From positions 248,001 through 312,000 of the forward strand of contig NZ_CP126161.1 in the NCBI RefSeq assembly GCF_030127105.1: a DNA stretch of 64,000 bases. Reading direction: 5' to 3'. Below the pieces are notes generated by a model. The model was not told where the DNA came from. It made no database searches and saw only the letters and a program-made list of their open reading frames with translations. Below are positions 1 through 64,000 of the stretch, in pieces; the stretch's first letter is position 1, and each line of letters opens with the position of its first letter. The DNA comes from Haloarcula pelagica (GTDB taxonomy: Archaea > Halobacteriota > Halobacteria > Halobacteriales > Haloarculaceae). Made by a program: the position numbers and the translations under genes.

Positions 1-118
1 GCTCGGCGGCACCGAAAAGGGAGGCGGCGGCGATGGCGGCATCAGCGAACGCCAGGCGTTCTTCATCCCCGACAGCAAGCTCAGTAAGATGCAGGCCGCC
101 CAGGGGGGTCGCCGATGA
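1..118 (+). CDS. C-terminus of a pre-capsid virion gene (partial)
   Basis: The reading frame is open from the first base and stops at the TGA at 116-118, which overlaps the ATG of the capsid gene. The 38 visible residues are Gly-rich, then a segment ending in SKMQAAQGGRR. The place directly upstream of the major capsid gene is normally that of a prohead protease, scaffold or capsid-assembly protein. Too little remains to name it. Confidence 0.55.
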   Translation, partial: LGGTEKGGGGDGGISERQAFFIPDSKLSKMQAAQGGRR

Positions 119-1089
119 GCGCCCAGCGGTACGGTGGGATGACCGGCGTCCGCAAGCAGAACGAAGAGGCGCTCAAGGACGTCGCGCCCGCCGACCTCTC
201 CGGCGGCGTGATGCCGCGGGACCTCTTCGAGGACTGGTTCCGCCGCGTCCAGGACACGTCCATGCTGCTGGACATGGTCCGGACGGAGATCCTCCCGCGC
301 CAGAAGATGGAGCTCGCCCGGATCGGCGTCGGTGAGCGGATGCGACGCGGCGCCAACACTGAAGAGGGGACCAGCAACGGCAGCGCTGAGGTCAACACCG
401 ACGGCATCCAGATGGACGCCGAGAAGGGCGTCCTCAACTGGGACCTGCCGCGCGAGACCGTCGAGGACACCATCGGTCAGGTCGACGAGATCGTCCTGGA
501 CAAGATGGCGTCGCAGTGGTCGACGGACACGCAGGACCTCGGGATCAACGGTAACGAGGACGACTCCTCGGGCGGGGCGTCGGAGGCGTTCCTCTCGCAG
601 AACGACGGCTGGCTGAAGATCCTCGACGAGCGCTCGGACACGAACACCTACGACCACCAGAACGGCGCGATCGACACCAGCCTCTGGCACGAGGCTCGGG
701 CAGCGCTGCCGAACAAGTTCAAGCGCAACCAGACCGTCAACAGCCCGGTCTACATGATGAACCTGTCGCACATCGAGAACTACGAGTACGAGCTGACCCA
801 GCGGGAGGATCCGCTCGGGGCGGCCGTGCTGTTCTCGGACGACGACATGACGCCGTTCAACTACGATGTTTACGGGTTCGCGGCGTGGCCCGAGGATACG
901 GCGCTGTTCACCTACCCCGAGAACCTCATCTACGGCGTCTGGCAGGAGACCGAGATCGAGGTGCTGGACGCGACCGACAAGACCGCGGAGAACGACCTGT
1001 TCGCGCGGTACTTCATGCGGACTCGGGACGACTTCTCGGTCGAGGACGAGAACGGCGCCGTCCTCATCAACAACCTGCCGAGTGCCTGA
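115..1089 (+). CDS. HK97-fold major capsid protein
   Basis: The 324-residue protein has the size and layout of a phage major capsid protein. An N-terminal helical arm contains the segment MPRDLFEDWFRRVQDTS. It is followed by an acidic region with NWDLPRETVEDTI and a central part with INGNED and DGWLKIL, the usual subunit-core pattern (G-rich loop followed by 'lDGWLk'). The C-terminal half is beta-rich. It is the first complete gene of the late operon and sits directly before small head genes and connector genes, as in other haloarchaeal caudoviruses. No delta-domain cleavage site is obvious. The assignment rests on family pattern and synteny. Confidence 0.8.
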   Translation: MSAQRYGGMTGVRKQNEEALKDVAPADLSGGVMPRDLFEDWFRRVQDTSMLLDMVRTEILPRQKMELARIGVGERMRRGANTEEGTSNGSAEVNTDGIQMDAEKGVLNWDLPRETVEDTIGQVDEIVLDKMASQWSTDTQDLGINGNEDDSSGGASEAFLSQNDGWLKILDERSDTNTYDHQNGAIDTSLWHEARAALPNKFKRNQTVNSPVYMMNLSHIENYEYELTQREDPLGAAVLFSDDDMTPFNYDVYGFAAWPEDTALFTYPENLIYGVWQETEIEVLDATDKTAENDLFARYFMRTRDDFSVEDENGAVLINNLPSA

Positions 1090-1101
1090 GGTGAGTGACG
1101 G

Positions 1102-1242
1102 ATGGCACATACCGTGGACGAAGTCGTCGTGGTCTCGGATACCGCAGCTGGAGCCGAGTCCGAGCTTGAAAGCTTGGAAGAAAACCACCGGATCGGATCG
1201 GATACTGAAATCGTGGTTGACATCCGGGGTGAGACCCGATGA
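1102..1242 (+). CDS. Small acidic protein, 46 aa
   Basis: An ATG-started frame lies between the capsid gene and the next gene. Its TGA overlaps the following ATG (ATGA at 1239-1242), as in the rest of this operon. The sequence starts MAHTVDEVVVV and is acidic (Glu/Asp/Ser-rich), matching haloarchaeal composition, which supports real coding. A role as a small head-associated protein is only positional inference. Confidence 0.5.
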   Translation: MAHTVDEVVVVSDTAAGAESELESLEENHRIGSDTEIVVDIRGETR

Positions 1243-1592
1243 CGACCACCAACAACCGCATCCGCGAACACTTCGAGGGTGAGGCCTCACCGTACGCCGA
1301 GACCGTCAGTCCCGGCAACGGCGCCGCCACGACCGTCGCGAAGGACACCCGTACACACGTCGTCAACCCCGACGGGACCAACAGCGTCGATCTGGACGCA
1401 GCTGCCCAGGAAGGTCACGAGGTGACCGTCGTCCACAATGGCGGGTCGAACACGCCGACGCTGTCGTTCGCCGACGCCGACTTCGTGGGAACCGGGCCGG
1501 CCGACATCACGAGCGCTGGCGCCACGGCGACTGTCCGAAACGTCGATGGGACGACAAGCGGCTGGGTCGTCGTCGCGACCGGGAGCGCCTGA
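1239..1592 (+). CDS. Putative head decoration or fibre-like small protein
   Basis: 117 residues, rich in Thr, Ala, Gly and Val. The C-terminal two thirds look all-beta (alternating hydrophobics such as VTVVHN and GWVVVATG). It lies just after the capsid gene, where tailed viruses often encode a capsid-decorating protein. No family was recognised; the function is inferred from position and predicted beta content. Confidence 0.55.
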   Translation: MTTTNNRIREHFEGEASPYAETVSPGNGAATTVAKDTRTHVVNPDGTNSVDLDAAAQEGHEVTVVHNGGSNTPTLSFADADFVGTGPADITSAGATATVRNVDGTTSGWVVVATGSA

Positions 1593-1594
1593 CG

Positions 1595-1975
1595 ATGCCC
1601 CGAGTTCGGCACACCGGTGATGGCGGGCACTACCGCGTCGGGGGCCACGGCTTCGACCCTGGTGACGAGCACAACGTCGACGACGATCTCGCCGGCTACC
1701 TCGGCGACCACGACGACTTCGAGGTCCTCGACGAGGCCGGTGAGGGCAACAGCGAGGATACCGATCCCGATGAGGGCGACAGTGAGTTCCGGTTCGATCC
1801 CGGTGACGCGACTGACTTCTCGGCGAATGGCTGGCTGGACAACGACTATCAGGACCGGGCCGACGCAGTCCGGGCTGGCGGACTCGACGACTATCTCGCC
1901 GAGATTGAGGACGCCGAGACCAGCGAGACGGTGATCGACGCCGTCGACGAACGTCGCGACGAGCTGGAGGGCTGA
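1595..1975 (+). CDS. Acidic head-region protein, unknown function
   Basis: 126 residues with about a third Asp/Glu, no membrane segment and no cysteine. The C-terminus (from about residue 85) is helical with AEIEDAETSETVIDAVDERR; this short helix pattern resembles the tail end of small haloviral head proteins. The ATG follows the previous stop by two bases. No function can be assigned from sequence. Confidence 0.6.
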   Translation: MPRVRHTGDGGHYRVGGHGFDPGDEHNVDDDLAGYLGDHDDFEVLDEAGEGNSEDTDPDEGDSEFRFDPGDATDFSANGWLDNDYQDRADAVRAGGLDDYLAEIEDAETSETVIDAVDERRDELEG

Positions 1976-1978
1976 CTC

Positions 1979-2272
1979 GTGCCGACCACTGAGGAGACGA
2001 TCGACATCGAGAGCGCCGGCAACGCCGTTGCACTCCGGCTGCTCGACAACAACATCGTCGATGTCCACGTCCGCGGTGACGGCACGGCGGACTACGCGGT
2101 GGACGTTCGGAAGAACGGCCGCGACTGGATTCAGGGTGTGCGCTCGGGGTACTCCGGCAGCGCTGACTACGACGACGTCCTCGAGTTCGGGGCCGACGAG
2201 ATCCGGCTCCGCTGTACGAGCGGGACCGGCACGACGGATGACGAGGCGACGATCACGCTGATGGCGAGCTGA
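1979..2272 (+). CDS. Small beta-rich virion protein
   Basis: 97 residues with a GTG start four bases after the previous stop. It has a beta pattern with ALRLLDNNIVDVHV and YAVDVRKNGRDWIQGV, followed by a segment that reads like a small jelly-roll or Ig-like unit. Its place between capsid and connector genes suggests a capsid or neck accessory protein. The family was not recognised. Confidence 0.55.
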   Translation: MPTTEETIDIESAGNAVALRLLDNNIVDVHVRGDGTADYAVDVRKNGRDWIQGVRSGYSGSADYDDVLEFGADEIRLRCTSGTGTTDDEATITLMAS

Positions 2273-2287
2273 CCGCGGTGATTTCCC

Positions 2288-3037
2288 ATGCCTGACACAG
2301 GATACTGCACGCTGGAGGACCTCCGCCGAGCGCTCCGAGAGGCGGATCTCCCAGGCGATGTCGAGGGGGACCAACAGATCGCCGTCGACAGCATCACCGC
2401 CCAGACCGAGTGGCTGGAGAAGACGCTGAAGCGCCACTGGTACGCGCCCACCGGCGCTGACATCCTCGACGAGGCGACGGCGATCGACATCCCCACGAGC
2501 CCAAAGGAGCGCGACGACGAGGAAGACATCCCGACGGCGTCGGCATTCGTCGTCGACGAGGACGGCCCGACGCCCAAGACCTCGCAAGGCACGTACGCGA
2601 AGATCAAACTCGCCCGTCGCGACGCCGAGAGCGTGTCGGCACTCCACGTCCGCCAGGGCGACGGGACCTTCGAGGACTGGGCGGCAAGCGCGGACTACGA
2701 CGAGGGATCCTGGCCGCCGTCGGGCGAGGACTACTACCTCCGCGTCAACAACGGTGGCTGGTCGCGACTGTACGTCGACACCGAGAACCTCCTCAAGGAG
2801 GACGAGGACGACGAGTACGTCTTGGAGTCGTTCGCGAACGCGGTGTATCTGGTCTGGGAGTACGGCCACAAGGGCATCCCCCAGACCGTGCGCCGCGCCG
2901 TCGCGTTTCGGGCGGCGTCGGACTTCGTCGAGGAGGCGGCGATCCAGATCCCGAACAACGTCGAGGTCTACAACGTCGAGTCGCTGGCCGAGCAGTTCGA
3001 GCGCAAGGCCGAGGAGCTGCTGGAGGTCTATCAGTGA
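2288..3037 (+). CDS. Head-tail connector (gp6-like adaptor)
   Basis: 249 residues. The N-terminus 'YCTLEDLRRALREADLPGD' is the typical opening of gp6/gp15-type head-tail adaptors, where the first helix set packs on the portal. A beta insertion with VSALHVRQGDG and YYLRVNNGG follows, and the C-terminal helices (VPQ-like 'IPQTVRRAVAFRAASDF') match the adaptor core. In the complex it would sit between the portal ring and the stopper. It overlaps the next gene by four bases. The assignment is by pattern and position. Confidence 0.65.
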   Translation: MPDTGYCTLEDLRRALREADLPGDVEGDQQIAVDSITAQTEWLEKTLKRHWYAPTGADILDEATAIDIPTSPKERDDEEDIPTASAFVVDEDGPTPKTSQGTYAKIKLARRDAESVSALHVRQGDGTFEDWAASADYDEGSWPPSGEDYYLRVNNGGWSRLYVDTENLLKEDEDDEYVLESFANAVYLVWEYGHKGIPQTVRRAVAFRAASDFVEEAAIQIPNNVEVYNVESLAEQFERKAEELLEVYQ

Positions 3038-3288
3038 CGCGACTCTGGACCCGCCTCACCACCGCGCTCGGACTCCGCGAGCCAAACGACCCCGACGCCA
3101 CGCCCATCGAGGACATCGACGCCGACGGCCCTCATCTCCCGCTGCTGTGCCCCAACTGCGGGGACCCGATAGACGCGCTGGTCCCGGAGACCGACGATCG
3201 CGTCGACGTGGGCGAGCATGCCCGACTGTGCCGCATCGGAACCAGCGCTGACCACCACCTTGCAGGGCGCGCGGTGATCCACCGATGA
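3034..3288 (+). CDS. Small zinc-knuckle protein in the neck gene cluster
   Basis: 84 residues, GTG start overlapping the previous TGA. A CPNCGD motif at about residues 39-44 and a later HARLC (about 62-66) could bind one zinc ion. Basic N-terminus, then acidic. It is inserted between two neck genes and is translationally coupled to both (ATGA overlap at 3285). Function unknown; a neck-assembly or DNA-contacting role is speculation. Confidence 0.55.
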   Translation: MTRLWTRLTTALGLREPNDPDATPIEDIDADGPHLPLLCPNCGDPIDALVPETDDRVDVGEHARLCRIGTSADHHLAGRAVIHR

Positions 3289-3743
3289 CCACACTCAACA
3301 ACGGGTTCGAGCAGGACCTCCAAAAGGCCGTCCTCGACGACGCCGAGCGCCAGCTGGTCGGCAGCCGGGATAACATCGTGTTCCAGGCCACGCAGCGGGT
3401 TCGCGGCCGGCTAGAGCGCTACGCTCGCGAAGAGGACTACAACGTCGAACCGATCCTCGACTCGTTCACCGGCGCCGAGGTCGACCGATCGGGCAACTCC
3501 ATCACCGTCAGGTGGGGCTACGACCACCCGGCGATCAAGTACTTCGAGTTCGGCACATCGGACCACACCGTCGAGGGCGACCCGGTGCTCGTCTTCGAAT
3601 TCGACGCCGACGAGTATCCGTATCTCGACGACATGTTTCCTGACGGCACCGCGTTCTTGCCCGAGGTCGAGGTCTCGGGCATCGAGGAGACCCGCGCGAT
3701 CCGCGACGCGTTGCACTGGCTCCGCCGGGAGGTCGAGTCGTGA
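3285..3743 (+). CDS. HK97 gp10-like neck / tail completion protein
   Basis: 152 residues. The central motif IKYFEFGTSDHTVEG is the hallmark of the HK97 gp10-like head-tail joining family, where the conserved 'EFGT..H' turn precedes the C-terminal beta strands. The N-terminal 45 residues form an amphipathic helix (ERQLVGSRDNIVFQATQRVRGRL). The family forms part of the ring joining the head to the tail tube. The neighbours are connector and terminator candidates, which fits. Confidence 0.72.
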   Translation: MTTLNNGFEQDLQKAVLDDAERQLVGSRDNIVFQATQRVRGRLERYAREEDYNVEPILDSFTGAEVDRSGNSITVRWGYDHPAIKYFEFGTSDHTVEGDPVLVFEFDADEYPYLDDMFPDGTAFLPEVEVSGIEETRAIRDALHWLRREVES

Positions 3744-4351
3744 CTGCTCCGGAGACGACGTGGGTCCTGGACCAGCTGGCCAGCGCTCAGTCCAACATCG
3801 CCGCTGGGTACAGCGACAGCAACGGCAACCCAGTCGAGTTGATCCGCGTCGACCGCGACGAGTCACAGCTCTACGACGGCAGCGGGTCGTTCGACATGTC
3901 TGGCTCCGTCCGCTCGCGGTCGGGCGACCTCAAAGACGGCGTCTTCGTCGGTGTCACGCATGCCGACACGACGAGTGAGCCGATCGGGACCGAATACGAC
4001 CACCGCCGTGAGACCATCGTCGGCGTCCGGATCGAGGGCATGCACACGAGCGAGTGGGGCAAGATCGACCCCGCCGGCGAGAGTGGCATCCCGTGGGCCG
4101 ACGCCGTCCGGGCGGTCCGGCGGGCGATCACGAACCGGCGGACGTTCCCTGACGCCGGCGCTCGGCACGTCAGCTACACGGACCTGACGCTCGCCAACGA
4201 GGTCGACGACGCGGCCAGCCACAGCGACTACTACCTGGCGACGTTCGACGTGGTTTTCAACGGATACGAGACGCTGCCGATCCCGGACGCCCCCGGCATC
4301 GGCTTCGGGACGACTAGCGCAGGACAGTCCCGTTTTGGTGATATATCATGA
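3740..4351 (+). CDS. Tail terminator-like protein
   Basis: 203 residues, GTG start overlapping the gp10-like stop. The layout is an N-terminal helix, an alpha/beta core with VGVRIEGMH, a helix WADAVRAVRRAITNRRTF, and a final strand pair ending DYYLATFDVVFNGYETLP. This alpha/beta pattern fits proteins that cap the tail tube at the neck. It follows the gp10-like gene, as terminators usually do. The family is inferred, not proven. Confidence 0.5.
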   Translation: MTAPETTWVLDQLASAQSNIAAGYSDSNGNPVELIRVDRDESQLYDGSGSFDMSGSVRSRSGDLKDGVFVGVTHADTTSEPIGTEYDHRRETIVGVRIEGMHTSEWGKIDPAGESGIPWADAVRAVRRAITNRRTFPDAGARHVSYTDLTLANEVDDAASHSDYYLATFDVVFNGYETLPIPDAPGIGFGTTSAGQSRFGDIS

Positions 4352-6987
4352 TCGAGTACCAGGACAAAGAGAGCTGGCAGGCACTGTACTACAACCTTCT
4401 CGCCAAGGCCTTCGGTGGCTCTGCTGTCGTCTCCGGCGTCGGCAACGAGTGCGAGGTCAACATCAACACGGGCACCGTCGGCGGGCAAGACACGCTCGTC
4501 GTCAACGACGGGACCGTCCTCATCGACGGGTCGCGGGTGTCGGTCGCACAGGACACCGTCACGATCGCCGAGGCCGACGACACGTTCCCGCGCAAGGACG
4601 TCGTCTACATCGACAGCAACGGCGACATCCAAGTCGCCCAGGGCCAACCGGAGCAGCGCGACCCCAGCGATGCGACGCGTATCGACACCGAGCGGCCGGC
4701 GCCGCCCGACCTCGCAGGCCTGACGGCGGTCCCGCTGGCCGAGGTCTACGTCAGCGCCAACGCCGAGCAGCTCATCAAGGACGATGTCATCGACGTGCGA
4801 GTCACAGGCCTCTCCTCGGGCTTCATCGAGGACTTCGAGGAGGCTGTTGAGGATGTCGTCGGGGGCTTGGCCGCGGCCGAGGGCAACATCTCGGTCAGCT
4901 ACGACGACGCCGGCAACACGCTCACGATCGACACCAGCGCGCTCAACGACGAGGAAGTCCGCGACGAGATCGGATCAACGCTGTCGGCCGGCACCGGGAT
5001 CGACATCACCGTCGACGACGCCGGCGACACGATCACGGTCGCCGCCGTCCGCGAGCAGGTTGAGGACTGGATCGCCCAGACGCTGGTCGCCGGCGACAAT
5101 CTCACCGTCACCCACAACGACAGCGCCGACGAAGTCCAGCTGGACACCGACGCCCTCGACGAAGAAGAAGTTGAGGACGCGGTCGCCGCACTGCTCGTCG
5201 GTGGCGACAAGGTCACGGTCAGCTACGACGACGCCAACGACGCGCTGACCGTCAACACGTCGGCACTGGATCAAGAGGAGGTTCAAGACGCTGTCAACGG
5301 ACTCATCCAGACCTCGGGACTGGTCGCGAAAACCTACGACGACGGCACCGGTACACTGACGATCGGCGTCGATCCGGCCGACATCTCCCACGACGACATC
5401 GACCAGTCGACCGTCTCGGACGATGACCACCACGCACGCTACACGGACAGTGAAGCCTCGGCGGCGGCGCCGGTTCAGTCGGTGTTCGGCCGAGTAGGCG
5501 CGGTTGCCGCTCAAGCCGGCGACTACGCAGCCAGCCAGATTTCGAACTTCGCGAGCGCCGCGCGGGACGCGATCAACGAGTCGGACATCACCCCCTCGTC
5601 GGTCAGCACACCCGAAATCTCGCCCGAGGAGACCGACGGAAAACCGCAATCGGTCCACGCTGCGACCGCTCGCGGCTTCGTTGTCGCGCTCTCTCCGGGG
5701 GCGGGTGTCTCTGTCAAGGACCCCCGAAACCACAGCACAGATGAGGGGGCGACACAAGCTGCTGTTGACTGGCTGGTCGCCAACACACAGGGCGGCGTGG
5801 TTCACCAGCCACACCTCGCTCCCGATGGCACGCAGTTTGAGTTTGCGAACACTGTTGCGACGCCCGACGACGACCCCACCCCAGTGTCCGTGCAAGGTGT
5901 CGGTGGCGGGCAAGCGCAGGCAACCGCGGGCGCGTCGCTGACCGTGACTATCTCAGATGGGAGCCCATTTTTGCACCTCTCCGGCAAGCCCGAAGAGTCG
6001 GACGGGTCTAACGAGCCGGGAGACGACCAAGCATCCGTTTGGGTTGACGGACTCCACGCCAAGATGCCGGGGTCCGCGGCTGGGATGCGACTCCGCGAAG
6101 CTGGACACCACATCAGCAATTGCCAGCTGCGCGGCTATGAGGGCGCCGCTATTGAGATAACTGGGCGGGGGTTCAACGGGTTTATCAGAGGGTCAGATTT
6201 TAGCGGAGGATCAGACACTGCCACTGGCGTCGCTTTTACCGACGATGCACTCGGCAACTCCGGGTCGGACTGGACAATCAACGGTTGCACCTTCGTCGGC
6301 CCCCATAACAACATCGTTGAGAGTCTCAACTCGTCGTGGAATCGGACGCGGGTCGTTGACTGCCATATGGAGGGGGCAAAGGGAGCGGCCTGCATCAACT
6401 GGGTCGGCGGCGGCCAACTCTACGTCAACGGCGGTCAGTTCACATTCACTGACCAAGGCGCTCACGGTATCAGGGTCAAGGACGCGACAGCTGTCCTTAT
6501 GCCCAACGCCGTCCGTGAGTGCGCCGGCGACGGAATCCTCAAGGAGGGCACCGGAGATGTGGTTATCCCATTTTCGCCCAAAACCGACGGCTCCAACACT
6601 GGCGACGCAATCAATATCCAGGGAGTGTCGGGGGCATCTAACGTCTCTATCGTCCCGTATGAGAGCACGCTCGAAGGGCCGGTGACCTATCCGTCAACAC
6701 CCCGGACAAACGTTCGCTATCCCGATGGGTACCGACTTGTTCGAAGTGGGTCTGCAACCATCTCAGCAGGCTCGTCAAGTGTTGTTAACTCGTTCGCGGG
6801 CAATCCAAGCGTCGGGTGGGACGAGGTTAAAACAAGCGTCGCTCTCGACCCGGCGAACACCCCATCTTCCGATGTCGAGATAGAAGAGCGGATAGGGTGG
6901 GACACGGGCGGACAGGCTAAACTTGTCGTTGAGGAGACGACAGGGGCAGCGGATGTCGACATCTTGTTCCGAGTCTACCGGCGGTGA
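4348..6987 (+). CDS. Tail fibre / receptor-binding protein with beta-helix C-terminus
   Basis: 879 residues. An N-terminal virion-attachment region of about 170 residues is followed by degenerate repeats of roughly 40 residues (about 178-345) built on 'VSYDDAGxTLTI..SAL.xEEV'. A segment at about 373-400 contains VFGRVGAVAAQAGDYAASQI, a motif common in phage tail fibres. From about 440 onward the protein has a pectate-lyase-like right-handed beta-helix pattern (short strands with GxxIxNCxxxG spacing). Host glycan binding is the inferred role. Base use changes within the gene: the C-terminal third (from about 5700) is visibly less GC-rich. A gene of this kind between the neck and the tail tube is an unusual order. 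Confidence 0.72.
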   Translation: MIEYQDKESWQALYYNLLAKAFGGSAVVSGVGNECEVNINTGTVGGQDTLVVNDGTVLIDGSRVSVAQDTVTIAEADDTFPRKDVVYIDSNGDIQVAQGQPEQRDPSDATRIDTERPAPPDLAGLTAVPLAEVYVSANAEQLIKDDVIDVRVTGLSSGFIEDFEEAVEDVVGGLAAAEGNISVSYDDAGNTLTIDTSALNDEEVRDEIGSTLSAGTGIDITVDDAGDTITVAAVREQVEDWIAQTLVAGDNLTVTHNDSADEVQLDTDALDEEEVEDAVAALLVGGDKVTVSYDDANDALTVNTSALDQEEVQDAVNGLIQTSGLVAKTYDDGTGTLTIGVDPADISHDDIDQSTVSDDDHHARYTDSEASAAAPVQSVFGRVGAVAAQAGDYAASQISNFASAARDAINESDITPSSVSTPEISPEETDGKPQSVHAATARGFVVALSPGAGVSVKDPRNHSTDEGATQAAVDWLVANTQGGVVHQPHLAPDGTQFEFANTVATPDDDPTPVSVQGVGGGQAQATAGASLTVTISDGSPFLHLSGKPEESDGSNEPGDDQASVWVDGLHAKMPGSAAGMRLREAGHHISNCQLRGYEGAAIEITGRGFNGFIRGSDFSGGSDTATGVAFTDDALGNSGSDWTINGCTFVGPHNNIVESLNSSWNRTRVVDCHMEGAKGAACINWVGGGQLYVNGGQFTFTDQGAHGIRVKDATAVLMPNAVRECAGDGILKEGTGDVVIPFSPKTDGSNTGDAINIQGVSGASNVSIVPYESTLEGPVTYPSTPRTNVRYPDGYRLVRSGSATISAGSSSVVNSFAGNPSVGWDEVKTSVALDPANTPSSDVEIEERIGWDTGGQAKLVVEETTGAADVDILFRVYRR
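4879..5382 (+). repeat. Degenerate protein-coding repeat block in the fibre gene
   Basis: Four to five copies of a unit of about 40 residues. Each copy pairs a beta hairpin (SVSYDDAGNTLTI, DITVDDAGDTITV, TVTHNDSADEVQL, TVSYDDANDALTV) with an acidic helix (ALNDEEV, ALDEEEV, ALDQEEV). The coding DNA repeats an 18-base stretch exactly at 4894 and 5218. Such repeats usually form a fibre shaft. Confidence 0.7.
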
Positions 6988-7040
6988 CTTTGCGGGCACA
7001 GTGCCCGGCTGATTCGCGCGCTCGCTGCTGAAACCAACCG

Positions 7041-7133
7041 ATGACGCCCGCCGGGGCCGAGCTCCAGACCCGGCACGGACTTTTCAGGACTACAATCATG
7101 ACCAGTAACACCCAGACCGGAGGAACAGCATGA
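7041..7133 (+). CDS. Possible 30-codon peptide before the tail tube gene
   Basis: An ATG frame of 30 codons whose TGA overlaps the tail tube ATG, the same coupling used elsewhere in the operon. The composition (Thr, Gly, Arg-rich, not acidic) is not typical of this virus, so it may be non-coding leader. The 142-base gap after the fibre gene also holds a perfect inverted repeat (7 bases each arm around one base) at 6993-7007. Confidence 0.2.
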   Translation: MTPAGAELQTRHGLFRTTIMTSNTQTGGTA

Positions 7134-8062
7134 CGGGCGCCGGCGCCGCGTCACTCGCGTTCGTCAAAAGCGACGGGTTCATGAGCGTTCCCGGCTCGCC
7201 CAACTACTACTCCCCCGGCCGCAACCCGACCGTCGAGGAGCTGACGCTGGAGCGCGTCCTCACTCGGATGCGGACCGAGGACAACGCCGAGGCCGTCGAC
7301 TCGCTCGCACAGAACCTGGAAGGGTCGTTCGGCCTCTCGTGGACGATGTCGAACGATACGCACGGCAACATCCGTGATATCGTGTTCAACGACGGCGGCA
7401 ACGGGTTCACGAGCGGGCGAGCGGCACTGAGTCGGTGGTACGTCGGGACGGAGTACCTCCCGACGCCGTCGGACCCGCCAAGCGTCCGCGAGCGCGTGCT
7501 CAAGGGGTGCATCCCACTGGAGTACTCCCAGACCTACACCCAGGGCGGCGAGATCCGAGAGAGTTTGACCATGGGCTACGCCGACGAGGAGCGCAACACG
7601 TCGATCACGCCGACCGGCGTCTCGCGGGCGACCAACGGCAACGACGTGCCGTTCCACGGCTGTCAGTTGGACGCCGACGGTGCCCAGGTCTCCCTGCTCC
7701 AGTCGGCGACGCTATCGATCAGCAACATGTACCGGTTCTATCGCGACGAGACGCCGACACCCGCCGACGCGACACTGGCCGCGCCGACCACAACGCTGGA
7801 GTTAGAGGCGATCTACGACGAGCAGCAGGATACTCAGCTCGGGATCGCCTACGGCAGCACCTCCTCGCCGACCAGCACGCAGGATCGGTTGGAGGCGATC
7901 CCGCTGACGCTCTCGTACGACGTTCAGGGTAACACGGTCGCCGAGTATAGCCTCCCGTCGTGCAAGCCCCAGAGCACGTCGTGGAACAGCCTTATCGACG
8001 GCGAGAACAACCTCACGCAGTCCCAGACGTTCCACGTCAACGGCGGGGTGAGCATCGCATGA
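7130..8062 (+). CDS. Major tail tube protein
   Basis: 310 residues, mainly beta with a long set of Thr/Ser-rich strands. Segments such as GLSWTMSNDTHGN, YTQGGEIRESLTMGY and QLDADGAQVSLLQSATLSI are typical of tail-tube proteins, which form stacked hexameric rings. It is followed directly by chaperone and tape-measure genes, the classic order. Its stop overlaps the next ATG. It is somewhat large for a minimal tube protein, suggesting an extra surface domain. The call is by position and fold pattern. Confidence 0.65.
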   Translation: MTGAGAASLAFVKSDGFMSVPGSPNYYSPGRNPTVEELTLERVLTRMRTEDNAEAVDSLAQNLEGSFGLSWTMSNDTHGNIRDIVFNDGGNGFTSGRAALSRWYVGTEYLPTPSDPPSVRERVLKGCIPLEYSQTYTQGGEIRESLTMGYADEERNTSITPTGVSRATNGNDVPFHGCQLDADGAQVSLLQSATLSISNMYRFYRDETPTPADATLAAPTTTLELEAIYDEQQDTQLGIAYGSTSSPTSTQDRLEAIPLTLSYDVQGNTVAEYSLPSCKPQSTSWNSLIDGENNLTQSQTFHVNGGVSIA

Positions 8063-8616
8063 CCGACTTTACCGCCCAGGAGACGCGAACACTCGGCGAG
8101 GAATACGACCGACTCGACGCGGAGCTGGACGCTGGCGTCGATCCAATCCTTAACGCCGACGACCTCGACGAAACAGAGACTGGCGCATCCATCGTCCAGT
8201 CTGTTTCGACCACGCAGGCGGCGCTCGGTGGCGTCTCGCTTCTCATCAACGGCAACGATCGGGGCTTCGACGGCTACGATCGCGACGCCGAGGTCACTGT
8301 GGAGGGGCTGACTGCCGGCGGCTTCGCGAAGGTCGACGACTGGATGGCCGACGTGCAAGCCCACAACGACGGCCCGGGCGACAACCCCGGGACGAGACGG
8401 AACGTCTGGGTCGCTGCCGGCCTCGTCGACGCGCCGTTTCTGGAGCCTGGCGAACTGAGCGGTGGCGACCCGTTTGAGGATAAGGTCGCCACGGTCGCCG
8501 AGCTCCCTGAGGGCGTCGCGAAGTGGCTCTACGAGTGGATCGACGACCTGACCACGCTCGGCCGCCAAGATTTTCGGAGCTTCAGCGAGCGGCTCAAAGC
8601 GGCCCAGGAGGGTTAG
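8059..8616 (+). CDS. Tail assembly chaperone (gpG-like)
   Basis: 185 residues; the ATG at 8059 overlaps the TGA of the tube gene, which decides the start. The protein is acidic with a helical C-terminus (EGVAKWLYEWIDDLTTL). A chaperone for the tape measure is expected exactly here. The TAG at 8614-8616 is followed by a second open frame shifted by -1 that lacks a usable start codon, as in gpG/gpGT systems. No function is proven beyond synteny. Confidence 0.65.
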   Translation: MTDFTAQETRTLGEEYDRLDAELDAGVDPILNADDLDETETGASIVQSVSTTQAALGGVSLLINGNDRGFDGYDRDAEVTVEGLTAGGFAKVDDWMADVQAHNDGPGDNPGTRRNVWVAAGLVDAPFLEPGELSGGDPFEDKVATVAELPEGVAKWLYEWIDDLTTLGRQDFRSFSERLKAAQEG

Positions 8617-8753
8617 ACCGTGCCAGTTGGGTCGACTACGCGATCGCGTGTCTGGCCTGCTGCGGACACGATCCCCGCGCGGTCCGGGAGTGGCCCGAGC
8701 GTGATCTGGAGGCGGCGATGATCGTCTACCACACCCACTGGAGGGGCCGATGA
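8613..8753 (+). CDS. Frameshifted extension of the tail chaperone (gpT-like)
   Basis: This -1 frame is open from 8478 to the TGA at 8751-8753. After the chaperone stop it encodes about 46 residues including WVDYAIACLACCGHDPRAV and REWPERDLEAAM, a folded-looking helical piece. No ATG, GTG or TTG in this frame lies between the chaperone stop and codon 36 of the extension, so independent initiation is unlikely. It ends on the tape-measure ATG (ATGA). A programmed -1 frameshift is inferred. Candidate slip sites are the TTTT run near 8570 and the GGT TAG pair at 8611-8616 next to a GGAGG stretch. Coordinates give the part unique to the shifted frame. Confidence 0.6.
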   Translation, partial: LDRASWVDYAIACLACCGHDPRAVREWPERDLEAAMIVYHTHWRGR

Positions 8754-9769
8754 CAGAGTTTGGTGCATCTGCGACGCTGACCGTCACCGTCGACCAGTCC
8801 TCACTCGCCAGCGCCCGCGACGAGGTCGAAGAGGCGCTCGGTGAGGTGACGGTCGGCGCCGCACAGACTGTTGGACAGCGCCCCCGGACCGATGGCGGGG
8901 TCGCCGCCGCTGGCGGCACGGCCGCCGCCGAAGACACGCTCGACGAGCAGCTCGCCGTGTTGGAGGATATCCTCGACGAACTGGAACAGGGCGCTGCCGG
9001 CGGTGGTGGTGGCGGAACGACCGGGTTCATCGGCGGCCTCGGCGGCGGGGCGGCCTTGGGAACTGCGGGCACAGCCGGTTTGGGAGTGCTTGCGGCCACC
9101 ACTGGCGCAGGACTCAACTTGGCGAGCATCTTGGGCATCGAACAACTCCAGCAGAATACAGCGAACAACAGCGCCCAAGATACGGGACTTGAAGGGTTGC
9201 AAAACACGCTTCGCCAGAGCGGGATCTTCGGGGCGACTAACCCAGCACAGTTGGGCGCGAACATCGGACTCGAAGCCGGAAAGGCGTTAAAAAAGCGATT
9301 TGGCGCTGCAACGATTGGCGGGATTCTCGGCCGCGAAGCCTCAAAACAAATCAAAGAAGCGATCAAGTCCGCAGAGACATTTACCGACCCCGCAGGCGAG
9401 CGGCCGCCTGGACCGAACGAACTCCGAAACCGTTCGCGGTCGGATCCGCTGACAGACCCACTGGACACTGGCTCTGATGTGACGACAAACCGCGGGCCGA
9501 ACGAACTCCGGAACAGACAACGAACCGGAACGCTCCCCACAGGCGGCCCTCCAGGGCCGAACGAACTCCGGAACCGCCAACAGACCGGCGAGCTCGTTGA
9601 CGAGCAAGAAGAGCCGCCTAGCCCAAACGACCTCCGGAACCAGACCCAAACGGGAGACATCAACATCGAGGTCGACCAGTCCAAGGATGTCCAGCGACAA
9701 CTGGACGAGGTCAAGCGCGAAGTCGACAAGATCAAACGCGACTTCCAGCGCGGGGGGTTGCGTCGGTAA
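8750..9769 (+). CDS. Short tail tape measure protein
   Basis: 339 residues. The N-terminus is a Val/Ala-rich helical part with a coiled-coil-like ALEDILDELEQ region. A Gly/Ala-rich hydrophobic stretch follows (about 84-128, GGGG to GLNLASILGI), then a helical segment (about 130-215). Four copies of a PNELRN motif follow at about 221, 249, 269 and 291, and the C-terminus (about 300-335) is a charged coiled coil. Hydrophobic centre plus coiled coils and position right after the chaperone fit a tape measure. It is short, so a short tail is predicted. Confidence 0.7.
   Translation: MTEFGASATLTVTVDQSSLASARDEVEEALGEVTVGAAQTVGQRPRTDGGVAAAGGTAAAEDTLDEQLAVLEDILDELEQGAAGGGGGGTTGFIGGLGGGAALGTAGTAGLGVLAATTGAGLNLASILGIEQLQQNTANNSAQDTGLEGLQNTLRQSGIFGATNPAQLGANIGLEAGKALKKRFGAATIGGILGREASKQIKEAIKSAETFTDPAGERPPGPNELRNRSRSDPLTDPLDTGSDVTTNRGPNELRNRQRTGTLPTGGPPGPNELRNRQQTGELVDEQEEPPSPNDLRNQTQTGDINIEVDQSKDVQRQLDEVKREVDKIKRDFQRGGLRR
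9410..9658 (+). repeat. Fourfold PNELRN repeat within the tape measure gene
   Basis: Motif starts lie at 9410, 9494, 9554 and 9620, with unit spacings of 28, 20 and 22 residues. The core is GPNELRNR followed by a polar residue, then [QR]TG; the last copy is SPNDLRNQ. The second and third copies share a near-identical DNA stretch of about 20 bases. Changing the copy number would alter tail length. Confidence 0.75.
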
Positions 9770-10299
9770 TGGCCCCGCTCTCTGGCATCCGACTCACGCT
9801 TCCCAACGGAACGGTGTTCCGGACGACGCGCAACGTCTCCGTCGACCCGCAGCGGGAGACGCTCTGGCTGTTCAACGGCGCCCAGCAGGGCCTCGCGATC
9901 CTCGAAGAACTCGGACTCTCGGGCCAGGGGAACGGCACCGGCGACGGGATCTACCTCGGCGCCGGCGCCGCCGTCTCGCGGACCGAAGTCAGGTTCACGC
10001 AACACGAGGGCAACACCGAGCAGTGGGGCGACTCTGCGGCCGACGACTCGGCCAGGTCGAAGCGAGACGAACTCGTGAACGCCCTCGAACGGACGCGAAT
10101 CTCCAGCGACAACCCGGCCACCCTAGAACACTCGGAGTTCTCCACCGGCGGGAAGTTCGAACCCCGTGAAGTGGTCGTCCTCCAGTTCCAGCTGCCGACC
10201 GACGCCCGCGAGGACACGTCGTCGTTTTCGGGAACGATCTCGTTCGGCAACGCCGGCGACATCCAGAGCGTCCTCCAGGGCGGTGAGCGAACCCCATGA
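9769..10299 (+). CDS. Distal tail protein candidate 1
   Basis: 176 residues; the ATG overlaps the last base of the tape-measure stop. The pattern is mostly beta with GIRLTLPNGTVFRT at the start and VVVLQFQLPTD near the end. It lies directly after the tape measure, where distal tail (Dit-like) or baseplate proteins are encoded. No specific family motif was recognised. Confidence 0.5.
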   Translation: MAPLSGIRLTLPNGTVFRTTRNVSVDPQRETLWLFNGAQQGLAILEELGLSGQGNGTGDGIYLGAGAAVSRTEVRFTQHEGNTEQWGDSAADDSARSKRDELVNALERTRISSDNPATLEHSEFSTGGKFEPREVVVLQFQLPTDAREDTSSFSGTISFGNAGDIQSVLQGGERTP

Positions 10300-11402
10300 C
10301 ACAGCGCCTGCTCCATGCCGTCAACATCCCCTCGGATGCACAGACCCGCGCCGGCGGCGACCAGCGCAAACAACTCTCGAAGCTTGGGCAGTTGAACGGC
10401 CGCCCCGGGACCGTCGAGCCTATCTCCAGCGACCCCGACGAAAAGACGCTGACGGGCTACTACGCCGGTCGCTTCGCCGAACTCTCTGCCCGCGAAGTCG
10501 AAGAGCTGTTCAGCGCCAGCGGCATCGACGTGGTCCCGTTTGCCGGCCGCTCACAGCCGACCAAGGAGGACGGCTACTACGCGCTGGACAACGTCCGCAG
10601 CGAGCGCCCGGATCCGCGGTCGGACGGCCTCTTCCGCTTCGACGGGCGGCTCACGCTCAAGGGCTCGCGACAGTCCCACTGGCGGGCCGTCACAACGACG
10701 ACGCCCAACAGCAGCGGCGATCCCTCGATCGGCGAGATCGGCGTGCCCGCCGCCGCGTCCGACATCCGATGGTGGGACGAGACGACCGGCGACGTGACTT
10801 CTGCGTCGTCGTCTCGCGTCGAGGACGGAGAGAACGCGAACATCGAGATCTACGACGCCACGGGCGTGAGCTTCGACCGACCGACGCTGCTCTACTCGGT
10901 GGCCTACGGTCAAGAGTGGCAGACCGATAGCCGGGTGTGGGACGACTACGGTCGGTCCAAGAGCGCGACCATCGACGGCACGACCGTCCCCTCGCAGTGG
11001 CAGCGCGTCTACTCGACGACGCACGACCCCCGCGGCGGGATCCGCTTCGAGACCCAGCGGTTGCGCGTGACCACTGACGGCTCGCTGTCGGCGTCGCGGT
11101 GGGACGGCGTCAACTACAGCAACGTCTCGCTGGGCGCATCCTCGTGGAACCTCCAGTCCGCGGCGCTGGAGCGCATCGACCTGCCCGTCGTGGTGGGCCG
11201 GTTCACGTTCTCGGACGGGTCCAGCACGGCCACTGTGTTGGGCTCGTTCATCCGCGGGCTCGATAACGCTATCTGGCGCGAGCCCGGTGGTGGGGCGCCG
11301 CCCGCCGGCCTCCAAGACCTGCTCGGCCCGATCGCCGCCAGCTACGCGCCCGGGCCCGAGCCGACCAGCGGGATCGTTCCGAAGGCGGAGGTCGAGATAT
11401 GA
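10296..11402 (+). CDS. Distal tail / baseplate protein candidate 2
   Basis: 368 residues, ATGA-coupled to both neighbours. The middle contains lectin-like beta segments (IRWWDETTG, NIEIYDATGVSF, RVYSTTHDPRGG). The C-terminus is Gly/Pro-rich. Position between a Dit-like gene and a large hub-like gene suggests a baseplate or tail-tip structural protein. The family was not recognised. Confidence 0.5.
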   Translation: MTQRLLHAVNIPSDAQTRAGGDQRKQLSKLGQLNGRPGTVEPISSDPDEKTLTGYYAGRFAELSAREVEELFSASGIDVVPFAGRSQPTKEDGYYALDNVRSERPDPRSDGLFRFDGRLTLKGSRQSHWRAVTTTTPNSSGDPSIGEIGVPAAASDIRWWDETTGDVTSASSSRVEDGENANIEIYDATGVSFDRPTLLYSVAYGQEWQTDSRVWDDYGRSKSATIDGTTVPSQWQRVYSTTHDPRGGIRFETQRLRVTTDGSLSASRWDGVNYSNVSLGASSWNLQSAALERIDLPVVVGRFTFSDGSSTATVLGSFIRGLDNAIWREPGGGAPPAGLQDLLGPIAASYAPGPEPTSGIVPKAEVEI

Positions 11403-13549
11403 GTGACCGCTATCGCATCGAGGTCGACCACCCCAGCGGGTCAACGCTTCGCGTCGACCCCATCGACCAAGCCCAGTATCTTCCCAACCTCAACGGCAAG
11501 CCCGAGCTGCAAGTCCCCGTTCGCAAGAGCGACCGGTGGCTGGACGACTCCTGGGAGGGTGCCGAGCCCGACATGCGAGCGTGGCTCAACGGCCAGCGGC
11601 TCCCGATCGACGAACTCCGCCGCGTCGAGCGCCAGGACGATCGGGCCGTCCTCGTGGGCGAGGGTGGCAAGCAACTGGACGCGCCGGTCGCGATCGAGGT
11701 CGACCAGGAGGAGGCCTACATCGCAGCTCGGGATGCCGTCCAGAGCAACACAGCGTACGCGACGGACTTCGACGATCCCGCCAGCGGGACCGACGAGCGG
11801 CTGGTCCAAGAGGCCAGCAGCGAGACGGACTTGCTCAATCGGCTGGCGGAGAAGGAAACCGACCCGAACGGGCAGTTACTGGATACGACGCCGGCGCAGT
11901 TCACGAACGGCGGCATCGAATCACTCCAGACCTGCTGGACGGTTGAGGCCGAGGACTGGGACGACGAAACCGGCGACGGGTTTGGCTCGACCGGCGACAC
12001 GGCACTCTCTGGCAACGAGGCGATCGGCTTTCGCGACCAGGTTTCGGTGCGCTACTACGATTTCACGCCTCAGTATGACATCCCAGCGGGCGCGTTCGAG
12101 ATTTTTTACAGGAACTACGGCACCACCGATGCGCCGTTCGTCATCTGGGAGCTTGCCGGCCCGGACATCCCGACTAGCGAGGAGCGGATCGGCGAGACCA
12201 ACAACCTGCTGTCGATGTCGTGGGACGGCGTCTATGAGACCGTTTTCGGGGCCGAGGCGCCGCGGCTGGAAGCTGGGAATACGTACACAGTCCGGGCTCG
12301 GACAGAAGGCAACGGGACTGGTGAGCGGTTTATCGACGTGATCGCCCCACACGATACCCGGTTTTCACACACGTTCGACAACAACACAACCGACCCCGAC
12401 GGCGACGGTGTCTACCATCTCTCGGGCCCGGAGCTCTACCCTAACGGACCACAGCTTGACTTCGAGGATGCTGCGACGGCAGCTGCCGTCGTCGGCGCCC
12501 GGGTCGACTCGTCGTTTACAGGCTTCACGACTGACTCGCAGATTGCTGTTTCCAACAACAACGGCGGGACTTACGAGACCGCGTCGCCGTCGAACGCGAC
12601 CTTCACGTTCCCCTCCTCTGGCGGACAGCTCCGCTTCCGCGCGCAGATCGGCCGCAGCGGAATCCGGGATGGGGCGACGCCGCTGTCCGGCTTCGATCCG
12701 ACGCGGCTTGACGGCTACGAGCTCTACGCCCGTCTCGAAGACTCGCCGGTCCTCCAAAACCGGACGTTTAACGGCTCTGTGTTGGATTGGCTCAACGTGG
12801 TCGCGGCATACGCCAACAGCTTGTGGGAGCTCCAGTGGGATCCAGCCTCGGGCTCGATTGAGGTCAACTGGGCCCGCGGCGGTACTCGCGGGAGCGCGAC
12901 CCCCGGCGCCGTCGTCTCTCGCAGTGTCGAGAAGGACCTCCGGATTTACAAGAAGGCGACCGTCGAAGGCAGCTTCCGGCGCCGCGACGGCGAGCCGATC
13001 ATCGCCGACCACGGCACCGCACAGGCGCTCGATCAGGATCGCCTGCTGCCCGGCCGGGAGTCGTTGGTCGCCAACGACGGGACCGAGTACGAGGAGAGTA
13101 TCGACTACTCAATCGAGTATCAGCCCGGGACGATCACAACGTTATCAAGCGGCGACATCACGGACGGGCAGCCGCTGACGATCTCGTACGAGTTCAAGCC
13201 CGTGGGGAGCTATCAGGCGGAGACGTTCAGTGCCGGTGATCGCGAGCTCCCCACGCAGACGATCAACAGCGTGACCACCAGCCGCGAGGCGAAGGTGGCG
13301 GCCTCACAGATCGTCCGCGGCGCCGACTCGCCCCGCGTGACCGCGGAGCTCGTTCTTTCTCGGCTAGACGCCGGTCAGTCGCTGCTTGACGATGTGGTCT
13401 TGGACATCCCCGGCGAGGACGGCTTTGAGATCGAGAGTCTGACCAGAGAGCCCGGCCGCATCGCGCTCCAGTGCGGGACGCGAGCGCCGGTCTCGGAGGT
13501 CGTCAGTGACATCCAGTCTCAGCTGTCGGAGACGGCCGACCGGGCGTAA
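11399..13549 (+). CDS. Large tail-hub-like protein
   Basis: 716 residues and the last gene of the rightward late operon. The N-terminal part (about 1-130) and the C-terminal part (about 450-716, with FNGSVLDWLNVVAAYANSLW and LRIYKKATVEGSFRRR) resemble the split hub domains of tail-tip (gp27-like) proteins. The middle (about 170-420) is a beta-sandwich insertion with an aromatic-rich carbohydrate-binding look (DNNTTDPDGDGVYHLSGPELYP). Host contact or membrane entry is inferred. The stop is followed 22 bases later by the end of the opposite-strand gene. Confidence 0.55.
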   Translation: MSDRYRIEVDHPSGSTLRVDPIDQAQYLPNLNGKPELQVPVRKSDRWLDDSWEGAEPDMRAWLNGQRLPIDELRRVERQDDRAVLVGEGGKQLDAPVAIEVDQEEAYIAARDAVQSNTAYATDFDDPASGTDERLVQEASSETDLLNRLAEKETDPNGQLLDTTPAQFTNGGIESLQTCWTVEAEDWDDETGDGFGSTGDTALSGNEAIGFRDQVSVRYYDFTPQYDIPAGAFEIFYRNYGTTDAPFVIWELAGPDIPTSEERIGETNNLLSMSWDGVYETVFGAEAPRLEAGNTYTVRARTEGNGTGERFIDVIAPHDTRFSHTFDNNTTDPDGDGVYHLSGPELYPNGPQLDFEDAATAAAVVGARVDSSFTGFTTDSQIAVSNNNGGTYETASPSNATFTFPSSGGQLRFRAQIGRSGIRDGATPLSGFDPTRLDGYELYARLEDSPVLQNRTFNGSVLDWLNVVAAYANSLWELQWDPASGSIEVNWARGGTRGSATPGAVVSRSVEKDLRIYKKATVEGSFRRRDGEPIIADHGTAQALDQDRLLPGRESLVANDGTEYEESIDYSIEYQPGTITTLSSGDITDGQPLTISYEFKPVGSYQAETFSAGDRELPTQTINSVTTSREAKVAASQIVRGADSPRVTAELVLSRLDAGQSLLDDVVLDIPGEDGFEIESLTREPGRIALQCGTRAPVSEVVSDIQSQLSETADRA

Positions 13550-13571
13550 TAGTCAACTCGTGCTTGTTGGG

Positions 13572-15179
13572 TCAGGCGGTTGCGCTGGGGTGACAACTCG
13601 GCCTCGTATAGATATACACTGGGCCACCAGTCGAATTGACAGTTGTATACTCCCGGACTTGCGAGGAATCAAAGATAAACTGACGCGCAGCCCCCCACTG
13701 CCCAGTTAGCCTCACCGGACCGCCTACCGAGATTGGTTCGTTGACCAGCAACGCATCGAAAGCGACCGTCCCGTCGCTGTTGTTGATCGCGTACTCCTGC
13801 CCATAGCGACCGTAGTACGTGACCTGGAGCCGGTACCCCTCTTTTGTTAGCGTATACCCGACTTCTGGGTCATCAGGGACGCCTGCCTCAACCCAGATAT
13901 CATCACATGTCGTCGCTGCGAGCGCGGCCGCGACTTGGTCGCCTGTCTCAACGTTGTATCCCCCAGTAGATTGTTGCGTCTCGGCCGCGACGGCGACGCC
14001 ATTCACAGCTGCGAGGACGACCGCCACTGCTATCGCCACTCTTAGTGGTCTGTACTCAGCACGCTCACCGGCTCGGATTGCCACAACAGCTAACAGAACG
14101 ACACCCAAGAGAACCAGATACACCCCTCGTGGTGCGACTCGAAGGAACTGGACGACAGGGAGATCGTAGGCGATCCTGACGCCCATCGACAGCGCCACAC
14201 CAAGGACGATGGCCGCTGTCACACCCACGCCCCAGTGCTTGCGTTCAGTATCCTCGGTATAGTACAGCAGCCAGAACCCCGCGATTCCGAGTAACACCAT
14301 CGGAAACCCGACGACAGCGTACGACTCGAAAGTGAGTGGGCCACGTGAAAGCTCGTTTTCGACGAGCCAGTAGCCCGACAGTCCTGTGAGAATCTGCGTT
14401 ACTGACAGCCCACCGCCCATCTGTGGCCGTGCTGTGTCCCGCAGTAAGACCGGGATTAGAGAGAGAATCTTCGGAGTGGCGATCAGCCCGCTCAGGACGG
14501 CGGTTCTCATCGCTGCTGCACTCCGACGCGCCACAAAAACGCAGGCCGCGGCCACCAACAGATACGTCCCAAAATAGATGCTCCCAGACAGATAGCCTGC
14601 AGCCACACCGAATCCGGCCAGGAGTCCTGCACGAGAGGGGTCGGTGTCGATCTGGGATGGATGGAGCTGCCACAGCCCTAGGACAATCCACGGCCATGAA
14701 AGCACCTTTTCGATATGGCCGTTGAAGTGGATGATTATCAGCGTGAATAATAGCGCGATCACGCTAGCGGAGAGTTGATTTAGGTATCGCCGGCCATAGA
14801 CGTATGATACCGCCGCTGTTGCGATGATGTGGGCCGCATACAGGAACTTATAGTATGCCAGCATCGGCACCCAGGGCAGGAACATCGGCCACCATGGCGG
14901 ATAGAAGCCTTTCCACAGCGGGTTTGCGAACTGCCACTCGCCACCGTACCACTGCTCAGTATAGAGTGGCAACTCGCCGCTTGCGACAGAGGCACGAGCG
15001 TGAAGCACCGGAATGAGGTTTGAAAAGAAGTCATTTGGATACGGGAACCCAGGTTTCGTGAGCGGCCCCCATTCAAGATATATCGCAACGCCAGCAATTG
15101 CCACGATAATAAAAACCGATTGCCAATGCCCCCTAAACCATCGGCTCAGTGTAGTTTCAACCCCAGATACATCATCCAT
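13572..15179 (-). CDS. YfhO-like multi-pass membrane protein (GT-C glycosyltransferase candidate), virus cargo
   Basis: 535 residues from ATG 15179; an upstream ATG at 15314 would add 45 residues of non-haloarchaeal character. An A/T-rich box 20-35 bases before 15179 supports the shorter form. About 11-13 TM segments are followed by an extracytoplasmic C-terminal domain. The first loop has PNDFFSNLIPV and GELPLYTEQWYGGEWQF with NPLWKGFYPPWW, the pattern of YfhO/GT-C enzymes that use lipid-linked sugars. It lies opposite to the late operon with lower GC, as virus-carried cargo does. Modification of host surface glycan or superinfection exclusion is inferred. Confidence 0.65.
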   Translation of the reverse strand: MDDVSGVETTLSRWFRGHWQSVFIIVAIAGVAIYLEWGPLTKPGFPYPNDFFSNLIPVLHARASVASGELPLYTEQWYGGEWQFANPLWKGFYPPWWPMFLPWVPMLAYYKFLYAAHIIATAAVSYVYGRRYLNQLSASVIALLFTLIIIHFNGHIEKVLSWPWIVLGLWQLHPSQIDTDPSRAGLLAGFGVAAGYLSGSIYFGTYLLVAAACVFVARRSAAAMRTAVLSGLIATPKILSLIPVLLRDTARPQMGGGLSVTQILTGLSGYWLVENELSRGPLTFESYAVVGFPMVLLGIAGFWLLYYTEDTERKHWGVGVTAAIVLGVALSMGVRIAYDLPVVQFLRVAPRGVYLVLLGVVLLAVVAIRAGERAEYRPLRVAIAVAVVLAAVNGVAVAAETQQSTGGYNVETGDQVAAALAATTCDDIWVEAGVPDDPEVGYTLTKEGYRLQVTYYGRYGQEYAINNSDGTVAFDALLVNEPISVGGPVRLTGQWGAARQFIFDSSQVREYTTVNSTGGPVYIYTRPSCHPSATA

Positions 15180-15326
15180 AAATACCACTCCGTGAGTGTA
15201 TTTTTGTAATTTACGAATGACAGGGGCTTGCGACTGTAGCGATTCGGTCAGCCTGGTGGTTTTGGTGAAGTCAATTAGCGAAAAAGTATCATTTATTGAT
15301 AGAATAAGGCACACTCAATGGCGGTA

Positions 15327-15575
15327 TTACCGAATCCGTTCACAAAATTCACATGGGGCCATGTTTTTCTTCTGAGCCTCGGCAACAGTCATCGGCACAA
15401 ATTCGGTATCTGGAGGGCCTGCATTGCACATCGGATCGCCGTCTACATCCGGTTCGTGATATGCATAGGCACCACGTGATGCTGCCTTCGGAGTGGCCAC
15501 AACTATCGCGTCATCATGGCGATCATCTTCTTCGGCCATTTGCTCACGCTCATCAGCCGTTTTGTTTCCGCACAT
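15327..15575 (-). CDS. Small Cys-containing hypothetical protein
   Basis: 82 residues. The start at 15575 is supported by a TAATATAATATTA stretch about 20-34 bases upstream on the same strand (leaderless pattern). The C-terminus has PMCNAGPP and APCEFCERIR, a possible zinc site with a middle AYHEPDVDGD. This 'C...C..C' end is common in small haloarchaeal proteins of unknown function. Confidence 0.6.
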   Translation of the reverse strand: MCGNKTADEREQMAEEDDRHDDAIVVATPKAASRGAYAYHEPDVDGDPMCNAGPPDTEFVPMTVAEAQKKNMAPCEFCERIR

Positions 15576-15683
15576 ATACTCGCGCAGGATCTAAGTAATA
15601 TTATATTACCCGATTTGAACCATTAGCCCCTTACGCTACTCGGGTACACATGATTTAATTGTACGCCCCCTACAGAAGCCTCT

Positions 15684-15836
15684 ATGCAGACAGGTGTCGA
15701 CACCGTACCCGGATTGCCGTTCGTTCAAGACATGCTCGCGAACGCCCCGGCAATCGTCGTGGGCGGTATTCTGTTGGCACTCGCTGTGCTTATTTTCCGG
15801 TGGAAGACTGAAAACAGCACGAAAATGTCGCGATAA
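15684..15836 (+). CDS. 50-residue single-TM protein (lysis or exclusion candidate)
   Basis: The ATG at 15684 lies 24 bases after a TTTAATT box (15654-15660), a good leaderless promoter, so this gene is likely transcribed by itself. The protein has a polar N-terminal 24 residues, one TM helix (APAIVVGGILLALAVLIF) and a short basic tail. Holin-like or superinfection-exclusion roles are possible for a protein of this shape in a provirus. No family was recognised. Confidence 0.55.
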   Translation: MQTGVDTVPGLPFVQDMLANAPAIVVGGILLALAVLIFRWKTENSTKMSR

Positions 15837-15840
15837 GCGG

Positions 15841-16065
15841 TCAGCCCAGCAACTGCTCGGCGTACCACCGCGAGTGGACGAACCGCTGGGGGCAGTCTTG
15901 CTCGTGGGGGAAGTCGTCGATGTTCCAAGCCGTCGCACCGCACTCGACACAGCGGATTTCGCCCGTCGGGCGCTTCTCGGTCAGCCCGCCGGTCCCGATC
16001 TCGACCTCTTCCCAGACGAGCTTGAACTCCGTTTCCGGCGCCGCGAACGATAAGTAGCCGGCCAT
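15841..16065 (-). CDS. Small zinc-binding hypothetical protein
   Basis: 74 residues. A CVECGA motif and a following HEQDCPQR give a C-x2-C plus H-x3-C zinc site. It is the last gene of a leftward cluster (15841-17583) whose genes overlap by four or more bases. Related small 'CxxCG...H..xC' proteins occur widely in haloviruses without known role. Confidence 0.6.
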   Translation of the reverse strand: MAGYLSFAAPETEFKLVWEEVEIGTGGLTEKRPTGEIRCVECGATAWNIDDFPHEQDCPQRFVHSRWYAEQLLG

Positions 16066-16163
16066 CAGTCCAGCTCCCAGCCGACGCCGTCGGTGCGGTC
16101 GTAGCTGACGACGATCGCCCGGCGCGTGTAGGGCACCGACAGCTCCTTCTCGACGCGGATCAT
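16065..16163 (-). CDS. 32-residue peptide in the leftward cluster
   Basis: An ATG at 16161-16163 opens a frame of 32 codons whose stop overlaps the next ATG. The peptide begins MIRVEKELSVPYTRR and ends YDRTDGVGWELD, a plausible beta-hairpin-rich mini-protein. The tight overlap with both neighbours supports it as real coding sequence. Function unknown. Confidence 0.5.
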   Translation of the reverse strand: MIRVEKELSVPYTRRAIVVSYDRTDGVGWELD

Positions 16164-16543
16164 CGCGACGCCTCCGTGAGGTGCGTGATCGTCACGTCTT
16201 CAACGACTTCGTCGCCGACCGGCCGCCAGTCGTCGCCGTCGCGCTCCTCGACGTGGCGGGTCCATTCGTCGCCGTCGGGCACCCACCGGTAGCGACGGCG
16301 CTGGCACGTCGGGAGCGTGTGCTCGACCACGACGCCACCCCCGCCGTCGGCGCGGACCGGGTCGCCGTTCTCGTCGGGGTCGTCGCCCAGCTCGTCCAGC
16401 GCCATGTCGGCGGCCATCGCGATGGTCGCCACGTCGACCGCCGCGTCGGCGTCCTCGTCGATCGCGTCCAGGACGAGGCCAGCTTGCTTGCGGATCTCCG
16501 CGAGGCGCTGCTGGGGAGAGCCCGCAGGGTGGTCACTCGGCAC
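16160..16543 (-). CDS. Acidic hypothetical protein, 127 aa
   Basis: Start is the GTG at 16543, which overlaps the stop region of the upstream SWIM gene; the frame extends further up but then runs in non-haloarchaeal composition inside that gene. The N-terminal helix (QQRLAEIRKQAGLVLDAIDE) is followed by an acidic centre and a C-terminal strand region with YRWVPDGDEWTRHVEE. Family not recognised. Confidence 0.55.
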   Translation of the reverse strand: MPSDHPAGSPQQRLAEIRKQAGLVLDAIDEDADAAVDVATIAMAADMALDELGDDPDENGDPVRADGGGGVVVEHTLPTCQRRRYRWVPDGDEWTRHVEERDGDDWRPVGDEVVEDVTITHLTEASR

Positions 16544-16913
16544 CGGCGGACCCCCCGTTATCGAAGTGTTGGTAGTCGGGCTCGCCGGCGACGAAGCGGC
16601 CGAGATCGTCGTCGATCGCCGCGCGGTCGGCCCAGCTGGGGATCGGCCGCCGCCCGGTCGCGAACGCGACGCGTCGCCGGTGCTTGCAGCCAGCGGAACG
16701 GACTGAGTCGTCCCAGCACTCACAGCGGCCGTCGTGCATGTCGACCAGGTACTCGCTGCCCGACTGAGTGGTGACTTCGAACAGCCCGTCAGCGCCGCGG
16801 GCACGGCCGCCCTCGGTGACGGTCATGACCTCCGTGAGCGCCCGGGCGTCGCGTTCGTCGAGGTCGATCGGATCCGTCGCCGGGCGGAGTTCGGCGCGCT
16901 TCGACGCCATCAC
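16533..16913 (-). CDS. SWIM zinc-finger protein
   Basis: 126 residues. The motif CEC at 64-66 followed by C76 and H78 in GCKHRR is a SWIM finger (CxCx(n)CxH), a nucleic-acid or protein binding zinc module. The N-terminal half contains FEVTTQSGSEYLVDMHDGR leading into the finger. SWIM proteins are frequent in haloarchaeal viruses and plasmids. It shares an overlapping operon with four other small genes. A regulatory role is likely but unproven. Confidence 0.75.
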   Translation of the reverse strand: MMASKRAELRPATDPIDLDERDARALTEVMTVTEGGRARGADGLFEVTTQSGSEYLVDMHDGRCECWDDSVRSAGCKHRRRVAFATGRRPIPSWADRAAIDDDLGRFVAGEPDYQHFDNGGSAGAE

Positions 16914-17311
16914 GCATCACCACCGGGGATCTCGCCCAGTTCCTGGCACTTGTTCGCCTCGTTGACGGCGCGAAGGCCATCGGGGCCGTGGTGGTCGATG
17001 ATGTCGTCTTGGTCGGCGACAACATCGTCCAGCCGCGCGAGGACCTGGGCCTCGGCCTCGGCGTCGATCACGTCGCGGATCTCCTCGGCGGCGCCAAAGG
17101 CGCCCTTCGACGCGGCCTCAGTCTCGACATCGCCGGCGTCGGCGAGCGAGTAGGCGCGCTCCATGACGTTGGCCAGGCGGAGGACCGGCCCGTCGTCGTA
17201 GTAGCAACGGTCGCGGACGATATCGCCCAGGAGTTGGCTCTCGAAGCGGTCGGCGACGCGGTCGATTGCCTCACGCCGGCGCGTGTCGGCCTTCGGGTGC
17301 TCGCCGTTCAT
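16910..17311 (-). CDS. Helical hypothetical protein, 133 aa
   Basis: Start taken at ATG 17311, which overlaps the previous stop; the frame above it lies inside the neighbouring gene and is Arg/Gly-rich. The protein is almost all helix with a repeated Asp/Glu-Ala pattern (AEEIRDVIDAEAEAQVLARL). It ends CQELGEIPGGDA. Function unknown. Confidence 0.55.
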   Translation of the reverse strand: MNGEHPKADTRRREAIDRVADRFESQLLGDIVRDRCYYDDGPVLRLANVMERAYSLADAGDVETEAASKGAFGAAEEIRDVIDAEAEAQVLARLDDVVADQDDIIDHHGPDGLRAVNEANKCQELGEIPGGDA

Positions 17312-17583
17312 GCCCCTGCCTCCAGGCCACGCTCCAGCTGGCCGACGATGCCCTCGTCGTAGTAACACTCGGACCAGTCGACGTGGCCGACCCAGTCGTC
17401 GAGGTCGCGGTCGGTGCCCGCGAGGTCGAAGACCAGGACGACGTCGTCCTCCTGGACGAACACGCGCTCGTCGCGAGCCTTCGCGGCTGGGTAGTAGTGG
17501 GTGCGTCCCTCGCTGTCGATGCCGACCGTGCCGGCGTGGTCGGGGACGGTACGCTTTTCCGTGGGTTCGATGTAGTCAGTCAT
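17308..17583 (-). CDS. First gene of the leftward cluster, unknown function
   Basis: 91 residues, small alpha/beta protein with VGIDSEGRTHYYPAAKARDER and VFVQEDDVVLVFDLAG. It is the promoter-proximal gene of the leftward operon and is divergent from the wHTH gene at 17763. A 180-base shared intergenic region with a palindrome lies upstream. Family not recognised. Confidence 0.55.
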   Translation of the reverse strand: MTDYIEPTEKRTVPDHAGTVGIDSEGRTHYYPAAKARDERVFVQEDDVVLVFDLAGTDRDLDDWVGHVDWSECYYDEGIVGQLERGLEAGA

Positions 17584-17680
17584 GCTCTGATCTCCAGAGC
17601 ACTGGTCCGGCGTTGGTGCGCCGGGCCGCTTCTACAGCGGACTCGTGCTCTACTTCATAGTACAACAGGCAGGCACTTAA

Positions 17681-17697
17681 CCGTTACGTTGTAACGG
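17681..17697. promoter_or_regulatory. Perfect palindrome, operator candidate between divergent promoters
   Basis: Two 7-base arms CCGTTAC and GTAACGG flank a GTT centre. The site sits between a TTAAG-type box read leftward (17675-17680) and AATAAAG read rightward (17699-17706), so one bound dimer could control both directions. The adjacent wHTH gene is the obvious candidate binder. Confidence 0.6.
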
Positions 17698-17762
17698 ACA
17701 ATAAAGCGGACACCAAAAGCTACAATAGATATGCAGGCGATAGATACACTTGAGGTGACAGA

Positions 17763-18032
17763 GTGAGACATCACCGACCAAGCGTGGCTAACAAGAGCTT
17801 CGACCCGTCGAGTCAGCAGCGCAAAGTCCTGAACGTGCTTCGCGACGAGTACCAGGTCAACCCCCGACGGATCCGAGACGTGACCGGGATCGAGCGTCAG
17901 CGTGTCAACGACGCCCTGAACGCCCTGGAGAACGCCGGTTGGATCGAAAAGCGGGCACGAGGGCTGTACCGGATCGTCTACGACGGCGACTGCTACGTCG
18001 AGCAAGAGGTGCGGTGTCGCGATGATTCCTGA
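17763..18032 (+). CDS. Winged-helix DNA-binding regulator
   Basis: 89 residues with a GTG start. A GAGGTGA Shine-Dalgarno at 17752-17758 fits this start better than the GTG at 17784. Residues about 15-75 form a wHTH: QRKVLNVLRDEY, then RRIRDVTGIERQRVNDALNALENAGWIEK and a wing with GLYRIV. It faces the leftward operon across a perfect palindrome, suggesting autoregulation and control of that operon. Similar small wHTH proteins act as virus repressors. Confidence 0.75.
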   Translation: MRHHRPSVANKSFDPSSQQRKVLNVLRDEYQVNPRRIRDVTGIERQRVNDALNALENAGWIEKRARGLYRIVYDGDCYVEQEVRCRDDS

Positions 18033-18138
18033 GTGGGGCCTCCGCCGGGATCCGTGCGGCAACCTCCAGACGGTCGTCAACATGGGCCTGGAGACGGCCC
18101 GAACCTGCTCGCCTGCGAGGGGTGCTCGCTGTGACTGA
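18022..18138 (+). CDS. Possible 38-residue Cys protein, perhaps frameshifted
   Basis: The ATG at 18022 overlaps the end of the wHTH gene. The first 24 residues (MIPEWGLRRDPCGNLQTVVN...) look coding. The end of the frame turns Arg/Ala-rich, whereas another frame in the same DNA reads LLACEGCSL with a proper Cys pair just before its stop. A one-base change would join the two. It may be a decayed or misread zinc-knuckle gene. Confidence 0.3.
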   Translation: MIPEWGLRRDPCGNLQTVVNMGLETARTCSPARGARCD

Positions 18139-18304
18139 CAGCCAATTCATCACTGCGCCGTGCTCCGAGTTTAGCGAGGCCGTCCTGACCGGGCTCGGCA
18201 GCGAGCCCGACCCCCACCGCGACGTGATACGGGCGCTGTCGGATCCCTACCGATACGTCCACGTGCTGGACCAGCGGGAGTTTGGTGGCACATCATGTCG
18301 CTGA
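18131..18304 (+). CDS. 57-residue hypothetical protein
   Basis: GTG start at 18131 inside the end of the previous frame (GTG at 18122 is an alternative). The protein contains FITAPCSEFSEAVLTGLG and SDPYRYVHVLDQREFGG with no TM segment. Composition is mildly acidic and consistent with a real viral gene. Function unknown. Confidence 0.5.
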   Translation: MTDSQFITAPCSEFSEAVLTGLGSEPDPHRDVIRALSDPYRYVHVLDQREFGGTSCR

Positions 18305-18425
18305 CCGGTGGCGGAGGGGTAAGACCGTTCTATCTGAGCAGAGCAAATGTGTTACGACATACAAATATATTTACAGAGAGCAGCACTAAGTCAAATACGA
18401 GGTTTCAGTTGACAGCCCAACCCAG

Positions 18426-18635
18426 ATGAACCAATCCACCCAACGAGTCTGTTTCGGTGACGAAGACCAGACAGAGCAATTAGGTGTGATTGTGTATCAG
18501 CCACCCCGTAACTCGACATGCCCCGACTGTGGTGTCACCGAAGGAGAGTTACACGCGGCCGGGTGCGACAGAGAGCAATGCCCTATTTGTGGCTATCAAC
18601 TCATTGGGTGTGAGCACGCAAATGAGATATTGTAA
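18426..18635 (+). CDS. Small double zinc-knuckle protein
   Basis: 69 residues. The pattern CPDCGVTEGELHAAGCD...CPICGYQLIGC is a known small-protein signature in phages and mobile elements, where two Cys pairs with an inner H/C bind zinc. Upstream (18305-18425) is A/T-rich with an ATATATTTA box near 18365, so it probably has its own promoter. Role unknown; nucleic-acid binding is likely. Confidence 0.65.
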   Translation: MNQSTQRVCFGDEDQTEQLGVIVYQPPRNSTCPDCGVTEGELHAAGCDREQCPICGYQLIGCEHANEIL

Positions 18636-18660
18636 GCACTTTTCTGACCCAGAAAGGGAG

Positions 18661-19380
18661 CTATGAATTGGATGCCCCGAAGGCTATTCCGACTTGAGTA
18701 TCTGTGATCGTACTACCTTTTATTATGTTACTTCCGAGTTTTAGTTTATTTTCTGTAGCTTCGACATGGAGGCCATTATTATAAAAGGAACCGCGGATGC
18801 GGACGAGATCTTCGTCTGAATCATAGGTGATGTGTAGCCCAATGTCGTACTGCTCGTGCCAAATCTTCAACTCGTCTGGTTTATACGTCAGGTCCCAAAC
18901 CCGGTTTGTCAGCGCCCACCACTCGTTCTCATTTACGCGAGCACAGGTTCTTCCGCTTTTTCTGCCCATCTTTGTTGAAAACGTGAGAAAGCCGTCGTCG
19001 TAGCCCATTTGTATGACCGGGTCACCAGCGATAGAAAGAATATCCATGTGGTCTCTTTGATCCAAAATAAACCGGTTGCTACCTACCCCGATCTCCGGTC
19101 GCGAAGGATCAAAATAAAACGGATAGTCCACCCTTTTTGAGTTGTGTGGGTCCTCTTTCGCGTCATATAGTACGTCTGGTGTTAGTGCTTCCGCGTCAGG
19201 CCCAGCGTGAGCATGGTGTTCATAACATAGTGCGACCATTCGATCTGGGTCATGGTGTTCTTCCTCGCTGTATGGCACGATATGATGGTATTGAATTAGG
19301 GGCTTTCCACAGATCACACACCCGTAATTGGCTTCCCTTCTCAGTTGACGTTTTACCGCCGCTGGTGGGCTTCTTCCCAT
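18661..19380 (-). CDS. HNH endonuclease with beta-rich C-terminal domain
   Basis: 239 residues. An N-terminal HNH module spans about 20-56: C21 and C24 (CVIC), H32-H33 (HHI), then C52 and H55-H56 (LCYEHH), i.e. the C-x2-C zinc frame around the ββα-metal site. The remaining 170 residues form a beta-rich domain of unknown family. The gene is lower in GC than its neighbours and reads against them, which suggests separate acquisition. An AATTTTATC box about 30 bases upstream supports the start. It could be a homing-type or defence nuclease. Confidence 0.75.
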   Translation of the reverse strand: MGRSPPAAVKRQLRREANYGCVICGKPLIQYHHIVPYSEEEHHDPDRMVALCYEHHAHAGPDAEALTPDVLYDAKEDPHNSKRVDYPFYFDPSRPEIGVGSNRFILDQRDHMDILSIAGDPVIQMGYDDGFLTFSTKMGRKSGRTCARVNENEWWALTNRVWDLTYKPDELKIWHEQYDIGLHITYDSDEDLVRIRGSFYNNGLHVEATENKLKLGSNIIKGSTITDTQVGIAFGASNS

Positions 19381-19507
19381 TATATAGCAAGATAGTCATC
19401 ACCACAGATAAAATTCTAGCACTCTGATAAAGAAAGATAAGCCATGAAAAAAGGTTGTGACAGCGTTGGTAGGGGTTGACCGCCGGCTTCCGGACATCAC
19501 GCACCCA

Positions 19508-19515
19508 TTTATATA
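19508..19515 (+). promoter_or_regulatory. TATA box of the orc1/cdc6 gene
   Basis: TTTATATA lies 27-34 bases before the ATG at 19542, the distance expected for a leaderless haloarchaeal transcript. This fixes the gene start at 19542 rather than at an earlier in-frame codon. The 120 bases upstream are A/T-rich and might include a duplex-unwinding region. Confidence 0.7.
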
Positions 19516-19541
19516 CCGGTCTATCGTCACTCACAGCCAAC

Positions 19542-20606
19542 ATGATAGCCGACCGGTCGGTCTTCGACGACACCTGGTCCCCTGACCACCTCCTCCACCG
19601 GGACGCCGCCGTCGACCAGCTCTCCAGCGCCGTCGTGCCATCCCGCCTCCAGCGCCGCGGCCAGGACGTCCTCATTTCGGGCCCGCCCGGCGTCGGCAAG
19701 AGCGTCCTCGCCCGGCACACGCTCTCGCAGCTGGCCGACGATGCCGGAATCCAGTGGACCCGCGTCGAGTGCATGGGCCAGACCACCGCGGGGATCATCC
19801 GCGAGGTCCTGGCGGCGATCGGACCCCGACCAGCGCGGAACACCCCGCGCGAGGACCTCGCGCTCTCCCTACGTGAGCGCGTCGACGAGCCCCTGGCAGT
19901 GGTCCTCGACGAGGCCGCCGAGGTCCACGACACGAAAGCGCTGGAACGGCTGGCCGACGTCGAGGCGATCTCGCTCGTCGTGGTCGCCTACGACGCCGAC
20001 GACTGGCTCGCCCAGGCGCCCCGCTCGATCGCCGCGCGGTTCCACGGCCAGCGGATCGCCCTGGACCGCTACGGCGTCGACGAACTCGCCGATATCCTCG
20101 AACCCCGCGTCGCGACGGGGCTGGAGCGCCAGGTCCTTTCGCGCCAGCAGCTGGAGCGGATCGCCGACGACGTCGCCGGCGTCGCCCGCCACGGGATCTA
20201 CTCAGTCCTGGCCGCTGCGGAACTCGCCGTCGATCGGGGGCACTACACGGTTCGAGAGATGGACGTCGACGACGCCTACGACGTCGCCCGCGAGTGGATG
20301 CGCCAGGCAGCGCTGGACTCGCTGGCGCTCCATCACCACGTCCTGTACGAGCTGGTGCGCGAGGCGGGGACGATCTCCGGCGAAGCACTCCATCGTCGAT
20401 ACGAGACCGTCGCCGACGGCGTCTACCAGGGGCGCCAGCGCCAGCCCCTGAGCGAGCGGTCCCAGCGCCGGAAGCTCGCGAAGCTCGTCGAGTACGACCT
20501 CATCGAGCGCGAGGGGGCGTCGCGGGATCGGAGCTACAGCGTCCTTGACGAGGCCGTCCGGTCAGCCTACGACCTGGGCGTCGCCGTCGAAGATCCGGAC
20601 ATGTAA
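19542..20606 (+). CDS. Orc1/Cdc6-family replication initiator
   Basis: 354 residues. The AAA+ ATPase core has Walker A GPPGVGKS (47-54), Walker B VVLDEAAEVHD (about 121-131), and a helical lid domain. The C-terminal wHTH (about 270-345) includes ELVREAGTISGEALHRRYE and a coil RSQRRKLAKLVEYDLIERE. Archaeal Orc1/Cdc6 proteins bind origin repeats and load MCM; virus copies probably initiate at the element's own origin. No clear ORB repeats were identified nearby. The start is set by the TATA box. Confidence 0.88.
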   Translation: MIADRSVFDDTWSPDHLLHRDAAVDQLSSAVVPSRLQRRGQDVLISGPPGVGKSVLARHTLSQLADDAGIQWTRVECMGQTTAGIIREVLAAIGPRPARNTPREDLALSLRERVDEPLAVVLDEAAEVHDTKALERLADVEAISLVVVAYDADDWLAQAPRSIAARFHGQRIALDRYGVDELADILEPRVATGLERQVLSRQQLERIADDVAGVARHGIYSVLAAAELAVDRGHYTVREMDVDDAYDVAREWMRQAALDSLALHHHVLYELVREAGTISGEALHRRYETVADGVYQGRQRQPLSERSQRRKLAKLVEYDLIEREGASRDRSYSVLDEAVRSAYDLGVAVEDPDM

Positions 20607-20644
20607 CCCCTTTTTATGCTCGACTCGCCCGTCGGTCCTGGTGC

Positions 20645-20887
20645 ATGTCACAGAAGACAACCATCACGGCCCACGACGGGACCGCGGTCGACGTGCGCGT
20701 GATCGAGACGACCGACGACGGCCAGCGCGTGCGGGTGTCCCATCCCGACGATCGCGAGTGGATCGTCCTGGTCGAGCCCGACGGCGACGTGAGTGTGGAG
20801 GCATCGTATCGCGACGGCGAGCTGGCCGACCTGGAGACGCCGGCGTGGCTGGCGGACGAACTGGCACTGCTCGCGAGGCCCGCGTAG
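20645..20887 (+). CDS. Small beta-rich acidic protein, leaderless
   Basis: 80 residues. A CTTTTTATG box about 30 bases upstream indicates an independent leaderless transcript. The fold pattern is all-beta with VDVRVIETTDDGQRVRVSH and WIVLVEPDGDVSVEASY, then a C-terminal helix WLADELALLAR. It lies in the virus control region between orc1/cdc6 and the repressor. Function unknown. Confidence 0.65.
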   Translation: MSQKTTITAHDGTAVDVRVIETTDDGQRVRVSHPDDREWIVLVEPDGDVSVEASYRDGELADLETPAWLADELALLARPA

Positions 20888-20894
20888 AACGATG

Positions 20895-21203
20895 TCAGGA
20901 CTGGTCGGCGAGCTCGTCGAGAAAGTCGTCGAAGTCGATATCCTCGTCGTGGTAGCGTTCGCGATGCTCGTACGCCAGTCGACCGCGGTCGGTGATCTCG
21001 TACAGACCGGTGTCCTCAACAGGCCCCACCTTCGTGACCAGTTCATAATCCAGCAGGTAGCCCATCCGCCTGTTGATGTACTTCCTCGATTTGTCGATCT
21101 CCGCGGCGATATTGGTCGCGAGGTTTCGCCCATCGCGAAGGACGCCGAGGATCTCGAAGTCGGCTGGCGTCAGTCTCACTACGCCATCGGATCGGGTAGC
21201 CAT
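20895..21203 (-). CDS. PhiH1-type winged-helix repressor
   Basis: 102 residues. The sequence 'FEILGVLRDGRNLATNIAAEIDKSRKYINRRMGYLLDYELVTKVGP' followed by TGLYEITDRGRLAYEHRERY is the pattern of the halophage PhiH repressor-like wHTH family. It is the likely immunity repressor. The TTATATAA box at 21231-21238 lies about 30 bases upstream of the ATG, and three related sites with ACC-x3-GGT cores surround it, so autoregulation and control of the rightward early operon are inferred. Confidence 0.75.
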   Translation of the reverse strand: MATRSDGVVRLTPADFEILGVLRDGRNLATNIAAEIDKSRKYINRRMGYLLDYELVTKVGPVEDTGLYEITDRGRLAYEHRERYHDEDIDFDDFLDELADQS

Positions 21204-21408
21204 CGTAAATATACCATTGGTAATGTGGCATTATATAACCGATGGACCGTATCCGATATCGCGTAACCATCGGTAACGTTTAAGTGACAGCTACCCGTTG
21301 TCACGACTTGGAAGCCACACGTTAACTCGCAAAAACGGCCCCTCAAATGGTGTTAAGGGCACCTCGGGGCCGCTGGCTTCCGTCCCTACCAAGGGAGATT
21401 ACGAAGCC
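21204..21408. promoter_or_regulatory. Divergent early control region with three operator-like sites
   Basis: Sites: ACCATTGGT at 21214-21222 within the palindrome TACCATTGGTA (21212-21222), ACCGATGGA at 21238-21246 (reverse orientation), and ACCATCGGT at 21266-21274. TTATATAA (21231-21238) serves the leftward repressor gene; TTTAAG (about 21280) is a candidate box for the rightward early operon. The remaining leader up to 21408 carries no clear gene and ends with a GGGAG Shine-Dalgarno (21393-21397). Confidence 0.6.
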
Positions 21409-22650
21409 ATGCAAAAATCAGACAGTCGGGCTCTTAAAAGTGAGCCCACCGACAGCGCAGTCGACCGTGCAAACGGTCGTGACAGTAGCGACTCCTCGGC
21501 GACCGACGAGAACCCACGCGAGGACGTGGGCTCGAAAACGCTGGGGGGTTGTGCAGGCCAAAACTCGCCTGCAGGCGAATCGTCCGCCGGCGACGGTGAA
21601 AACACTGACGGGGCGACGGCCGACGACAACGGCGCCATCGACAACTCCTTCGCGGATGGCGAACGCCCCGCGCTCCACGTCGGCGACCACGTCCTCGATC
21701 GCGAGGAGGACGAAGACCAGGCGACGATGGTCGTCGTCGCGACGCCGGCGACGCTGGCGGAAGACTACGTCCTCGGCGAGGGTCCGCAGACGGTCGCGGA
21801 CTACAACGAGGACTTCCCCGCGATCGACCCCGTCATCGAGGTGGTCTACCCCCAGCGCACCAGCAAGGATCTGGACGACCACCAGCGCTACGCCTTCCCC
21901 CGCGGGCGGCTGAAACTGGAGCAGCCCGTCCACGACCGCGACGACCAGGAGCGGAAACTCCGCGCCGACGGCGGCATCGACGTTCGGCGGATCCCAAGCG
22001 GCGATGTTCTCGGTTCGTGTCCGGAGTGTAACCGGACGTGGCGGATGGAACCACGGCGCGACGAGGAGCCGTTCATCGCGCGTGCGAAACAGGACGTGCG
22101 CGACCGTGTCGAGTCCCACCTCCCGTGCGACAACGCCGACAGCGATGATGCACAGGTGGCCGCCGACGGCTCGGGGCCAATCGTCCAGTTCGGCGGGCTG
22201 GACGGCTACGCCGACCTGGAGCACGAGTGCTTGCTCCTAGTCGCTGCGGCGGTCAAACGACTCGCGAGTAAGGAAAACAAGTACGGACCAGACGGGTACG
22301 TTGGCACCGGCCCGGAGACGCACACCCAGCGTGCTCTTCAGAAGATGTCTCGGTTCCGAACCACAGCTAACCACGGCGACGTTTCGGAAGCACGGACCAA
22401 CGCTGCCGACGCGCTAAATCATGTGCTGATGGCACTCGCCAACCTCGACGGCGACGGCGCCCAGCTGCTGACCGGCGGCTCGGGCGACGGCACCGGGCTT
22501 GCCGTCCTCGACGCCGACGGCCTCCTGGAGGCCGCCAGCGAGCTCCGGCAGATCGCCGACGCGATCGAACTGCAGGTCGAGGAGGGCGACCACCGCCTCG
22601 CCGGCGCCGAACCCGCCCAACAGCCCGACACCGAGGGAGGTGCCGAGTGA
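21409..22650 (+). CDS. First early-operon protein, 413 aa, with zinc-knuckle
   Basis: ATG 21409 is preceded by GGGAG at a proper distance; an open frame reaches further up but in non-coding-like sequence. The N-terminal 75 residues are low-complexity acidic. A middle beta domain (about 80-215) leads to CPECNRTWRM (a possible half zinc site with a later C). A helical C-terminal region follows (LEHECLLLVAAAVKRLASKE ... NAADALNHVLMALANLDGDG). No enzyme motif was recognised. It leads a chain of about 13 overlapping genes. Confidence 0.65.
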   Translation: MQKSDSRALKSEPTDSAVDRANGRDSSDSSATDENPREDVGSKTLGGCAGQNSPAGESSAGDGENTDGATADDNGAIDNSFADGERPALHVGDHVLDREEDEDQATMVVVATPATLAEDYVLGEGPQTVADYNEDFPAIDPVIEVVYPQRTSKDLDDHQRYAFPRGRLKLEQPVHDRDDQERKLRADGGIDVRRIPSGDVLGSCPECNRTWRMEPRRDEEPFIARAKQDVRDRVESHLPCDNADSDDAQVAADGSGPIVQFGGLDGYADLEHECLLLVAAAVKRLASKENKYGPDGYVGTGPETHTQRALQKMSRFRTTANHGDVSEARTNAADALNHVLMALANLDGDGAQLLTGGSGDGTGLAVLDADGLLEAASELRQIADAIELQVEEGDHRLAGAEPAQQPDTEGGAE

Positions 22651-22979
22651 TGTCCCGGACCGAACAGCGTGGGACGGCCCCCGACGGTGGCGACCTCACG
22701 CGGTTCCAGATGGAGATTTGCTACCTCCTGGCGGCCAGCGAGGGCCAGTCCGATTACGGGCTGGGGCTCAAGCGCAAGCTGGAGGCCTACTACGGCGAGG
22801 AGGTCAACCACGGCCGACTCTACCCCAACCTCGACGCCCTCGTCGAGGCCGGCTACGTCGCGAAGCGCCGGCAAGACAAGCGGACCAACACGTACGAACT
22901 GAGCGACGCCGGCGCCGAACTGGTCCAGGCCGACGCCGCCGATCGGGCCGACGCCGTCGACCAGCTGGAGGGGCACTGA
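22647..22979 (+). CDS. PadR-like winged-helix regulator
   Basis: 110 residues from a GTG that overlaps the previous TGA. The core LTRFQMEICYLLAASEGQSDYGLGLKRKLE and NHGRLYPNLDALVEAGYVAKRR is the PadR pattern (RLYPNLDxLxxxGxV), with a wing ending TYELSDAG. PadR-type proteins often repress their own operon or neighbouring promoters in haloviruses. It is translationally coupled to both sides. Confidence 0.75.
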   Translation: MMSRTEQRGTAPDGGDLTRFQMEICYLLAASEGQSDYGLGLKRKLEAYYGEEVNHGRLYPNLDALVEAGYVAKRRQDKRTNTYELSDAGAELVQADAADRADAVDQLEGH

Positions 22980-23191
22980 TGATCGATATTGCCGACCGCG
23001 CCGAGCGCCGGCGCCGGACCGAGCACCCGCAACTGCGCGGGCAGACTGTCACGGCCGTCACCCGCGGCGGCCAGACGGTGTGGGTCCCTGAGGACGACCT
23101 CCAGTGCGAGAGCGACGGCCAGCCGGCCGGGATCACGTCCGATGCGTGGATCATCAGCGACCGCGCCGTCGACCTGGAGGAGGTGTGCTGA
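22979..23191 (+). CDS. 70-residue hypothetical protein
   Basis: ATG overlaps the PadR stop, and its own TGA overlaps the next ATG. It has a basic helix at the N-terminus (RAERRRRTEHPQLRG) and then short strands (TVTAVTRGGQTVWVPEDDL), with two cysteines in total, one of them the C-terminal residue. No family recognised. Confidence 0.55.
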   Translation: MIDIADRAERRRRTEHPQLRGQTVTAVTRGGQTVWVPEDDLQCESDGQPAGITSDAWIISDRAVDLEEVC

Positions 23192-23538
23192 TGCCGAACC
23201 TCACACGCGAGAGTCGTCGCGAGCGCATCGCCGAGGACGACGGCGACCCGGAAGACACCGTCCGGGTCCGAGTGACTCGGACCTGTGGGACGCCGATCTA
23301 CCACACTACCGAGGAGCAGTGCCAGCACGTCGACGGCCAGGAGGTCGAGACCGAACCGGTCGAGCGCGGCTGGTGCTGGAAGCGTAACTACGCGCCGTGC
23401 AAGCGGTGTATCCTCGACGATGTCGACGAGAGCGGCGTAACCGGGTCGCCGGCGCTGACGATCGGTGACGAGGACTTCGAGCCCGACTACGAGTTCGAGT
23501 GGGACGAGCGCCAGGCGGACGGGGGAGGTGAGGCGTGA
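23191..23538 (+). CDS. Cys-rich zinc-binding protein, 115 aa
   Basis: ATG 23191 overlaps the preceding TGA. The pattern RTCGTPIYHTTEEQCQHV and WCWKRNYAPCKRCILDD gives several Cys/His ligands, probably two zinc sites. The C-terminus is a strongly acidic tail. Proteins with this 'CGTxxYH...CxHV...C..C' string are recurrent in haloarchaeal viruses. Function unknown. Confidence 0.6.
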   Translation: MPNLTRESRRERIAEDDGDPEDTVRVRVTRTCGTPIYHTTEEQCQHVDGQEVETEPVERGWCWKRNYAPCKRCILDDVDESGVTGSPALTIGDEDFEPDYEFEWDERQADGGGEA

Positions 23539-23981
23539 TGGCAGCCCATCTCGCCGCCGAGGACCTGCCCTTCTCGACCGACCGGCTGCCGCTGCCGATC
23601 GGCCAGCCCGCCAGCGACCGCGCGCTGGCTGTCCTCGACGAGATCGTCGACGGTCGAGTGACCGTCAGCCGGGTTCGCGAGGTCTGCCAGGAGGACGCGC
23701 CCGCCAGCGCTGCCGGGGCGACCGACTGGTCGCGGACGCTCTCACATGCCGACGGCGAGCTGGTCGCCGTGACGTGGTCGAGCACAGGCGTCACCGAGAT
23801 CGGGTATGACCCCGATGACGAATCCTACGAAGTCGTGGGGTGGTCGGCGCTGCAGGCGACGATGGGCAACGACGCTCGCTTTGCTGAGTCCGCGTCCGCG
23901 GCGAAGGCGCGGGATCTCCTGGGCGGTGCCCCGCAACTGATCCATCGCGAGGAGTCCGACCGGCTGGGGGGCGAGCGATGA
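23535..23981 (+). CDS. Hypothetical protein, 148 aa
   Basis: GTG 23535 and ATG 23538 are both possible starts; the GTG overlaps the previous stop. A helical N-terminal half (ALAVLDEIVDGRVTVSRVREV) is followed by a beta strand part (ELVAVTWSSTGVTEIGYDP). One cysteine, no TM. Coupled to the following gene by ATGA at 23978. Function unknown. Confidence 0.55.
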   Translation: MMAAHLAAEDLPFSTDRLPLPIGQPASDRALAVLDEIVDGRVTVSRVREVCQEDAPASAAGATDWSRTLSHADGELVAVTWSSTGVTEIGYDPDDESYEVVGWSALQATMGNDARFAESASAAKARDLLGGAPQLIHREESDRLGGER

Positions 23982-24496
23982 CCCCCCGCGCCGACTGCCA
24001 GGACTGTCCCTGGACCGAGGAGGCCGAGGACCTCGTGGGGGCCAGCGACGCCGCCGAGCGTCACGAGCGCAAGGAGATGCACGACGTGCGCGTCGAGCGC
24101 GTCGCGACGGACGGCAGCGGCGAGACCCACCTCGACGAAGACGGCGTCATCCTCTCGATTCATATTGCAGACGGGGAGGGTGGCAGTACCGACTTCGGCT
24201 TCGGCGTCACCACGTCGCGCCATCTCGTCCGGGCGATCAACGCCGGGGTGCGCGTCGACGAGGTCTTCGAGCGGCTTCCGGACAACCGTCGCGACAAGCT
24301 CCGACTGTTCTCGGACAGGCTCGGTGAGGCAGCGAGCAAGCGAGCACAGACCGACGGCGGACGCGCCGTCCACGCCGTCCAGCAGTACCGGGGCATGGGC
24401 GACCAAGGGCTGTGTCCCAACGGGTCGCGAGACTGCCCCGACGAACACGGACTGCCCTGTTCGGACTGTTTCCTGGGGGGAGACCATGGCGAGTAA
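23978..24496 (+). CDS. Zinc-finger-containing hypothetical protein, 172 aa
   Basis: The N-terminus CQDCPWTEE...DAAERHERKEMH is a C-x2-C ... H-x4-H finger of a kind common in haloviruses. The middle is a helical VRVDEVFERLPDNRRDKLRLFSDRL region. The end CPNGSRDCPDEHGLPCSDCF carries four more cysteines. The stop lies inside the next gene (11-base overlap). Confidence 0.6.
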   Translation: MTPRADCQDCPWTEEAEDLVGASDAAERHERKEMHDVRVERVATDGSGETHLDEDGVILSIHIADGEGGSTDFGFGVTTSRHLVRAINAGVRVDEVFERLPDNRRDKLRLFSDRLGEAASKRAQTDGGRAVHAVQQYRGMGDQGLCPNGSRDCPDEHGLPCSDCFLGGDHGE

Positions 24497-25256
24497 GCAG
24501 CGCAAGGGCGCGACGATGATCCCGAGCCGTGTCGGCCCGCCGGTCACGGAGATCGACGGCATCGGCGACCTGCAGTCCCGGATGAAAGACTGCGACGACA
24601 TCCGCGACTGGTCGTTCCTGCTGAACGACTACATCCAGTGGGGGAACAACAGCAAGGTCAGCAAGTACGTCGGGATCTTCAACCTCGGCGCCGCTCACGA
24701 CTGTCCCAACCGCTGGACCGAGCGCTGTCAGGTTGACGGCGACGAGTGCTACGCCGTCGTCGACGAAAAGCGATACGACTACGTGCTGGCGTACTTCCGC
24801 CGGCAGGAGTACCTCTGGGACTGCCTGGACGCACAGACCTTCGCCGAGGCCTTCCTCGCGATCGTCGATCGGAAGCACTCGGTGGAGGCACGAGCGCTGA
24901 AGTTCTCCCAGGCCGGGGACGTTCGACACGAGGCAGACATCCGGAAGATCGACCGCATCGCGCAGCTGCTCGATGACGCCGGCGCCGACGTCGAGGTCTT
25001 CCTGTACAGCGCGAGCTCGCATCTGGACTGGTCCGACGCCGAGCACATCACCGTCAACCAGTCCAACGACCAGCGCCAGTACGGCGACCGCCGGTACCGG
25101 GCAGTCGACTCTGCCGCCGAGATCCGCGACGAAGAGGTCTGGTGTCCGTACGACCGGGAGAAGCGCGAGGGCGTCCCGCTCGACGAGCGGACGAAGTGTG
25201 GCGAGTGCTCGGCGTGTATCGTCGAGGACGGCCCCGATGTGGCGGTGGTAAAATGA
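24486..25256 (+). CDS. GP88-like protein
   Basis: 256 residues; ATG 24486 overlaps the previous gene. Conserved features are SKYVGIFNLGAAHDCPNRW...CQVDGDECYAVVDEKRY, an R-x-LKFSQAGDVR segment (about 136-147), the EVFLYSASS strand, and the C-terminal CGECSAC pair. This order (Cys triad, 'GD' segment, 'Y[TS]' strand, Cys end) matches the phage GP88 family, whose function is unknown but whose Cys layout suggests a metal cluster. It is the largest cysteine protein of the operon. The family call is from memory of the motif, without an alignment. Confidence 0.55.
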   Translation: MASKQRKGATMIPSRVGPPVTEIDGIGDLQSRMKDCDDIRDWSFLLNDYIQWGNNSKVSKYVGIFNLGAAHDCPNRWTERCQVDGDECYAVVDEKRYDYVLAYFRRQEYLWDCLDAQTFAEAFLAIVDRKHSVEARALKFSQAGDVRHEADIRKIDRIAQLLDDAGADVEVFLYSASSHLDWSDAEHITVNQSNDQRQYGDRRYRAVDSAAEIRDEEVWCPYDREKREGVPLDERTKCGECSACIVEDGPDVAVVK

Positions 25257-25483
25257 GCCTCGACGGTTGCTACATCCTGGAGGCCAGCGTCAACCACATC
25301 GAGTCCGGGCTCGGACAGTACATCCCGCTGTGCGGGGCCGACCTGGATCCCGCGGAGGTTGACCGCGTGGAGTACTGGTCGTCCGATGAGGGGTGGGAGC
25401 AGTCACACGAGTACTTCTGCAACGACTGTCACTCCGTCGCGAACCGCCGAGCCGTCGAGGGAAACGGAGGTGCGCTGTCGTGA
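25253..25483 (+). CDS. Small Cys-containing protein, 76 aa
   Basis: ATG 25253 overlaps the GP88-like stop (ATGA). It begins MSLDGCYILEASVNH. YIPLCGADLD and YFCNDCHSVAN give one zinc-knuckle with three Cys and a His. Small acidic, no TM. Function unknown; possibly works with the preceding GP88-like protein. Confidence 0.55.
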   Translation: MSLDGCYILEASVNHIESGLGQYIPLCGADLDPAEVDRVEYWSSDEGWEQSHEYFCNDCHSVANRRAVEGNGGALS

Positions 25484-25698
25484 GTCCCCAAGGCGACACC
25501 TACGACGTCGACGATCCCGGCGTCGCGAAGGCCGAGGGCGAGAGCTGGGAGGACGTCGCCGATCGGCGACCCGCGCCCGAATCCTGCCCGGCATGTCACG
25601 TCGTTGGCGACGGTGACGAGGTCCTGGCCCACGGTCAGCGCTGGTGTGCGAACGGCGACTGCGACGTCGTCTCCTACCGGGAGGGTGAGACCGCATGA
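25480..25698 (+). CDS. Small zinc-ribbon protein, 72 aa
   Basis: GTG 25480 overlaps the previous TGA. CPACHVVGDGDEV followed by WCANGDCDVVSY is a typical two-pair zinc ribbon. The N-terminus is acidic (YDVDDPGVAKAEGESWEDVA). Such ribbons often bind nucleic acid. No named family. Confidence 0.6.
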   Translation: MSPQGDTYDVDDPGVAKAEGESWEDVADRRPAPESCPACHVVGDGDEVLAHGQRWCANGDCDVVSYREGETA

Positions 25699-25925
25699 CG
25701 GTCCGCCCACCGGTCGAGAGCCGCCCGGACCGTGAGGGGCTCAGTCCGCTCGTCTGGGACATGCAACGCCGGGTTGTGGCCGCTGGCAACCACATGCAGG
25801 CCGAGGGCTGTCACGTCCCGCCTGGGGCCGTCCTGGAGGGCTACGACCGAGCGCTCCATCCCTGGATGCACGGCCGGCGAGCAGCTGACCTCGTCGAGCG
25901 AGCGCGGGAGGTGTTGGGACTGTGA
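25695..25925 (+). CDS. Hypothetical protein, 76 aa
   Basis: ATG overlaps the ribbon-gene stop. The protein is mostly helical with WDMQRRVVAAGNHMQAEGCHVPPGAVLEGYDRAL, and ends in a basic helix RAADLVERAREVLGL. No TM, one Cys. ATG-overlap coupling with the ParB-domain gene suggests joint expression. Function unknown. Confidence 0.55.
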   Translation: MTVRPPVESRPDREGLSPLVWDMQRRVVAAGNHMQAEGCHVPPGAVLEGYDRALHPWMHGRRAADLVERAREVLGL

Positions 25926-27343
25926 GCAACCCGTTCAACGACGCGCTGGACTGGGCCCTGCAGGGCAAGCGCGTCCGGGTCCACACGGATCACGGCGTCC
26001 TCGAGGGGTGGGTCGATCGCGTCCATCACTCCCGCGGGAGTCTCATCCTGCACGACTGCTACGACGAGAGTCGCGACGCCGAGATCGGGTCGGCGTTCGT
26101 CCGGACCGCGCAGTCCGTGCAGGTCCTCAAGCCCCGCAAGCGCATCGAGTTCCGCGCCGTCGACGGGTTGGAGCCGCACCCGGCCCACCCCGACGACTTC
26201 GAGCCCAAGGACGCCGTCCTCCGGCGCTGCTACCGCAACCAGTTCGCGGGGAGCTATCCTGTCGTCCGCGAGGACGGCACGATCATCAACGGCCACAAGC
26301 GTGTCGCAGCTGCGCGACTGGCCGGGATGGACAAGCACCCCGTCGAAGTCGTCGATGTCACCGACGACCAGGCCGACGAGCTGTTCGCACTCGCCCACCG
26401 CGGGACCGAACTCGAAGAAGCGGCGCTTGCGAACGGCGCCGACGACGAGAACGACGACGCCGACGCGTCGGTCGACGAGGAGGCCGGCGGCGGCCAGGAG
26501 GACACCGATGTCGTCGACGGGGGCGACGAGCCGGATGACGACGAGGTCCAGGACGAAGAGGAGGACGACGACCTCGACGACGATCTGGCCTGCGACGTCG
26601 ACGGCTGTGACTTTACGACCGACTCCGAGCGCGGTCTGGCGATCCACGAAGCCCGGTCACATGATGACGACTCCGACAGCGAGGGGGGGCCCGGCATGGC
26701 AGGTGACATCGCCGACCTCCTGGAGGAACACGGCGAGCTCCCCAGCAGCGAGATTGAACTGTTGCTTGAAACGTCGTCGGGCCACTACCGGAACGTCCTT
26801 TCGAAGATGCAACGCGACGGGCGTGTCGAGTCTCGGAAGGATCCCGAGGACAAGCGCCGGAACCTATACCGACTTGCCGACGACGTCGACAAGGAGGAGA
26901 GCGAGGACGACGTCGACGACGACCAGGAAGACGAGCATCGCGTCGGCGACCCGGTCGAGGAGCCCGACGACGATACCGACCCAGTCTGGTGTGGCGTCTG
27001 TGGCGACGGTCCCTGGGACCAGCCCCGCGACCTCGCGACGCATCACGGGAAGATGCACGACGCCGACGACCCGGTCCCGCTGGATCACGAACCTGACGAC
27101 TCCGAGCTCGTCGACCCTACGGGCGGGGGCGATACCGCCGTCCAGGAACGGCTCCCGGATGACGTCTCCGAAGAGGACGTTCACGATGTCGTCGACGATC
27201 ACGGCCCGAACGGCTACCTGGGCGAGATCGCCGAAGATCTCGGGATGGCTGAGGGGGCGACTAGGACTGTCCTGGTGAAGCTCGGTCGCTACGCGGACAC
27301 AGTCGACGCCAGTGGCCCGAAAATCGGAGGTGAAGAGGCGTGA
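25922..27343 (+). CDS. LSM-ParB-zinc finger-wHTH fusion protein
   Basis: 473 residues in clear modules. An LSM-like beta domain (about 15-70, VRVHTDHGVLEGWVDRV) is followed by a ParB N-domain-like part (about 75-160) with VREDGTIINGHKRVAAARLAG. An acidic linker leads to a C2H2 finger (C224, C229, H242, H247), a winged helix (about 259-318), a second C2H2 finger (C357, C360, H374, H379) and a C-terminal HTH (about 416-462). ParB-like domains bind nucleotide and DNA; this order suggests a virus DNA partition, silencing or regulatory protein. It is GTG-started and coupled on both sides. Confidence 0.7.
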   Translation: MSNPFNDALDWALQGKRVRVHTDHGVLEGWVDRVHHSRGSLILHDCYDESRDAEIGSAFVRTAQSVQVLKPRKRIEFRAVDGLEPHPAHPDDFEPKDAVLRRCYRNQFAGSYPVVREDGTIINGHKRVAAARLAGMDKHPVEVVDVTDDQADELFALAHRGTELEEAALANGADDENDDADASVDEEAGGGQEDTDVVDGGDEPDDDEVQDEEEDDDLDDDLACDVDGCDFTTDSERGLAIHEARSHDDDSDSEGGPGMAGDIADLLEEHGELPSSEIELLLETSSGHYRNVLSKMQRDGRVESRKDPEDKRRNLYRLADDVDKEESEDDVDDDQEDEHRVGDPVEEPDDDTDPVWCGVCGDGPWDQPRDLATHHGKMHDADDPVPLDHEPDDSELVDPTGGGDTAVQERLPDDVSEEDVHDVVDDHGPNGYLGEIAEDLGMAEGATRTVLVKLGRYADTVDASGPKIGGEEA

Positions 27344-27420
27344 CCCCCCAACAGACCGGGGTCGTCGTGCTCGCGATCGGCATCGCGAGTCTGCTGTTTG
27401 TCTGGCTGGTGATACCATGA
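27340..27420 (+). CDS. 26-residue single-TM microprotein
   Basis: GTG 27340 overlaps the previous TGA, and its TGA overlaps the next ATG. After six polar residues the peptide is one hydrophobic helix (GVVVLAIGIASLLFVWLVIP). The double overlap supports translation. It may anchor a partner in the membrane or act in exclusion; neither is shown. Confidence 0.5.
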   Translation: MTPQQTGVVVLAIGIASLLFVWLVIP

Positions 27421-27722
27421 TGCGACACGAGCGCGGCGAGTGGATGGACTGCATCCGCTGCCGTGGCACCGGTGAGTACGTCGAGTGTTACGACGACCTG
27501 TGTCACGCCCAGGACCGCTGTATGCACGGGAACAACACGTGCAAGCTCTGTGGTGGTCTCGGCCGGATCACCCGCGAACTGGCCGAGCGCTGGCGGAGTC
27601 GTGACGCCTTCGAGGCTGTCACGGCGCCGGCGCCGGACCTGCGGGCCCGCGGGAAACTACACCAGGCGGCTCGAGAGATCCGCGAGGACCCCGAACGATC
27701 GCTGGAGGAGGCTGATTTCTGA
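27417..27722 (+). CDS. DnaJ-type zinc-finger-like protein, 101 aa
   Basis: Start ATG 27417 (or 27420). The Cys pairs CIRCRGTGE and CKLCGGLGR match the CxxCxGxG repeats of DnaJ cysteine-rich domains, with a middle CYDDLCHAQDRC set. The C-terminus is a basic-acidic helix region. Such single domains occur in many phages, possibly as small chaperone-like factors. Confidence 0.6.
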   Translation: MMRHERGEWMDCIRCRGTGEYVECYDDLCHAQDRCMHGNNTCKLCGGLGRITRELAERWRSRDAFEAVTAPAPDLRARGKLHQAAREIREDPERSLEEADF

Positions 27723-27895
27723 TGACGCTACAACACGAGACTGAGGACCACTTCGACCGCATCGCGAGCGCACTGGAGGACCACCGCGACCAGCTGGAGG
27801 CCGTCGCCGAGAGCGACACGACGTTCGCTCCACGAGCGGAGGCGGCCCTGGAGTGGCTGGCCGAACACACCCAGGAGGACGACGATGGCGAGTAG
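27722..27895 (+). CDS. 57-residue acidic helical protein
   Basis: ATG overlaps the previous TGA. A two-helix pattern (HFDRIASALEDHRDQLEAVAE and PRAEAALEWLAEHTQ) with an acidic tail. It is the last gene of the early operon and ends two bases before the stop of the opposite-strand integrase gene. Function unknown. Confidence 0.6.
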   Translation: MTLQHETEDHFDRIASALEDHRDQLEAVAESDTTFAPRAEAALEWLAEHTQEDDDGE

Positions 27896-27896
27896 G

Positions 27897-29120
27897 TCAG
27901 TCCGTCTCGAACGCGATCCGGACGCCGGGGACGTCGTCGGTCATCTCCTTCAGATCCATCAGCGCCTCGGCGAGTTCGGGCTGCTCGGCGATCGCCGCCA
28001 TCATGTCCTGGTCCTGCGAGGAGGCCTCGCTGGCCGCAGCGGCCGACAGCGCCTGCCCACACCACATGCATCGGTCCTCCCGCTTGGGCGTCTCCCGGTC
28101 GCAGCGCGGGCAGTTCAGCGGCGCGAACTCGTTGCTGTCGTCCTCGTCGGCGACCTCGAGGCCCATCATCTGGGCGTACTCGTCACCGATGTCGTCGTCG
28201 AAGATCGCGGTGTAGCGGGCGACGGCGTCCGAGCCATGGGCCCGGCCCTGCCGGCGCTCGATGTGGCGGGCGTTCATTCCCTGCCGGCAGAGCCAGGCGA
28301 GGTTCGACTTTCGGAACGCGGTGGGAGTGACGTCCTTCTCGACGTCGACCCGATTGGCCGGTCGCTTGAACATGTCGAGATAGGACTGGTAGGAGAGTTG
28401 CTCGGCGCTGGAGAGCTTGCACCACAGCGGGTCGCCGGCGCCGCCGGGATGGTCCGAGAGCCAGCGGTTGACGTGGGGTGTCGACGGGATCAGGTCGACC
28501 GAGCGCTGGCCGGTCTTCCCGTCGACGCTGACGGTGAGTCCGTGGTCGGACTCGCTGATGTCGTCGACGGACAGCTCGTAGAGCTCGCCACCACGGAGTC
28601 CGGCGTCGAATTGGAGGGCTACCGCCGCCTCATCGCGAGCGTTCCGGCAGGCGTCGAGCATCGGCTCGACGTCGTCTTCCCAGCGGAGCATCTCGCTGGG
28701 GTCGGGCGAGGGGTCGTAGTCACGCGGGAGCGTGGAGTTGACCCAGTCGATGGACTGGGGCGGCTCGTCGCCGTTCTCGTCGGTGACACGCCGGCCGAAG
28801 ACCCGCAGCGCGACCCGGTAGTTCTGGTTCGTCTCGGGGGACTCGTCGAGGTCGTACTCGTCGTGGATCCAGCGGACGATATCCTCGGCGGCGTCGCGAT
28901 CGTCGAGAGCGTCGACGAGCGACGCCGGGGCGTGCTCGGCCATCCGGACGCAGTGTCTCAGCAGCTTCAGGTGCCGATGGTGACCGTACGTCTCCCGGAG
29001 GAGCTTCAGCTGGTCGCTGAACTCCATGAGGACCTCACGGTCGCGCTCGTCGTCGATCTCGCGCTCGCCTTCGCGGATCTTCTCGCGCAGCGTCGCGACA
29101 CCCTGTTCGGGATCGGGCAT
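27897..29120 (-). CDS. Tyrosine recombinase (integrase) with C-terminal zinc ribbon
   Basis: 407 residues. An N-terminal helical core-binding domain is followed by the catalytic domain. It holds R176 (AGLRGGEL), K202 (DGKTG), the second Arg R270 in TPTAFRKS, H295 (GRAHGSD) and the nucleophile Y303 (ARYTAIF). The usual His of HxxR is Thr here, as remembered for the halovirus SNJ2-type integrases. A zinc ribbon (C337, C340, C351, C354) ends the protein. It would catalyse site-specific integration and excision of this provirus. The gene lies at the right edge of the element. Confidence 0.9.
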   Translation of the reverse strand: MPDPEQGVATLREKIREGEREIDDERDREVLMEFSDQLKLLRETYGHHRHLKLLRHCVRMAEHAPASLVDALDDRDAAEDIVRWIHDEYDLDESPETNQNYRVALRVFGRRVTDENGDEPPQSIDWVNSTLPRDYDPSPDPSEMLRWEDDVEPMLDACRNARDEAAVALQFDAGLRGGELYELSVDDISESDHGLTVSVDGKTGQRSVDLIPSTPHVNRWLSDHPGGAGDPLWCKLSSAEQLSYQSYLDMFKRPANRVDVEKDVTPTAFRKSNLAWLCRQGMNARHIERRQGRAHGSDAVARYTAIFDDDIGDEYAQMMGLEVADEDDSNEFAPLNCPRCDRETPKREDRCMWCGQALSAAAASEASSQDQDMMAAIAEQPELAEALMDLKEMTDDVPGVRIAFETD

Positions 29121-29284
29121 ACCTCTACCTTTATTCGTTGGCTGTTAAGGGTTTGGCTGAAAGCGCACCCCTGGCTCTCCGTTTTACGTGCCGACGGTCA
29201 CCGAACAGCGCCCGATCTCCTCCGACGGACGAGACGGCGACATACCTTTATTTACCTCTCGAACACACGTCCAGTGTGTCCCCG
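29121..29284. other. Right junction of the provirus with the chromosome
   Basis: A 164-base gene-free stretch contains the integrase leader and a CTTTATTTA box (29246-29254) for the PRC-barrel gene. No tRNA 3' end, no direct repeat to other visible sequence and no attachment core were recognised. The left att partner is outside the window. Confidence 0.4.
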
Positions 29285-29524
29285 ATGCTTGCGAGTTCCC
29301 TCTCCGGAAAACAGGTGATGAGTACCGATGGACAACACGTCGGCCGTCTGCACAACATCACGATGGACACCGAGTCCGGGTCGCTGGAGTCGGTGATCGT
29401 CGAAACCGACCGGTCCGAGATCTTCGGCGTCGAACAGGGTCCGGACGGCCACATCGAGTTACCCGCGACCGTCCTCGAAGCCGTGCGGGATCACGTGATC
29501 ATCACGCCACCGACGACCGCCTGA
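29285..29524 (+). CDS. CdpB-like PRC-barrel protein
   Basis: 79 residues. The fold pattern LSGKQVMSTDGQHVGRLHNITMDTESGSLESVIVE matches single PRC-barrel proteins, which in haloarchaea include CdpB1/CdpB2, partners of SepF in cell division. It ends with VRDHVIITPP. A TATA-like CTTTATTTA box lies about 31-39 bases upstream. Several PRC-barrel paralogues exist in these organisms, so a cell-division role is only a suggestion. Confidence 0.65.
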   Translation: MLASSLSGKQVMSTDGQHVGRLHNITMDTESGSLESVIVETDRSEIFGVEQGPDGHIELPATVLEAVRDHVIITPPTTA

Positions 29525-29538
29525 GAGAGCGGCTGTCG

Positions 29539-29781
29539 CTACCCGCCGTGTTTCCGGTACCAGACACGTTCACCGACGGGTGAGTCGCCGTCGAGATTCA
29601 ATCGGCGGAGAACGAGGTCCCGGACGGCCAGCGTCACGACGAGTTCTACCGGGTCGCCGTCGGGCGGGCGAACCGTCACGTACCAGTGTCCGTCCCGTCG
29701 TTCGACGGCCTCGACGGTCCCGACCGACCACCGGTCGACGTGGTGGCTGGGCTCCCGCGCGTGGATTCGATCGTGGTTCAT
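29539..29781 (-). CDS. Small hypothetical protein downstream of the SDR gene
   Basis: 80 residues from ATG 29781, just after the SDR stop; probably co-transcribed. The fold is beta-rich with SVGTVEAVERRDGHWYVTVRPPDGDPVELVVTLAV then a helical RDLVLRRL and the end VGERVWYRKHGG, like a small SH3/PRC-type barrel. No name can be given. Confidence 0.6.
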   Translation of the reverse strand: MNHDRIHAREPSHHVDRWSVGTVEAVERRDGHWYVTVRPPDGDPVELVVTLAVRDLVLRRLNLDGDSPVGERVWYRKHGG

Positions 29782-29782
29782 C

Positions 29783-30712
29783 TCACTCTGTCCCGCCCGG
29801 TGGGTCCGTCCGAGCGAGCGGTTCGTCGATATCGAGAAGCTCCGCGCTGCGCTCCCAGAGCCGGCGGGCGGCAGCCGTGTCACGGGCAGCTTCCGACGGA
29901 GTGGTTGGCTGTTGCTCGCTGAAGTACCGTCCTGAGATGTCGGCGGTACGCGGCGAGACGCCGGCGAACAGTAACTCCGCCGCGCCGTCGGCGACCGACG
30001 TGACACCGGGGACCGCCTCCAGCGTCCGGACCAATTGCGGGATCGGCCCCGGCAGGAACCGACTGAACCCGCTGCCGGGGATCGCGCCGGGGTGGACGCT
30101 GTTCGAGGTGACCGCCCGGCCGGCGGCGTCGAGGCGCCGGGCCAGCTCCGCCGCGAAGAGGACGTTCGCGAGTTTCGAGTGACTGTAGGCCCAAAAGCCC
30201 GAGTAGTCGTCGACTCGCTGGACCCGCTCCAGATCCAGCGAGGGGCCGCGGTGTGCCCCCGACGCCGTCGTGACGACGCGTGCGCCCTCCCGGAGATGGT
30301 CGAGCAGCGTCGCCGTCAGGAGGTACGGACCGAGGTGGTTGACGTGGAACGTGTACTCGATACCGATGTCTGTCAGCCGTCCCTCGCGGAACAGGCCACC
30401 GGCGTTGTTGAACAGGATATCGATCCTGTCGGTCTCCTCGCGGACGGTCTCGGCGAGGTCACGGACCGCGGCCACGTCGGCGAAGTCGGCCGGGACGAAG
30501 GTCGCAGTAGTACCGGTCGCGGTCAGTTCGTCGACGACGGCGTGCCCGGCCGCCACGTCGCGCCCGTGGACGACGACGGCATCGGCACCGAGTCGCCCCA
30601 ACGCGAGGGCCGTCTCCCGCCCGATCCCGCTCGTCGATCCGGTGACGAGTGCCTGTATCCCGTCACAGTCGACATCCGCGACGCCCGCCAGCCGTTCCGG
30701 CAGTTTTCCCAT
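29783..30712 (-). CDS. Short-chain dehydrogenase/reductase (RDH-like)
   Basis: 309 residues from ATG 30712. The NAD(P)-binding motif TGSTSGIG, the NNAG segment, the catalytic YSHSK (Y-x3-K) with a preceding Ser, and the N-[HY]P-G turn (SVHPGAI) are all present. The acidic C-terminal end DEPLARTDPPGG is typical of halophile versions. Substrate not predictable; the pattern is nearest the retinol-dehydrogenase-like subgroup. The small gene at 29539 follows within the same transcript. Confidence 0.82.
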   Translation of the reverse strand: MGKLPERLAGVADVDCDGIQALVTGSTSGIGRETALALGRLGADAVVVHGRDVAAGHAVVDELTATGTTATFVPADFADVAAVRDLAETVREETDRIDILFNNAGGLFREGRLTDIGIEYTFHVNHLGPYLLTATLLDHLREGARVVTTASGAHRGPSLDLERVQRVDDYSGFWAYSHSKLANVLFAAELARRLDAAGRAVTSNSVHPGAIPGSGFSRFLPGPIPQLVRTLEAVPGVTSVADGAAELLFAGVSPRTADISGRYFSEQQPTTPSEAARDTAAARRLWERSAELLDIDEPLARTDPPGGTE

Positions 30713-30827
30713 ACCCTCGGAACGGGCTGGACGGATAAAACGGGTCGCGTCGGTCCACGTGGTCGGGACGCCCATCGGGTGCCACACAGGGCGAAGACCT
30801 ACTGTCGTGACGGCAGTAGACCGACGC

Positions 30828-31028
30828 ATGCCCTCCGATGGTCCACGGTCCGAACGGGCGATTCCGACCTACGTCGCCACCGTCGTCGGCGTGCTCGCGG
30901 TTGGCGTGCTCGTGTTCCGCAGTGCCCTGACAGGGGCCGGCCCGACTGTCGACGAGATCGTGTTCGTCCTCCTGGCCGTCACGCTCCCGATGACGATCGC
31001 CTATCGGCTGGCTCGCCGGTGGCGATAA
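30828..31028 (+). CDS. Small two-TM membrane protein
   Basis: 66 residues: a polar N-terminus, TM1 (YVATVVGVLAVGVLVF), a short loop with PTVDEI, TM2 (VFVLLAVTLPMTIAYRL) and a basic tail RRWR, the positive-inside end. Divergent from the SDR gene. Family unknown; such pairs are common in haloarchaea. Confidence 0.65.
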   Translation: MPSDGPRSERAIPTYVATVVGVLAVGVLVFRSALTGAGPTVDEIVFVLLAVTLPMTIAYRLARRWR

Positions 31029-31055
31029 CCGTGCCCGTGTCCCGGCTGTTCCAGT

Positions 31056-31238
31056 TCAGTCCTCCGCCCAGTAGTAGAGGGCTTCCCGTGGCGATCCACA
31101 GTCCGGACAGGCCCGTGGAAGCGCCGCGTGAAGCCGACCCAGTTCACCACAGACGGAACAGCGCCACATCCCGTAGGCCGTACCGGTGATATCCCGGTAT
31201 CGGATGGGGTGGCCGCCCGATTCCGTGACTGGAGTCAT
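31056..31238 (-). CDS. Rubredoxin-like zinc-ribbon protein
   Basis: 60 residues from ATG 31238. Two Cys pairs, CSVC and CPDC, spaced about 20 residues apart inside YGMWRCSVCGELGRLH, form a rubredoxin-type knuckle (zinc or iron). It is ATGA-coupled to the upstream gene at 31235. Electron transfer or structural zinc are both possible. Confidence 0.65.
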   Translation of the reverse strand: MTPVTESGGHPIRYRDITGTAYGMWRCSVCGELGRLHAALPRACPDCGSPREALYYWAED

Positions 31239-31492
31239 GCGTCGCCCTCCGACTGGTAGGGCTCGCCGACTGCGTTCCGGGGGAGTAGCGACCGGACAGT
31301 CAGTTCGAGGTCTTCGGCGTTCGTAAACGAGTCCGTGTCGGCGTCCTGGATCGTCTCGCCCAGGGTGACGGACCCGTCTGCGAGTTCGACGACGATATCG
31401 CCGTGGTCGGCCGCGACTTCTTCGGGTGTCGTGGGGTAGTCGAACGTCGAGAGGACCGCCGTAATCTCGGTGAGTTTGATCGGTTCGGTCAT
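31235..31492 (-). CDS. DUF5789-like small protein
   Basis: 85 residues. The pattern ITAVLSTFDYPTTPEEVAADHGDIVVELADGS and LPRNAVGEPYQSEG matches a widespread haloarchaeal family (DUF5789) with unknown function. The 'TFDYPTT' helix and the 'LPRxAVGEPYQSEG' end are the signature. It shares a transcript with the rubredoxin-like gene. Confidence 0.7.
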   Translation of the reverse strand: MTEPIKLTEITAVLSTFDYPTTPEEVAADHGDIVVELADGSVTLGETIQDADTDSFTNAEDLELTVRSLLPRNAVGEPYQSEGDA

Positions 31493-31669
31493 GACACTCG
31501 CTAGACGTGCGCTGACAGCATGAAGCTATCTGCGAGAGACGGGCCAGATACGGTATCGACGGCGGCGGAGTAGTCACCGTCTTCGTTCGTTCAGCGGGCC
31601 CCTGAACGCGATCGGCCGATAATCCGGCGGTGCATTACTACACCGGACTGCGGGTATCGCTGGAGTGTA

Positions 31670-32161
31670 ATGCGACTCAAACACCTCTTCGAGGACGACG
31701 ACGCAGTGTCGCCGGTCATCGGCGTCATCCTGATGGTCGCGATCACCGTGATCCTCGCGGCCGTCATCGCGTCGTTCGTGCTCGGCTTGGGAGATCAGAC
31801 ACAGCAGACAGCACCGCAGGCCAGTTTCGCCTTCGACTACGAGGCCGGTGTGGGGAACAGCGGGTACGGTGTGTTGACCGTGACACACGACGGCGGTGAC
31901 ACCATCGCCGCGAACACGCTGTACATCAGGGGGAGCGGGTTAGCGACCGACGGGAGCACTTCGGGGCTCTCGGCCAGTGACTTCGACATCGGCTCCGGGA
32001 CGGCCGGCGACTGGAGCACCGCCGGAGTCGGTTCCGAGGTGTCCGCCGGTACGAGCGTCGATGTCGCCGTCGAATCCAGCTACGATGTTCGGATCGTCTT
32101 CGAGGGCGCGAGCGGGGATACCTCCGCGACGCTCGGTCGGAGTGCCGGCCCGGACGCGTGA
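31670..32161 (+). CDS. Type IV pilin-like secreted protein
   Basis: 163 residues. The class III signal peptide ends with EDDDAVSPVIG, cleaved before A12, and is followed by the hydrophobic helix VILMVAITVILAAVIASFVLGL that drives pilus assembly. The mature domain is beta-rich (VLTVTHDGGDTIAANTLYI) with Gly/Ser/Thr runs. This is the haloarchaeal pilin architecture (DUF1628-type). Processing by PibD and assembly by a Pil system are expected. No pil assembly gene is adjacent. Confidence 0.85.
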   Translation: MRLKHLFEDDDAVSPVIGVILMVAITVILAAVIASFVLGLGDQTQQTAPQASFAFDYEAGVGNSGYGVLTVTHDGGDTIAANTLYIRGSGLATDGSTSGLSASDFDIGSGTAGDWSTAGVGSEVSAGTSVDVAVESSYDVRIVFEGASGDTSATLGRSAGPDA

Positions 32162-32287
32162 CCGACGACTCGGAGGGGAAGCCACGCCGGGACCGTCCCG
32201 GCCACGTCAGGCATCGTGCGGACAGCATCGATTCACACCGGTGGCTGTCGCGAAAGGCGTATTTTTCGTGAGGTGCTACCAACACAC

Positions 32288-32719
32288 ATGGGAACAGACA
32301 CAATTCGGTATCCAGATGATCTGAGCGACCGAGAACGGGACGCGCTCCACCAGGTCGAACTGGGGGTCGAGAACCTCCACAGGGCACACGGACATCTCGT
32401 GAGCTTCCATCACAGCACGGGCCGAGCGATGGACCACCTCGACACCGCCGAGGGACTGCTCCGGGAGTGTGGCTACGACCAGTTCGCCGACGAACTCCGT
32501 GACGAGTATCTGCCGCGGGGCGTCGTCGCCGAGCGTGACTCGGACGACGCCTTCGGCGGCCGGTGGTCCTACGATATCCTGGAGACGTTCCAGGACACGT
32601 TCCTGGCCGATATCGTCGCGTTCGGCGAGCGCGTGACCGGCGAGGTGGCGAACGGGCTCCGACACGCCGCCGAACGGAAACAGGAGTCCGACTGGATCGA
32701 CCGCTCCAGGCGGGAGTGA
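32288..32719 (+). CDS. Helical hypothetical protein, 143 aa
   Basis: Start at ATG 32288, about 25 bases after a GTATTTTTCG A/T-rich box. The protein is a helix bundle with LSDRERDALHQVELGVENLHRAHGHL and a second helix pair, containing GRWSYDILETFQDTF. A haloarchaea-restricted family with unknown function. Ends with a basic tail. Confidence 0.65.
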   Translation: MGTDTIRYPDDLSDRERDALHQVELGVENLHRAHGHLVSFHHSTGRAMDHLDTAEGLLRECGYDQFADELRDEYLPRGVVAERDSDDAFGGRWSYDILETFQDTFLADIVAFGERVTGEVANGLRHAAERKQESDWIDRSRRE

Positions 32720-32881
32720 GCCAGGCGGCCCAACGGTTCAGGGGGCGCCCGACCGCACGCCGGGTTCGGGCGCGGAGATTCCACCGGAGAAATCCGCTTC
32801 GGCCCAGTGCTGGCGCGTACCCATCGAGTCGAACGGGAGAAACACAGCGACCGCTGTCGTTGGCGGCCCCCGATAGTGCAC

Positions 32882-33010
32882 TCAGTCGTCGGTCCGGCCG
32901 TACACCATCTGGAGCGACTCGCGGAGGTGATACCGTGCGGTGTCGCTCTCGGCGTGTTCCAGCGCCGTTTCGAGGTGTTCTTCAAGCGCCATCGGTTCCG
33001 TCGAGGTCAT
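32882..33010 (-). CDS. 42-residue acidic helical peptide
   Basis: ATG at 33008-33010 with an A/T-rich upstream stretch (33011-33080) for a promoter. It starts MTSTEPMALEEHLETAL and reads on as a single amphipathic helix ending VYGRTDD. Small acidic helical proteins of this size are common in haloarchaea. The rest of 32720-33188 has no clear gene. Confidence 0.55.
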   Translation of the reverse strand: MTSTEPMALEEHLETALEHAESDTARYHLRESLQMVYGRTDD

Positions 33011-33188
33011 GCAAAATTATTCCTCCACATCGTACTTTATTCTGCCTATTTCGCCGCGTATCGTGGTAAATTACAGCTTTTATCGGATTCAATAACAAAC
33101 ATCGAATATCGGGACTGGGACCGGCGGTTTCCACGGCCGGCACGGCGGTCGAGAGCGACTGTCGGAGGGCCTAACGCGCCAGGACGGA

Positions 33189-33899
33189 TTACCCGAGTGC
33201 ATCGAGGGCGCGGTCGACCAGTGACGCGTCGTACGTCCAGAGGCCACGGTACTCGTCTGTGTCGGTCTGTTCCGCGATGAGCGCGCAGTTCTGTGTCCCG
33301 TCGGCACCGTCGTCGAAGACGATGAACCAGAACCGTCCCACCTCCGGGCTCGGCCCGGTGTGGACGTGTACTTCGGTTCCGTCGAACCGGTCGAGAGCCG
33401 GAGCGTCCGCCATGTAGAGGTGGATCTCGATGTCGGTCGTCGCAGCCAGTTCCTCGTAGAGATCCGCCTGGGCTTCGAAGGCCGCCGCCGACTGGAACCC
33501 GACGTGGAGCGTCCCCCGGCCGGTTCGCCAGGCACGGTCCTCTAGCTCCCGTGAAGTCGCCAGTAACTGTCGTCTCGTCAGCGCGACGAAGACGGTGTTG
33601 TCGAGTAGCTCGTAGATCGCCCTGACGGCCGGATCGAGGTCGTCTCGGTCGGCGGGCCGCCGAACGGGCGGCTCGACGAACGCGAGCAGGTCGCTGAGCG
33701 CGACGGCACCGCGGAACCGACCGTCGTCCCGAACGACGACGAACGCGTCGGCACTGATCGTCGGGAGCCGCCGGTGGTCGACAGTGACGTTCCGCGTCAG
33801 CAACTGCGTCGCCAGATCGACACCCGTGTCGTCGGGCGCGTACACGACCACGTCTTTTCGATCACTTGCGACGGCCTCGATGATCGCCGAGAGGGTCAT
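33189..33899 (-). CDS. DICT sensory domain protein
   Basis: 236 residues from ATG 33899, which overlaps the stop of the HTH gene. The DICT signature is seen in FVVVRDDGRFRGAVALSDLL, RQLLATSRELEDRAWRTGRG, LHVGFQSAAAFEAQADLYEEL and FWFIVFDDGAD with the final LWTYDASLVD. DICT domains are proposed signal-sensing units. The pair with an HTH protein suggests a two-gene regulator. Confidence 0.82.
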   Translation of the reverse strand: MTLSAIIEAVASDRKDVVVYAPDDTGVDLATQLLTRNVTVDHRRLPTISADAFVVVRDDGRFRGAVALSDLLAFVEPPVRRPADRDDLDPAVRAIYELLDNTVFVALTRRQLLATSRELEDRAWRTGRGTLHVGFQSAAAFEAQADLYEELAATTDIEIHLYMADAPALDRFDGTEVHVHTGPSPEVGRFWFIVFDDGADGTQNCALIAEQTDTDEYRGLWTYDASLVDRALDALG

Positions 33900-34327
33900 G
33901 CCGAGTCCGTATCCGTCGGCACGCTGGGGAGCTGTGAAGTCGTCCGCTCGTAAGTGTTGGCGAAGAGCAACAGCTCCGTCACCGGCTCCGGAACCGACGC
34001 GAGCGTGACGACACCGGCCGCTCCATCGTAGTCGATCAACCCGGCTTCGTCGAGCAACGGGAGATGCGAGTGCAGCAGTTGCGCCCTGAGCGTCCGCCAG
34101 TCGTCCGGGCCGACAGGGCCGTCTTCGGTGGACTCCCACCCTGCGAGCACGTCGACGAGATCCGCTACGGCCGATCGATCCGTCGAGACGAGCGTCGCGA
34201 GCAGTCGGCGACGCTGCCGGTGGGCGAGTGCACGAAACAGTGCGTCCGGCGCAGGGACCGAATCAGCACTCTCGAACGTCGCTGTCTCGAAATCAGTCTC
34301 CAGATCTGGACCGCCTGACGGACACAT
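33896..34327 (-). CDS. Helix-turn-helix regulator (DUF7344-like)
   Basis: 143 residues. The wHTH starts ALFRALAHRQRRRLLATLVSTD and continues to HSHLPLLDEAGLIDYD, the pattern of haloarchaeal DUF7344 regulators. The C-terminus is a short linker. It shares a transcript with the DICT gene (ATGA overlap at 33896). Target genes are unknown. Confidence 0.75.
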   Translation of the reverse strand: MCPSGGPDLETDFETATFESADSVPAPDALFRALAHRQRRRLLATLVSTDRSAVADLVDVLAGWESTEDGPVGPDDWRTLRAQLLHSHLPLLDEAGLIDYDGAAGVVTLASVPEPVTELLLFANTYERTTSQLPSVPTDTDSA

Positions 34328-34406
34328 TGTCGGTCACCGTTTGCCGGTACACCAGCCAGGATAATGTAGCTTTGCCAAGGATACGCTACTGACGATCGAC
34401 CAGTCG

Positions 34407-34586
34407 CTACATACCGGACCCGATCGATCGCAGGAAATCGAGCAAGGATTCGAGGACGCTGATGATCGATTCGAGCAGTTCGATGAGGCCGGAGACGCCA
34501 CCGCCGCCCGTCTGGGCGGCGACGGCCCCGGTAACCACGAGCGGAACGACGAATGCGAGCACGAGAACCGCGGCGTTCAATCGCAT
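34407..34586 (-). CDS. Secreted small amphipathic peptide
   Basis: 59 residues. A clear N-terminal signal sequence (MRLNAAVLVLAFVVPLVVTGAVAA...) with an AVAAQ cleavage region leaves about 35 residues: a Gly run and one helix built as SGLIELLESIISVLESLLDFL. No neighbouring processing or immunity gene is clear. It could be a small structural, signalling or antimicrobial peptide; sequence does not decide. Confidence 0.55.
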   Translation of the reverse strand: MRLNAAVLVLAFVVPLVVTGAVAAQTGGGGVSGLIELLESIISVLESLLDFLRSIGSGM

Positions 34587-34657
34587 ACTCGGCTGTTGGG
34601 ACTCGACGAGCTTGAGCGTTCGGTATGTGTTCACAACCGACGTGGGTGGGGCCGTCG

Positions 34658-35599
34658 TTAGCCGGCCGTGCCGTCCGCCGTCCGGGTGGCTACGATGACC
34701 GGTTCGTCTTCGGGTAGGTACTGGCCGAAGCGGACCTCTGTCCAGTAGCGGCGCCCGTCGTACCGGACGAGCCAGGCACCGTCGTACTCCGAGGCGGTCA
34801 CCGGGCGCCGGTGGCGGAACCGGTCGACCAGTGACGCGAAGCCCGGATCTCCCGTCTGTTCGATGTAGTGTGTATCCCCCACCGCTTGCTCGACGATGGC
34901 CGACTCGTTCTCCGAGAGGGTCGACAGCGTGAACGCGTACTCCCGGTCGAGTGTCCTGGCGTAGGTCCGGTCGCTCTCTGCGACCAGGGTCGCGTCGTAT
35001 CGGTAGGTGTTCAGTGTCGTCCGTTCGACGTGGACATCGATCGCGTAGGTTGTCCCCTGATACCGAATCCCGTCGTAGGTCTGGTTGGGGACCAGCGCCG
35101 AGGCGTTCGCGTCGGCGTCGGTGTAGGCCACCGGAACGTCGATGTCGGTTCCCGGCTCGCCGCCCTTCCGGGGCGGCGCCAGCAGTGGTTCGAGTGCGCG
35201 CCGGTCACGGGCGGGTAACTCCCCGTAGGCGACCACCGTTCCGTCGACGGAACTGGTGTTGTAGTCGATCCCGACCTCGCCGCTGTAGCCGGATTCCTGG
35301 CCGACGATGGCCGTCGAGACGTTGTAGTACCGTCCGTCGTGCTCGTAGGGGAGTCCCGGGTCGACTGTCGGCTGTGTCGCGTTCACCGTCGTCGACCCGG
35401 CCTGGATCGCGCGCTCGATGTCGCGAAAGCGGTAGCGGTCGTACGTGCTCTGTTCGGCGGGTAGGTCACGGCTCGCCTCGGCCGCCAGCGACTCGCTGTC
35501 GTCGACCGGCGTCATGGAGATGCTCCCGGCCGCGGAGCAGCCACCGAGGGCGGCGAGCAGGAGGAGTGACCCGAACGCGAGGACCAATCTGTGAGTCAC
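34658..35599 (-). CDS. Secreted lipoprotein of unknown function
   Basis: 313 residues from GTG 35599. The signal peptide ends with the lipobox LAALGGC, so the mature N-terminal Cys is lipid-anchored. The mature part is beta-rich with many Tyr and Thr, with repeats of YRYDATLVAES-type strands and several NxT/NxS glycosylation sites. No enzymatic motif recognised. Confidence 0.7.
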   Translation of the reverse strand: MTHRLVLAFGSLLLLAALGGCSAAGSISMTPVDDSESLAAEASRDLPAEQSTYDRYRFRDIERAIQAGSTTVNATQPTVDPGLPYEHDGRYYNVSTAIVGQESGYSGEVGIDYNTSSVDGTVVAYGELPARDRRALEPLLAPPRKGGEPGTDIDVPVAYTDADANASALVPNQTYDGIRYQGTTYAIDVHVERTTLNTYRYDATLVAESDRTYARTLDREYAFTLSTLSENESAIVEQAVGDTHYIEQTGDPGFASLVDRFRHRRPVTASEYDGAWLVRYDGRRYWTEVRFGQYLPEDEPVIVATRTADGTAG

Positions 35600-35718
35600 G
35601 TGACAAGCTACCGGAACCGTCGGTGAATACTTTGTGAAACCGACGGGCGACCGGCCGCGACTCATATCGACCGTGACAGCACCGACGGAGTTTTTGCCGC
35701 CGCCGCGGAGTGACAGGC

Positions 35719-36165
35719 ATGTCCGGGCCGAGCGGTCCGCTGTTGGTGTCGTTCGACGCGAGCCTCCGGTACGCCGCCGACAACGCCACCCCCACCTCGG
35801 CCGCCGTGGGGTACGTCGTCACGGACGGTCTGGAGTCACTCGCCGAGCGGTCGGTACCGGTCGAGGCGTTCGTCTCCAGTGCCGCGCTCGAACTCCGGGC
35901 GCTGGTCGAGGCCGCCCGAATGGTTTCGGAGATCGCGCCGACAGCGAGTTCGGTCCACGTCTCCGGCGACGCCGACGCGGCCGTCCACGTGGCCGACCCG
36001 ACCCACCCGGCGACGCCGTCCAGCGACGTGGCCCGCCGTCGCGTCGAGACGATCCGGTCCTGTTTCGCAGACATTCCCGTGGTCACCTACCGGGTCGTCC
36101 CGCGACAGGCGAACGACCGGGCTCACGAACTCGCCCGAGCCGGTCACGACCGAGGCCGACGCTGA
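35719..36165 (+). CDS. RNase H-like protein
   Basis: 148 residues from ATG 35719. The RNase H fold pattern: first strand VSFDASL (Asp), helix AALELRALVEAARM (Glu), strand-turn VHVSGDADAAV (Asp), and the end PRQANDRAHELARAG (helix E). The Asp-Glu-Asp set supports metal-dependent hydrolysis of RNA in RNA-DNA hybrids, though the last acidic residue is less clear. Immediately before msrB, not obviously co-transcribed. Confidence 0.68.
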   Translation: MSGPSGPLLVSFDASLRYAADNATPTSAAVGYVVTDGLESLAERSVPVEAFVSSAALELRALVEAARMVSEIAPTASSVHVSGDADAAVHVADPTHPATPSSDVARRRVETIRSCFADIPVVTYRVVPRQANDRAHELARAGHDRGRR

Positions 36166-36214
36166 ACGGTGTCGACGCCGGAGGCTTATGCCGCTCCGGA
36201 CCCTATCAGGGGGT

Positions 36215-36622
36215 ATGAGCGAACAAGCGAGTGACCTCCCCGAAAACGACGACGAGTGGCGTGAGCTCCTCACAGACGAGGAGTACCGCATCCTCCGCGA
36301 GGCCGGCACAGAGCCCCGGTTCAGCAGCGATCTGCTGGACGTGAAAGACAAAGGCGTGTTCACGTGTGCCGGCTGTGGCGCGGAGCTGTTCGACAGCGAC
36401 GAGAAGTTCGACTCCGAGACCGGCTGGCCGAGCTTCTGGGATGTCTACGAGGCGGGCAACGTCGAGACACGCCTCGACGAGAGTCACGGGATGCGCCGCA
36501 CCGAAGTCGTCTGTGCGAACTGTGGCGGCCACCTCGGACACGTCTTCGACGACGGGCCGGAACCGACCGGCAAGCGCTACTGTATCAACGGCGCCGCCCT
36601 GGACTTCGAACCCGGCGAGTAG
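36215..36622 (+). CDS. msrB: Peptide-methionine (R)-S-oxide reductase
   Basis: 135 residues from ATG 36215, about 33 bases after a GCTTATGC box. Zinc pairs CAGC and CANC, the motif TGWPSFWD, and the catalytic Cys in RYCINGAAL are all in place. It reduces the R isomer of methionine sulfoxide in proteins. Family length is normal (about 130-145). The stop is followed by a separate membrane protein gene. Confidence 0.9.
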   Translation: MSEQASDLPENDDEWRELLTDEEYRILREAGTEPRFSSDLLDVKDKGVFTCAGCGAELFDSDEKFDSETGWPSFWDVYEAGNVETRLDESHGMRRTEVVCANCGGHLGHVFDDGPEPTGKRYCINGAALDFEPGE

Positions 36623-36657
36623 CCACCACCAGACTCATTTTCCGCCGTGCTGTAGGT

Positions 36658-37326
36658 GTGTCAGTGACTGCCCAAGCCGAGCCGGAGGGAGACGCCGAAT
36701 CAGGTGCCCAGGACCACTTCTTCGCGCCCAGCATCCGTGAGTTCCCCTGGCCGTGGGCCATCGGTGCAGCCGCCGCGACCTTCGTCGTCGAGTATCTGCT
36801 CGTCGCCGCGCTGTTCGTCCTGGGTCCGTCGTCGGTCAACCGGTCGACGGCGATCATCAACTCCACGGCGGCCGTCCTGCTCCAGTACGCACACATCCTG
36901 TACAACGCACACTTCGTCTGGATCGTCAAAGGGACGACCAACCCGACCGTCCAGATTCAGCAGCCGTTTACCAACGACCTCTGGCTGGCGTTGCTCGGCG
37001 GGGGCGCCGCGACACACCCCCTCGTCTACTTCCTGCTCCCGGTCGTCTCGCTCCTGATGGCGGGCGCCGTCTTCGAGCGCCACCGGGAGTCGCCCGCGAC
37101 CGGTCGGTTCACCGAGGCCGCGCTCGTCGGCTCCGGATTCACCGTCGGTTACCTCGCCGTGGGCGTCCTGGGGGCGATGACGCTCGTCCAGCGGGTCCCG
37201 ATCGACGGCGCCGACGGCGTCCTCACGCAACAGCCGGACCTGTATTTCACGGCCGTCACGTTCGTCCTGTTCCCGATGGTACTCGTCTCGCTGGGAGCGG
37301 CGCTCGCGTACCGGAGTCAGGCGTAG
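36658..37326 (+). CDS. DUF7978-like membrane protein
   Basis: 222 residues from GTG 36658 (GTG 36664 is also possible). After a short acidic N-terminus, five to six TM segments follow, e.g. AIGAAAATFVVEYLLVAALFVL, LLPVVSLLMAGAVF and FTVGYLAVGVLGAMTL. The second half has FTNDLWLALLGGG. The family (DUF7978) is of unknown function. Its stop overlaps the end of the convergent glutaredoxin gene by 10 bases. Confidence 0.7.
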   Translation: MSVTAQAEPEGDAESGAQDHFFAPSIREFPWPWAIGAAAATFVVEYLLVAALFVLGPSSVNRSTAIINSTAAVLLQYAHILYNAHFVWIVKGTTNPTVQIQQPFTNDLWLALLGGGAATHPLVYFLLPVVSLLMAGAVFERHRESPATGRFTEAALVGSGFTVGYLAVGVLGAMTLVQRVPIDGADGVLTQQPDLYFTAVTFVLFPMVLVSLGAALAYRSQA

Positions 37327-37556
37327 CTGCGCTCGACGAACTGCAGGATGCGGTCGGATTCGGCCATCGTCACGCCGTAGTCGTCGTCGACGAGCACCGG
37401 GACGCCGCGCTGGCCCGACACTCGCTTGACCTCGTCCCTGTCGGAGTGGAGCGCGTCGACCCAGACGCTCTCGTAGTCGATCTCGAGTTCGTCCAGCCGG
37501 TCGGCGACCTTCTCGCAGTACGGGCAGCCGTCGAGTTGGTAGAGCGTTCGTGTCAC
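37317..37556 (-). CDS. Glutaredoxin-like protein
   Basis: 79 residues from a GTG. The redox motif CPYC lies at residues 11-14 in LYQLDGCPYCEKVADRLDEL, and the cis-Pro strand RGVPVLVDDDYGV follows. Glutaredoxin family thiol transfer is the likely role, with mycothiol/gamma-glutamyl-cysteine systems as halophile partners. Convergent with the membrane protein gene. Confidence 0.8.
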   Translation of the reverse strand: MTRTLYQLDGCPYCEKVADRLDELEIDYESVWVDALHSDRDEVKRVSGQRGVPVLVDDDYGVTMAESDRILQFVERSYA

Positions 37557-37634
37557 GCTCTCCGGTACGAGCCGACGGCTGATGGGCGTTGTGACTGGAC
37601 GGGGTGGAAAGACCGCAGAAACCGCAGTGCGCGA

Positions 37635-38099
37635 TTACTCGTACAGCCAGGACTCGTCGATCTGGTCCCAGTCGACGAGTTCCTCCTCGTCGAAGAAGAG
37701 GGCGATCTCGCGCTCGTTGGCGCCCTCGTCCTCGTGGTCGGAGCCGTGGATGACGTTCCGACCGAGGTCGAGACCGTAGTCACCACGGATGGTCCCGGGT
37801 GCGGACTCGGCGGGATCGGTCTCGCCCATCATGGCGCGGACCTGCCGCGTGGCGTCCTGGCCCTCCCAGACCATCGCGAAGACCGGACCGGACGTGATGA
37901 AGTCGACCAGCCCGTCGAAGAAGGGCTTGTCGGCGTGCTCGCCGTAGTGTTCCTCGGCGAGGTCCTGGTCGATCTGCATGAACTTCCCGGCGACCATCTT
38001 CAGCCCGCGGTCCTCGAAGCGGGAGACGATGTCCCCGATGAGACCGCGCTGGACGCCGTCGGGCTTGACCATCACGAAGGTTCGCTCGGTGTCGGCCAT
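37635..38099 (-). CDS. ndk: Nucleoside diphosphate kinase
   Basis: 154 residues. It starts with the family motif [16 protein letters not shown]; the phospho-accepting His is H118 in RNVIHGSD. It balances NTP pools by transferring gamma-phosphate between nucleotides. It is the last gene of the ribosomal cluster rpl7ae-rps28e-rpl24e-ndk. Its start overlaps the end of rpl24e. Length is typical. Confidence 0.95.
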
Positions 38100-38455
38100 C
38101 AGGCTTCAGCCTCCTCGGCTTCCTCGTCGTTGTCCTCGTCGTCCGTCGTCTCGGACTCCTCGGCCGCTTCCTCGGCGGCTTCGAGGTCCGGTGCGGCGCT
38201 CGGTTCCTCGTCTTCGGCCTCGTCCTCGGCGGCCGCAGACTCCGCCGCAGCCTCGGCGGCGGCCGTCTCGGCGGCGTCGGCCTCGCGGCCGGCCTCGGTC
38301 CAGCCGAGGTTGCGGGCCTCCCGGCCCAGGTCGGCGTTGTTCTCACACTTCGAGGAACAGAAGTGGATCGTCGAGCCGTCGTTGCGGACGAACATCGTGC
38401 CCGTCCCGGGCTCGATGTCGGCACCGCAGTAGTCACATTCTCGTGTTCGGGGCAT
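38099..38455 (-). CDS. rpl24e: Ribosomal protein L24e with long acidic tail
   Basis: 118 residues. The first 56 are the L24e core: [17 protein letters not shown] and [10 protein letters not shown], the treble-clef zinc Cys set on the large subunit. After residue about 60 a 60-residue Ala/Glu-rich tail follows, much longer than the core protein needs. Such tails are found in halophiles. Cotranscribed with rps28e and ndk. Confidence 0.92.
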
Positions 38456-38458
38456 CGG

Positions 38459-38686
38459 TTACTGACCTCCGATCGCGTCGGCCTCGCGGGCGGTCTCACG
38501 GAGCTGGAGCACGTCGCCCTCGCGGACCGGGCCCAGCACGTTCCGGGTGATGATACGCCCCTGGTTCTCGCCCTCGCGGATGCGGCACTTGACCTGCATG
38601 GCCTCGCCGTGCATCCCCGTCTTGCCGACGATCTCGATGACCTCGGCGGGCGTGGAACCGCTGCCTTCGGATTCCTCAGCACTCAT
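38459..38686 (-). CDS. rps28e: Ribosomal protein S28e
   Basis: 75 residues. The S28e signature [24 protein letters not shown] and [21 protein letters not shown] is complete. It lies in the 30S small subunit near the mRNA exit and E site. Typical length about 70-75. It follows rpl7ae within the operon with an 11-base gap. Confidence 0.95.
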
Positions 38687-38697
38687 CCGTCGTCACC

Positions 38698-39060
38698 TCA
38701 CCGAAGCTCCTCGACCTTGTCGGCGATGTCCTCGACATCGGCCTCGGCCTCGCCCGCGTCGACGATGGCGGCGGCGGCCGACCCGACTTCGAGCCCCGCG
38801 GCGTGACCGAGGTCGTCCTGCTGCTCGACGAAGATGAACGAGACCCCTTTCTCGTCGGCGAGTTCGGGGATGTGCATGACGATCTCCTCGGGCTGAACGT
38901 CCTCGGCGATCAGGACGAGTTCGGCCGAGCCGCGCTCGACGGCCTTGGTCGTCTCGTTGGTTCCTTTCTTGACTGTGCCCGTGTCTCGTGCGACTTCCAG
39001 CGCTTCGAGGGCGTCGTCCTCGAGGTCGGCCGGAACGTCGAAATCTACGTATACTGGCAT
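38698..39060 (-). CDS. rpl7ae: Ribosomal protein L7Ae
   Basis: 120 residues. The L7Ae family features are [45 protein letters not shown], and [16 protein letters not shown]. Besides the ribosome it binds kink-turns in box C/D RNPs and RNase P. A GGAGGTG Shine-Dalgarno (39077-39071) stands before the start, unusual in a genome with many leaderless genes. The leader contains box C/D-like motifs able to pair as a k-turn, which suggests autogenous control. Confidence 0.93.
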
Positions 39061-39083
39061 TGGTATGTTGCACCTCCTGCGCG

Positions 39084-39175
39084 CGGGCTCAGGCTCCCCC
39101 GCCGTTCGCGGGCGTTCCGCGGCGCACCCCGACAGTACGCGGTTTCCTGAGAAGGCTGGGAGCATCATCAACCCG
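39084..39175 (-). promoter_or_regulatory. Kink-turn-like box C/D element in the rpl7ae leader
   Basis: Reading the - strand, CGGGT (39175-39171) can pair with GCCCG (39088-39084), and GCTCCC (39163-39158) with GGGAGC (39098-39093). Between the stems lie TGATGAT on one side, including a TGATGA box C core, and CTGA (box D) on the other, an internal loop with a three-base asymmetry. Standard k-turn register is off by one base, so the fit is imperfect. The element ends only six bases before the AGGAGGTG ribosome-binding site (39078-39071), so L7Ae binding could block translation. Confidence 0.45.
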
Positions 39176-39271
39176 GCACAGGCTGTATCCCATTCTGTGC
39201 TACCACCCCTAAAAGCGCTTTCGAAGCCGAAACGACGTGCCAGGCCGCCACACGGTCGCTGTCCGGTGGTC

Positions 39272-40267
39272 CTACCTCGCGTCCGGGAGCGCGCCGAGGG
39301 CGGTCCTCGCCTCCCCGACCAGCGCGTCGACGACCGCACCGGCGGCGGGCACGTCGTCGGTCAGGCCGACGCTCTGTCCGGCGTAGTGAGGCAGGGCCTC
39401 GATGTCACCCTCGACCCCCTCGATCGGCGGGAGGTCGGCGTACCGTTCGACCGGGTCGCCGCCGGGCGTGTGTGCGACCGGTTCGCCCTCGCCCGGTCGG
39501 TCGTCGTGCTCCCCACGCCGGAGTTCCGGGGTCGCGAGCGCCCGGTGTGGCTGGCCGGGCCACCCGCGGTCGAACGCCTCGGTCACCCGGGTGTCCGTCT
39601 CGCTGGCGTCGACGAGCGCCCCGCGGTAGGCGTCGTGGGCGCCGGACTCCCGGGTGGCGACGAACCGGGTCCCAAGCCACGCGCCGTCCGCGCCGAGTGC
39701 CAGGACGGCGGCCAGTCCCCGGCCGTCCCCGATCCCGCCGGCGGCGACGACCGGCACGTCGACCGCGTCGGCGACACGCGGGACGAGCGACATCGTCGTC
39801 ACGTCACTCTGGACGTGGCCGCCGGCCTCGGCACCCTGTGCGACGACGACATCCGCCCCGCCGGCGGCCGCGTCCCTGGCTTCCTGTGCGCTCCCGACGG
39901 TCACCATCGCCGTTCCACCGGCTTCGTGGACCCGCTCGACGGAGTCGGCGGCGTCGCCGAAGGAAAACGAGACGACGCTCGCGCCGGCGTCGAGACACGT
40001 CTCCAGGCACGCCTCGGGGTCGTCGACGCCGGTCGACTCGTCGAGTACGACGTTGACCCCGACGACGCCGTCGGTCAGATCGGTAGCCCGTTCGTAGCTC
40101 TCGACGATCGATTCGGCGTCCCGCCAGGACATCGCGAGCAGCCCGAGTCCGCCGGCGTCGGCCACGGCGGCGGCCAGTTCGGGCGTCGAGACGCTCCCGA
40201 CGGGCGCCTGGACGATCGGGTGGTCGGTTCCGATAGCGTCACACAGCGGGGTTCGTAGGGAGGACAT
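39272..40267 (-). CDS. Nitronate monooxygenase-like flavoprotein
   Basis: 331 residues from ATG 40267. The TIM-barrel pattern is [29 protein letters not shown], then [14 protein letters not shown] and the FMN-binding [31 protein letters not shown]. These are the markers of the 2-nitropropane dioxygenase/NMO family that oxidises nitronates with flavin. It may act in detoxification. It is divergent from the tmcA gene. Confidence 0.85.
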
Positions 40268-40346
40268 AGGTGGTTCTGTGCCTCCCTCGGGCAAAAGCGG
40301 CGGGGACGACCGTCAGGCCCATATCGGCGGCTCTACCAGCACCGAT

Positions 40347-42574
40347 ATGGAGATCGCGCGTTCGCTGCGGGCGGAGGCGTCGGGTGCCGACGAGCGGCGG
40401 GTCCTCGTCCTGGCCGGCAGCCCCGAGCGGACCCGCGAGCGGGCGGCCGATGCACTCGACGCGGCCGACATCCCGCCCGCGGCGACGACCGTCGTCGGGC
40501 CGGTCGACTTCCTCGATTGCGAGCGGTACCCCCAGTCGCGGGCCGACGAACTGCTGGGCCGGACCCGCTCGGCGGTCGTGCTCGACTGTCACGAGGAGTT
40601 CCGGCCGAACGCGCTGGGCCGGACCGTCGGGGCCGTCGACGGCGGCGGCCTGCTCGTGTTGCTGACGCCGCCGCTGGACGAGTGGCCCGAGCGTCGGGAC
40701 GGCTTCGACGAGTCCCTCGCCGTCCCACCGTTCGAGGTTGCGGACGTGAGCGGCCACTTCAGACGCCGGGTCGTCGAGACGCTGCGGGCACACCCCGGAA
40801 TCGCGATCGTCGATGTCGACGCGGACCGGATCGAACGCGACGGGCTGACCGATCCGGCCCCGCGACGGCCGCGACGACCGCCGGCGGCGCCCCCGACGCG
40901 ACGTTCCGGCCGGCGACCTACGAGGCCTGTCTCACCGACGACCAGGTGACGGCCGTCCACGCCTTCGAGGCACTGTGCGCGCCCGGACACGCCGTCGTGG
41001 TCGAGGCCGACAGGGGACGCGGCAAGTCGAGCGCGGCCGGACTGGCGGCCGCGAACCTCGCGCTGACGGGGTCGGGCGTGCTCGTGACCGCACCGCAGTA
41101 CCGCAGCGCGTCGGAAGTGTTCGCCCGGGCGCGGGCGCTGTTCGAAACCCTCGGCGTGGCCGTCGAGTCCGACGACAGCGACACACCGCGACGCCTGACC
41201 GTCGACGGCGGGTCCATCCGTTTCGAACCACCCGAGGCGGCCCTGGCAGCCGTCGACGGAGCCGACGTGGTGATCGTCGACGAGGCCGCCGCGCTCCCGG
41301 TCCACCGCCTCGAAGGGTTCCTCGACGCGCCGGCCGTGGCGTTCACGACGACCGTCCACGGCTACGAGGGGGCGGGCCGCAGCTTCGACGTGCGCTTTCG
41401 GGACCACCTGGCCGACAGCGATCACGAGGTGACCGACGTGACGATGACGGCCCCCATCCGGTACGCATCGGCCGATCCGGTCGAGACCTGGGCGTTCCGG
41501 GCGCTGTTGCTGGACGCCCGACCCGCCGTCGACCAGCTCGTCGCGGACGCGACACCGGAGACGGTCAGCTACCGGCGGCTGACGACGGCCGAACTGGTGG
41601 GCGACGAGCACCTGCTCCGGGAGGTGTTCGGCCTGCTCGTCCTGGCCCACTACCGGACCGAGCCGGCAGATCTGGCGCGCCTGTTAGACGCGCCGAACCT
41701 CTCGGTCCACGCGCTCGTCCACGAGGGACACGTCGTCTCGGTGGCGCTGCTCGCCAGCGAGGGGGGCCTCCCCGCGGACACCAGGGCGAAGATGTACGCC
41801 GGCCGCCGCGTCCGGGGAAACTTGATCCCCGACGTGCTGACGACCCAGCTACGGGACGAGGCCGCCGGTGTTCCGGTCGGTCGGCGGATCCTGCGCATCG
41901 CGACCCACGCCGCCGTGCGATCCCGCGGGCTGGGCTCGGCGCTGCTCGGCGAGATCGAGGCACACGCAGGGGAGCCCGTCGACTGGCTCGGCGTCGGCTA
42001 CGGCGCGACCCCCGAACTCGCCCGGTTCTGGCGGGCGAACGGCTACGGAACCGTCCACATCTCGACCTCGCGAAACGACGAGAGCGGGGAGTACTCCGCG
42101 GTGATGCTCTCGCCGTCTTCGGACGCCGGCGAGGCGCTCGCAGCCCGCCACGCGGGGTGGCTCTGTGACCGAGCCGTCGCAGTCCTCACGGACCCACTCG
42201 ACGACGCCGACCCGGACGTGATCCGCGAACTACTGGCCGCGATCCACGCCAGCCCCGACCCCGACCTCTCGGACTGGGAGTGGCGCGTCGTCGCCGGCGT
42301 CCCACGCGGCGCGTCGGTCATGGAGACCGATCCCGACCCGTTCCGGCGGCTGGCGCTCCGGCATCTGGTCGCGCCCGAGGACACGGACGCCCTGACCGAC
42401 CGGGAGGAACGGCTGCTCGTCAGGAAGGCGCTCCAGGCACGTCCCTGGACGGAGGTGTCCGAGGAGTTAGGGTTCCCCTCCCGCCGGCAGTGTATGCGGG
42501 CGCTTGGCGGAGCCGTCGAAAGATTGACGCGCCTGTACGGAGACAGCAGCGTACAGGAGGAACTCGACAGATGA
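40347..42574 (+). CDS. tmcA: tRNA(Met) cytidine acetyltransferase TmcA, interrupted by a one-base frameshift
   Basis: From ATG 40347 the N-terminal domain (DUF1726-like) is read in one frame to about 40860, where a CCCC run (40858-40861) is reached. The remaining protein continues in the -1 frame (TAATTAGGAPDATFRPATY...) to TGA 42574. Together they match TmcA: helicase domain with EADRGRGKSSAAG (Walker A) and VIVDEAAALP (Walker B), a GNAT domain with RIATHAAVRSRGLGSALL, and a C-terminal tRNA-binding part. TmcA makes ac4C in RNA. Adding one C to the run restores a single frame. Whether this is a sequencing error or a real disruption cannot be told. Confidence 0.8.
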
Positions 42575-43086
42575 ACTTGCCCCTGCCGCTCCCGGTCCTC
42601 GGTTTCGAGACGACGCTGGTCGTCATCGCGTTCGTCTTGCTGATCGCCGGCGTCGTCGGAAGTCTCGTGCCACAGGTCCCCGGTGCGCCCCTCTCGCTGG
42701 CCGGCGTCTACGTCTACTGGGTCGGAAGCGGGATGACCGAACCCGGCGTCGTCCTGCTGGCTGTACTCACCATGGTCGGTGCGCTCACCTGGGTCGTCGA
42801 CTTCGCCGGCGGTGCCGTCGCCGCTCGCGTCGGTGGCGCCTCCACGAAGACAGCCGTCGCGGCCGGGCTGGTCGGCCTGGTGCTGTTCTTCGTGACCGGC
42901 CCGCTGGGCATCCTGCTGGGTGTCGCGCTCACCGTCTTCGCGCTGGAACTCTATCGCCAGGAGGACGCCCGCAAAGGACTCAAGGCCGCACTGGTCACCA
43001 CCGCCGGGATGCTCGCCTCCGGGATCGTCCAGGCGATGCTCACCGGGTCGATGCTGGTGGCGATGCTGGCCGTCGCGCTCCTATGA
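42571..43086 (+). CDS. DUF456-like membrane protein
   Basis: 171 residues; ATG overlaps the tmcA stop. About four to five TM segments; the family pattern VLLIAGVVGSLVPQVPGAPLSLAGVYVYW and VDFAGGAVAARVGGASTKTAVAAGL is typical of DUF456. Function unknown. It is probably in the tmcA transcript and couples to the next gene. Confidence 0.75.
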   Translation: MNLPLPLPVLGFETTLVVIAFVLLIAGVVGSLVPQVPGAPLSLAGVYVYWVGSGMTEPGVVLLAVLTMVGALTWVVDFAGGAVAARVGGASTKTAVAAGLVGLVLFFVTGPLGILLGVALTVFALELYRQEDARKGLKAALVTTAGMLASGIVQAMLTGSMLVAMLAVALL

Positions 43087-43247
43087 CGACGTGTGCGGAG
43101 TCGGGCTGTACGAACGAGGCCGCCGTGGAACTCCACGTTCCCTGGGCCGAGAACCGCCGGGTCTGTACGGCTCACGCGCGGGTGTGGGCTCAGAAAGACG
43201 GCGTGGTCCCGGAGCCGCTCGACGGTCACGAGGACGAGTGGCCCTAG
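43083..43247 (+). CDS. 54-residue Cys-rich small protein
   Basis: ATG overlaps the previous stop. CAESGC and the later VCTAHAR provide a C-x4-C and C-x2-H zinc site. The C-terminus is acidic. It overlaps the end of the convergent acetyltransferase gene by four bases. Function unknown. Confidence 0.6.
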   Translation: MTTCAESGCTNEAAVELHVPWAENRRVCTAHARVWAQKDGVVPEPLDGHEDEWP

Positions 43248-43975
43248 AGGGACTTGGCGAGCATCACTTCGTCGGCGTACTCGCCGTCGATCTTGTAGTG
43301 GTCCTCGCGGATCGCTTCGGTCTGCCAGCCGTGGCCTTCGAGGAACTCGATGGCGGTCTCGTTCGAGGACGGGACTGAGTTGTACAGCTTCTCGTAGCCG
43401 TGATCGCTGGCCCACTCGGTGCCGCGGGTCAGCAGTTGCGAACCGATGCCGTGGCCGCGGTACTGGGCCAGCACTCCGAGCGTGAGTTCGGCGGTGTGGT
43501 TGAGTTTCGCGATCTCGGGGTGTTTGAGGTGGACCCAGCCGACCACGTCGTTGTCGATGCAGGCGACGAAGAAGATCCGGGACTCCAGTTCGTTGTGCCG
43601 CAACAGGACGCCCTCGGTGTCGATCACGTCGGCGACCGTCTCGGCGTCGACGTACTCGCCGCTGCCGATTGCCGCCCGGATCGCCCCGACGAGTCCGGTC
43701 AGGTCCTCCTGGCGGGCCTGCCGGATCGTGAACTCCACGTCGTCGACCTCGAACTCCTCCTCGCCGCCGTCTTCGTAGGCGATACGGAGTTCGCCGCCCT
43801 CCTCTCTGAGCACGCCGTCGCGTTTCATGATCGCGACGTGGTGGCCGAACGGGTGAGCCTCCATCCGGAGCGCCCTGCGTGCCTCTTCGGGGTCGACCGA
43901 GCCGTGTGACTCGACGTACTGGTAGATGTCCTTCCGGTCGGCGTGGTCGAACTGCAACGGTTCAGTGAGCTCCAT
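43244..43975 (-). CDS. GNAT acetyltransferase with N-terminal HTH-like region
   Basis: 243 residues. Residues about 10-75 resemble a winged helix (DRKDIYQYVESHGSVDPEEARRALRM). The GNAT domain follows with AELTLGVLAQYRGHGIGSQLLTRG, the acetyl-CoA loop R/Q-x2-G-x-G/A. The C-terminal NETAIEFLEGHGWQTE is the usual GNAT end. Acetylation of a protein or small molecule is expected, substrate unknown. Confidence 0.82.
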   Translation of the reverse strand: MELTEPLQFDHADRKDIYQYVESHGSVDPEEARRALRMEAHPFGHHVAIMKRDGVLREEGGELRIAYEDGGEEEFEVDDVEFTIRQARQEDLTGLVGAIRAAIGSGEYVDAETVADVIDTEGVLLRHNELESRIFFVACIDNDVVGWVHLKHPEIAKLNHTAELTLGVLAQYRGHGIGSQLLTRGTEWASDHGYEKLYNSVPSSNETAIEFLEGHGWQTEAIREDHYKIDGEYADEVMLAKSL

Positions 43976-44020
43976 GGGTACTGGTACCACGACCCAGAAC
44001 TTAATCTTTTATCACGCTAA

Positions 44021-44395
44021 TTACTCGGTGACACGTTCCCGCTCGGGGACGCCGGTCAACACGACGGCGACATCCCTGATGTTGTGGGTGTCCACGAGCA
44101 GTTCGGCGGCTTCACGGATGGTGTGGGTGGTGTCCAGGTCGACGCCGTAACACCGGGCGTACAGTTCCAGCCAGTCGTTCATCGTCGCCTCCAGGCGGTC
44201 GAACTCCGACTCGCCGAAGCGGACCCACGACTCCCCGGTCCGGGCCTCGCAGTACAGCGAGACGGTCGGCCCGAACCCCTCCCGGAGGAGGTCCATCGCC
44301 CGTTCCTCGGCCGGCGGCTCCGGGTCCAGCGACTCCCCGGCCCGCTCGGCCCGTTGCTCCAGCGCCCGGATGCGGTCGCGGTACTGGTGGCTCAT
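44021..44395 (-). CDS. Hypothetical protein at the end of the fix cluster
   Basis: 124 residues from ATG 44395, which overlaps the end of fixC. Mostly helical with RDRIRALEQRAERAGESL and LLVDTHNIRDVAVVLTG. No cysteines of redox type except isolated ones. It is co-transcribed with the fixABC genes, so a link to electron transfer is possible but unproven. Confidence 0.6.
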   Translation of the reverse strand: MSHQYRDRIRALEQRAERAGESLDPEPPAEERAMDLLREGFGPTVSLYCEARTGESWVRFGESEFDRLEATMNDWLELYARCYGVDLDTTHTIREAAELLVDTHNIRDVAVVLTGVPERERVTE

Positions 44396-46050
44396 CCCTG
44401 TTTGTAGTCGACCCCCTTCCCGCCGGCGGGGTGTTCCCAGTCGGTGTCGGCGACGACGGCACAGGTCCCACACTCGACGCAGGGCTGGGTGTCCAGGCTG
44501 ACCAGGTGTTCCTCGTGACCGTTGGTCTGGACCATCTCGTCGCGGTAACAGCCGCCGCCGAAGTCCTTGGCGCTGACCGGACAGGCCGTCACGGCCGTTC
44601 CGGAGGCCTCGAAGGAGTTGTCGACGAGTTCGATGTGTGGCTCGCCCACGTCGTAGGTCAGGTCGCCGATACGGTCGTCCAGTTCCGGCGGCTGGACGGT
44701 GTTCTCGTCGGTGACGCGCTCACCCAGTTCCTCGGCGATGACTGTCGGCAGGGTGACGTAGGGGAGCTTGGTGTCGGGGATCATCGAGACCAGCGTGGGC
44801 GACGAGTAGGCCCGTTCGAGCAGGCCGCCGGCCGCCCGGACGCCGAATCGACCGACGGCCGACTCGGCGACGGCGTTCGAGAGGTCGTCCAGCGGCCCGA
44901 GTTCGCCGAGCTTCCCGACCACGTTGTACGTCGTCGGCCGGAGCTTGTCCATCACGCCCTCGTCGTGCAGTTTCTTCTCGTAGAGATCGCCGGCCGTGTG
45001 TGGGTCGCCCCGGGCTCGGGCCTCGGTGAACGCCTCCGCGGCGAGGGCGCCCGCCGTCACGGCGTGGTTCATCCCCTTGATGATCGGCCCCTGGGCCTGC
45101 ATCTGGCCGGCGGCGTCACCCACCAGGACCAGCCGATCCCGGTGGGGCGAGGTGTGGGCCACCTTCTTCGAATCGGGGACGAGTTTCGCGCTGTACTCCA
45201 GTTCCTCGTAGTCGTCGCCGAGCCACTGGGCCATCAGCGGGTGGGTCAGCAGGCTGTCTAGCAGTTCGTGGGGTTCGGCTTCCTCCTCGGCGATCGAGTC
45301 CAAGTGGAAGACGGTGCCGATGGAGAGCGACGCCTCGTTCGTGTAGAGGAAGCCACCGCCCCGAACGCCGTCGAAGAGGTCACCCGAGAACAGGTGAGCG
45401 ACGCCCTCGTCGTCGTCGATGTCGAACCGCTCGTTGATCCGCTCGGGGTCCATCTCGACGACGGCCTTGACGCCCTGGAACCACTCCTCGGGGTCGTCCC
45501 AGTCCATCAGGCCGGCGTCGCGTGCGAGTTCGGAGTTGACGCCGTCTGCGGCGATCACGATGTCGGCCTCGATTGGGTCGATTTCCTCACAGGTGACCCC
45601 GACGATCTCGCCCCGCTCGCGGAGCAAGCCGGTGACGTGGACTTCCGTCAGGAGACCGCCGCCGGTCTCGCGAGTGAGTTCGTGGACTCGCTGGGCAAGC
45701 CAGGAGTCCATCTTCCGGCGCAACACGGCGTCGGCCCACTCGGTGTCGTGGTGGTGGAGGTCGACGATGTCGAAGGACTTGACCTGATCGCCGGCGATGT
45801 TGTGGATGTAGTTCTCCGTGACCGGGCGCTCGCTGGCCTCCTCGCGGAACGCCGGAAACAGGCTGTCGATGGTGTAGGGCGCGGACTCCTCCGCGTAGAT
45901 CAGCCCGCCGGAGACGTTCTTCGAGCCGGCGTCGACGCCCCGTTCGAGGACGAGGGTCTCGACACCGTTCCGAGCGAGCGTCGCCGCCGCGGCGGCCCCG
46001 CCGGGCCCACAGCCGACGACGACGGCCTCGTAGGACTCGTACTCAGTCAT
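44392..46050 (-). CDS. fixC: FixC-FixX fusion: ETF-quinone oxidoreductase with ferredoxin-like C-terminus
   Basis: 552 residues from ATG 46050. The N-terminus is a Rossmann FAD motif VVGCGPGGAAAAATLARNG, followed by the FixC-type AADGVNSELA and GDAAGQMQAQGPIIKGMNHA motifs. The last about 90 residues carry the FixX ferredoxin-like domain, with CPVSAKDFGGGCYRDEM and CVECGTC. The enzyme accepts electrons from FixAB (ETF) and passes them to quinone or ferredoxin. In many other organisms FixX is separate; here it is fused. Confidence 0.9.
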   Translation of the reverse strand: MTEYESYEAVVVGCGPGGAAAAATLARNGVETLVLERGVDAGSKNVSGGLIYAEESAPYTIDSLFPAFREEASERPVTENYIHNIAGDQVKSFDIVDLHHHDTEWADAVLRRKMDSWLAQRVHELTRETGGGLLTEVHVTGLLRERGEIVGVTCEEIDPIEADIVIAADGVNSELARDAGLMDWDDPEEWFQGVKAVVEMDPERINERFDIDDDEGVAHLFSGDLFDGVRGGGFLYTNEASLSIGTVFHLDSIAEEEAEPHELLDSLLTHPLMAQWLGDDYEELEYSAKLVPDSKKVAHTSPHRDRLVLVGDAAGQMQAQGPIIKGMNHAVTAGALAAEAFTEARARGDPHTAGDLYEKKLHDEGVMDKLRPTTYNVVGKLGELGPLDDLSNAVAESAVGRFGVRAAGGLLERAYSSPTLVSMIPDTKLPYVTLPTVIAEELGERVTDENTVQPPELDDRIGDLTYDVGEPHIELVDNSFEASGTAVTACPVSAKDFGGGCYRDEMVQTNGHEEHLVSLDTQPCVECGTCAVVADTDWEHPAGGKGVDYKQG

Positions 46051-47701
46051 CGCTGGCCTCCACGGCCGCGGCCAGTTCACCGCGCTCGACGGCCTCGGTC
46101 AACTGGGGCAGGACCTCGAAGAGGTCCCCCTCGATCACGTAGTCCGAGAAGTCCGCGATGTCGGCGTCGGCGTCGGTGTTGATCGCGATGATCGTGTCCG
46201 ACTCGTCACAGCCGACCTTGTGCTGGATCGCCCCGGAGATGCCGGCGGCGATGTAGACATCGGGCTGGACCTCCTGGCCGGACTCGCCGATCTGGCGCTC
46301 CTCCGAGATGTACTGCTCGACGTGGCCGTCGAAGGAGTACGAGGAGGTGATGACCCCCCGAGAGAGGCCCAGATCGGCGTCCTCGAAGGCGTCGACGAGA
46401 TCGAGCGCCAGTTCGACGCCCGTCGTCGGGTCGTCGCCGATGCCGCGGCCGACGGCGACGACCACCTCGTTGCCGGTGAGGTCCACCCCACCGGAGAGCC
46501 GGTCGAACTCGGGCACGTCGACGAGGAACCACTCGTCGTCCAGTTCCATCTCGTAGTCAATCACCTCGGCCTCACGCTCGGTGTCCGGTTCGGGGACCTC
46601 GAAACTCCCCGGAATCACCGACGCACCCTGCGGGTGGAAGTCCCGGTTGGGCTTGTCGATACAGAGGATCGTCGAGTACTCGAACCCGGAGAAGTCCGGG
46701 CGCTTCATGTGCAGCACCCGCTCGAACTCCTTCTTGTCGCCGGCCTTGCCGGTCTTTGCGGGGTTCGAGATCATCGCCTCCTCGATGTACAGCCCCGAGC
46801 AGTCCGAGGCCAGCCCGGAGTCCAGTGCTCCCTGGACGAGCGCCGAGAGGTCACGGCCGTTGTTCGTCGCCGGGAAGACGGTGTAGCGCGGTTCGTGGTA
46901 GTCCTTCCAGTCGACTGCCTCGTGGCCCTCGCTGGCCAGTTCGCCGCCGGCGCGGGCCATGTCGACGAAGATCTCGGTGTAGGGCTTGTGCCGGAACCGT
47001 TCGAGCTGCTCGTCCTCGTGGTACAGTACGAGGTCGGCGCCGTAGGCGATCACGTCCTCGACGTGGTCGCTCGCGTCGGCGCCGATCAGGACCGCGACGA
47101 CGCGCTCGCTCTCCCCGTAGTCGTCGTTGTACTGGTCCATCAGTTCGCGGGCCTTGCCGAGCATCTCCTTCGAGACATCGACGAGTTCGCCGGCCTGGGT
47201 CTCGCAGTAGACCCACATGTCCCGGTAGTCGGCGCCGACGGTCCCCTCGACCCACTGCTTGTCGTTGGTGGGGTGGTCCAGTTCGGGATACTTCTCCTCG
47301 GGCGGGACGTACTCGACTTCGCCGACCTCGCCGTCCTCGTCCTCGCTGCCCTCGACCGACTCGATTCGGCTCTCGATCCGGGAGATCGCCGTCTTGCGGT
47401 TCTGACCGTCCTGCTCCCGGTCGAGCATGTCCCGGAGCACGTCGGCGTCGTCGACATCCCGGACGAGGTTCGCGATGTCGGCGACAGTCAGTTCCGAGAG
47501 GTCGACCGTCTCGGGGTCGACCTCGCCGCCCTCGTCTTCCAGTTTGTCGATGCGGCTCTGGATCAGCGTCTTGACGGGGGTGCGGTCCTCGCCGTCTTCC
47601 TCCAGGTCGAGCATCTCCCGGAGAACGGCTTCGTCGTCGATGTCCTTGATCTTCGGTCCCAGTTCGGCGATCTCGTGTTCGGTGGGGTCGATCTCGACCA
47701 T
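46043..47701 (-). CDS. fixB: Electron transfer flavoprotein alpha subunit (FixB/EtfA) with duplicated N-terminal extension
   Basis: 552 residues. The C-terminal half is the ETF alpha FAD domain with VVVAVGRGIGDDPTTGVELALDLVDAFEDADLGLSRGV and ISGAIQHKVG. The central part is the N-terminal ETF domain. An additional N-terminal region of about 150 residues carries two copies (about 11-55 and 73-117) of a helical unit, I.DIDDEAVLREML..E.DGEDR. These repeats are not part of the ETF core. The gene lies between fixA and fixC in the usual order. Confidence 0.88.
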   Translation of the reverse strand: MVEIDPTEHEIAELGPKIKDIDDEAVLREMLDLEEDGEDRTPVKTLIQSRIDKLEDEGGEVDPETVDLSELTVADIANLVRDVDDADVLRDMLDREQDGQNRKTAISRIESRIESVEGSEDEDGEVGEVEYVPPEEKYPELDHPTNDKQWVEGTVGADYRDMWVYCETQAGELVDVSKEMLGKARELMDQYNDDYGESERVVAVLIGADASDHVEDVIAYGADLVLYHEDEQLERFRHKPYTEIFVDMARAGGELASEGHEAVDWKDYHEPRYTVFPATNNGRDLSALVQGALDSGLASDCSGLYIEEAMISNPAKTGKAGDKKEFERVLHMKRPDFSGFEYSTILCIDKPNRDFHPQGASVIPGSFEVPEPDTEREAEVIDYEMELDDEWFLVDVPEFDRLSGGVDLTGNEVVVAVGRGIGDDPTTGVELALDLVDAFEDADLGLSRGVITSSYSFDGHVEQYISEERQIGESGQEVQPDVYIAAGISGAIQHKVGCDESDTIIAINTDADADIADFSDYVIEGDLFEVLPQLTEAVERGELAAAVEASDD

Positions 47702-47703
47702 TG

Positions 47704-48558
47704 TCAGTCACCTGCCACAAAGGGCGTGAGTTCGTCCAGTACCTGCTCCATGCCGGCGTCGTCGTCGGCCGTGACGTGAGTGGCCTCCCGTTCGGACGGG
47801 GCCTTCGGGATCGGGTCGACGCCGGCGACGATGGTCGGCGAGCCGTCCAGCCCGATATAATCGGGGTCCAGATTGAGGTCCTGGTGATCCCACACCGTCA
47901 CGTGCTCCTCGTAGTTCTCGGCCCGTTCCTGGGTCTGTTCCCGGAGATCCTTGTGTTTCAGCCGGTGGCTGGCCTTCCGGTAGGTCGGCTCGAACTCGGG
48001 ATCGGCGACGACGAAACAGGGCATCGGTGCCTCGACGGTCTCGATCTCGGAGACATCGCCGTCGACGAGCCGTTTCGCCCGGACCTGTCGCGCTTCCTCG
48101 TCGATGTCCAGCGAGATGACGTGCGTGATCGTCGGCCAGTCCAGACACCAGGCGGTCTGTGGGCCGGTGTGGCCCGTCTCCCCGTCGGCGGTCTTGAAGC
48201 CGGCAAACACCAGATCGGGCTCTTCGTCGAGGTGCTGGAGCCCCGTGGCGACAGTCATCGCCGTCGCCCACGTGTCGGCCGCCCCCATCTCACGATCGGA
48301 CAGGAGATAGAGGTCGTCGGCGTACACGTCGGCCATCCCCTCCTGGAGCACCTCCTTGTACCCCGGCGGCCCCATACTCATCAGCGAGACGTGTCCGCCG
48401 TTGCGGACCTTCGTCTGGAAGGCCGCACGGAGCGCGTGCTTGTCGTTCGGGTTCATCACGGTCGGGGTCTTGCCCCGTTCGAGGTGGCCGTCCTCGTCGA
48501 AGGAGACCTGTCCCTCGCGGAAGTCGGGGACGCCCTTCGTGAGTACCACAGTATGCAT
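47704..48558 (-). CDS. fixA: Electron transfer flavoprotein beta subunit (FixA/EtfB)
   Basis: 284 residues. The family pattern is a Rossmann-like adenine-nucleotide-binding fold: VVLTKGVPDFREGQVSFDEDGHL, then MNPNDKHALRAAFQ, GPPGYKEVLQEGMADVYADDLYLLSD and VFAGFKTADGETGHTGPQTAWCLDWP. It pairs with FixB to form ETF. It is the first core gene of the cluster; its ATG is followed upstream by a 317-base gene-free region with an AATAATATTA stretch that may hold the promoter. Confidence 0.9.
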   Translation of the reverse strand: MHTVVLTKGVPDFREGQVSFDEDGHLERGKTPTVMNPNDKHALRAAFQTKVRNGGHVSLMSMGPPGYKEVLQEGMADVYADDLYLLSDREMGAADTWATAMTVATGLQHLDEEPDLVFAGFKTADGETGHTGPQTAWCLDWPTITHVISLDIDEEARQVRAKRLVDGDVSEIETVEAPMPCFVVADPEFEPTYRKASHRLKHKDLREQTQERAENYEEHVTVWDHQDLNLDPDYIGLDGSPTIVAGVDPIPKAPSEREATHVTADDDAGMEQVLDELTPFVAGD

Positions 48559-48875
48559 GTTGTTGTCTACCTCGTGAACGATTCTCTGACGGGCAGGCTA
48601 ATAATATTACTCACGATTAACTACTACATAGCTAGGTTGTCACCACGGTCTGGATCGAGAAGTGCCCGTAATACTGCGGGAGCGGCATCGAAGAGGCCCG
48701 TCGTGTTGCCCCCGGTTTCGGAGTCCGCCGTCAGACTCGAAAACTGGTATTTCAGGCGGCCGATCAGGATGTCGAACCCAGTCCTGACCGCTCGTGGGCG
48801 GTGCCTGGATCACGGGCCGAGAGCACACTCATCCGACGTTGGGACCGAGTAACGGGGTCGGATCGGCGAGAACAG
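48559..48875. promoter_or_regulatory. Intergenic region between the ferredoxin and fixA genes
   Basis: About 317 bases without a convincing gene. CTAATAATATTACTCAC at about 48599-48615 is the best promoter-like stretch for fixA, giving a leader of about 15-40 bases. The rest is GC-rich and no clear structure was recognised. Confidence 0.45.
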
Positions 48876-49211
<336 letters not shown>

Positions 49212-49410
49212 CTAATCTCATCACGGCAGCCTACTTAAATGTTCGACTGCCGACCGCCGAGGCGGTACGGAATCGTTCGGCCGCTGCTGTGTCTCCGGGT
49301 GTCTGCTCCGGCCTGGCAGTACCCGGTCGGCGGATGCGGGCGGCATCGTGTCGACGGCTGTCGCCCCACGACGGGACCCGTCACCGACGCGCCGGCCGAC
49401 AGGCAGACGG

Positions 49411-50226
49411 TCAGCGGTGGCGGTCGAGGAACGACGCCGTCCGCTCGAACACCTCGTCGTAGCAGTGGCCGTGGAACGGGAACCCGTGTTCCTCCTCCCG
49501 GAGTTCGAGTTCGGCGTCGGTCACCGGCTCCAGCACCTCGTGGAACAGCTCGGACTGGGCTGCGGGGACGACCTCGTCGGCGGTGCCGTGGACCAGCAGC
49601 GTCGGCGCCGCGTCGGTGTCGACGTGACTCGTCGGCGACGCCAGTTCGGCCCGCTCGGGGTCGTCGGTCGGGGCGGCACCGAGGTAGCCGCTGTCGACCT
49701 GGTCGTCCGGCTCCTCGTCGCGCTGTCGCTCGATCGCCAGGAAGTCGTAGACGCCGGCGTAGCCGACGACCGCGTCGACCGCCGAGGACGTGCCCGGATA
49801 CACTTCCGGTTCGAACGCGGGGTCGTTCTGTGTGACCCCGGCCATCGCAGCGAGGTTCGCGCCGGCGGAGTGGCCGACTACCGAAATCCTGCTCGGGTCT
49901 GCGCCGAACCGGTCGCCCTCGCTGCGGACCCACTCGATGGCCGCCTTCACGTCGACGACCGGCGCCGGGAACTGCGAGTCGGGCGCCAGGCGGTACTGTG
50001 GTTCGATGGCGACGTAGCCCTCGCTCGCGAAGTCCATGGCCTGGCGGGCGAACTCGCCCTTGTCGCCGACGTGGAAGGCGCCCCCGCGGACGAGGACGAC
50101 GACGGGGAGCGGACCGGTCACGTCTGTCGGTTCGACCACGTCGAGACGGAGCGTGCCCCGGTCGGTCTCGTGGAACGGGACCTCCCGCGTGACCGTGAGC
50201 GTCTCCGCCGGCTCGGACTGGCGCAT
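49411..50226 (-). CDS. Alpha/beta hydrolase of the HSL-type esterase family
   Basis: 271 residues from ATG 50226. The oxyanion-hole motif VRGGAFHVGDK (HGG-like), the nucleophile in GHSAGANLA, the acid in GTADEVVP and the His in FHGHCYDE make a complete triad. Substrates are carboxylic esters; the physiological one is unknown. A short gene of unknown function lies upstream on the same strand. Confidence 0.82.
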   Translation of the reverse strand: MRQSEPAETLTVTREVPFHETDRGTLRLDVVEPTDVTGPLPVVVLVRGGAFHVGDKGEFARQAMDFASEGYVAIEPQYRLAPDSQFPAPVVDVKAAIEWVRSEGDRFGADPSRISVVGHSAGANLAAMAGVTQNDPAFEPEVYPGTSSAVDAVVGYAGVYDFLAIERQRDEEPDDQVDSGYLGAAPTDDPERAELASPTSHVDTDAAPTLLVHGTADEVVPAAQSELFHEVLEPVTDAELELREEEHGFPFHGHCYDEVFERTASFLDRHR

Positions 50227-50251
50227 GGGGTGGCTCCGGCGTCCGCCGGTT

Positions 50252-50485
50252 TCAACGTCCCGATGTCGCCGCCGGGTGCGCCCGCTCTCCGTCCCGGTCG
50301 GGAGGGCGGTAGTCTGCCTCGTAGAGCCACTCGGCGGCGCGCTCGGCCGCTTCGTGAGAGTAGCCGGCCGCCGCGACGGCCTCCGCGACCGCCGCGTCCG
50401 GGACCGGTCCGCTCGTCTGCCCGTCGAGCAGTTGCCACTCCTCCAGGGCACAGAGTTCGGCGGCCGAGTGGTCGGCCATCGTCAC
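50252..50485 (-). CDS. Small hypothetical protein upstream of the esterase
   Basis: 77 residues; M1 and M3 are both possible starts. Helical with AELCALEEWQLLDGQTSG and AVAEAVAAAGYSHEAAERAAEWLYEADYR. A haloarchaea-type protein of no named function. Probably the first gene of a two-gene unit with the esterase. Confidence 0.6.
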   Translation of the reverse strand: MTMADHSAAELCALEEWQLLDGQTSGPVPDAAVAEAVAAAGYSHEAAERAAEWLYEADYRPPDRDGERAHPAATSGR

Positions 50486-50553
50486 CAGACGCGTCCTTCC
50501 ATACGGTCACTCGGGGACCGAACAGCAAGAAAACCCGTCAGACGCCCGGCAGA

Positions 50554-51591
50554 CTACAGGTAGCCGTTCTCCAGCAGCAGTTCGCCGTTGAGGATGCTCG
50601 CGCCGGCGGCGCCACGCATCGTGTTGTGGGCCAGGCAATTGAACTGCACGCCGTCGGTCGTCTCGCGGAACCCGCCCACGGCGACGCCCATGCCGCCCTC
50701 GGTGTTGCGGTCCAGACGGGGCTGTGGTCGGTCCGGCTCGTCGAAGACCTTGATCAGCCGTTCGGGCGAGGACGGGAGGTCGACGCCGGTGACTTCCGCC
50801 ATCGCGTCCTCCGCGTCGGCGGCGGTGACAGCCTCGTCGGTGTCGGCCCAGACGTTCTCCAGGTGGCCGTCCAGCGTCGGGATGCGGTTACAGGATGCCG
50901 CCACGTCCATGCCGTGCAGGTGGACCTCGGCGCCGTCGAACGTCCCCAGCAGTTTCCGGGACTCGGTCTCCATCTTCTGTTCCTCGCCGCCGATGTGGGG
51001 GATGGCGTTGTCGATGATCTCCATCGAGGAGACGCCGGAGTAGCCCGCACCGGAGACGGCCTGCAGCGTCGAGACCCGCACGTCGGTCAGCCCGAACGCG
51101 CGGTCGAGCGCCTCCAGGGGTGGGACCATCGTGATCGTCGAGCAGTTGGGGTTCTTCAGGAGGGCGCCGTCCCAGCCGCGCTCGTCGCGCTGGACCTCGA
51201 TGAGGTCGACGTGTTCGGGGTTGACCTCGGGGATGGTCAGTGGCACGTCCGGGTCCATCCGCCCGTTCGAGGAGTTCGAGGAGACGACGTAGCCGGCCTC
51301 ACAGAACTCGGGCTCGACCTCGGCGCCCACGCTGGAGGGAAGCGAGGAGAAGATCAGCGAGACATCGTCGGGTACGTCCTCGGGTGTGGTGGCACCGACT
51401 TCGATGTCGGCCACGTCCTCCGGGATCGGGGCCTCGACGCGCCACTTCGCGGCGTCGCGGTAGCTCTTGCCAGCGCTTTCCTCGCTGGCTGTCAGTGCGG
51501 CGATCTCGAACTCGGGATGGGGGTCGAGCAGCTGGATGAGCCGCTGTCCCACCGCTCCGGTCGCTCCGAGTACACCTACGCGTACAGTCAT
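50554..51591 (-). CDS. asd: Aspartate-semialdehyde dehydrogenase
   Basis: 345 residues. NADP-binding motif VLGATGAVGQRLIQLL at the N-terminus, the catalytic Cys in NPNCSTI, the SGAGYSGVSSMEIIDN region and the substrate-binding segment CNRIPTLDGHLENVW. Archaeal-type ASADH. It reduces aspartyl phosphate to the semialdehyde for Lys, Met, Thr and Ile synthesis. Stands alone between unrelated genes. Confidence 0.93.
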   Translation of the reverse strand: MTVRVGVLGATGAVGQRLIQLLDPHPEFEIAALTASEESAGKSYRDAAKWRVEAPIPEDVADIEVGATTPEDVPDDVSLIFSSLPSSVGAEVEPEFCEAGYVVSSNSSNGRMDPDVPLTIPEVNPEHVDLIEVQRDERGWDGALLKNPNCSTITMVPPLEALDRAFGLTDVRVSTLQAVSGAGYSGVSSMEIIDNAIPHIGGEEQKMETESRKLLGTFDGAEVHLHGMDVAASCNRIPTLDGHLENVWADTDEAVTAADAEDAMAEVTGVDLPSSPERLIKVFDEPDRPQPRLDRNTEGGMGVAVGGFRETTDGVQFNCLAHNTMRGAAGASILNGELLLENGYL

Positions 51592-51655
51592 CGGTTGACA
51601 CAGGGCCGTGGGTGGTCAAAACAGTTTGGATACGCCCCGCCGTCCCCGCCTGCGA

Positions 51656-52090
51656 TCAGGCCTCGACCGTGTCCTCGAACACCCAGGAGACCACCCGGGC
51701 CTCGACGAGGTCGCGCTCCTCGACGTGGGGGTCGCCGGGGGCGTCGAGGACGGCCTCGGCCTCCCGTCGCATCCGCGCCTCGACTTCCGAGTGGTCCGGT
51801 TCGTCACGGATGTCGTTGAGCAGCGCCTCGAAGTCCTCCCGGAGATCGAAGTCGGCCCGGGCCGCGTTACACCGGGAGAGGGGGCTCATCCCGGTCTCCA
51901 GCACCAGGTCACGGACCGTCTCCCAGTCGCCGTCACAGAAGTACAGCGACACCTCGCCGACGATGTCCTGCCAGGCGATCGGCCCGGCGTGTTTCAACAG
52001 CGGGACCGCCCGCGGCGGGAGGTCCAGCCGCGTCGCCACGTCCGGGTTCCCACACAGGCAACAGGCCGTCTCTCGCTTCCCGGTGTACAT
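51656..52090 (-). CDS. Zinc-binding hypothetical protein, 144 aa
   Basis: The N-terminus CCLCGNPD gives a Cys cluster, with a second site possible from LSRCN further down. The rest is helical (ADFDLREDFEALLNDIRDE) with an acidic C-terminus. A haloarchaeal family with no function known to me. Divergent from nothing obvious; it lies between asd and the NUDIX gene on the same strand. Confidence 0.6.
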   Translation of the reverse strand: MYTGKRETACCLCGNPDVATRLDLPPRAVPLLKHAGPIAWQDIVGEVSLYFCDGDWETVRDLVLETGMSPLSRCNAARADFDLREDFEALLNDIRDEPDHSEVEARMRREAEAVLDAPGDPHVEERDLVEARVVSWVFEDTVEA

Positions 52091-52159
52091 GTCGAGACGT
52101 TGGGCTGGACGGACTTGTGTACTGCGTTCGCCCCGGCCGGCGTCGAGAAGACCGTCGTC

Positions 52160-52630
52160 TCACGCCGTGTCGGTCGTGAGTCCCGCGTCCGAGAGATACG
52201 CCCGGACGTAGGGGTGGAGGTCGCCCGCCTCGACGGGTGTCGGCGCCCACCGTACGTCGGCGTGCTGATCGTCCGTCTCGGTCGCCCGCGAGTCCGCCGT
52301 CACGAGGTAGCCGATCGGTACGTAGTGTTTCCCGTCGTCGGCGTCGACATCGGCCACGTCGTAGACGTGCTCGTAGACGCCCAGTCGGCGCTCGATCCGC
52401 ACCGAGACGCCGAGTTCCTCGCTCGCGATCCGGTGGACGGCGTCGTCGAGAGACTCACGCTTGTGGACGGTGCCGCCGGGGACGAACCACTCGCCCTTCG
52501 CGGGGTCGTTCTGTCGCTTCCCGAGCGCGACCACGCCCTCGTGCTGGACGACGAGATCGACGGAGACGATCGGGACGTTCCGGACGATCGTCGCCCAGGC
52601 GTCGTCGGGGACCGGGCCTTCGTCTGTCAT
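52160..52630 (-). CDS. NUDIX hydrolase
   Basis: 156 residues. The Nudix box runs GGTVHKRESLDDAVHRIASEELGV; the first Glu of the usual REUxEE core is Ile here while the EE pair remains, a variation seen in GDP-mannose mannosyl hydrolase-type enzymes. Metal-dependent hydrolysis of a nucleoside diphosphate derivative is expected. The start is at ATG 52630. Substrate unknown. Confidence 0.8.
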   Translation of the reverse strand: MTDEGPVPDDAWATIVRNVPIVSVDLVVQHEGVVALGKRQNDPAKGEWFVPGGTVHKRESLDDAVHRIASEELGVSVRIERRLGVYEHVYDVADVDADDGKHYVPIGYLVTADSRATETDDQHADVRWAPTPVEAGDLHPYVRAYLSDAGLTTDTA

Positions 52631-52724
52631 GGAGCGTCGGGTCGAACCGCTGCCTGAAACACGTTGCGTTCGCTGCCACCGGGCACAACGACACCCCTAA
52701 TTGCGTCCGGCCGTTCGCCCCGGT

Positions 52725-53966
52725 ATGAACCGGGACGGGTCGGAGCGGAGCGGTTCGCGGACCGTCGTCCTGGCGGTCATCGCGAGTACCTTCTTCGTCG
52801 GTTTCGGCGGCGGCGTCGTCTTCCCGATCCTCCCGAACCTCGGAGCGCTGCTGGGCATCTCGCCGTTCGTCGTCGGCCTCATCCTCAGCGCCAACCGGAT
52901 CACGCGGATCGTCGCCAACGCGCCGGCGGGGTCGCTCATCGACCGCACCGGGACGCGGACCCCGTTCGTGGTCGGCCTGTTCGTCGAGGGGCTGGCGACG
53001 ATGGGCTACGTGGTCGCGCTGGACGCCGGCGCGCCCGCAGCGTGGTTCCTCGCGGCCCGCGTGCTGTGGGGGATCGGCAGCGCGCTCGTGTTCGCGACGG
53101 CCTACACCATCGCCGCCGATGTCAGCACCGCCGACTCCCGCGGGGCGAACATGGGCGTCGTCCGGGGCGGCATCACGCTCGGGTTCCCGGTCGGCCTGTT
53201 GCTGGGCGGGGTCGTCAGTGACCTCTACAGCGTGGCGACTGCCTTCGCGCTGGCCGCCGGGTTCGCCATGCTCGCAGGCGCCATCGCCTACCTGCTGGTC
53301 CCCGAGACACACGTCGACGGGACCCAGGAGAACGTCGCGCCGTGGGAGATCGAGTGCAGCGCGACGACGCTGACGGTCGGGCTCGTCAACTTCGGGCTCT
53401 ACTTCGCGTATCTGGGCGCGCTGTTCTCGACGCTCGTGTTGCTCGTCGACGCCAGGGGCCTGCTCGCCTGGGGGTACGGCCCACAGGGGATGTCCGGGCT
53501 GTTCATGGGACTCACCGTCGCCGCCGCGTCCGTGTTCATGCTCGGCGGCGGCAAACTCAGCGACGGTGACAGCGGCCGACTCCCGGTCCTGTTGGCCTTC
53601 CTGGCCGTCTCGTTCGCTGGCTTCGTCGCGCTCGCGCTCGCCCGGTCGCTGCCGGTCCTCGCGCTGGCCTGTCTCCTCGTCGGGGCCGGCCAGGGCGGGA
53701 CCAGCGGCCCGCTCGTCGCACTGCTTGCGGATCTCACACCGAGCGAGCGAATGGGACGGGCGACGGCGACCAACAACGTCCTGGGGGATTTCGGCGGCGC
53801 GCTCGGCCCGCTGGTGTCGCTGCCGATCGTCGACTCGCTGGGCTTCGTCCCGATCTACGCCGCCTGTGCCGTCGTTCCGCTGGCGGCCGCAGTGTTGCTG
53901 GTCGGCGCCCTCTCCGGCGAAGCCGGCGTCCGCTCGGCGGCAGGCGACGGCCTTCCCAGGGAGTAG
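52725..53966 (+). CDS. Major facilitator superfamily transporter
   Basis: 413 residues from ATG 52725. Twelve TM segments are predicted; motif A-like GSLIDRTGTRTPFVVG lies between TM2 and TM3, and the second half has a matching loop with FMLGGGKLSDGDSGRLPVLLAF. These are typical of drug/H+ antiporter-like MFS members. Substrate unknown. It has its own promoter region; the next gene is convergent. Confidence 0.85.
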   Translation: MNRDGSERSGSRTVVLAVIASTFFVGFGGGVVFPILPNLGALLGISPFVVGLILSANRITRIVANAPAGSLIDRTGTRTPFVVGLFVEGLATMGYVVALDAGAPAAWFLAARVLWGIGSALVFATAYTIAADVSTADSRGANMGVVRGGITLGFPVGLLLGGVVSDLYSVATAFALAAGFAMLAGAIAYLLVPETHVDGTQENVAPWEIECSATTLTVGLVNFGLYFAYLGALFSTLVLLVDARGLLAWGYGPQGMSGLFMGLTVAAASVFMLGGGKLSDGDSGRLPVLLAFLAVSFAGFVALALARSLPVLALACLLVGAGQGGTSGPLVALLADLTPSERMGRATATNNVLGDFGGALGPLVSLPIVDSLGFVPIYAACAVVPLAAAVLLVGALSGEAGVRSAAGDGLPRE

Positions 53967-54572
53967 TCACGTCTCGACGACGCCGGTGGTCATCCAGCAG
54001 CCCTCGTGGGGAGCGGTGGTCTGTCGCTCGACGATCCACGTGTAGCTCTGAGCGGTCCCGTTCGGCGTGTAGACGGTCACGTTACGCCGTGCGGCCCCGC
54101 GTGCTCGATCGATGTCGATAGAGTCGTAGGTCACCGACTCGGCGTCCAGCAGCGGTCGGTACTCGTCGGTGAGGACGCTGACGAACGACTCGTAGGAAGC
54201 AAACGACGCCCGGTTCGACGGTGCCGCGAACCGCCAGGCCGTCTCGATGCCGGCGTGGGTCTCCGGGTCGTCTGTCCGCAGGGCCGACACCTGGATGTGG
54301 ACGACCAGTCCCGGCGGCCGCTCGCAGGTCGGTTCGAGCGAGCGCAGCCACGTCCGATTTAGTTCGCTCCCGGTCGCGGTGACGCTCCCCCAGTACTCGT
54401 AGGCCGCGCTCGGGCCGTTCGGCGCCGCCGCCGTCGGTGTCGGGACCGGAGCCGGTGTCACGGCCGACTCCGGGGCCGCTCGCGTGTCACCGCCGGCGAA
54501 CGCGCCACAGCCGGCGGTCGTCAGGAGGAGTGCGAGACCGACGACCGCGAGTCCGTGCCGGCTGCGCGACAT
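53967..54572 (-). CDS. Secreted lipoprotein, 201 aa
   Basis: From ATG 54572. The signal peptide GLAVVGLALLLTTAGCG ends in a lipobox (TAGC). A Pro/Ala/Thr linker and a beta-rich domain (YEYWGSVTATGSELNRTW and SYTWIVERQTTAPHEGCW) follow. No enzymatic site recognised. Convergent with the MFS gene. Confidence 0.7.
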   Translation of the reverse strand: MSRSRHGLAVVGLALLLTTAGCGAFAGGDTRAAPESAVTPAPVPTPTAAAPNGPSAAYEYWGSVTATGSELNRTWLRSLEPTCERPPGLVVHIQVSALRTDDPETHAGIETAWRFAAPSNRASFASYESFVSVLTDEYRPLLDAESVTYDSIDIDRARGAARRNVTVYTPNGTAQSYTWIVERQTTAPHEGCWMTTGVVET

Positions 54573-54661
54573 GTGTGGTCCAACGGGCCGGAGCGGCTTC
54601 GGTGTTGTCCTCCCCCGGCCGACCACGGAACATAAGTCGATCCGTCGAGCAGCCTGAAGGG

Positions 54662-55300
54662 ATGCTCCGCGATGCACTCAGGTACCCACAGCGCGGCCCC
54701 GGCTGGCTCAAGACCGTCGCGGTCGGGAGCGTGCTGACGCTGTTGGGTTCGGTGACGTTCGTCCCGTTGATCCCGGTGCAGGGGTACCTGCTTCGCGTCC
54801 TCCGGGCGACGAGCGAGGGGCGGGACCGTCCGCCGGCTTTCGGCGACTGGCCGGACCTGTTCGCCGACGGCGCCCGAGCGATCGCCGTCCAGGTCGCGTA
54901 CGTCCTCGTCCCGGTGTGGCTGCTGTTCGCCGGGTTCGTCGTCGCCGGCGTCGAGGCGTCGTCCGCGCTCGGTCTGGCTGTGACGGGCGTCGCCGGACTC
55001 CTGACGATCGCGGCGCTCTATCTCCTCCCGGCAGCGTTGACCAGGCTGGCGACGACCGGCCGGCTCCGGGCTGCGTTCGACCTCCGGGCGGTCGCCGCCG
55101 CCGGCCGGCGCCCGATCTACGTGGTCGCCATCGTCGAGGCGTACGTCGCCCTGGTGGTGGTCGGCGGCGTCGGCGCGCTCCTCACGGTCATCCTCGTGGG
55201 CGCGGTGTTCCTCTTCTACGGTCAGGTGGCCGCGTTCTCGCTGTTCGGCCGGGGATCCGCCGAAGCCAGCCGGACGGCCGAGGACCGCGGCGCGCCCTGA
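54662..55300 (+). CDS. DUF4013-like membrane protein
   Basis: 212 residues from ATG 54662. Pattern ALRYPQRGPGWLKTVAVGSVLTLLGSV then VPLIPVQGYLLRVLRATSEG and FGDWPDLFADG matches DUF4013, a family of about five TM helices of unknown function. The N-terminal amphipathic helix is characteristic. It is divergent from the lipoprotein gene. Confidence 0.78.
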   Translation: MLRDALRYPQRGPGWLKTVAVGSVLTLLGSVTFVPLIPVQGYLLRVLRATSEGRDRPPAFGDWPDLFADGARAIAVQVAYVLVPVWLLFAGFVVAGVEASSALGLAVTGVAGLLTIAALYLLPAALTRLATTGRLRAAFDLRAVAAAGRRPIYVVAIVEAYVALVVVGGVGALLTVILVGAVFLFYGQVAAFSLFGRGSAEASRTAEDRGAP

Positions 55301-55347
55301 CGACTCGGCGCTGTCTCGCGCCGTTCGAACGAGGTGGGTTCGTCGGG

Positions 55348-55545
55348 CTACTTCCAGCCACTGGGTGCGATGCCCAGTCGCAACACGACCGGTCGATACG
55401 CCACGGCGAGAACGAGGACGATCCCGAGTTCGATCCAGAACCCGAGTTCGCCCACGACAGCTTGCAGGACCGTCAGGACGAGAACGACGAGAAGCATCAG
55501 TGCAACGTAGTGGGGAGCGATCTCTTTCAGCCCGTCGATATCCAT
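55348..55545 (-). CDS. Small two-TM membrane protein, 65 aa
   Basis: Two hydrophobic segments, YVALMLLVVLVLTVLQAV and IELGIVLVLAVAYRPVVL, with a short polar N-terminus. Widely seen small haloarchaeal membrane protein of unknown function. Convergent with DUF4013 gene. Confidence 0.65.
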   Translation of the reverse strand: MDIDGLKEIAPHYVALMLLVVLVLTVLQAVVGELGFWIELGIVLVLAVAYRPVVLRLGIAPSGWK

Positions 55546-55696
55546 ACACCCTCTACGGGAGGGAGCCTCTCAAGCCTTCCTCTAGGCCGCGCTGTGGACT
55601 CGCCGACGCTCACACGTCGTGATCGACACGGCGTGGTCGCGACAGCGCCGGCTCCACACAGGAACGTTTTACTCCCCCGAGCGGGGACCGGCCCGT

Positions 55697-56734
55697 ATGG
55701 ATACTGACGAACGCCTCGCGCTGACGACCCGCCACACGCAGGAGGTCGTCACCGAGGACGAACTCGCGGCGCTGTTCGAGGCGGGTGACCCGTCGGCGTA
55801 CATCGGCTACGCGCCGACCGGCGAGATGCACATCGGCCACTTCACGACGATGCGCAAGCTGGCGGACTTCCTGCAGGCCGGCATCAACGTGACGGTACTG
55901 ATCGCGGATCTGCACGCCCACCTGGACGACGAGAAGAGTCCCTTCGACCTGCTGGACGCCCGCTCGGAGTACTACGAGGTCGCCATCGAGGGGATGATCG
56001 AAGCCGCCGGCGCCGACCCCGACGACATCGAGTTCGTCCGCGGGACCGACTTCCAGCTCGACGAGGAGTACACCCTGGAGATGTACCGCATGGCCGCCGA
56101 GACGACTATCGCCCGCTCGCAGCGGGCCGCGAGCGAGGTCGTCCGCGAGTCCGAGAGTCCCAACCTGGGCGGGCTCATCTACCCGCTGATGCAGACACTG
56201 GACGTGAAGGCGCTCGACGCCGACATCGCCTACGGCGGGATCGACCAGCGCGGGATCTACATGCTCTCCCGGGAGGTCCTCCCGGACCACGGCGGCGAGT
56301 CGCCGGTCTGTCTGTTCGCTCCGCTGCTGTCGGGCCTCAGCGGCGGCAAGATGAGCGCCTCGGACGCCGCCTCGAAGGTCAACCTCAACGACGCGCCCGA
56401 GACCGTCGAGGAGAAGATCGGGCAGGCCTACTGTCCCCAGGGCGAGGTCGAGGGCAACGGCGTCCTGGAGTACCTGGAGTACCTCGTCTTCCCGGTGCTC
56501 TCCGAACGCGCCGAGGACCTCGTGATCGAACGCCCCGAGGAGTACGGCGGCGACCTCGTCTACGAGGGCTACGACGACCTGGAGGCGGACTTCCTGAGCG
56601 GCGAACTCCACCCGGCGGATCTGAAGCCGTCCGCGGCAGCCGCCATCTCCGAGGTCATCGACCCGATCCGGGAGCGACTGGACGCGAACCCCGACCTGCT
56701 CGCCGAGGCCTACCCCGAGAAGTACGATCAGTAG
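55697..56734 (+). CDS. tyrS: Tyrosyl-tRNA synthetase (archaeal type)
   Basis: 345 residues from ATG 55697. The HIGH motif is H45-H48 (GEMHIGHFTT), the second ATP-site motif is KMSAS in GGKMSASDAASK. The Tyr pocket strand YIGYAPTGEMHIG and the helix GIDQRGIYMLSRE fit TyrRS. It charges tRNA-Tyr. A TTTTAC box (55667-55672) lies 25-30 bases upstream. Length and motif set are those of archaeal TyrRS. Confidence 0.95.
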   Translation: MDTDERLALTTRHTQEVVTEDELAALFEAGDPSAYIGYAPTGEMHIGHFTTMRKLADFLQAGINVTVLIADLHAHLDDEKSPFDLLDARSEYYEVAIEGMIEAAGADPDDIEFVRGTDFQLDEEYTLEMYRMAAETTIARSQRAASEVVRESESPNLGGLIYPLMQTLDVKALDADIAYGGIDQRGIYMLSREVLPDHGGESPVCLFAPLLSGLSGGKMSASDAASKVNLNDAPETVEEKIGQAYCPQGEVEGNGVLEYLEYLVFPVLSERAEDLVIERPEEYGGDLVYEGYDDLEADFLSGELHPADLKPSAAAAISEVIDPIRERLDANPDLLAEAYPEKYDQ

Positions 56735-56811
56735 CGACCCCGTTCTGCCCGGGTCGGCGGCTCGCGCCGTTCGGTCGAAAGCGCTAACCCCGTGTTCGCG
56801 TAGCCACAGGC

Positions 56812-57477
56812 ATGGACACCGATCGCTCCCGCCGCGGCGTCCGCGAGACCTACGAGACGATCGGGGCACACTTCGCGAAGACCCGCGAGTACGCCTGGCC
56901 GGAGGTCGAGGCGTTCGTCGATGACCATGGGGACCGTGCCGTGGGAACGGCCCTCGACATCGGCTGTGGTAACGGCCGCCACGCGGAGTTACTCGCAGGC
57001 GTCGCCGCTCGCGTAGTCGCTGTCGACGCCAGTCGCGAACTCCTCGCGGTCGCGGGCGAGCGAGTGCCCGAGTGCGTCGCGCTCGTCTGTGGCGACGCCT
57101 CGCGGCTCCCCGTCCGTGGCGGGGTGGTCGGGCTTGCCGTCTACGTCGCCACGCTCCATCACCTCCCGACAGCCGAGGCCAGACGGGCGAGCCTCGCGGA
57201 ACTGGCCCGCGTCCTCGCGCCGGATGGACGGGCGCTGGTCAGCGTCTGGAGCACCGCACACGACCGGTTCGATGCGGCCGCGGACGCCGACGACGGGTTC
57301 GACACGACCGTCGACTGGACGCTCCCCGGCGGCGAGACGGTGCCGCGATTCTACCACATCTACGCGCCAGCCGAGTTCGAGCGGGAACTCGCCGACAGCC
57401 CGCTCCGGACGGTTTCGTTCGAGGTCTCCAGCGGGAACTGCTACGCCGTCGTCGAGTCCGAAGGGAAAGGTCCTTAA
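56812..57477 (+). CDS. Trm9/ALKBH8-like class I methyltransferase
   Basis: 221 residues from ATG 56812. SAM motif I is ALDIGCGNGRHAEL, motif II VVAVDAS, and the later LPVRGGVVGLAVYVATLHHLPT with RRASLAELARVLAPDGRALVSVWS. The late VPRFYHIYAPAEFERELADS resembles the Trm9 family that methylates tRNA wobble uridine side chains. Whether it works with a Trm112-like partner cannot be seen. Just upstream of a tRNA-Gly gene. Confidence 0.82.
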   Translation: MDTDRSRRGVRETYETIGAHFAKTREYAWPEVEAFVDDHGDRAVGTALDIGCGNGRHAELLAGVAARVVAVDASRELLAVAGERVPECVALVCGDASRLPVRGGVVGLAVYVATLHHLPTAEARRASLAELARVLAPDGRALVSVWSTAHDRFDAAADADDGFDTTVDWTLPGGETVPRFYHIYAPAEFERELADSPLRTVSFEVSSGNCYAVVESEGKGP

Positions 57478-57543
57478 TCTCCTTGCGTGTATGATCGAAC
57501 GCTTCCGCTCTGAGCGGTGTCGTGCCGCGACCAGCGCGAGTCT

Positions 57544-57614
57544 GCGGCGGTGGTCTAGTGGTAGGACCTGAGCCTTCCAAGCTCATGGCCCGGGTTCAAA
57601 TCCCGGTCGCCGCA
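57544..57614 (+). tRNA. tRNA-Gly (UCC)
   Basis: A cloverleaf reads clearly: acceptor GCGGCGG pairs with TCGCCGC (one G-U), D loop with GTCTAGTGGTA, anticodon arm TGAGC CTTCCAA GCTCA with anticodon TCC, and T arm CCGGG TTCAAAT CCCGG. A discriminator A follows and CCA is not encoded. The gene has no intron. Confidence 0.93.
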
Positions 57615-57928
57615 TAACGCGTCTCTCATCCCTTCTGCGCCAAAATTACACCTTCAGTGGGTTTGTAAATTAAAACCGATCAAAACACACCTAACACTAA
57701 CCGAAAAACCCGCCGTCGTAATGGGGTTTTACGAACGGTCAAAGCTCAACCATGAAAATCAATAAGACCGACACTCAGAACGTAGAAACCCCGTTCCTGA
57801 CAATCACCCAACCGGTTCGAGGCCGGCCGGACCCCCGGGTGGGTGCGTTAGAGCGCAGTTGAGCCAGTGGTCGGTCGAGTTGGGACCACCGTCGTTAAGT
57901 ACGAGAAGGCTAACGAAATCTCGTACGA
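57615..57928. other. Gene-poor A/T-rich region after tRNA-Gly
   Basis: This 314-base gap is markedly less GC-rich than its surroundings (57640-57800). It contains a 36-codon ATG frame at 57752-57862 of non-typical composition (starts MKINKTDTQNVETPF). The stretch near 57890-57900 with GTCGTTAAGTACG may be the kinase promoter. It could be a remnant of an integrated element at the tRNA; no second copy of the tRNA 3' end was seen. Confidence 0.4.
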
Positions 57929-59590
57929 TTGAGTAGCACCACGCTTCTCGGACGGGTGATCGTTCTCGCATCGATCGGCTCGGGAGTGGCGAGCCTCGGA
58001 CTCGTCTGGTACCTGTCGCGGCGGCTGGGTCGGCCGGGCGCCAAGTGGTTCATGCTCTCGCTGGCCGCACAGGCCCTCTGGACGCTCTCGTACGGGGCCG
58101 GGCTGGTCGTTTCCGACCCGTCGCTCCGCGCCCACGCCGAGGCGCTCGCCTGGATCGGGATGAACTGTATCGGCCCGTTCTTTCTCGCCTTCGCTCTGGA
58201 GTACACCGGGCGGAGTACGGTGACCGGGGACCGCTGGCTCCCGGTGTTGCTGGTATCGCCGATCGTGACCGCGACGCTCGCAGTGACCCACGGTTATCAC
58301 GACCTCCTGTGGCAGGCGTTCAGGATGGATCCGGTCTTCGGGCTCTCGACGGCACAGTACGCGATCCAGCCGCTCGGGTACGCGACAGTTATCGCCAGCC
58401 TCACACTGGCGGGAATCGGCGTGCTCCTGATCGTCGAAACGGTGTACTCCTACGGCCCGCTCTACCGCCGCGAAGCGGTCGCCGTCGCGCTCAGCCCCGT
58501 CCCCGCGACGGTGCCGCTGTTGGTCTGGCTCGGACAGATCGGACCCTGGCCGGCGCTGAATCTCACGCCGGCGTTGTTGCTCACACACGTCGCACTGGAC
58601 GCGTACGCGTTCACGGGCACACACATGTTCGAGACGAACCCCGTGACACAGCGGGCCGCGGAGGAGACGATCGTCGACGGGCTCCAGGACCCCTTGCTGG
58701 TTCTCGATACGTCGGCCCAGGTCGTGCGGCTCAACGACAGCGCGCGGGAGCTGTTCGGGACGGCCGAGGACGATCTCCCGGTCCCGATCGAATCACTGAC
58801 CGGCGTGACGCTGTCGGGGTTACGCGAAGACGGACAGCTTGAGGCGGCCGACGGGACCGTGTACGCGGTCTCGTCGACGCCGCTGACCGACTCCCGAGCG
58901 GCCGACGTGGGGTGTGTCGTGGTCCTGCACGACATCACGGTCGAGCGGAAACAGCGACAGCAACTCTCCGTGCTCAACCGTGTCCTCAGGCACAACCTTC
59001 GAAACGAGATGACCGTCGTCAGAGGACACGGGGAGTCGATCAAGCACCAGACCGACAAGCAACAGTTCGAAGCGCAAGCCGGCTCGATCCTCGACGCGAG
59101 CGATCGGTTGCTCTCGATCGCGGGAAAGATCCGCTCGTTCGAACAGCTCAGGGACGCCGAACGACAGCGGACGGACGTGGATGTCGCGGACCTGCTCTCG
59201 GAGATCAGCGCGGAGCTGCTCGAAACGTATCCCGACGCGGAGATCACTGTCGACGGCCCGGCGGCGGCTCACGTCCGGACCGAGGCCGCGGTTCTCAGAC
59301 ACGCACTGCGGAACCTCTCGGAGAACGCCATCCGCCACGGTGAGACACAGCGCGTGGAGCTCACGTTCCGGCGCGAGGACGGTGTGATCGTCTTCGAGGT
59401 TCGCGACGAGAACGAGCGGATCCCCGAGATCGAGACCGAGCCGATCGAGACCGGGACCGTGGAGGCGCTCAGCCACGGACGGGGGATCGGGCTCTGGATC
59501 GCCAACTGGGCCGTGAACGTCCTCGACGGGACGTTACTGTTCGGCTACGACGGCGGGAACGTGGTGACGGTCGAGATTCCGGCGGCGTGA
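57929..59590 (+). CDS. Sensor histidine kinase with 7TM N-terminus and PAS
   Basis: 553 residues from TTG 57929, about 30 bases after a TTAAG box. Seven TM segments cover about 10-225 (haloarchaeal His_kinase N-terminal 7TM pattern), followed by a PAS domain (about 245-345). The phospho-acceptor is H355 in NRVLRHNLRNEM, and the ATPase N box is RNLSENAIRH. The G1 region is degenerate. The kinase senses a membrane or cytoplasmic signal; no response regulator is adjacent. Confidence 0.85.
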   Translation: MSSTTLLGRVIVLASIGSGVASLGLVWYLSRRLGRPGAKWFMLSLAAQALWTLSYGAGLVVSDPSLRAHAEALAWIGMNCIGPFFLAFALEYTGRSTVTGDRWLPVLLVSPIVTATLAVTHGYHDLLWQAFRMDPVFGLSTAQYAIQPLGYATVIASLTLAGIGVLLIVETVYSYGPLYRREAVAVALSPVPATVPLLVWLGQIGPWPALNLTPALLLTHVALDAYAFTGTHMFETNPVTQRAAEETIVDGLQDPLLVLDTSAQVVRLNDSARELFGTAEDDLPVPIESLTGVTLSGLREDGQLEAADGTVYAVSSTPLTDSRAADVGCVVVLHDITVERKQRQQLSVLNRVLRHNLRNEMTVVRGHGESIKHQTDKQQFEAQAGSILDASDRLLSIAGKIRSFEQLRDAERQRTDVDVADLLSEISAELLETYPDAEITVDGPAAAHVRTEAAVLRHALRNLSENAIRHGETQRVELTFRREDGVIVFEVRDENERIPEIETEPIETGTVEALSHGRGIGLWIANWAVNVLDGTLLFGYDGGNVVTVEIPAA

Positions 59591-59603
59591 GCCACGTGGC
59601 GGC

Positions 59604-60005
59604 TTACCGTTCGACCCGCTGGTAGGTATCGGAGGTGATCGTCGCGTCGGGGTTGTCGGCGAGCGAGAGCGTCAGGCCGTCGTCGCCCTCCGAAACGTCG
59701 AGTTCGACCGGGTTCCGATCCCCCGCTCGACGGGCCGGTGTGACGAAAGGCCGGTCTCGCTGCGGGAGATCCTCGACGAGGACGCGGGCACTGTGCTCGG
59801 GCGATCGGTCGGTCGGGACGGGGGCCGTCGCAGTAGGTCGGTCGGCGTCGCCGTCCGCTCCGACCAGCCGGCGGGCGAGGGGGACGCGGGCGAGCAGGTC
59901 GCCGATCCGTGCACGGAGCCGCGAACGCAGGGACTCCGCCGAGGCCCCGTCACGCACCGCCTCGGCCCGATCTTGCTGCCGCCCGTCGAGGGGCGTGAGA
60001 CTCAT
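59604..60005 (-). CDS. Haloarchaeal hypothetical protein, 133 aa
   Basis: From ATG 60005. Starts MSLTPLDGRQQDRAEAVRDG with amphipathic helices (SLRSRLRARIGDLLARVPLARRLV), then a disordered Ala/Thr/Pro-rich part and a C-terminal beta segment (VELDVSEGDDGLTLSLADN). No known function. Convergent with the kinase gene. Confidence 0.6.
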   Translation of the reverse strand: MSLTPLDGRQQDRAEAVRDGASAESLRSRLRARIGDLLARVPLARRLVGADGDADRPTATAPVPTDRSPEHSARVLVEDLPQRDRPFVTPARRAGDRNPVELDVSEGDDGLTLSLADNPDATITSDTYQRVER

Positions 60006-60121
60006 GCACACAGCTACGGCGTGGGTGGATAAAACGGTTGTGTCGACGACAGGATCGGACGGTGTCGAGTCGAGCGCACCCGCCGAGGCGGTACGTCCCG
60101 GAAGATCGCGGTCGATCAGTC

Positions 60122-60934
60122 TCAGAGTTCGATGCGTTCGACGATCTGCTCGTCGTCGTCGTGGGTGTTCAACGCGACGATTCGGACCGTCTCCTCCAGC
60201 CCGGAGTCGTGGAGCTTCGCCTTCAGGAGGTTGTCGACCTGGTAGACGCCGGCGGCGTTGTTCATCTCGATCTCGACGAGGACCGCGGACTCGTCGCCGG
60301 GCTTCAGCGTCACCCGTTCGATGGCCTGACTGGAGACGGTGTTGATCCCCCGACCACCCCGTTCGTAAGGGATCCGCGAGCGACCGTGTTCCATGTCGAG
60401 CGCGTCGGCGACGCGGACGACCCCCGCTTCGAGCGTGAGCGGGATCTCCTCCGTGTGGTGACAGAGAATCGCGTGCAGGACCTCGCCTTTCACACGGACC
60501 GCGTCGGCGACATCGTAGAACGCCGGGAGGAACTCGTCCAGCAGGTCCGCAGCGAGTGGGATCGAGTAGTACGGGTGTTCGTCGCGGTGGACGACGTGAC
60601 CGATGTCGTGCAGCGTCGCCGCGAGCGCGACGATGACGGCTTCGTCGGCCTCGTCTAACCCCTGGTCGGCGGCGCCGTTGAACTCGACCCCACCCTGTTT
60701 GAGGAGGTCGTAGAGACACAGCGCCCGGTTGCGGACGATGCTGATGTGTTTCCGTCCGTGGTCGTTGTACCGCTTTCTGGTGACCGGATTGACGTTCTGT
60801 GCGCCCAGATACGCCTGGATCTCCGTGTCGGCCTCGATCGCGTCGAGTACGTCGTTGACTCGCTCGTCCGGGAACGCATGCGACGCTTCGGGGTCGTAAA
60901 TCCGGCCGCTGTCGGCCTCGTCGGCGGAGCTCAT
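60122..60934 (-). CDS. HD domain phosphohydrolase
   Basis: 270 residues from ATG 60934. The metal-binding HD motif ATLHDIGHVVHRDEH and the later HAILCHHTEE and VADALDME are typical for HD hydrolases. The N-terminal SIVRNRALCLYDLLKQGG precedes the motif. A C-terminal domain of about 70 residues has VLVEIEMNNAAGVYQVDN. Substrate (nucleotide or nucleic acid) unknown. Confidence 0.8.
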   Translation of the reverse strand: MSSADEADSGRIYDPEASHAFPDERVNDVLDAIEADTEIQAYLGAQNVNPVTRKRYNDHGRKHISIVRNRALCLYDLLKQGGVEFNGAADQGLDEADEAVIVALAATLHDIGHVVHRDEHPYYSIPLAADLLDEFLPAFYDVADAVRVKGEVLHAILCHHTEEIPLTLEAGVVRVADALDMEHGRSRIPYERGGRGINTVSSQAIERVTLKPGDESAVLVEIEMNNAAGVYQVDNLLKAKLHDSGLEETVRIVALNTHDDDEQIVERIEL

Positions 60935-60971
60935 ACGACACGGACGACGGCCACGGAAAAAACTCTCCCGA

Positions 60972-61445
60972 TCAGGCCGACTGGACGGCGTCGACGACGG
61001 CGTCGTAGTCAGGTTCGACGCCGGGGTCGTCGCTGACCCAGGCGTAGCTGACGATACCGTCGCTGTCGACGACGAACACCGCGCGCTTTGCGACATCGTG
61101 GACGCCGAGTTCGGCGAAGTCCATCCCGACATCGTAGGCGCTGATCAGGTCCCGGTCGTTGTCGCTGATCAGATCGAACGAGAGGTCGAGTTCGTCGCGG
61201 AACGCGTTCTGTGCGAAGGGGGTGTCGATACTGACGCCGAAGAGGGTCGCGCCGGTGTCTTCGATCTCTGCGATCCGGTCCTGGAACGTGCTCATCTCGT
61301 GGCTGCAGACGCTGGTAAACGCCCCGGGGAAGAAAGCCAGGACGACCGGGCCGTCGTTGAGTTCCCCCGCCAGCGTGACCTCGTCAACGTCGCCGTTTGC
61401 GAGCGGTGCCGTGAATCGCGGTGCGTCGTCACCTACTTCGACCAT
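60972..61445 (-). CDS. Peroxiredoxin (AhpC/TSA family)
   Basis: 157 residues. Peroxidatic Cys C47 in FFPGAFTSVCSHEM; the VFVVDSDGIVSYAWV strand and GVSIDTPFAQNAFRDE follow. No second resolving cysteine of the classical type is seen near the C-terminus, so it may be a 1-Cys or AhpE-like enzyme. It reduces hydroperoxides. Divergent from tatA. Confidence 0.9.
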   Translation of the reverse strand: MVEVGDDAPRFTAPLANGDVDEVTLAGELNDGPVVLAFFPGAFTSVCSHEMSTFQDRIAEIEDTGATLFGVSIDTPFAQNAFRDELDLSFDLISDNDRDLISAYDVGMDFAELGVHDVAKRAVFVVDSDGIVSYAWVSDDPGVEPDYDAVVDAVQSA

Positions 61446-61685
61446 AGTCGGTCGAGAGTATCGGCGGAACGTTCAAATCCCTTCCGAGACGGACCCGGGA
61501 CGTACCCTCGGAACGCGTGATAGGTAGCTGAGTGCATGGTGGGACGTGTACGAACGGTCGCGATCACGCAGACAGTGGCGAGGCCGCCGGAGAAGCCAGA
61601 ACGGCTGCAGTTCGCGATAGCGACGCCCCGAACGAGCCGCCCGAGCAAAAAGACTATAATAGCAACCACGTTACGTTCGTTTACA

Positions 61686-61967
61686 ATGTCAGGGACATTC
61701 GTACCACTGTTCCCAGGGATGCCGGGGACGACCGAGATGATGGTCATCCTCCTCATCGCTGTCCTGCTGTTCGGGGCGAACAAGATTCCGAAACTCGCGC
61801 GGTCGACCGGTGAGGCCATGGGCGAGTTCCAGAAAGGGCGCGAAGAAGTCGAGCAGGAACTCGAAGAGATGCGCGACGGACCCGGACAGGCCGAGGACTC
61901 CTCGGGCACCAGCACCAGTAGCAGCACCAGCACCTCGACGGAACGCGCCACCGAGACCGACGAGTAG
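61686..61967 (+). CDS. tatA: Twin-arginine translocase subunit TatA
   Basis: 93 residues from ATG 61686. After a short extracellular N-terminus the single TM segment MMVILLIAVLLFGANKIPKLAR and the amphipathic helix GEAMGEFQKGREEVEQELEEM match TatA. The FGxxKxP motif (FGANKIPKLA) is clear. The C-terminus is a Ser/Thr-rich acidic tail. A CTATAATAG box lies about 26-34 bases upstream. Haloarchaea depend heavily on the Tat route. Confidence 0.9.
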   Translation: MSGTFVPLFPGMPGTTEMMVILLIAVLLFGANKIPKLARSTGEAMGEFQKGREEVEQELEEMRDGPGQAEDSSGTSTSSSTSTSTERATETDE

Positions 61968-62039
61968 CCGGACATTCTCTCCGATTTTCGATCGACCACG
62001 AGCGAAAGCGTTTTTCACGCGACCGGAGACACCCCGATA

Positions 62040-62113
62040 GGGCGTGTGGCCTAGTGGATCAGGGCGAGAGGTTCCTAACCCCTAGATCGCGGGTTCGAAT
62101 CCCGCCACGCCCG
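62040..62113 (+). tRNA. tRNA-Arg (CCU)
   Basis: Acceptor GGGCGTG pairs with CACGCCC, followed by discriminator G. The anticodon loop TTCCTAA gives CCU. The T arm is CGGG TTCGAAT CCCG. The anticodon stem has one A-C mismatch. CCA is not encoded. The 3' end of this tRNA is repeated downstream, see the repeat entry. Confidence 0.88.
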
Positions 62114-62296
62114 TTCTGCGACGAACGTGAGAAGCGAACGGGCACGGAGACTCGAAGCACGGAACGAGCGAACGAAGTTCAGGCGGTTCGAATCCCGCCA
62201 CGCCCGTGCAGCGACCGCAGGGAGCGAACCGGCATGGCGGGATTCTAATCAGGGAGGGGCTTTGCTCCAAGCGTGGTTCGAATCCCGCCACGCCCG
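62092..62296 (+). repeat. Three direct copies of the tRNA-Arg 3' end plus an inverted fragment
   Basis: The 22-base T-arm/acceptor end of tRNA-Arg occurs at 62092-62113 (in the gene), 62185-62206 and 62275-62296, identical over all 22 bases. A reverse-complement fragment of 11 bases lies at 62235-62245. Spacings are 93 and 90 bases. The intervening sequence has no gene. This is the pattern of att sites left by integrases that use tRNA 3' ends, i.e. scars of two or more integration/excision events. Confidence 0.8.
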
Positions 62297-62355
62297 GTTT
62301 CCGAGCCACGGGCTCGCGCGACCAACGGCTGTACTGCGAGAAGCGAGCCGTCGGC

Positions 62356-62745
62356 TCAGACCCGGTCTCGGACGGTGAGGAAGGCCACGTTCAACAGCGC
62401 CACCCAGAGGAAGGCGACTGTCTCGACGGCCAGCCCGGACAGCGGGAGGAACTGCCGACAGACGAGGACGAGCGCGACGAATTCGGCAGTGACCACACAA
62501 CTGGCGACGGCGACCCAGCCGACGGCTCGCGCGGGGCCGCCGTCGACCGGACTGTACTCGTCGTACGCGGTCGGGACGCCCACGCCGACCAACAGCAAGA
62601 GGAGGACGAGTCCGTCGCCGAGAGCGACGACGGTCTGTGCGAGATACGACAGCGGGGCCGCCAGACAGATCCCGGTCAGGATCGTCAGCGTTCGCTCGTC
62701 TCGGAGGCGGGACCAACGGTGTGCGGGCGATGTGGAGGAGGGCAC
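62356..62745 (-). CDS. Membrane protein of unknown function, 129 aa
   Basis: Four hydrophobic segments such as LTILTGICLAAPLSYLAQTVVAL, VLLLLLVGVGVPTAY, AVGWVAVASCVVTAEFVALVLV and VAFLWVALLNVAFLTV. A short cytosolic N-terminus precedes TM1. No motif recognised. Just downstream of the tRNA-Arg repeat area. Confidence 0.65.
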   Translation of the reverse strand: MPSSTSPAHRWSRLRDERTLTILTGICLAAPLSYLAQTVVALGDGLVLLLLLVGVGVPTAYDEYSPVDGGPARAVGWVAVASCVVTAEFVALVLVCRQFLPLSGLAVETVAFLWVALLNVAFLTVRDRV

Positions 62746-62802
62746 GTTCGGAACGTCGGTACCGACGACAAAAAAATCTCGGGGGACGTAAGCGCCAGTG
62801 TG

Positions 62803-63999
62803 TCAGACCGCCTCTTCGGCGTTGTAGGCGACGACGAGGTCCAGGATATTACGGGTCGTGACGGGCTGTCCGCCGACCTGGCCCTCGGCGTTGAACGCGA
62901 CGATCGCTGCCCGGAGTTCCGGGAGTTCGATCCCGCCGTTGTCGTCGGTGTCGAAACGGGCGAGCGACGAGTTCGTCCCAAGCGTCGCGGTCACGTCGGC
63001 GTTGAGCACGGAGTGGTCGAAGCCGTTGCGCTGGGTGTCGAGCGCGCCGTCGGTGTAGCCGGCGTACAACTGGAGCGTGTCGCTGGACCGGTCGAGTTCG
63101 GTGAGGGCCTGGCTCTCGAAGCGGACGGTGAGCGTGTCGTTCGAGACGCTGGCACCGGACGCGCGGACGACGCCGTCGGACGCGTTCTCGATACGGACGG
63201 TCGAGGCGTTGACCGACTCCACGGTGTCGGGGACGCCGATCGAGAGCCGCGTCGTCCCGTCAGTTTCGGTCGCCGAACCGCCGGAGACCGTCCGGGTGAC
63301 GCGTCGGATACGGTCCTCGCCGTCGGGCGAGATGGGCGAGGTGGCGTTGATGTACTCGGCTGTCGCCGTCCCGTAGAGCGTGTAGTCCGAGTCGACGGTC
63401 TGCAGTTCGCTCATGTTCCAGCCGTACCGCTGGCCGAACGTCCACCCGGCCATGTAGGAGTTGACCGTGACGCTGTAGGTAGCGGTCGGATCGAGGGGCT
63501 CGCCCTCGACGGCGACATCACGGACAGTGGTCTCTGCGCCGGGTCGGTCGACGAACTCGTAGGTGACGCCGCTGACCTGGAGTTGGGCCTGCGCGCCGTA
63601 CTGTGCGTCCAGTCGCGTGACTTGGCTGGCGAGCAGTTCCCGCAGTTGCTCGCCGGTCATCGCCTTCGTGACGAGGTAGTTCCCGAACGGCAGCGAGGTG
63701 TAGACATCGTTGTAGGTGACCGGTCCGCGGTCGATGACGAAGTCCCCGCGGATGCCGCCGGCGTTGGTCGCGGCGACATCGGCGCCGGTGCGGTTACGGA
63801 AGGCGTCGGTGACCGTGTTGCCCCACGCCGTTTCGTCGGCGTAGTTCGAGGAGAACGTCGAGTCGAGCGGGACCGTCGTCCGGCCCGCGACCGTCGAGAG
63901 GTACTGTCCGCGGGCGTCGGCGACGGTGTCGTTGGCCGTCTCGTTGATCGGATAGCCGTTAGAGCCGTCCAGGGTGATGAGTCGGCCGCTGTCCAGCGT
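62803..63999 (-). CDS. Secreted 5'-nucleotidase/cyclic phosphodiesterase, C-terminal part
   Basis: The frame is open to the right edge of the window, so the N-terminus is missing. The visible part begins with TLDSGRLITLDGSNG and contains NAGGIRGDFVIDRGPVTYNDVYTSLPFGN, the C-terminal-domain signature of UshA-type nucleotidases, then TGEQLRELLASQ. Further on are beta repeats, an EF-hand-like DTDDNGGIELPELRAAI and a terminal dockerin-like stretch. The protein is probably exported and releases phosphate from extracellular nucleotides. Confidence 0.82.
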   Translation of the reverse strand, partial: TLDSGRLITLDGSNGYPINETANDTVADARGQYLSTVAGRTTVPLDSTFSSNYADETAWGNTVTDAFRNRTGADVAATNAGGIRGDFVIDRGPVTYNDVYTSLPFGNYLVTKAMTGEQLRELLASQVTRLDAQYGAQAQLQVSGVTYEFVDRPGAETTVRDVAVEGEPLDPTATYSVTVNSYMAGWTFGQRYGWNMSELQTVDSDYTLYGTATAEYINATSPISPDGEDRIRRVTRTVSGGSATETDGTTRLSIGVPDTVESVNASTVRIENASDGVVRASGASVSNDTLTVRFESQALTELDRSSDTLQLYAGYTDGALDTQRNGFDHSVLNADVTATLGTNSSLARFDTDDNGGIELPELRAAIVAFNAEGQVGGQPVTTRNILDLVVAYNAEEAV

Positions 64000-64000
64000 C

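What the first reader, a model, noticed from the sequence alone, without database searches (positions are those of the whole stretch)
39071..39180. Kink-turn-like box C/D element in the L7Ae mRNA leader, abutting the ribosome-binding site
The - strand leader of rpl7ae has two perfect stems (CGGGT/GCCCG and GCTCCC/GGGAGC) flanking a box C core TGATGA and a box D CTGA, with a three-base asymmetric internal loop, six bases before an AGGAGGTG Shine-Dalgarno. L7Ae itself is a k-turn binder, and autogenous control by L7Ae has been described in other Archaea. The exact k-turn register is off by one base, so the fold needs testing. If real, it is a translational feedback switch in a halophile.
Basis: partly seen in the sequence, partly recalled or inferred. 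Interest (0 to 1): 0.7.

Follow-up and report, generated by a model that had tools for sequence, protein, structure and literature searches.

The report
L7Ae-leader kink-turn of salt-loving archaea
The start of the messenger RNA for ribosomal protein L7Ae in salt-loving archaea folds into a long hairpin carrying the kinked RNA shape that L7Ae binds, conserved across nearly the whole group, so the protein very probably turns down its own production; this is a distinct version of a control loop already described in other archaea.

Summary
In 81 leaders, 16 of 21 pairs show compensatory change: 94 double-change cells against 16.6 in shuffles, and 94.1% of cells paired against 35-53% in slid controls. 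A covariance model built without the window's family still finds the window (68.4 bits, E 1e-23), as the only convincing hit in the genome. The element occurs in 155 of 157 good Halobacteriales genomes and, wherever positions were compared, lies directly upstream of rpl7ae. The k-turn register is settled: the sheared GA is the second GA of TGATGA; the bulge is usually UGAU, in some lineages a canonical 3-nt NRU; box D 'CTGA' is not conserved, only its [G/A]A. L7Ae autoregulation by a leader k-turn is published (Daume 2017; Huang 2019), and the Haloferax b-strand was noted in a supplement, but the 50-bp construct tested probably omitted it. New here: the expanded, pan-haloarchaeal architecture, which mostly abuts the SD, and an unexplained GGA loop motif (81/81). 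L7Ae binding and feedback are inferred.

The parts
39210..39214 (-). TATA-like TTTTA with BRE-like CGAAA just upstream (39219-39223); predicted promoter of rpl7ae
   Evidence: Sequence; TATA-to-element spacing fixed at 27-28 nt across parsed leaders
39185..39187 (-). Predicted transcription start; also the start of the conserved 5' UACA
   Evidence: Inferred from TATA spacing; A of UAC invariant, U and C at least 90%; no TSS data available here
39176..39182 (-). P1 stem, 5' strand CCUGUGC
   Evidence: Covariation, columns 9-15
39171..39175 (-). C-helix, b-strand CGGGU (-1b = U)
   Evidence: Covariation; -1b:-1n is U.G 72, U-A 5, C-G 2
39167..39170 (-). k-turn bulge UGAU (L3 = U)
   Evidence: U before GA 81/81; 3-nt bulges CAU/UGU/CGU/GGU in other lineages
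39165..39166 (-). G1b-A2b, sheared GA of the b-strand
   Evidence: GA 81/81
39158..39163 (-). NC-helix, 5' strand GCUCCC
   Evidence: Covariation, columns 28-33
39154..39156 (-). Upper helix GCC, pairs with GGC 39103-39101
   Evidence: Columns 35-37
39145..39147 (-). Conserved GGA loop motif (window: CAGGA), function unknown
   Evidence: Present in 81/81 leaders; no convincing covarying partner
39104..39144 (-). Variable-length apical domain (two hairpins here; b-strand GA lies 63-172 nt from the start codon across leaders)
39093..39098 (-). NC-helix, 3' strand GGGAGC
   Evidence: Covariation
39089..39092 (-). Box-D-like CUGA: extra C39092, 3n U39091, G2n39090, A1n39089
   Evidence: A1n 81/81; 2n G 73, A 8
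39084..39088 (-). C-helix, n-strand GCCCG (C39083 bulged)
   Evidence: Covariation
39076..39082 (-). P1 stem, 3' strand GCGCAGG, overlapping the first 3 nt of the SD
   Evidence: Covariation; overlap count
39071..39078 (-). Shine-Dalgarno AGGAGGUG
   Evidence: position relative to P1
38698..39060 (-). rpl7ae (eL8/L7Ae), 120 aa
   Evidence: TIGR03677 179.4 bits, cut-off 134.6; closest PDB chain 1s72_F, 50S ribosomal protein L7Ae
37635..38686 (-). Downstream genes S28e, L24e, nucleoside-diphosphate kinase, probable operon
   Evidence: and close spacing

Best explanation
The leader is a cis-acting autoregulatory RNA. Its 5' end and the nucleotides just before the SD form a lower helix (P1 plus C-helix, about 12 bp with one bulged nucleotide) that meets an NC-helix at a standard-type k-turn (RU-GA / GA). 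Excess free L7Ae binds the k-turn, locks the kinked hairpin and holds a rigid RNA-protein block against the 5' edge of the SD, lowering translation of rpl7ae and perhaps of the downstream S28e, L24e and ndk genes. Shown here: the element, its secondary structure, the k-turn consensus, its near-universality in haloarchaea and its position behind a conserved promoter. Inferred: L7Ae binding, repression and the steric or partial SD-masking step.
For: Covariation in P1, C-helix and NC-helix: 16 of 21 pairs changed on both sides, 94 double-change cells against 16.6 +/- 3.3 shuffled, 94.1% of cells paired against 35-53% in slid versions; the same in 50 leaders without the Haloarculaceae. k-turn core: U-G-A 81/81 on the b-strand and [G/A]A 81/81 on the n-strand; the -1b:-1n pair switches U.G / U-A / C-G. 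The rare 2n = A variant (8/81) matches Kt-23, which L7Ae binds in a crystal (PMC3985660). One convincing hit in the own genome with either model, and 155/157 good Halobacteriales genomes hit, at the rpl7ae start wherever coordinates were compared. Families f3 and f13 keep the fold with largely different sequence. Families f9/f11 and other Halobacteriota carry a compact k-turn directly at the SD. L7Ae autoregulation through a leader k-turn is demonstrated in S. acidocaldarius, with structure and probing in A. fulgidus. The window L7Ae is near-identical to 1s72_F and reads N-E-T-T-K-A-V-E-R where Huang 2019 names N33, E34, K37 and R41.
Against: No binding, reporter or TSS data for this organism were available. 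The stems are predicted to be stable without protein (window MFE -61.3 kcal/mol; mean P1/C-helix pair probability 0.93), unlike A. fulgidus, where the RNA is unstructured until L7Ae binds, so a simple fold-on-binding switch is less obvious. The SD overlaps P1 by only 0-3 nt, and by none in 27 of 81 leaders. Most leaders have a 4-nt rather than a 3-nt bulge.
Confidence: 0.85

Rival explanations
1. The k-turn is bound by L7Ae, but the main effect is on mRNA stability or processing rather than on initiation.
For: A structured, protein-capped 5' end close to the predicted TSS would suit 5'-end protection; P1 begins about 5 nt from the predicted start. The SD is often not inside the helix.
Against: The helix ends within -3 to +4 nt of the SD start in all 81 leaders, a placement that stability control would not require; published L7Ae cases are reported as translational.
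Confidence: 0.2
2. The hairpin acts as a protein-independent ion, salt or temperature sensor that gates the SD, and L7Ae is incidental.
For: The stems are predicted to be stable without protein; haloarchaeal cytoplasm is molar in KCl (general knowledge).
Against: The invariant k-turn core and its placement at the L7Ae gene are unexplained; few leaders have the sequences that Huang 2019 links to ion-induced folding (3n = G in none, 3b = C in 12/81, -1b:-1n = C:G in 2/81).
Confidence: 0.08
3. The region encodes a separate box C/D guide RNA overlapping the leader.
For: Contains UGAUGA and CUGA in this lineage.
Against: Only one k-turn; a base-paired apical helix where a guide would be; CUGA replaced by GCGA in most leaders; no Rfam match here at gathering score; fixed promoter and SD spacing.
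Confidence: 0.02
4. Chance complementarity in a GC-rich leader.
For: 68% GC; MFE z-score only -1.8.
Against: Covariation, order-wide conservation and a single convincing hit in the genome.
Confidence: 0.005

Closest known systems
L7Ae mRNA leader k-turn of Sulfolobus acidocaldarius and other archaea (Daume et al. 2017, PMC5539422)
   Same: k-turn in the 5' UTR of l7ae next to the SD; same protein; same proposed feedback. The paper included a 50-bp Haloferax volcanii leader and notes in a legend that a Kt-b strand lies further upstream in its alignment.
   Different: Here the b-strand GA lies at least 63 nt (median 104) from the start codon in every parsed leader, so a 50-bp construct would not contain it if H. 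volcanii is like its relatives. The paper reports high leader conservation only in Sulfolobales; the haloarchaeal leaders are strongly conserved.
Archaeoglobus fulgidus l7ae leader k-turn (Huang et al. 2019, PMC6298567)
   Same: GAU-type bulge followed by tandem G:A pairs; sequence mostly of the kind not expected to fold with ions alone.
   Different: In A. fulgidus the SD is in the C-helix and the RNA is unstructured without protein. Here a roughly 12-bp lower helix is predicted to be stable and mostly abuts the SD; one extra n-strand nucleotide, usually a 4-nt bulge, and a variable apical domain with GGA.
Kt-23 of Thelohania solenopsae (PMC3985660)
   Same: Adenine at 2n, as in 8 of 81 haloarchaeal leaders; that k-turn is bound by L7Ae.
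   Different: Ribosomal RNA, not an mRNA leader.
Archaeal box C/D sRNA k-turn
   Same: RUGA b-strand and NGA n-strand core, L7Ae ligand.
   Different: No guide, no second k-turn, box D not conserved, cis position in an mRNA leader.

Membership tests
Archaeal L7Ae-leader autoregulatory k-turn (Daume 2017; Huang 2019) | Located in the 5' UTR of the l7ae gene | tested here: met
   Element spans 39187-39062, immediately before the rpl7ae ATG at 39060; promoter upstream; hit coordinates adjoin rpl7ae in the related genomes compared
Archaeal L7Ae-leader autoregulatory k-turn (Daume 2017; Huang 2019) | Two helices flanking a bulge and tandem sheared G.A pairs | tested here: met
   Covarying C- and NC-helices; GA / [G/A]A in 81/81
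Archaeal L7Ae-leader autoregulatory k-turn (Daume 2017; Huang 2019) | Adjacent to or occluding the Shine-Dalgarno | tested here: met
   Helix end lies -3 to +4 nt from the SD start in all 81; true overlap 0-3 nt
Archaeal L7Ae-leader autoregulatory k-turn (Daume 2017; Huang 2019) | RNA bound and folded by L7Ae | not testable with these tools
   Needs EMSA, FRET or probing
Archaeal L7Ae-leader autoregulatory k-turn (Daume 2017; Huang 2019) | Translation reduced by L7Ae | not testable with these tools
   Needs a reporter; in published work only a 50-bp H. volcanii leader was tested, in E. coli with S. acidocaldarius L7Ae
Standard k-turn | Exactly three-nucleotide bulge | tested here: inconclusive
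   Window and most leaders have 4 nt (UGAU) if the U.G pair forms, or GAU plus one extra bulged U; several lineages have exactly 3
Box C/D guide sRNA | Box C RUGAUGA and box D CUGA with guide and C'/D' | tested here: not met
   CUGA not conserved and a paired apical helix instead of a guide; no Rfam hit at this site

The most novel reading that the evidence does not exclude
The haloarchaeal leader is a two-input regulator. Besides the L7Ae k-turn, the GGA loop motif (81/81 leaders, kept even where the surrounding helices are wholly changed) is a second binding site, for the anti-SD end of 16S rRNA (a loop-presented docking or decoy SD) or for another protein, so that ribosome access and L7Ae excess are integrated on a pre-folded hairpin instead of an unfold/fold switch.
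Probability: 0.25. Interest if true: 0.65.

Novelty: new variant of a known kind. Interest (0 to 1): 0.47.

Why it matters
It supplies covariation-grade evidence for L7Ae-leader k-turns across nearly a whole archaeal order, defines the haloarchaeal architecture precisely enough to test in Haloferax, and suggests that the only published haloarchaeal reporter construct lacked half of the real k-turn. Because the helix is predicted to be pre-formed and mostly abuts the SD rather than burying it, it challenges the unfolded-until-bound switch model drawn from A. fulgidus. The GGA loop motif is a conserved feature without explanation.

Tried and rejected
First GA of TGATGA as the sheared pair (canonical RUGAUGA/CUGA register): rejected, because the G-C pair it needs is lost in the majority GCGA leaders and 3-nt-bulge lineages place the kink at the second GA. 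Alternative hairpin UCCUAG/CUAGGA competing with the NC-helix (a switch): rejected as a conserved feature, because GGA persists where UCCU is absent (e.g. L134, L139, L142, L144). Covarying partner for GGA: none convincing. Extension of P1 by 5'-UAC with SD GUG: seen in the window MFE, but 16 of 81 leaders lack GUG/GUA there. Other copies of the element in the genome: none convincing. Weak model hits in other Halobacteriota are not at L7Ae leaders; the G272 hit overlaps its L7Ae gene on the opposite strand. Whole-window Rfam scan: only two tRNAs.

Full report
Check of the observation. The minus-strand leader of rpl7ae reads, from the predicted start, UACAGCCUGUGCCGGGUUGAUGAUGCUCCCAGCC...GGCGGGGGAGCCUGAGCCCGCGCGCAGGAGGUGCAACAUACCA-AUG. 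The lower stem is longer than reported: CCUGUGC 39182-39176 pairs with GCGCAGG 39082-39076, so the helix reaches the first three bases of AGGAGGUG. The gene is L7Ae/eL8 (TIGR03677; closest PDB chain 1s72_F, 50S ribosomal protein L7Ae), followed by S28e, L24e and ndk.

Comparative test. L7Ae loci were gathered from named haloarchaeal genomes, the window's genus and its order. Leaders were parsed from all but a few, and 81 distinct ones were aligned. With the refined structure, 94.1% of cells are standard pairs, 16 of 21 pairs have changes on both sides, and there are 94 double-change cells against a shuffled mean of 16.6; sliding the 3' partners by 1-3 columns drops pairing to 35-53%. Leaving out the Haloarculaceae gives the same picture. 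RNAalifold, given no structure, recovers the same P1 and C-helix and a close variant of the NC-helix. A model built without the window's family finds the window at 68.4 bits, E 1.3e-23, and nothing else convincing in the 4.46-Mb genome. In the order, 155 of 157 good genomes have the element; where the listed coordinates were compared it lies directly upstream of rpl7ae.

The k-turn register. In the alignment U24-G25-A26 (the second GA of TGATGA) is invariant in 81/81, and the n-strand dinucleotide is GA (73) or AA (8), with A invariant. Lineages with shorter bulges (CAU, UGU, CGU, GGU) show the same GA preceded by exactly three bulged nucleotides. The -1b:-1n pair varies as U.G, U-A and C-G. 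So the core is RU-GA / [G/A]A; the window's 'off-by-one' is an extra nucleotide in the bulge plus one extra on the n-strand. The 2n = A variant corresponds to Kt-23, which L7Ae binds (PMC3985660). Families f3 and f13 keep the fold with largely different sequences, which is independent support because they are not among the sequences of the model (f3 has one representative, L169, in the alignment; G050 and G058 are not in it).

Evolution and relatives. Two Halobacteriales families (f9, f11) and other Halobacteriota have a compact k-turn ending directly at the SD, for example CGU-GAU-GA-AGCGC-GCUA-GCGCU-GA-ACG-AGG in G055. The haloarchaeal form therefore looks like an expansion of that element: a lower helix of about 12 bp and a variable apical domain. 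The direction of change is inferred, not tested with a tree.

Transcription start. The TATA box to element spacing is 27-28 nt in nearly all parsed leaders (the 39-40 class in that output comes from the pattern catching TTTGA twelve bases upstream of the true TTTTA). A start at about 39187-39185 is predicted, so the element would be in the mRNA.

Mechanism. Published work shows L7Ae repressing its own translation through a leader k-turn in Sulfolobus, and for A. fulgidus a protein-induced fold that occludes the SD. Here the predicted lower helix is stable on its own (mean pair probability 0.93), and the SD is at its edge, with 0-3 nt overlap. I therefore favour a pre-formed hairpin that L7Ae locks and caps, blocking 30S access by sterics and partial SD masking. 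This step is inference.

What is known already. Daume et al. tested a 50-bp H. volcanii leader and noted that another Kt-b strand lies further upstream in their alignment. In every haloarchaeal leader parsed here the b-strand GA lies at least 63 nt from the start codon, so that construct very probably lacked the true b-strand. I did not have the H. volcanii sequence itself, only Haloferacaceae relatives (Halobellus, Haloquadratum, Haloprofundus and others).

Unexplained. A GGA motif in the apical loop region is present in 81/81 leaders and persists where the helices have changed completely; no covarying partner was found.

Noticed in passing
window 39147-39145 and the same position in 81 leaders: GGA (YAGGA / AGGGA / CGGA) loop motif conserved in all expanded leaders without a pairing partner; function unknown.
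   Followed up: partly
window 39187-39184: 5'-terminal UACA is almost invariant (A 81/81); it may be an initiator element or part of the RNA. Pairing with SD GUG is possible but absent in 16 of 81.
   Followed up: partly
window 38099-38455: L24e has a long acidic, Ala/Glu-rich C-terminal extension; only residues 5-53 match the family model.
   Followed up: no
L227 (G042), L251 (G055), L255 (G067), L257 (G040): Two Halobacteriales families (f9, f11) carry a compact L7Ae-leader k-turn directly at the SD instead of the expanded form.
   Followed up: partly
G011:C1:22862-23221 and 3286679-3287038: One genome of the genus lists two L7Ae matches with equal scores, perhaps a duplication or an assembly overlap.
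   Followed up: no
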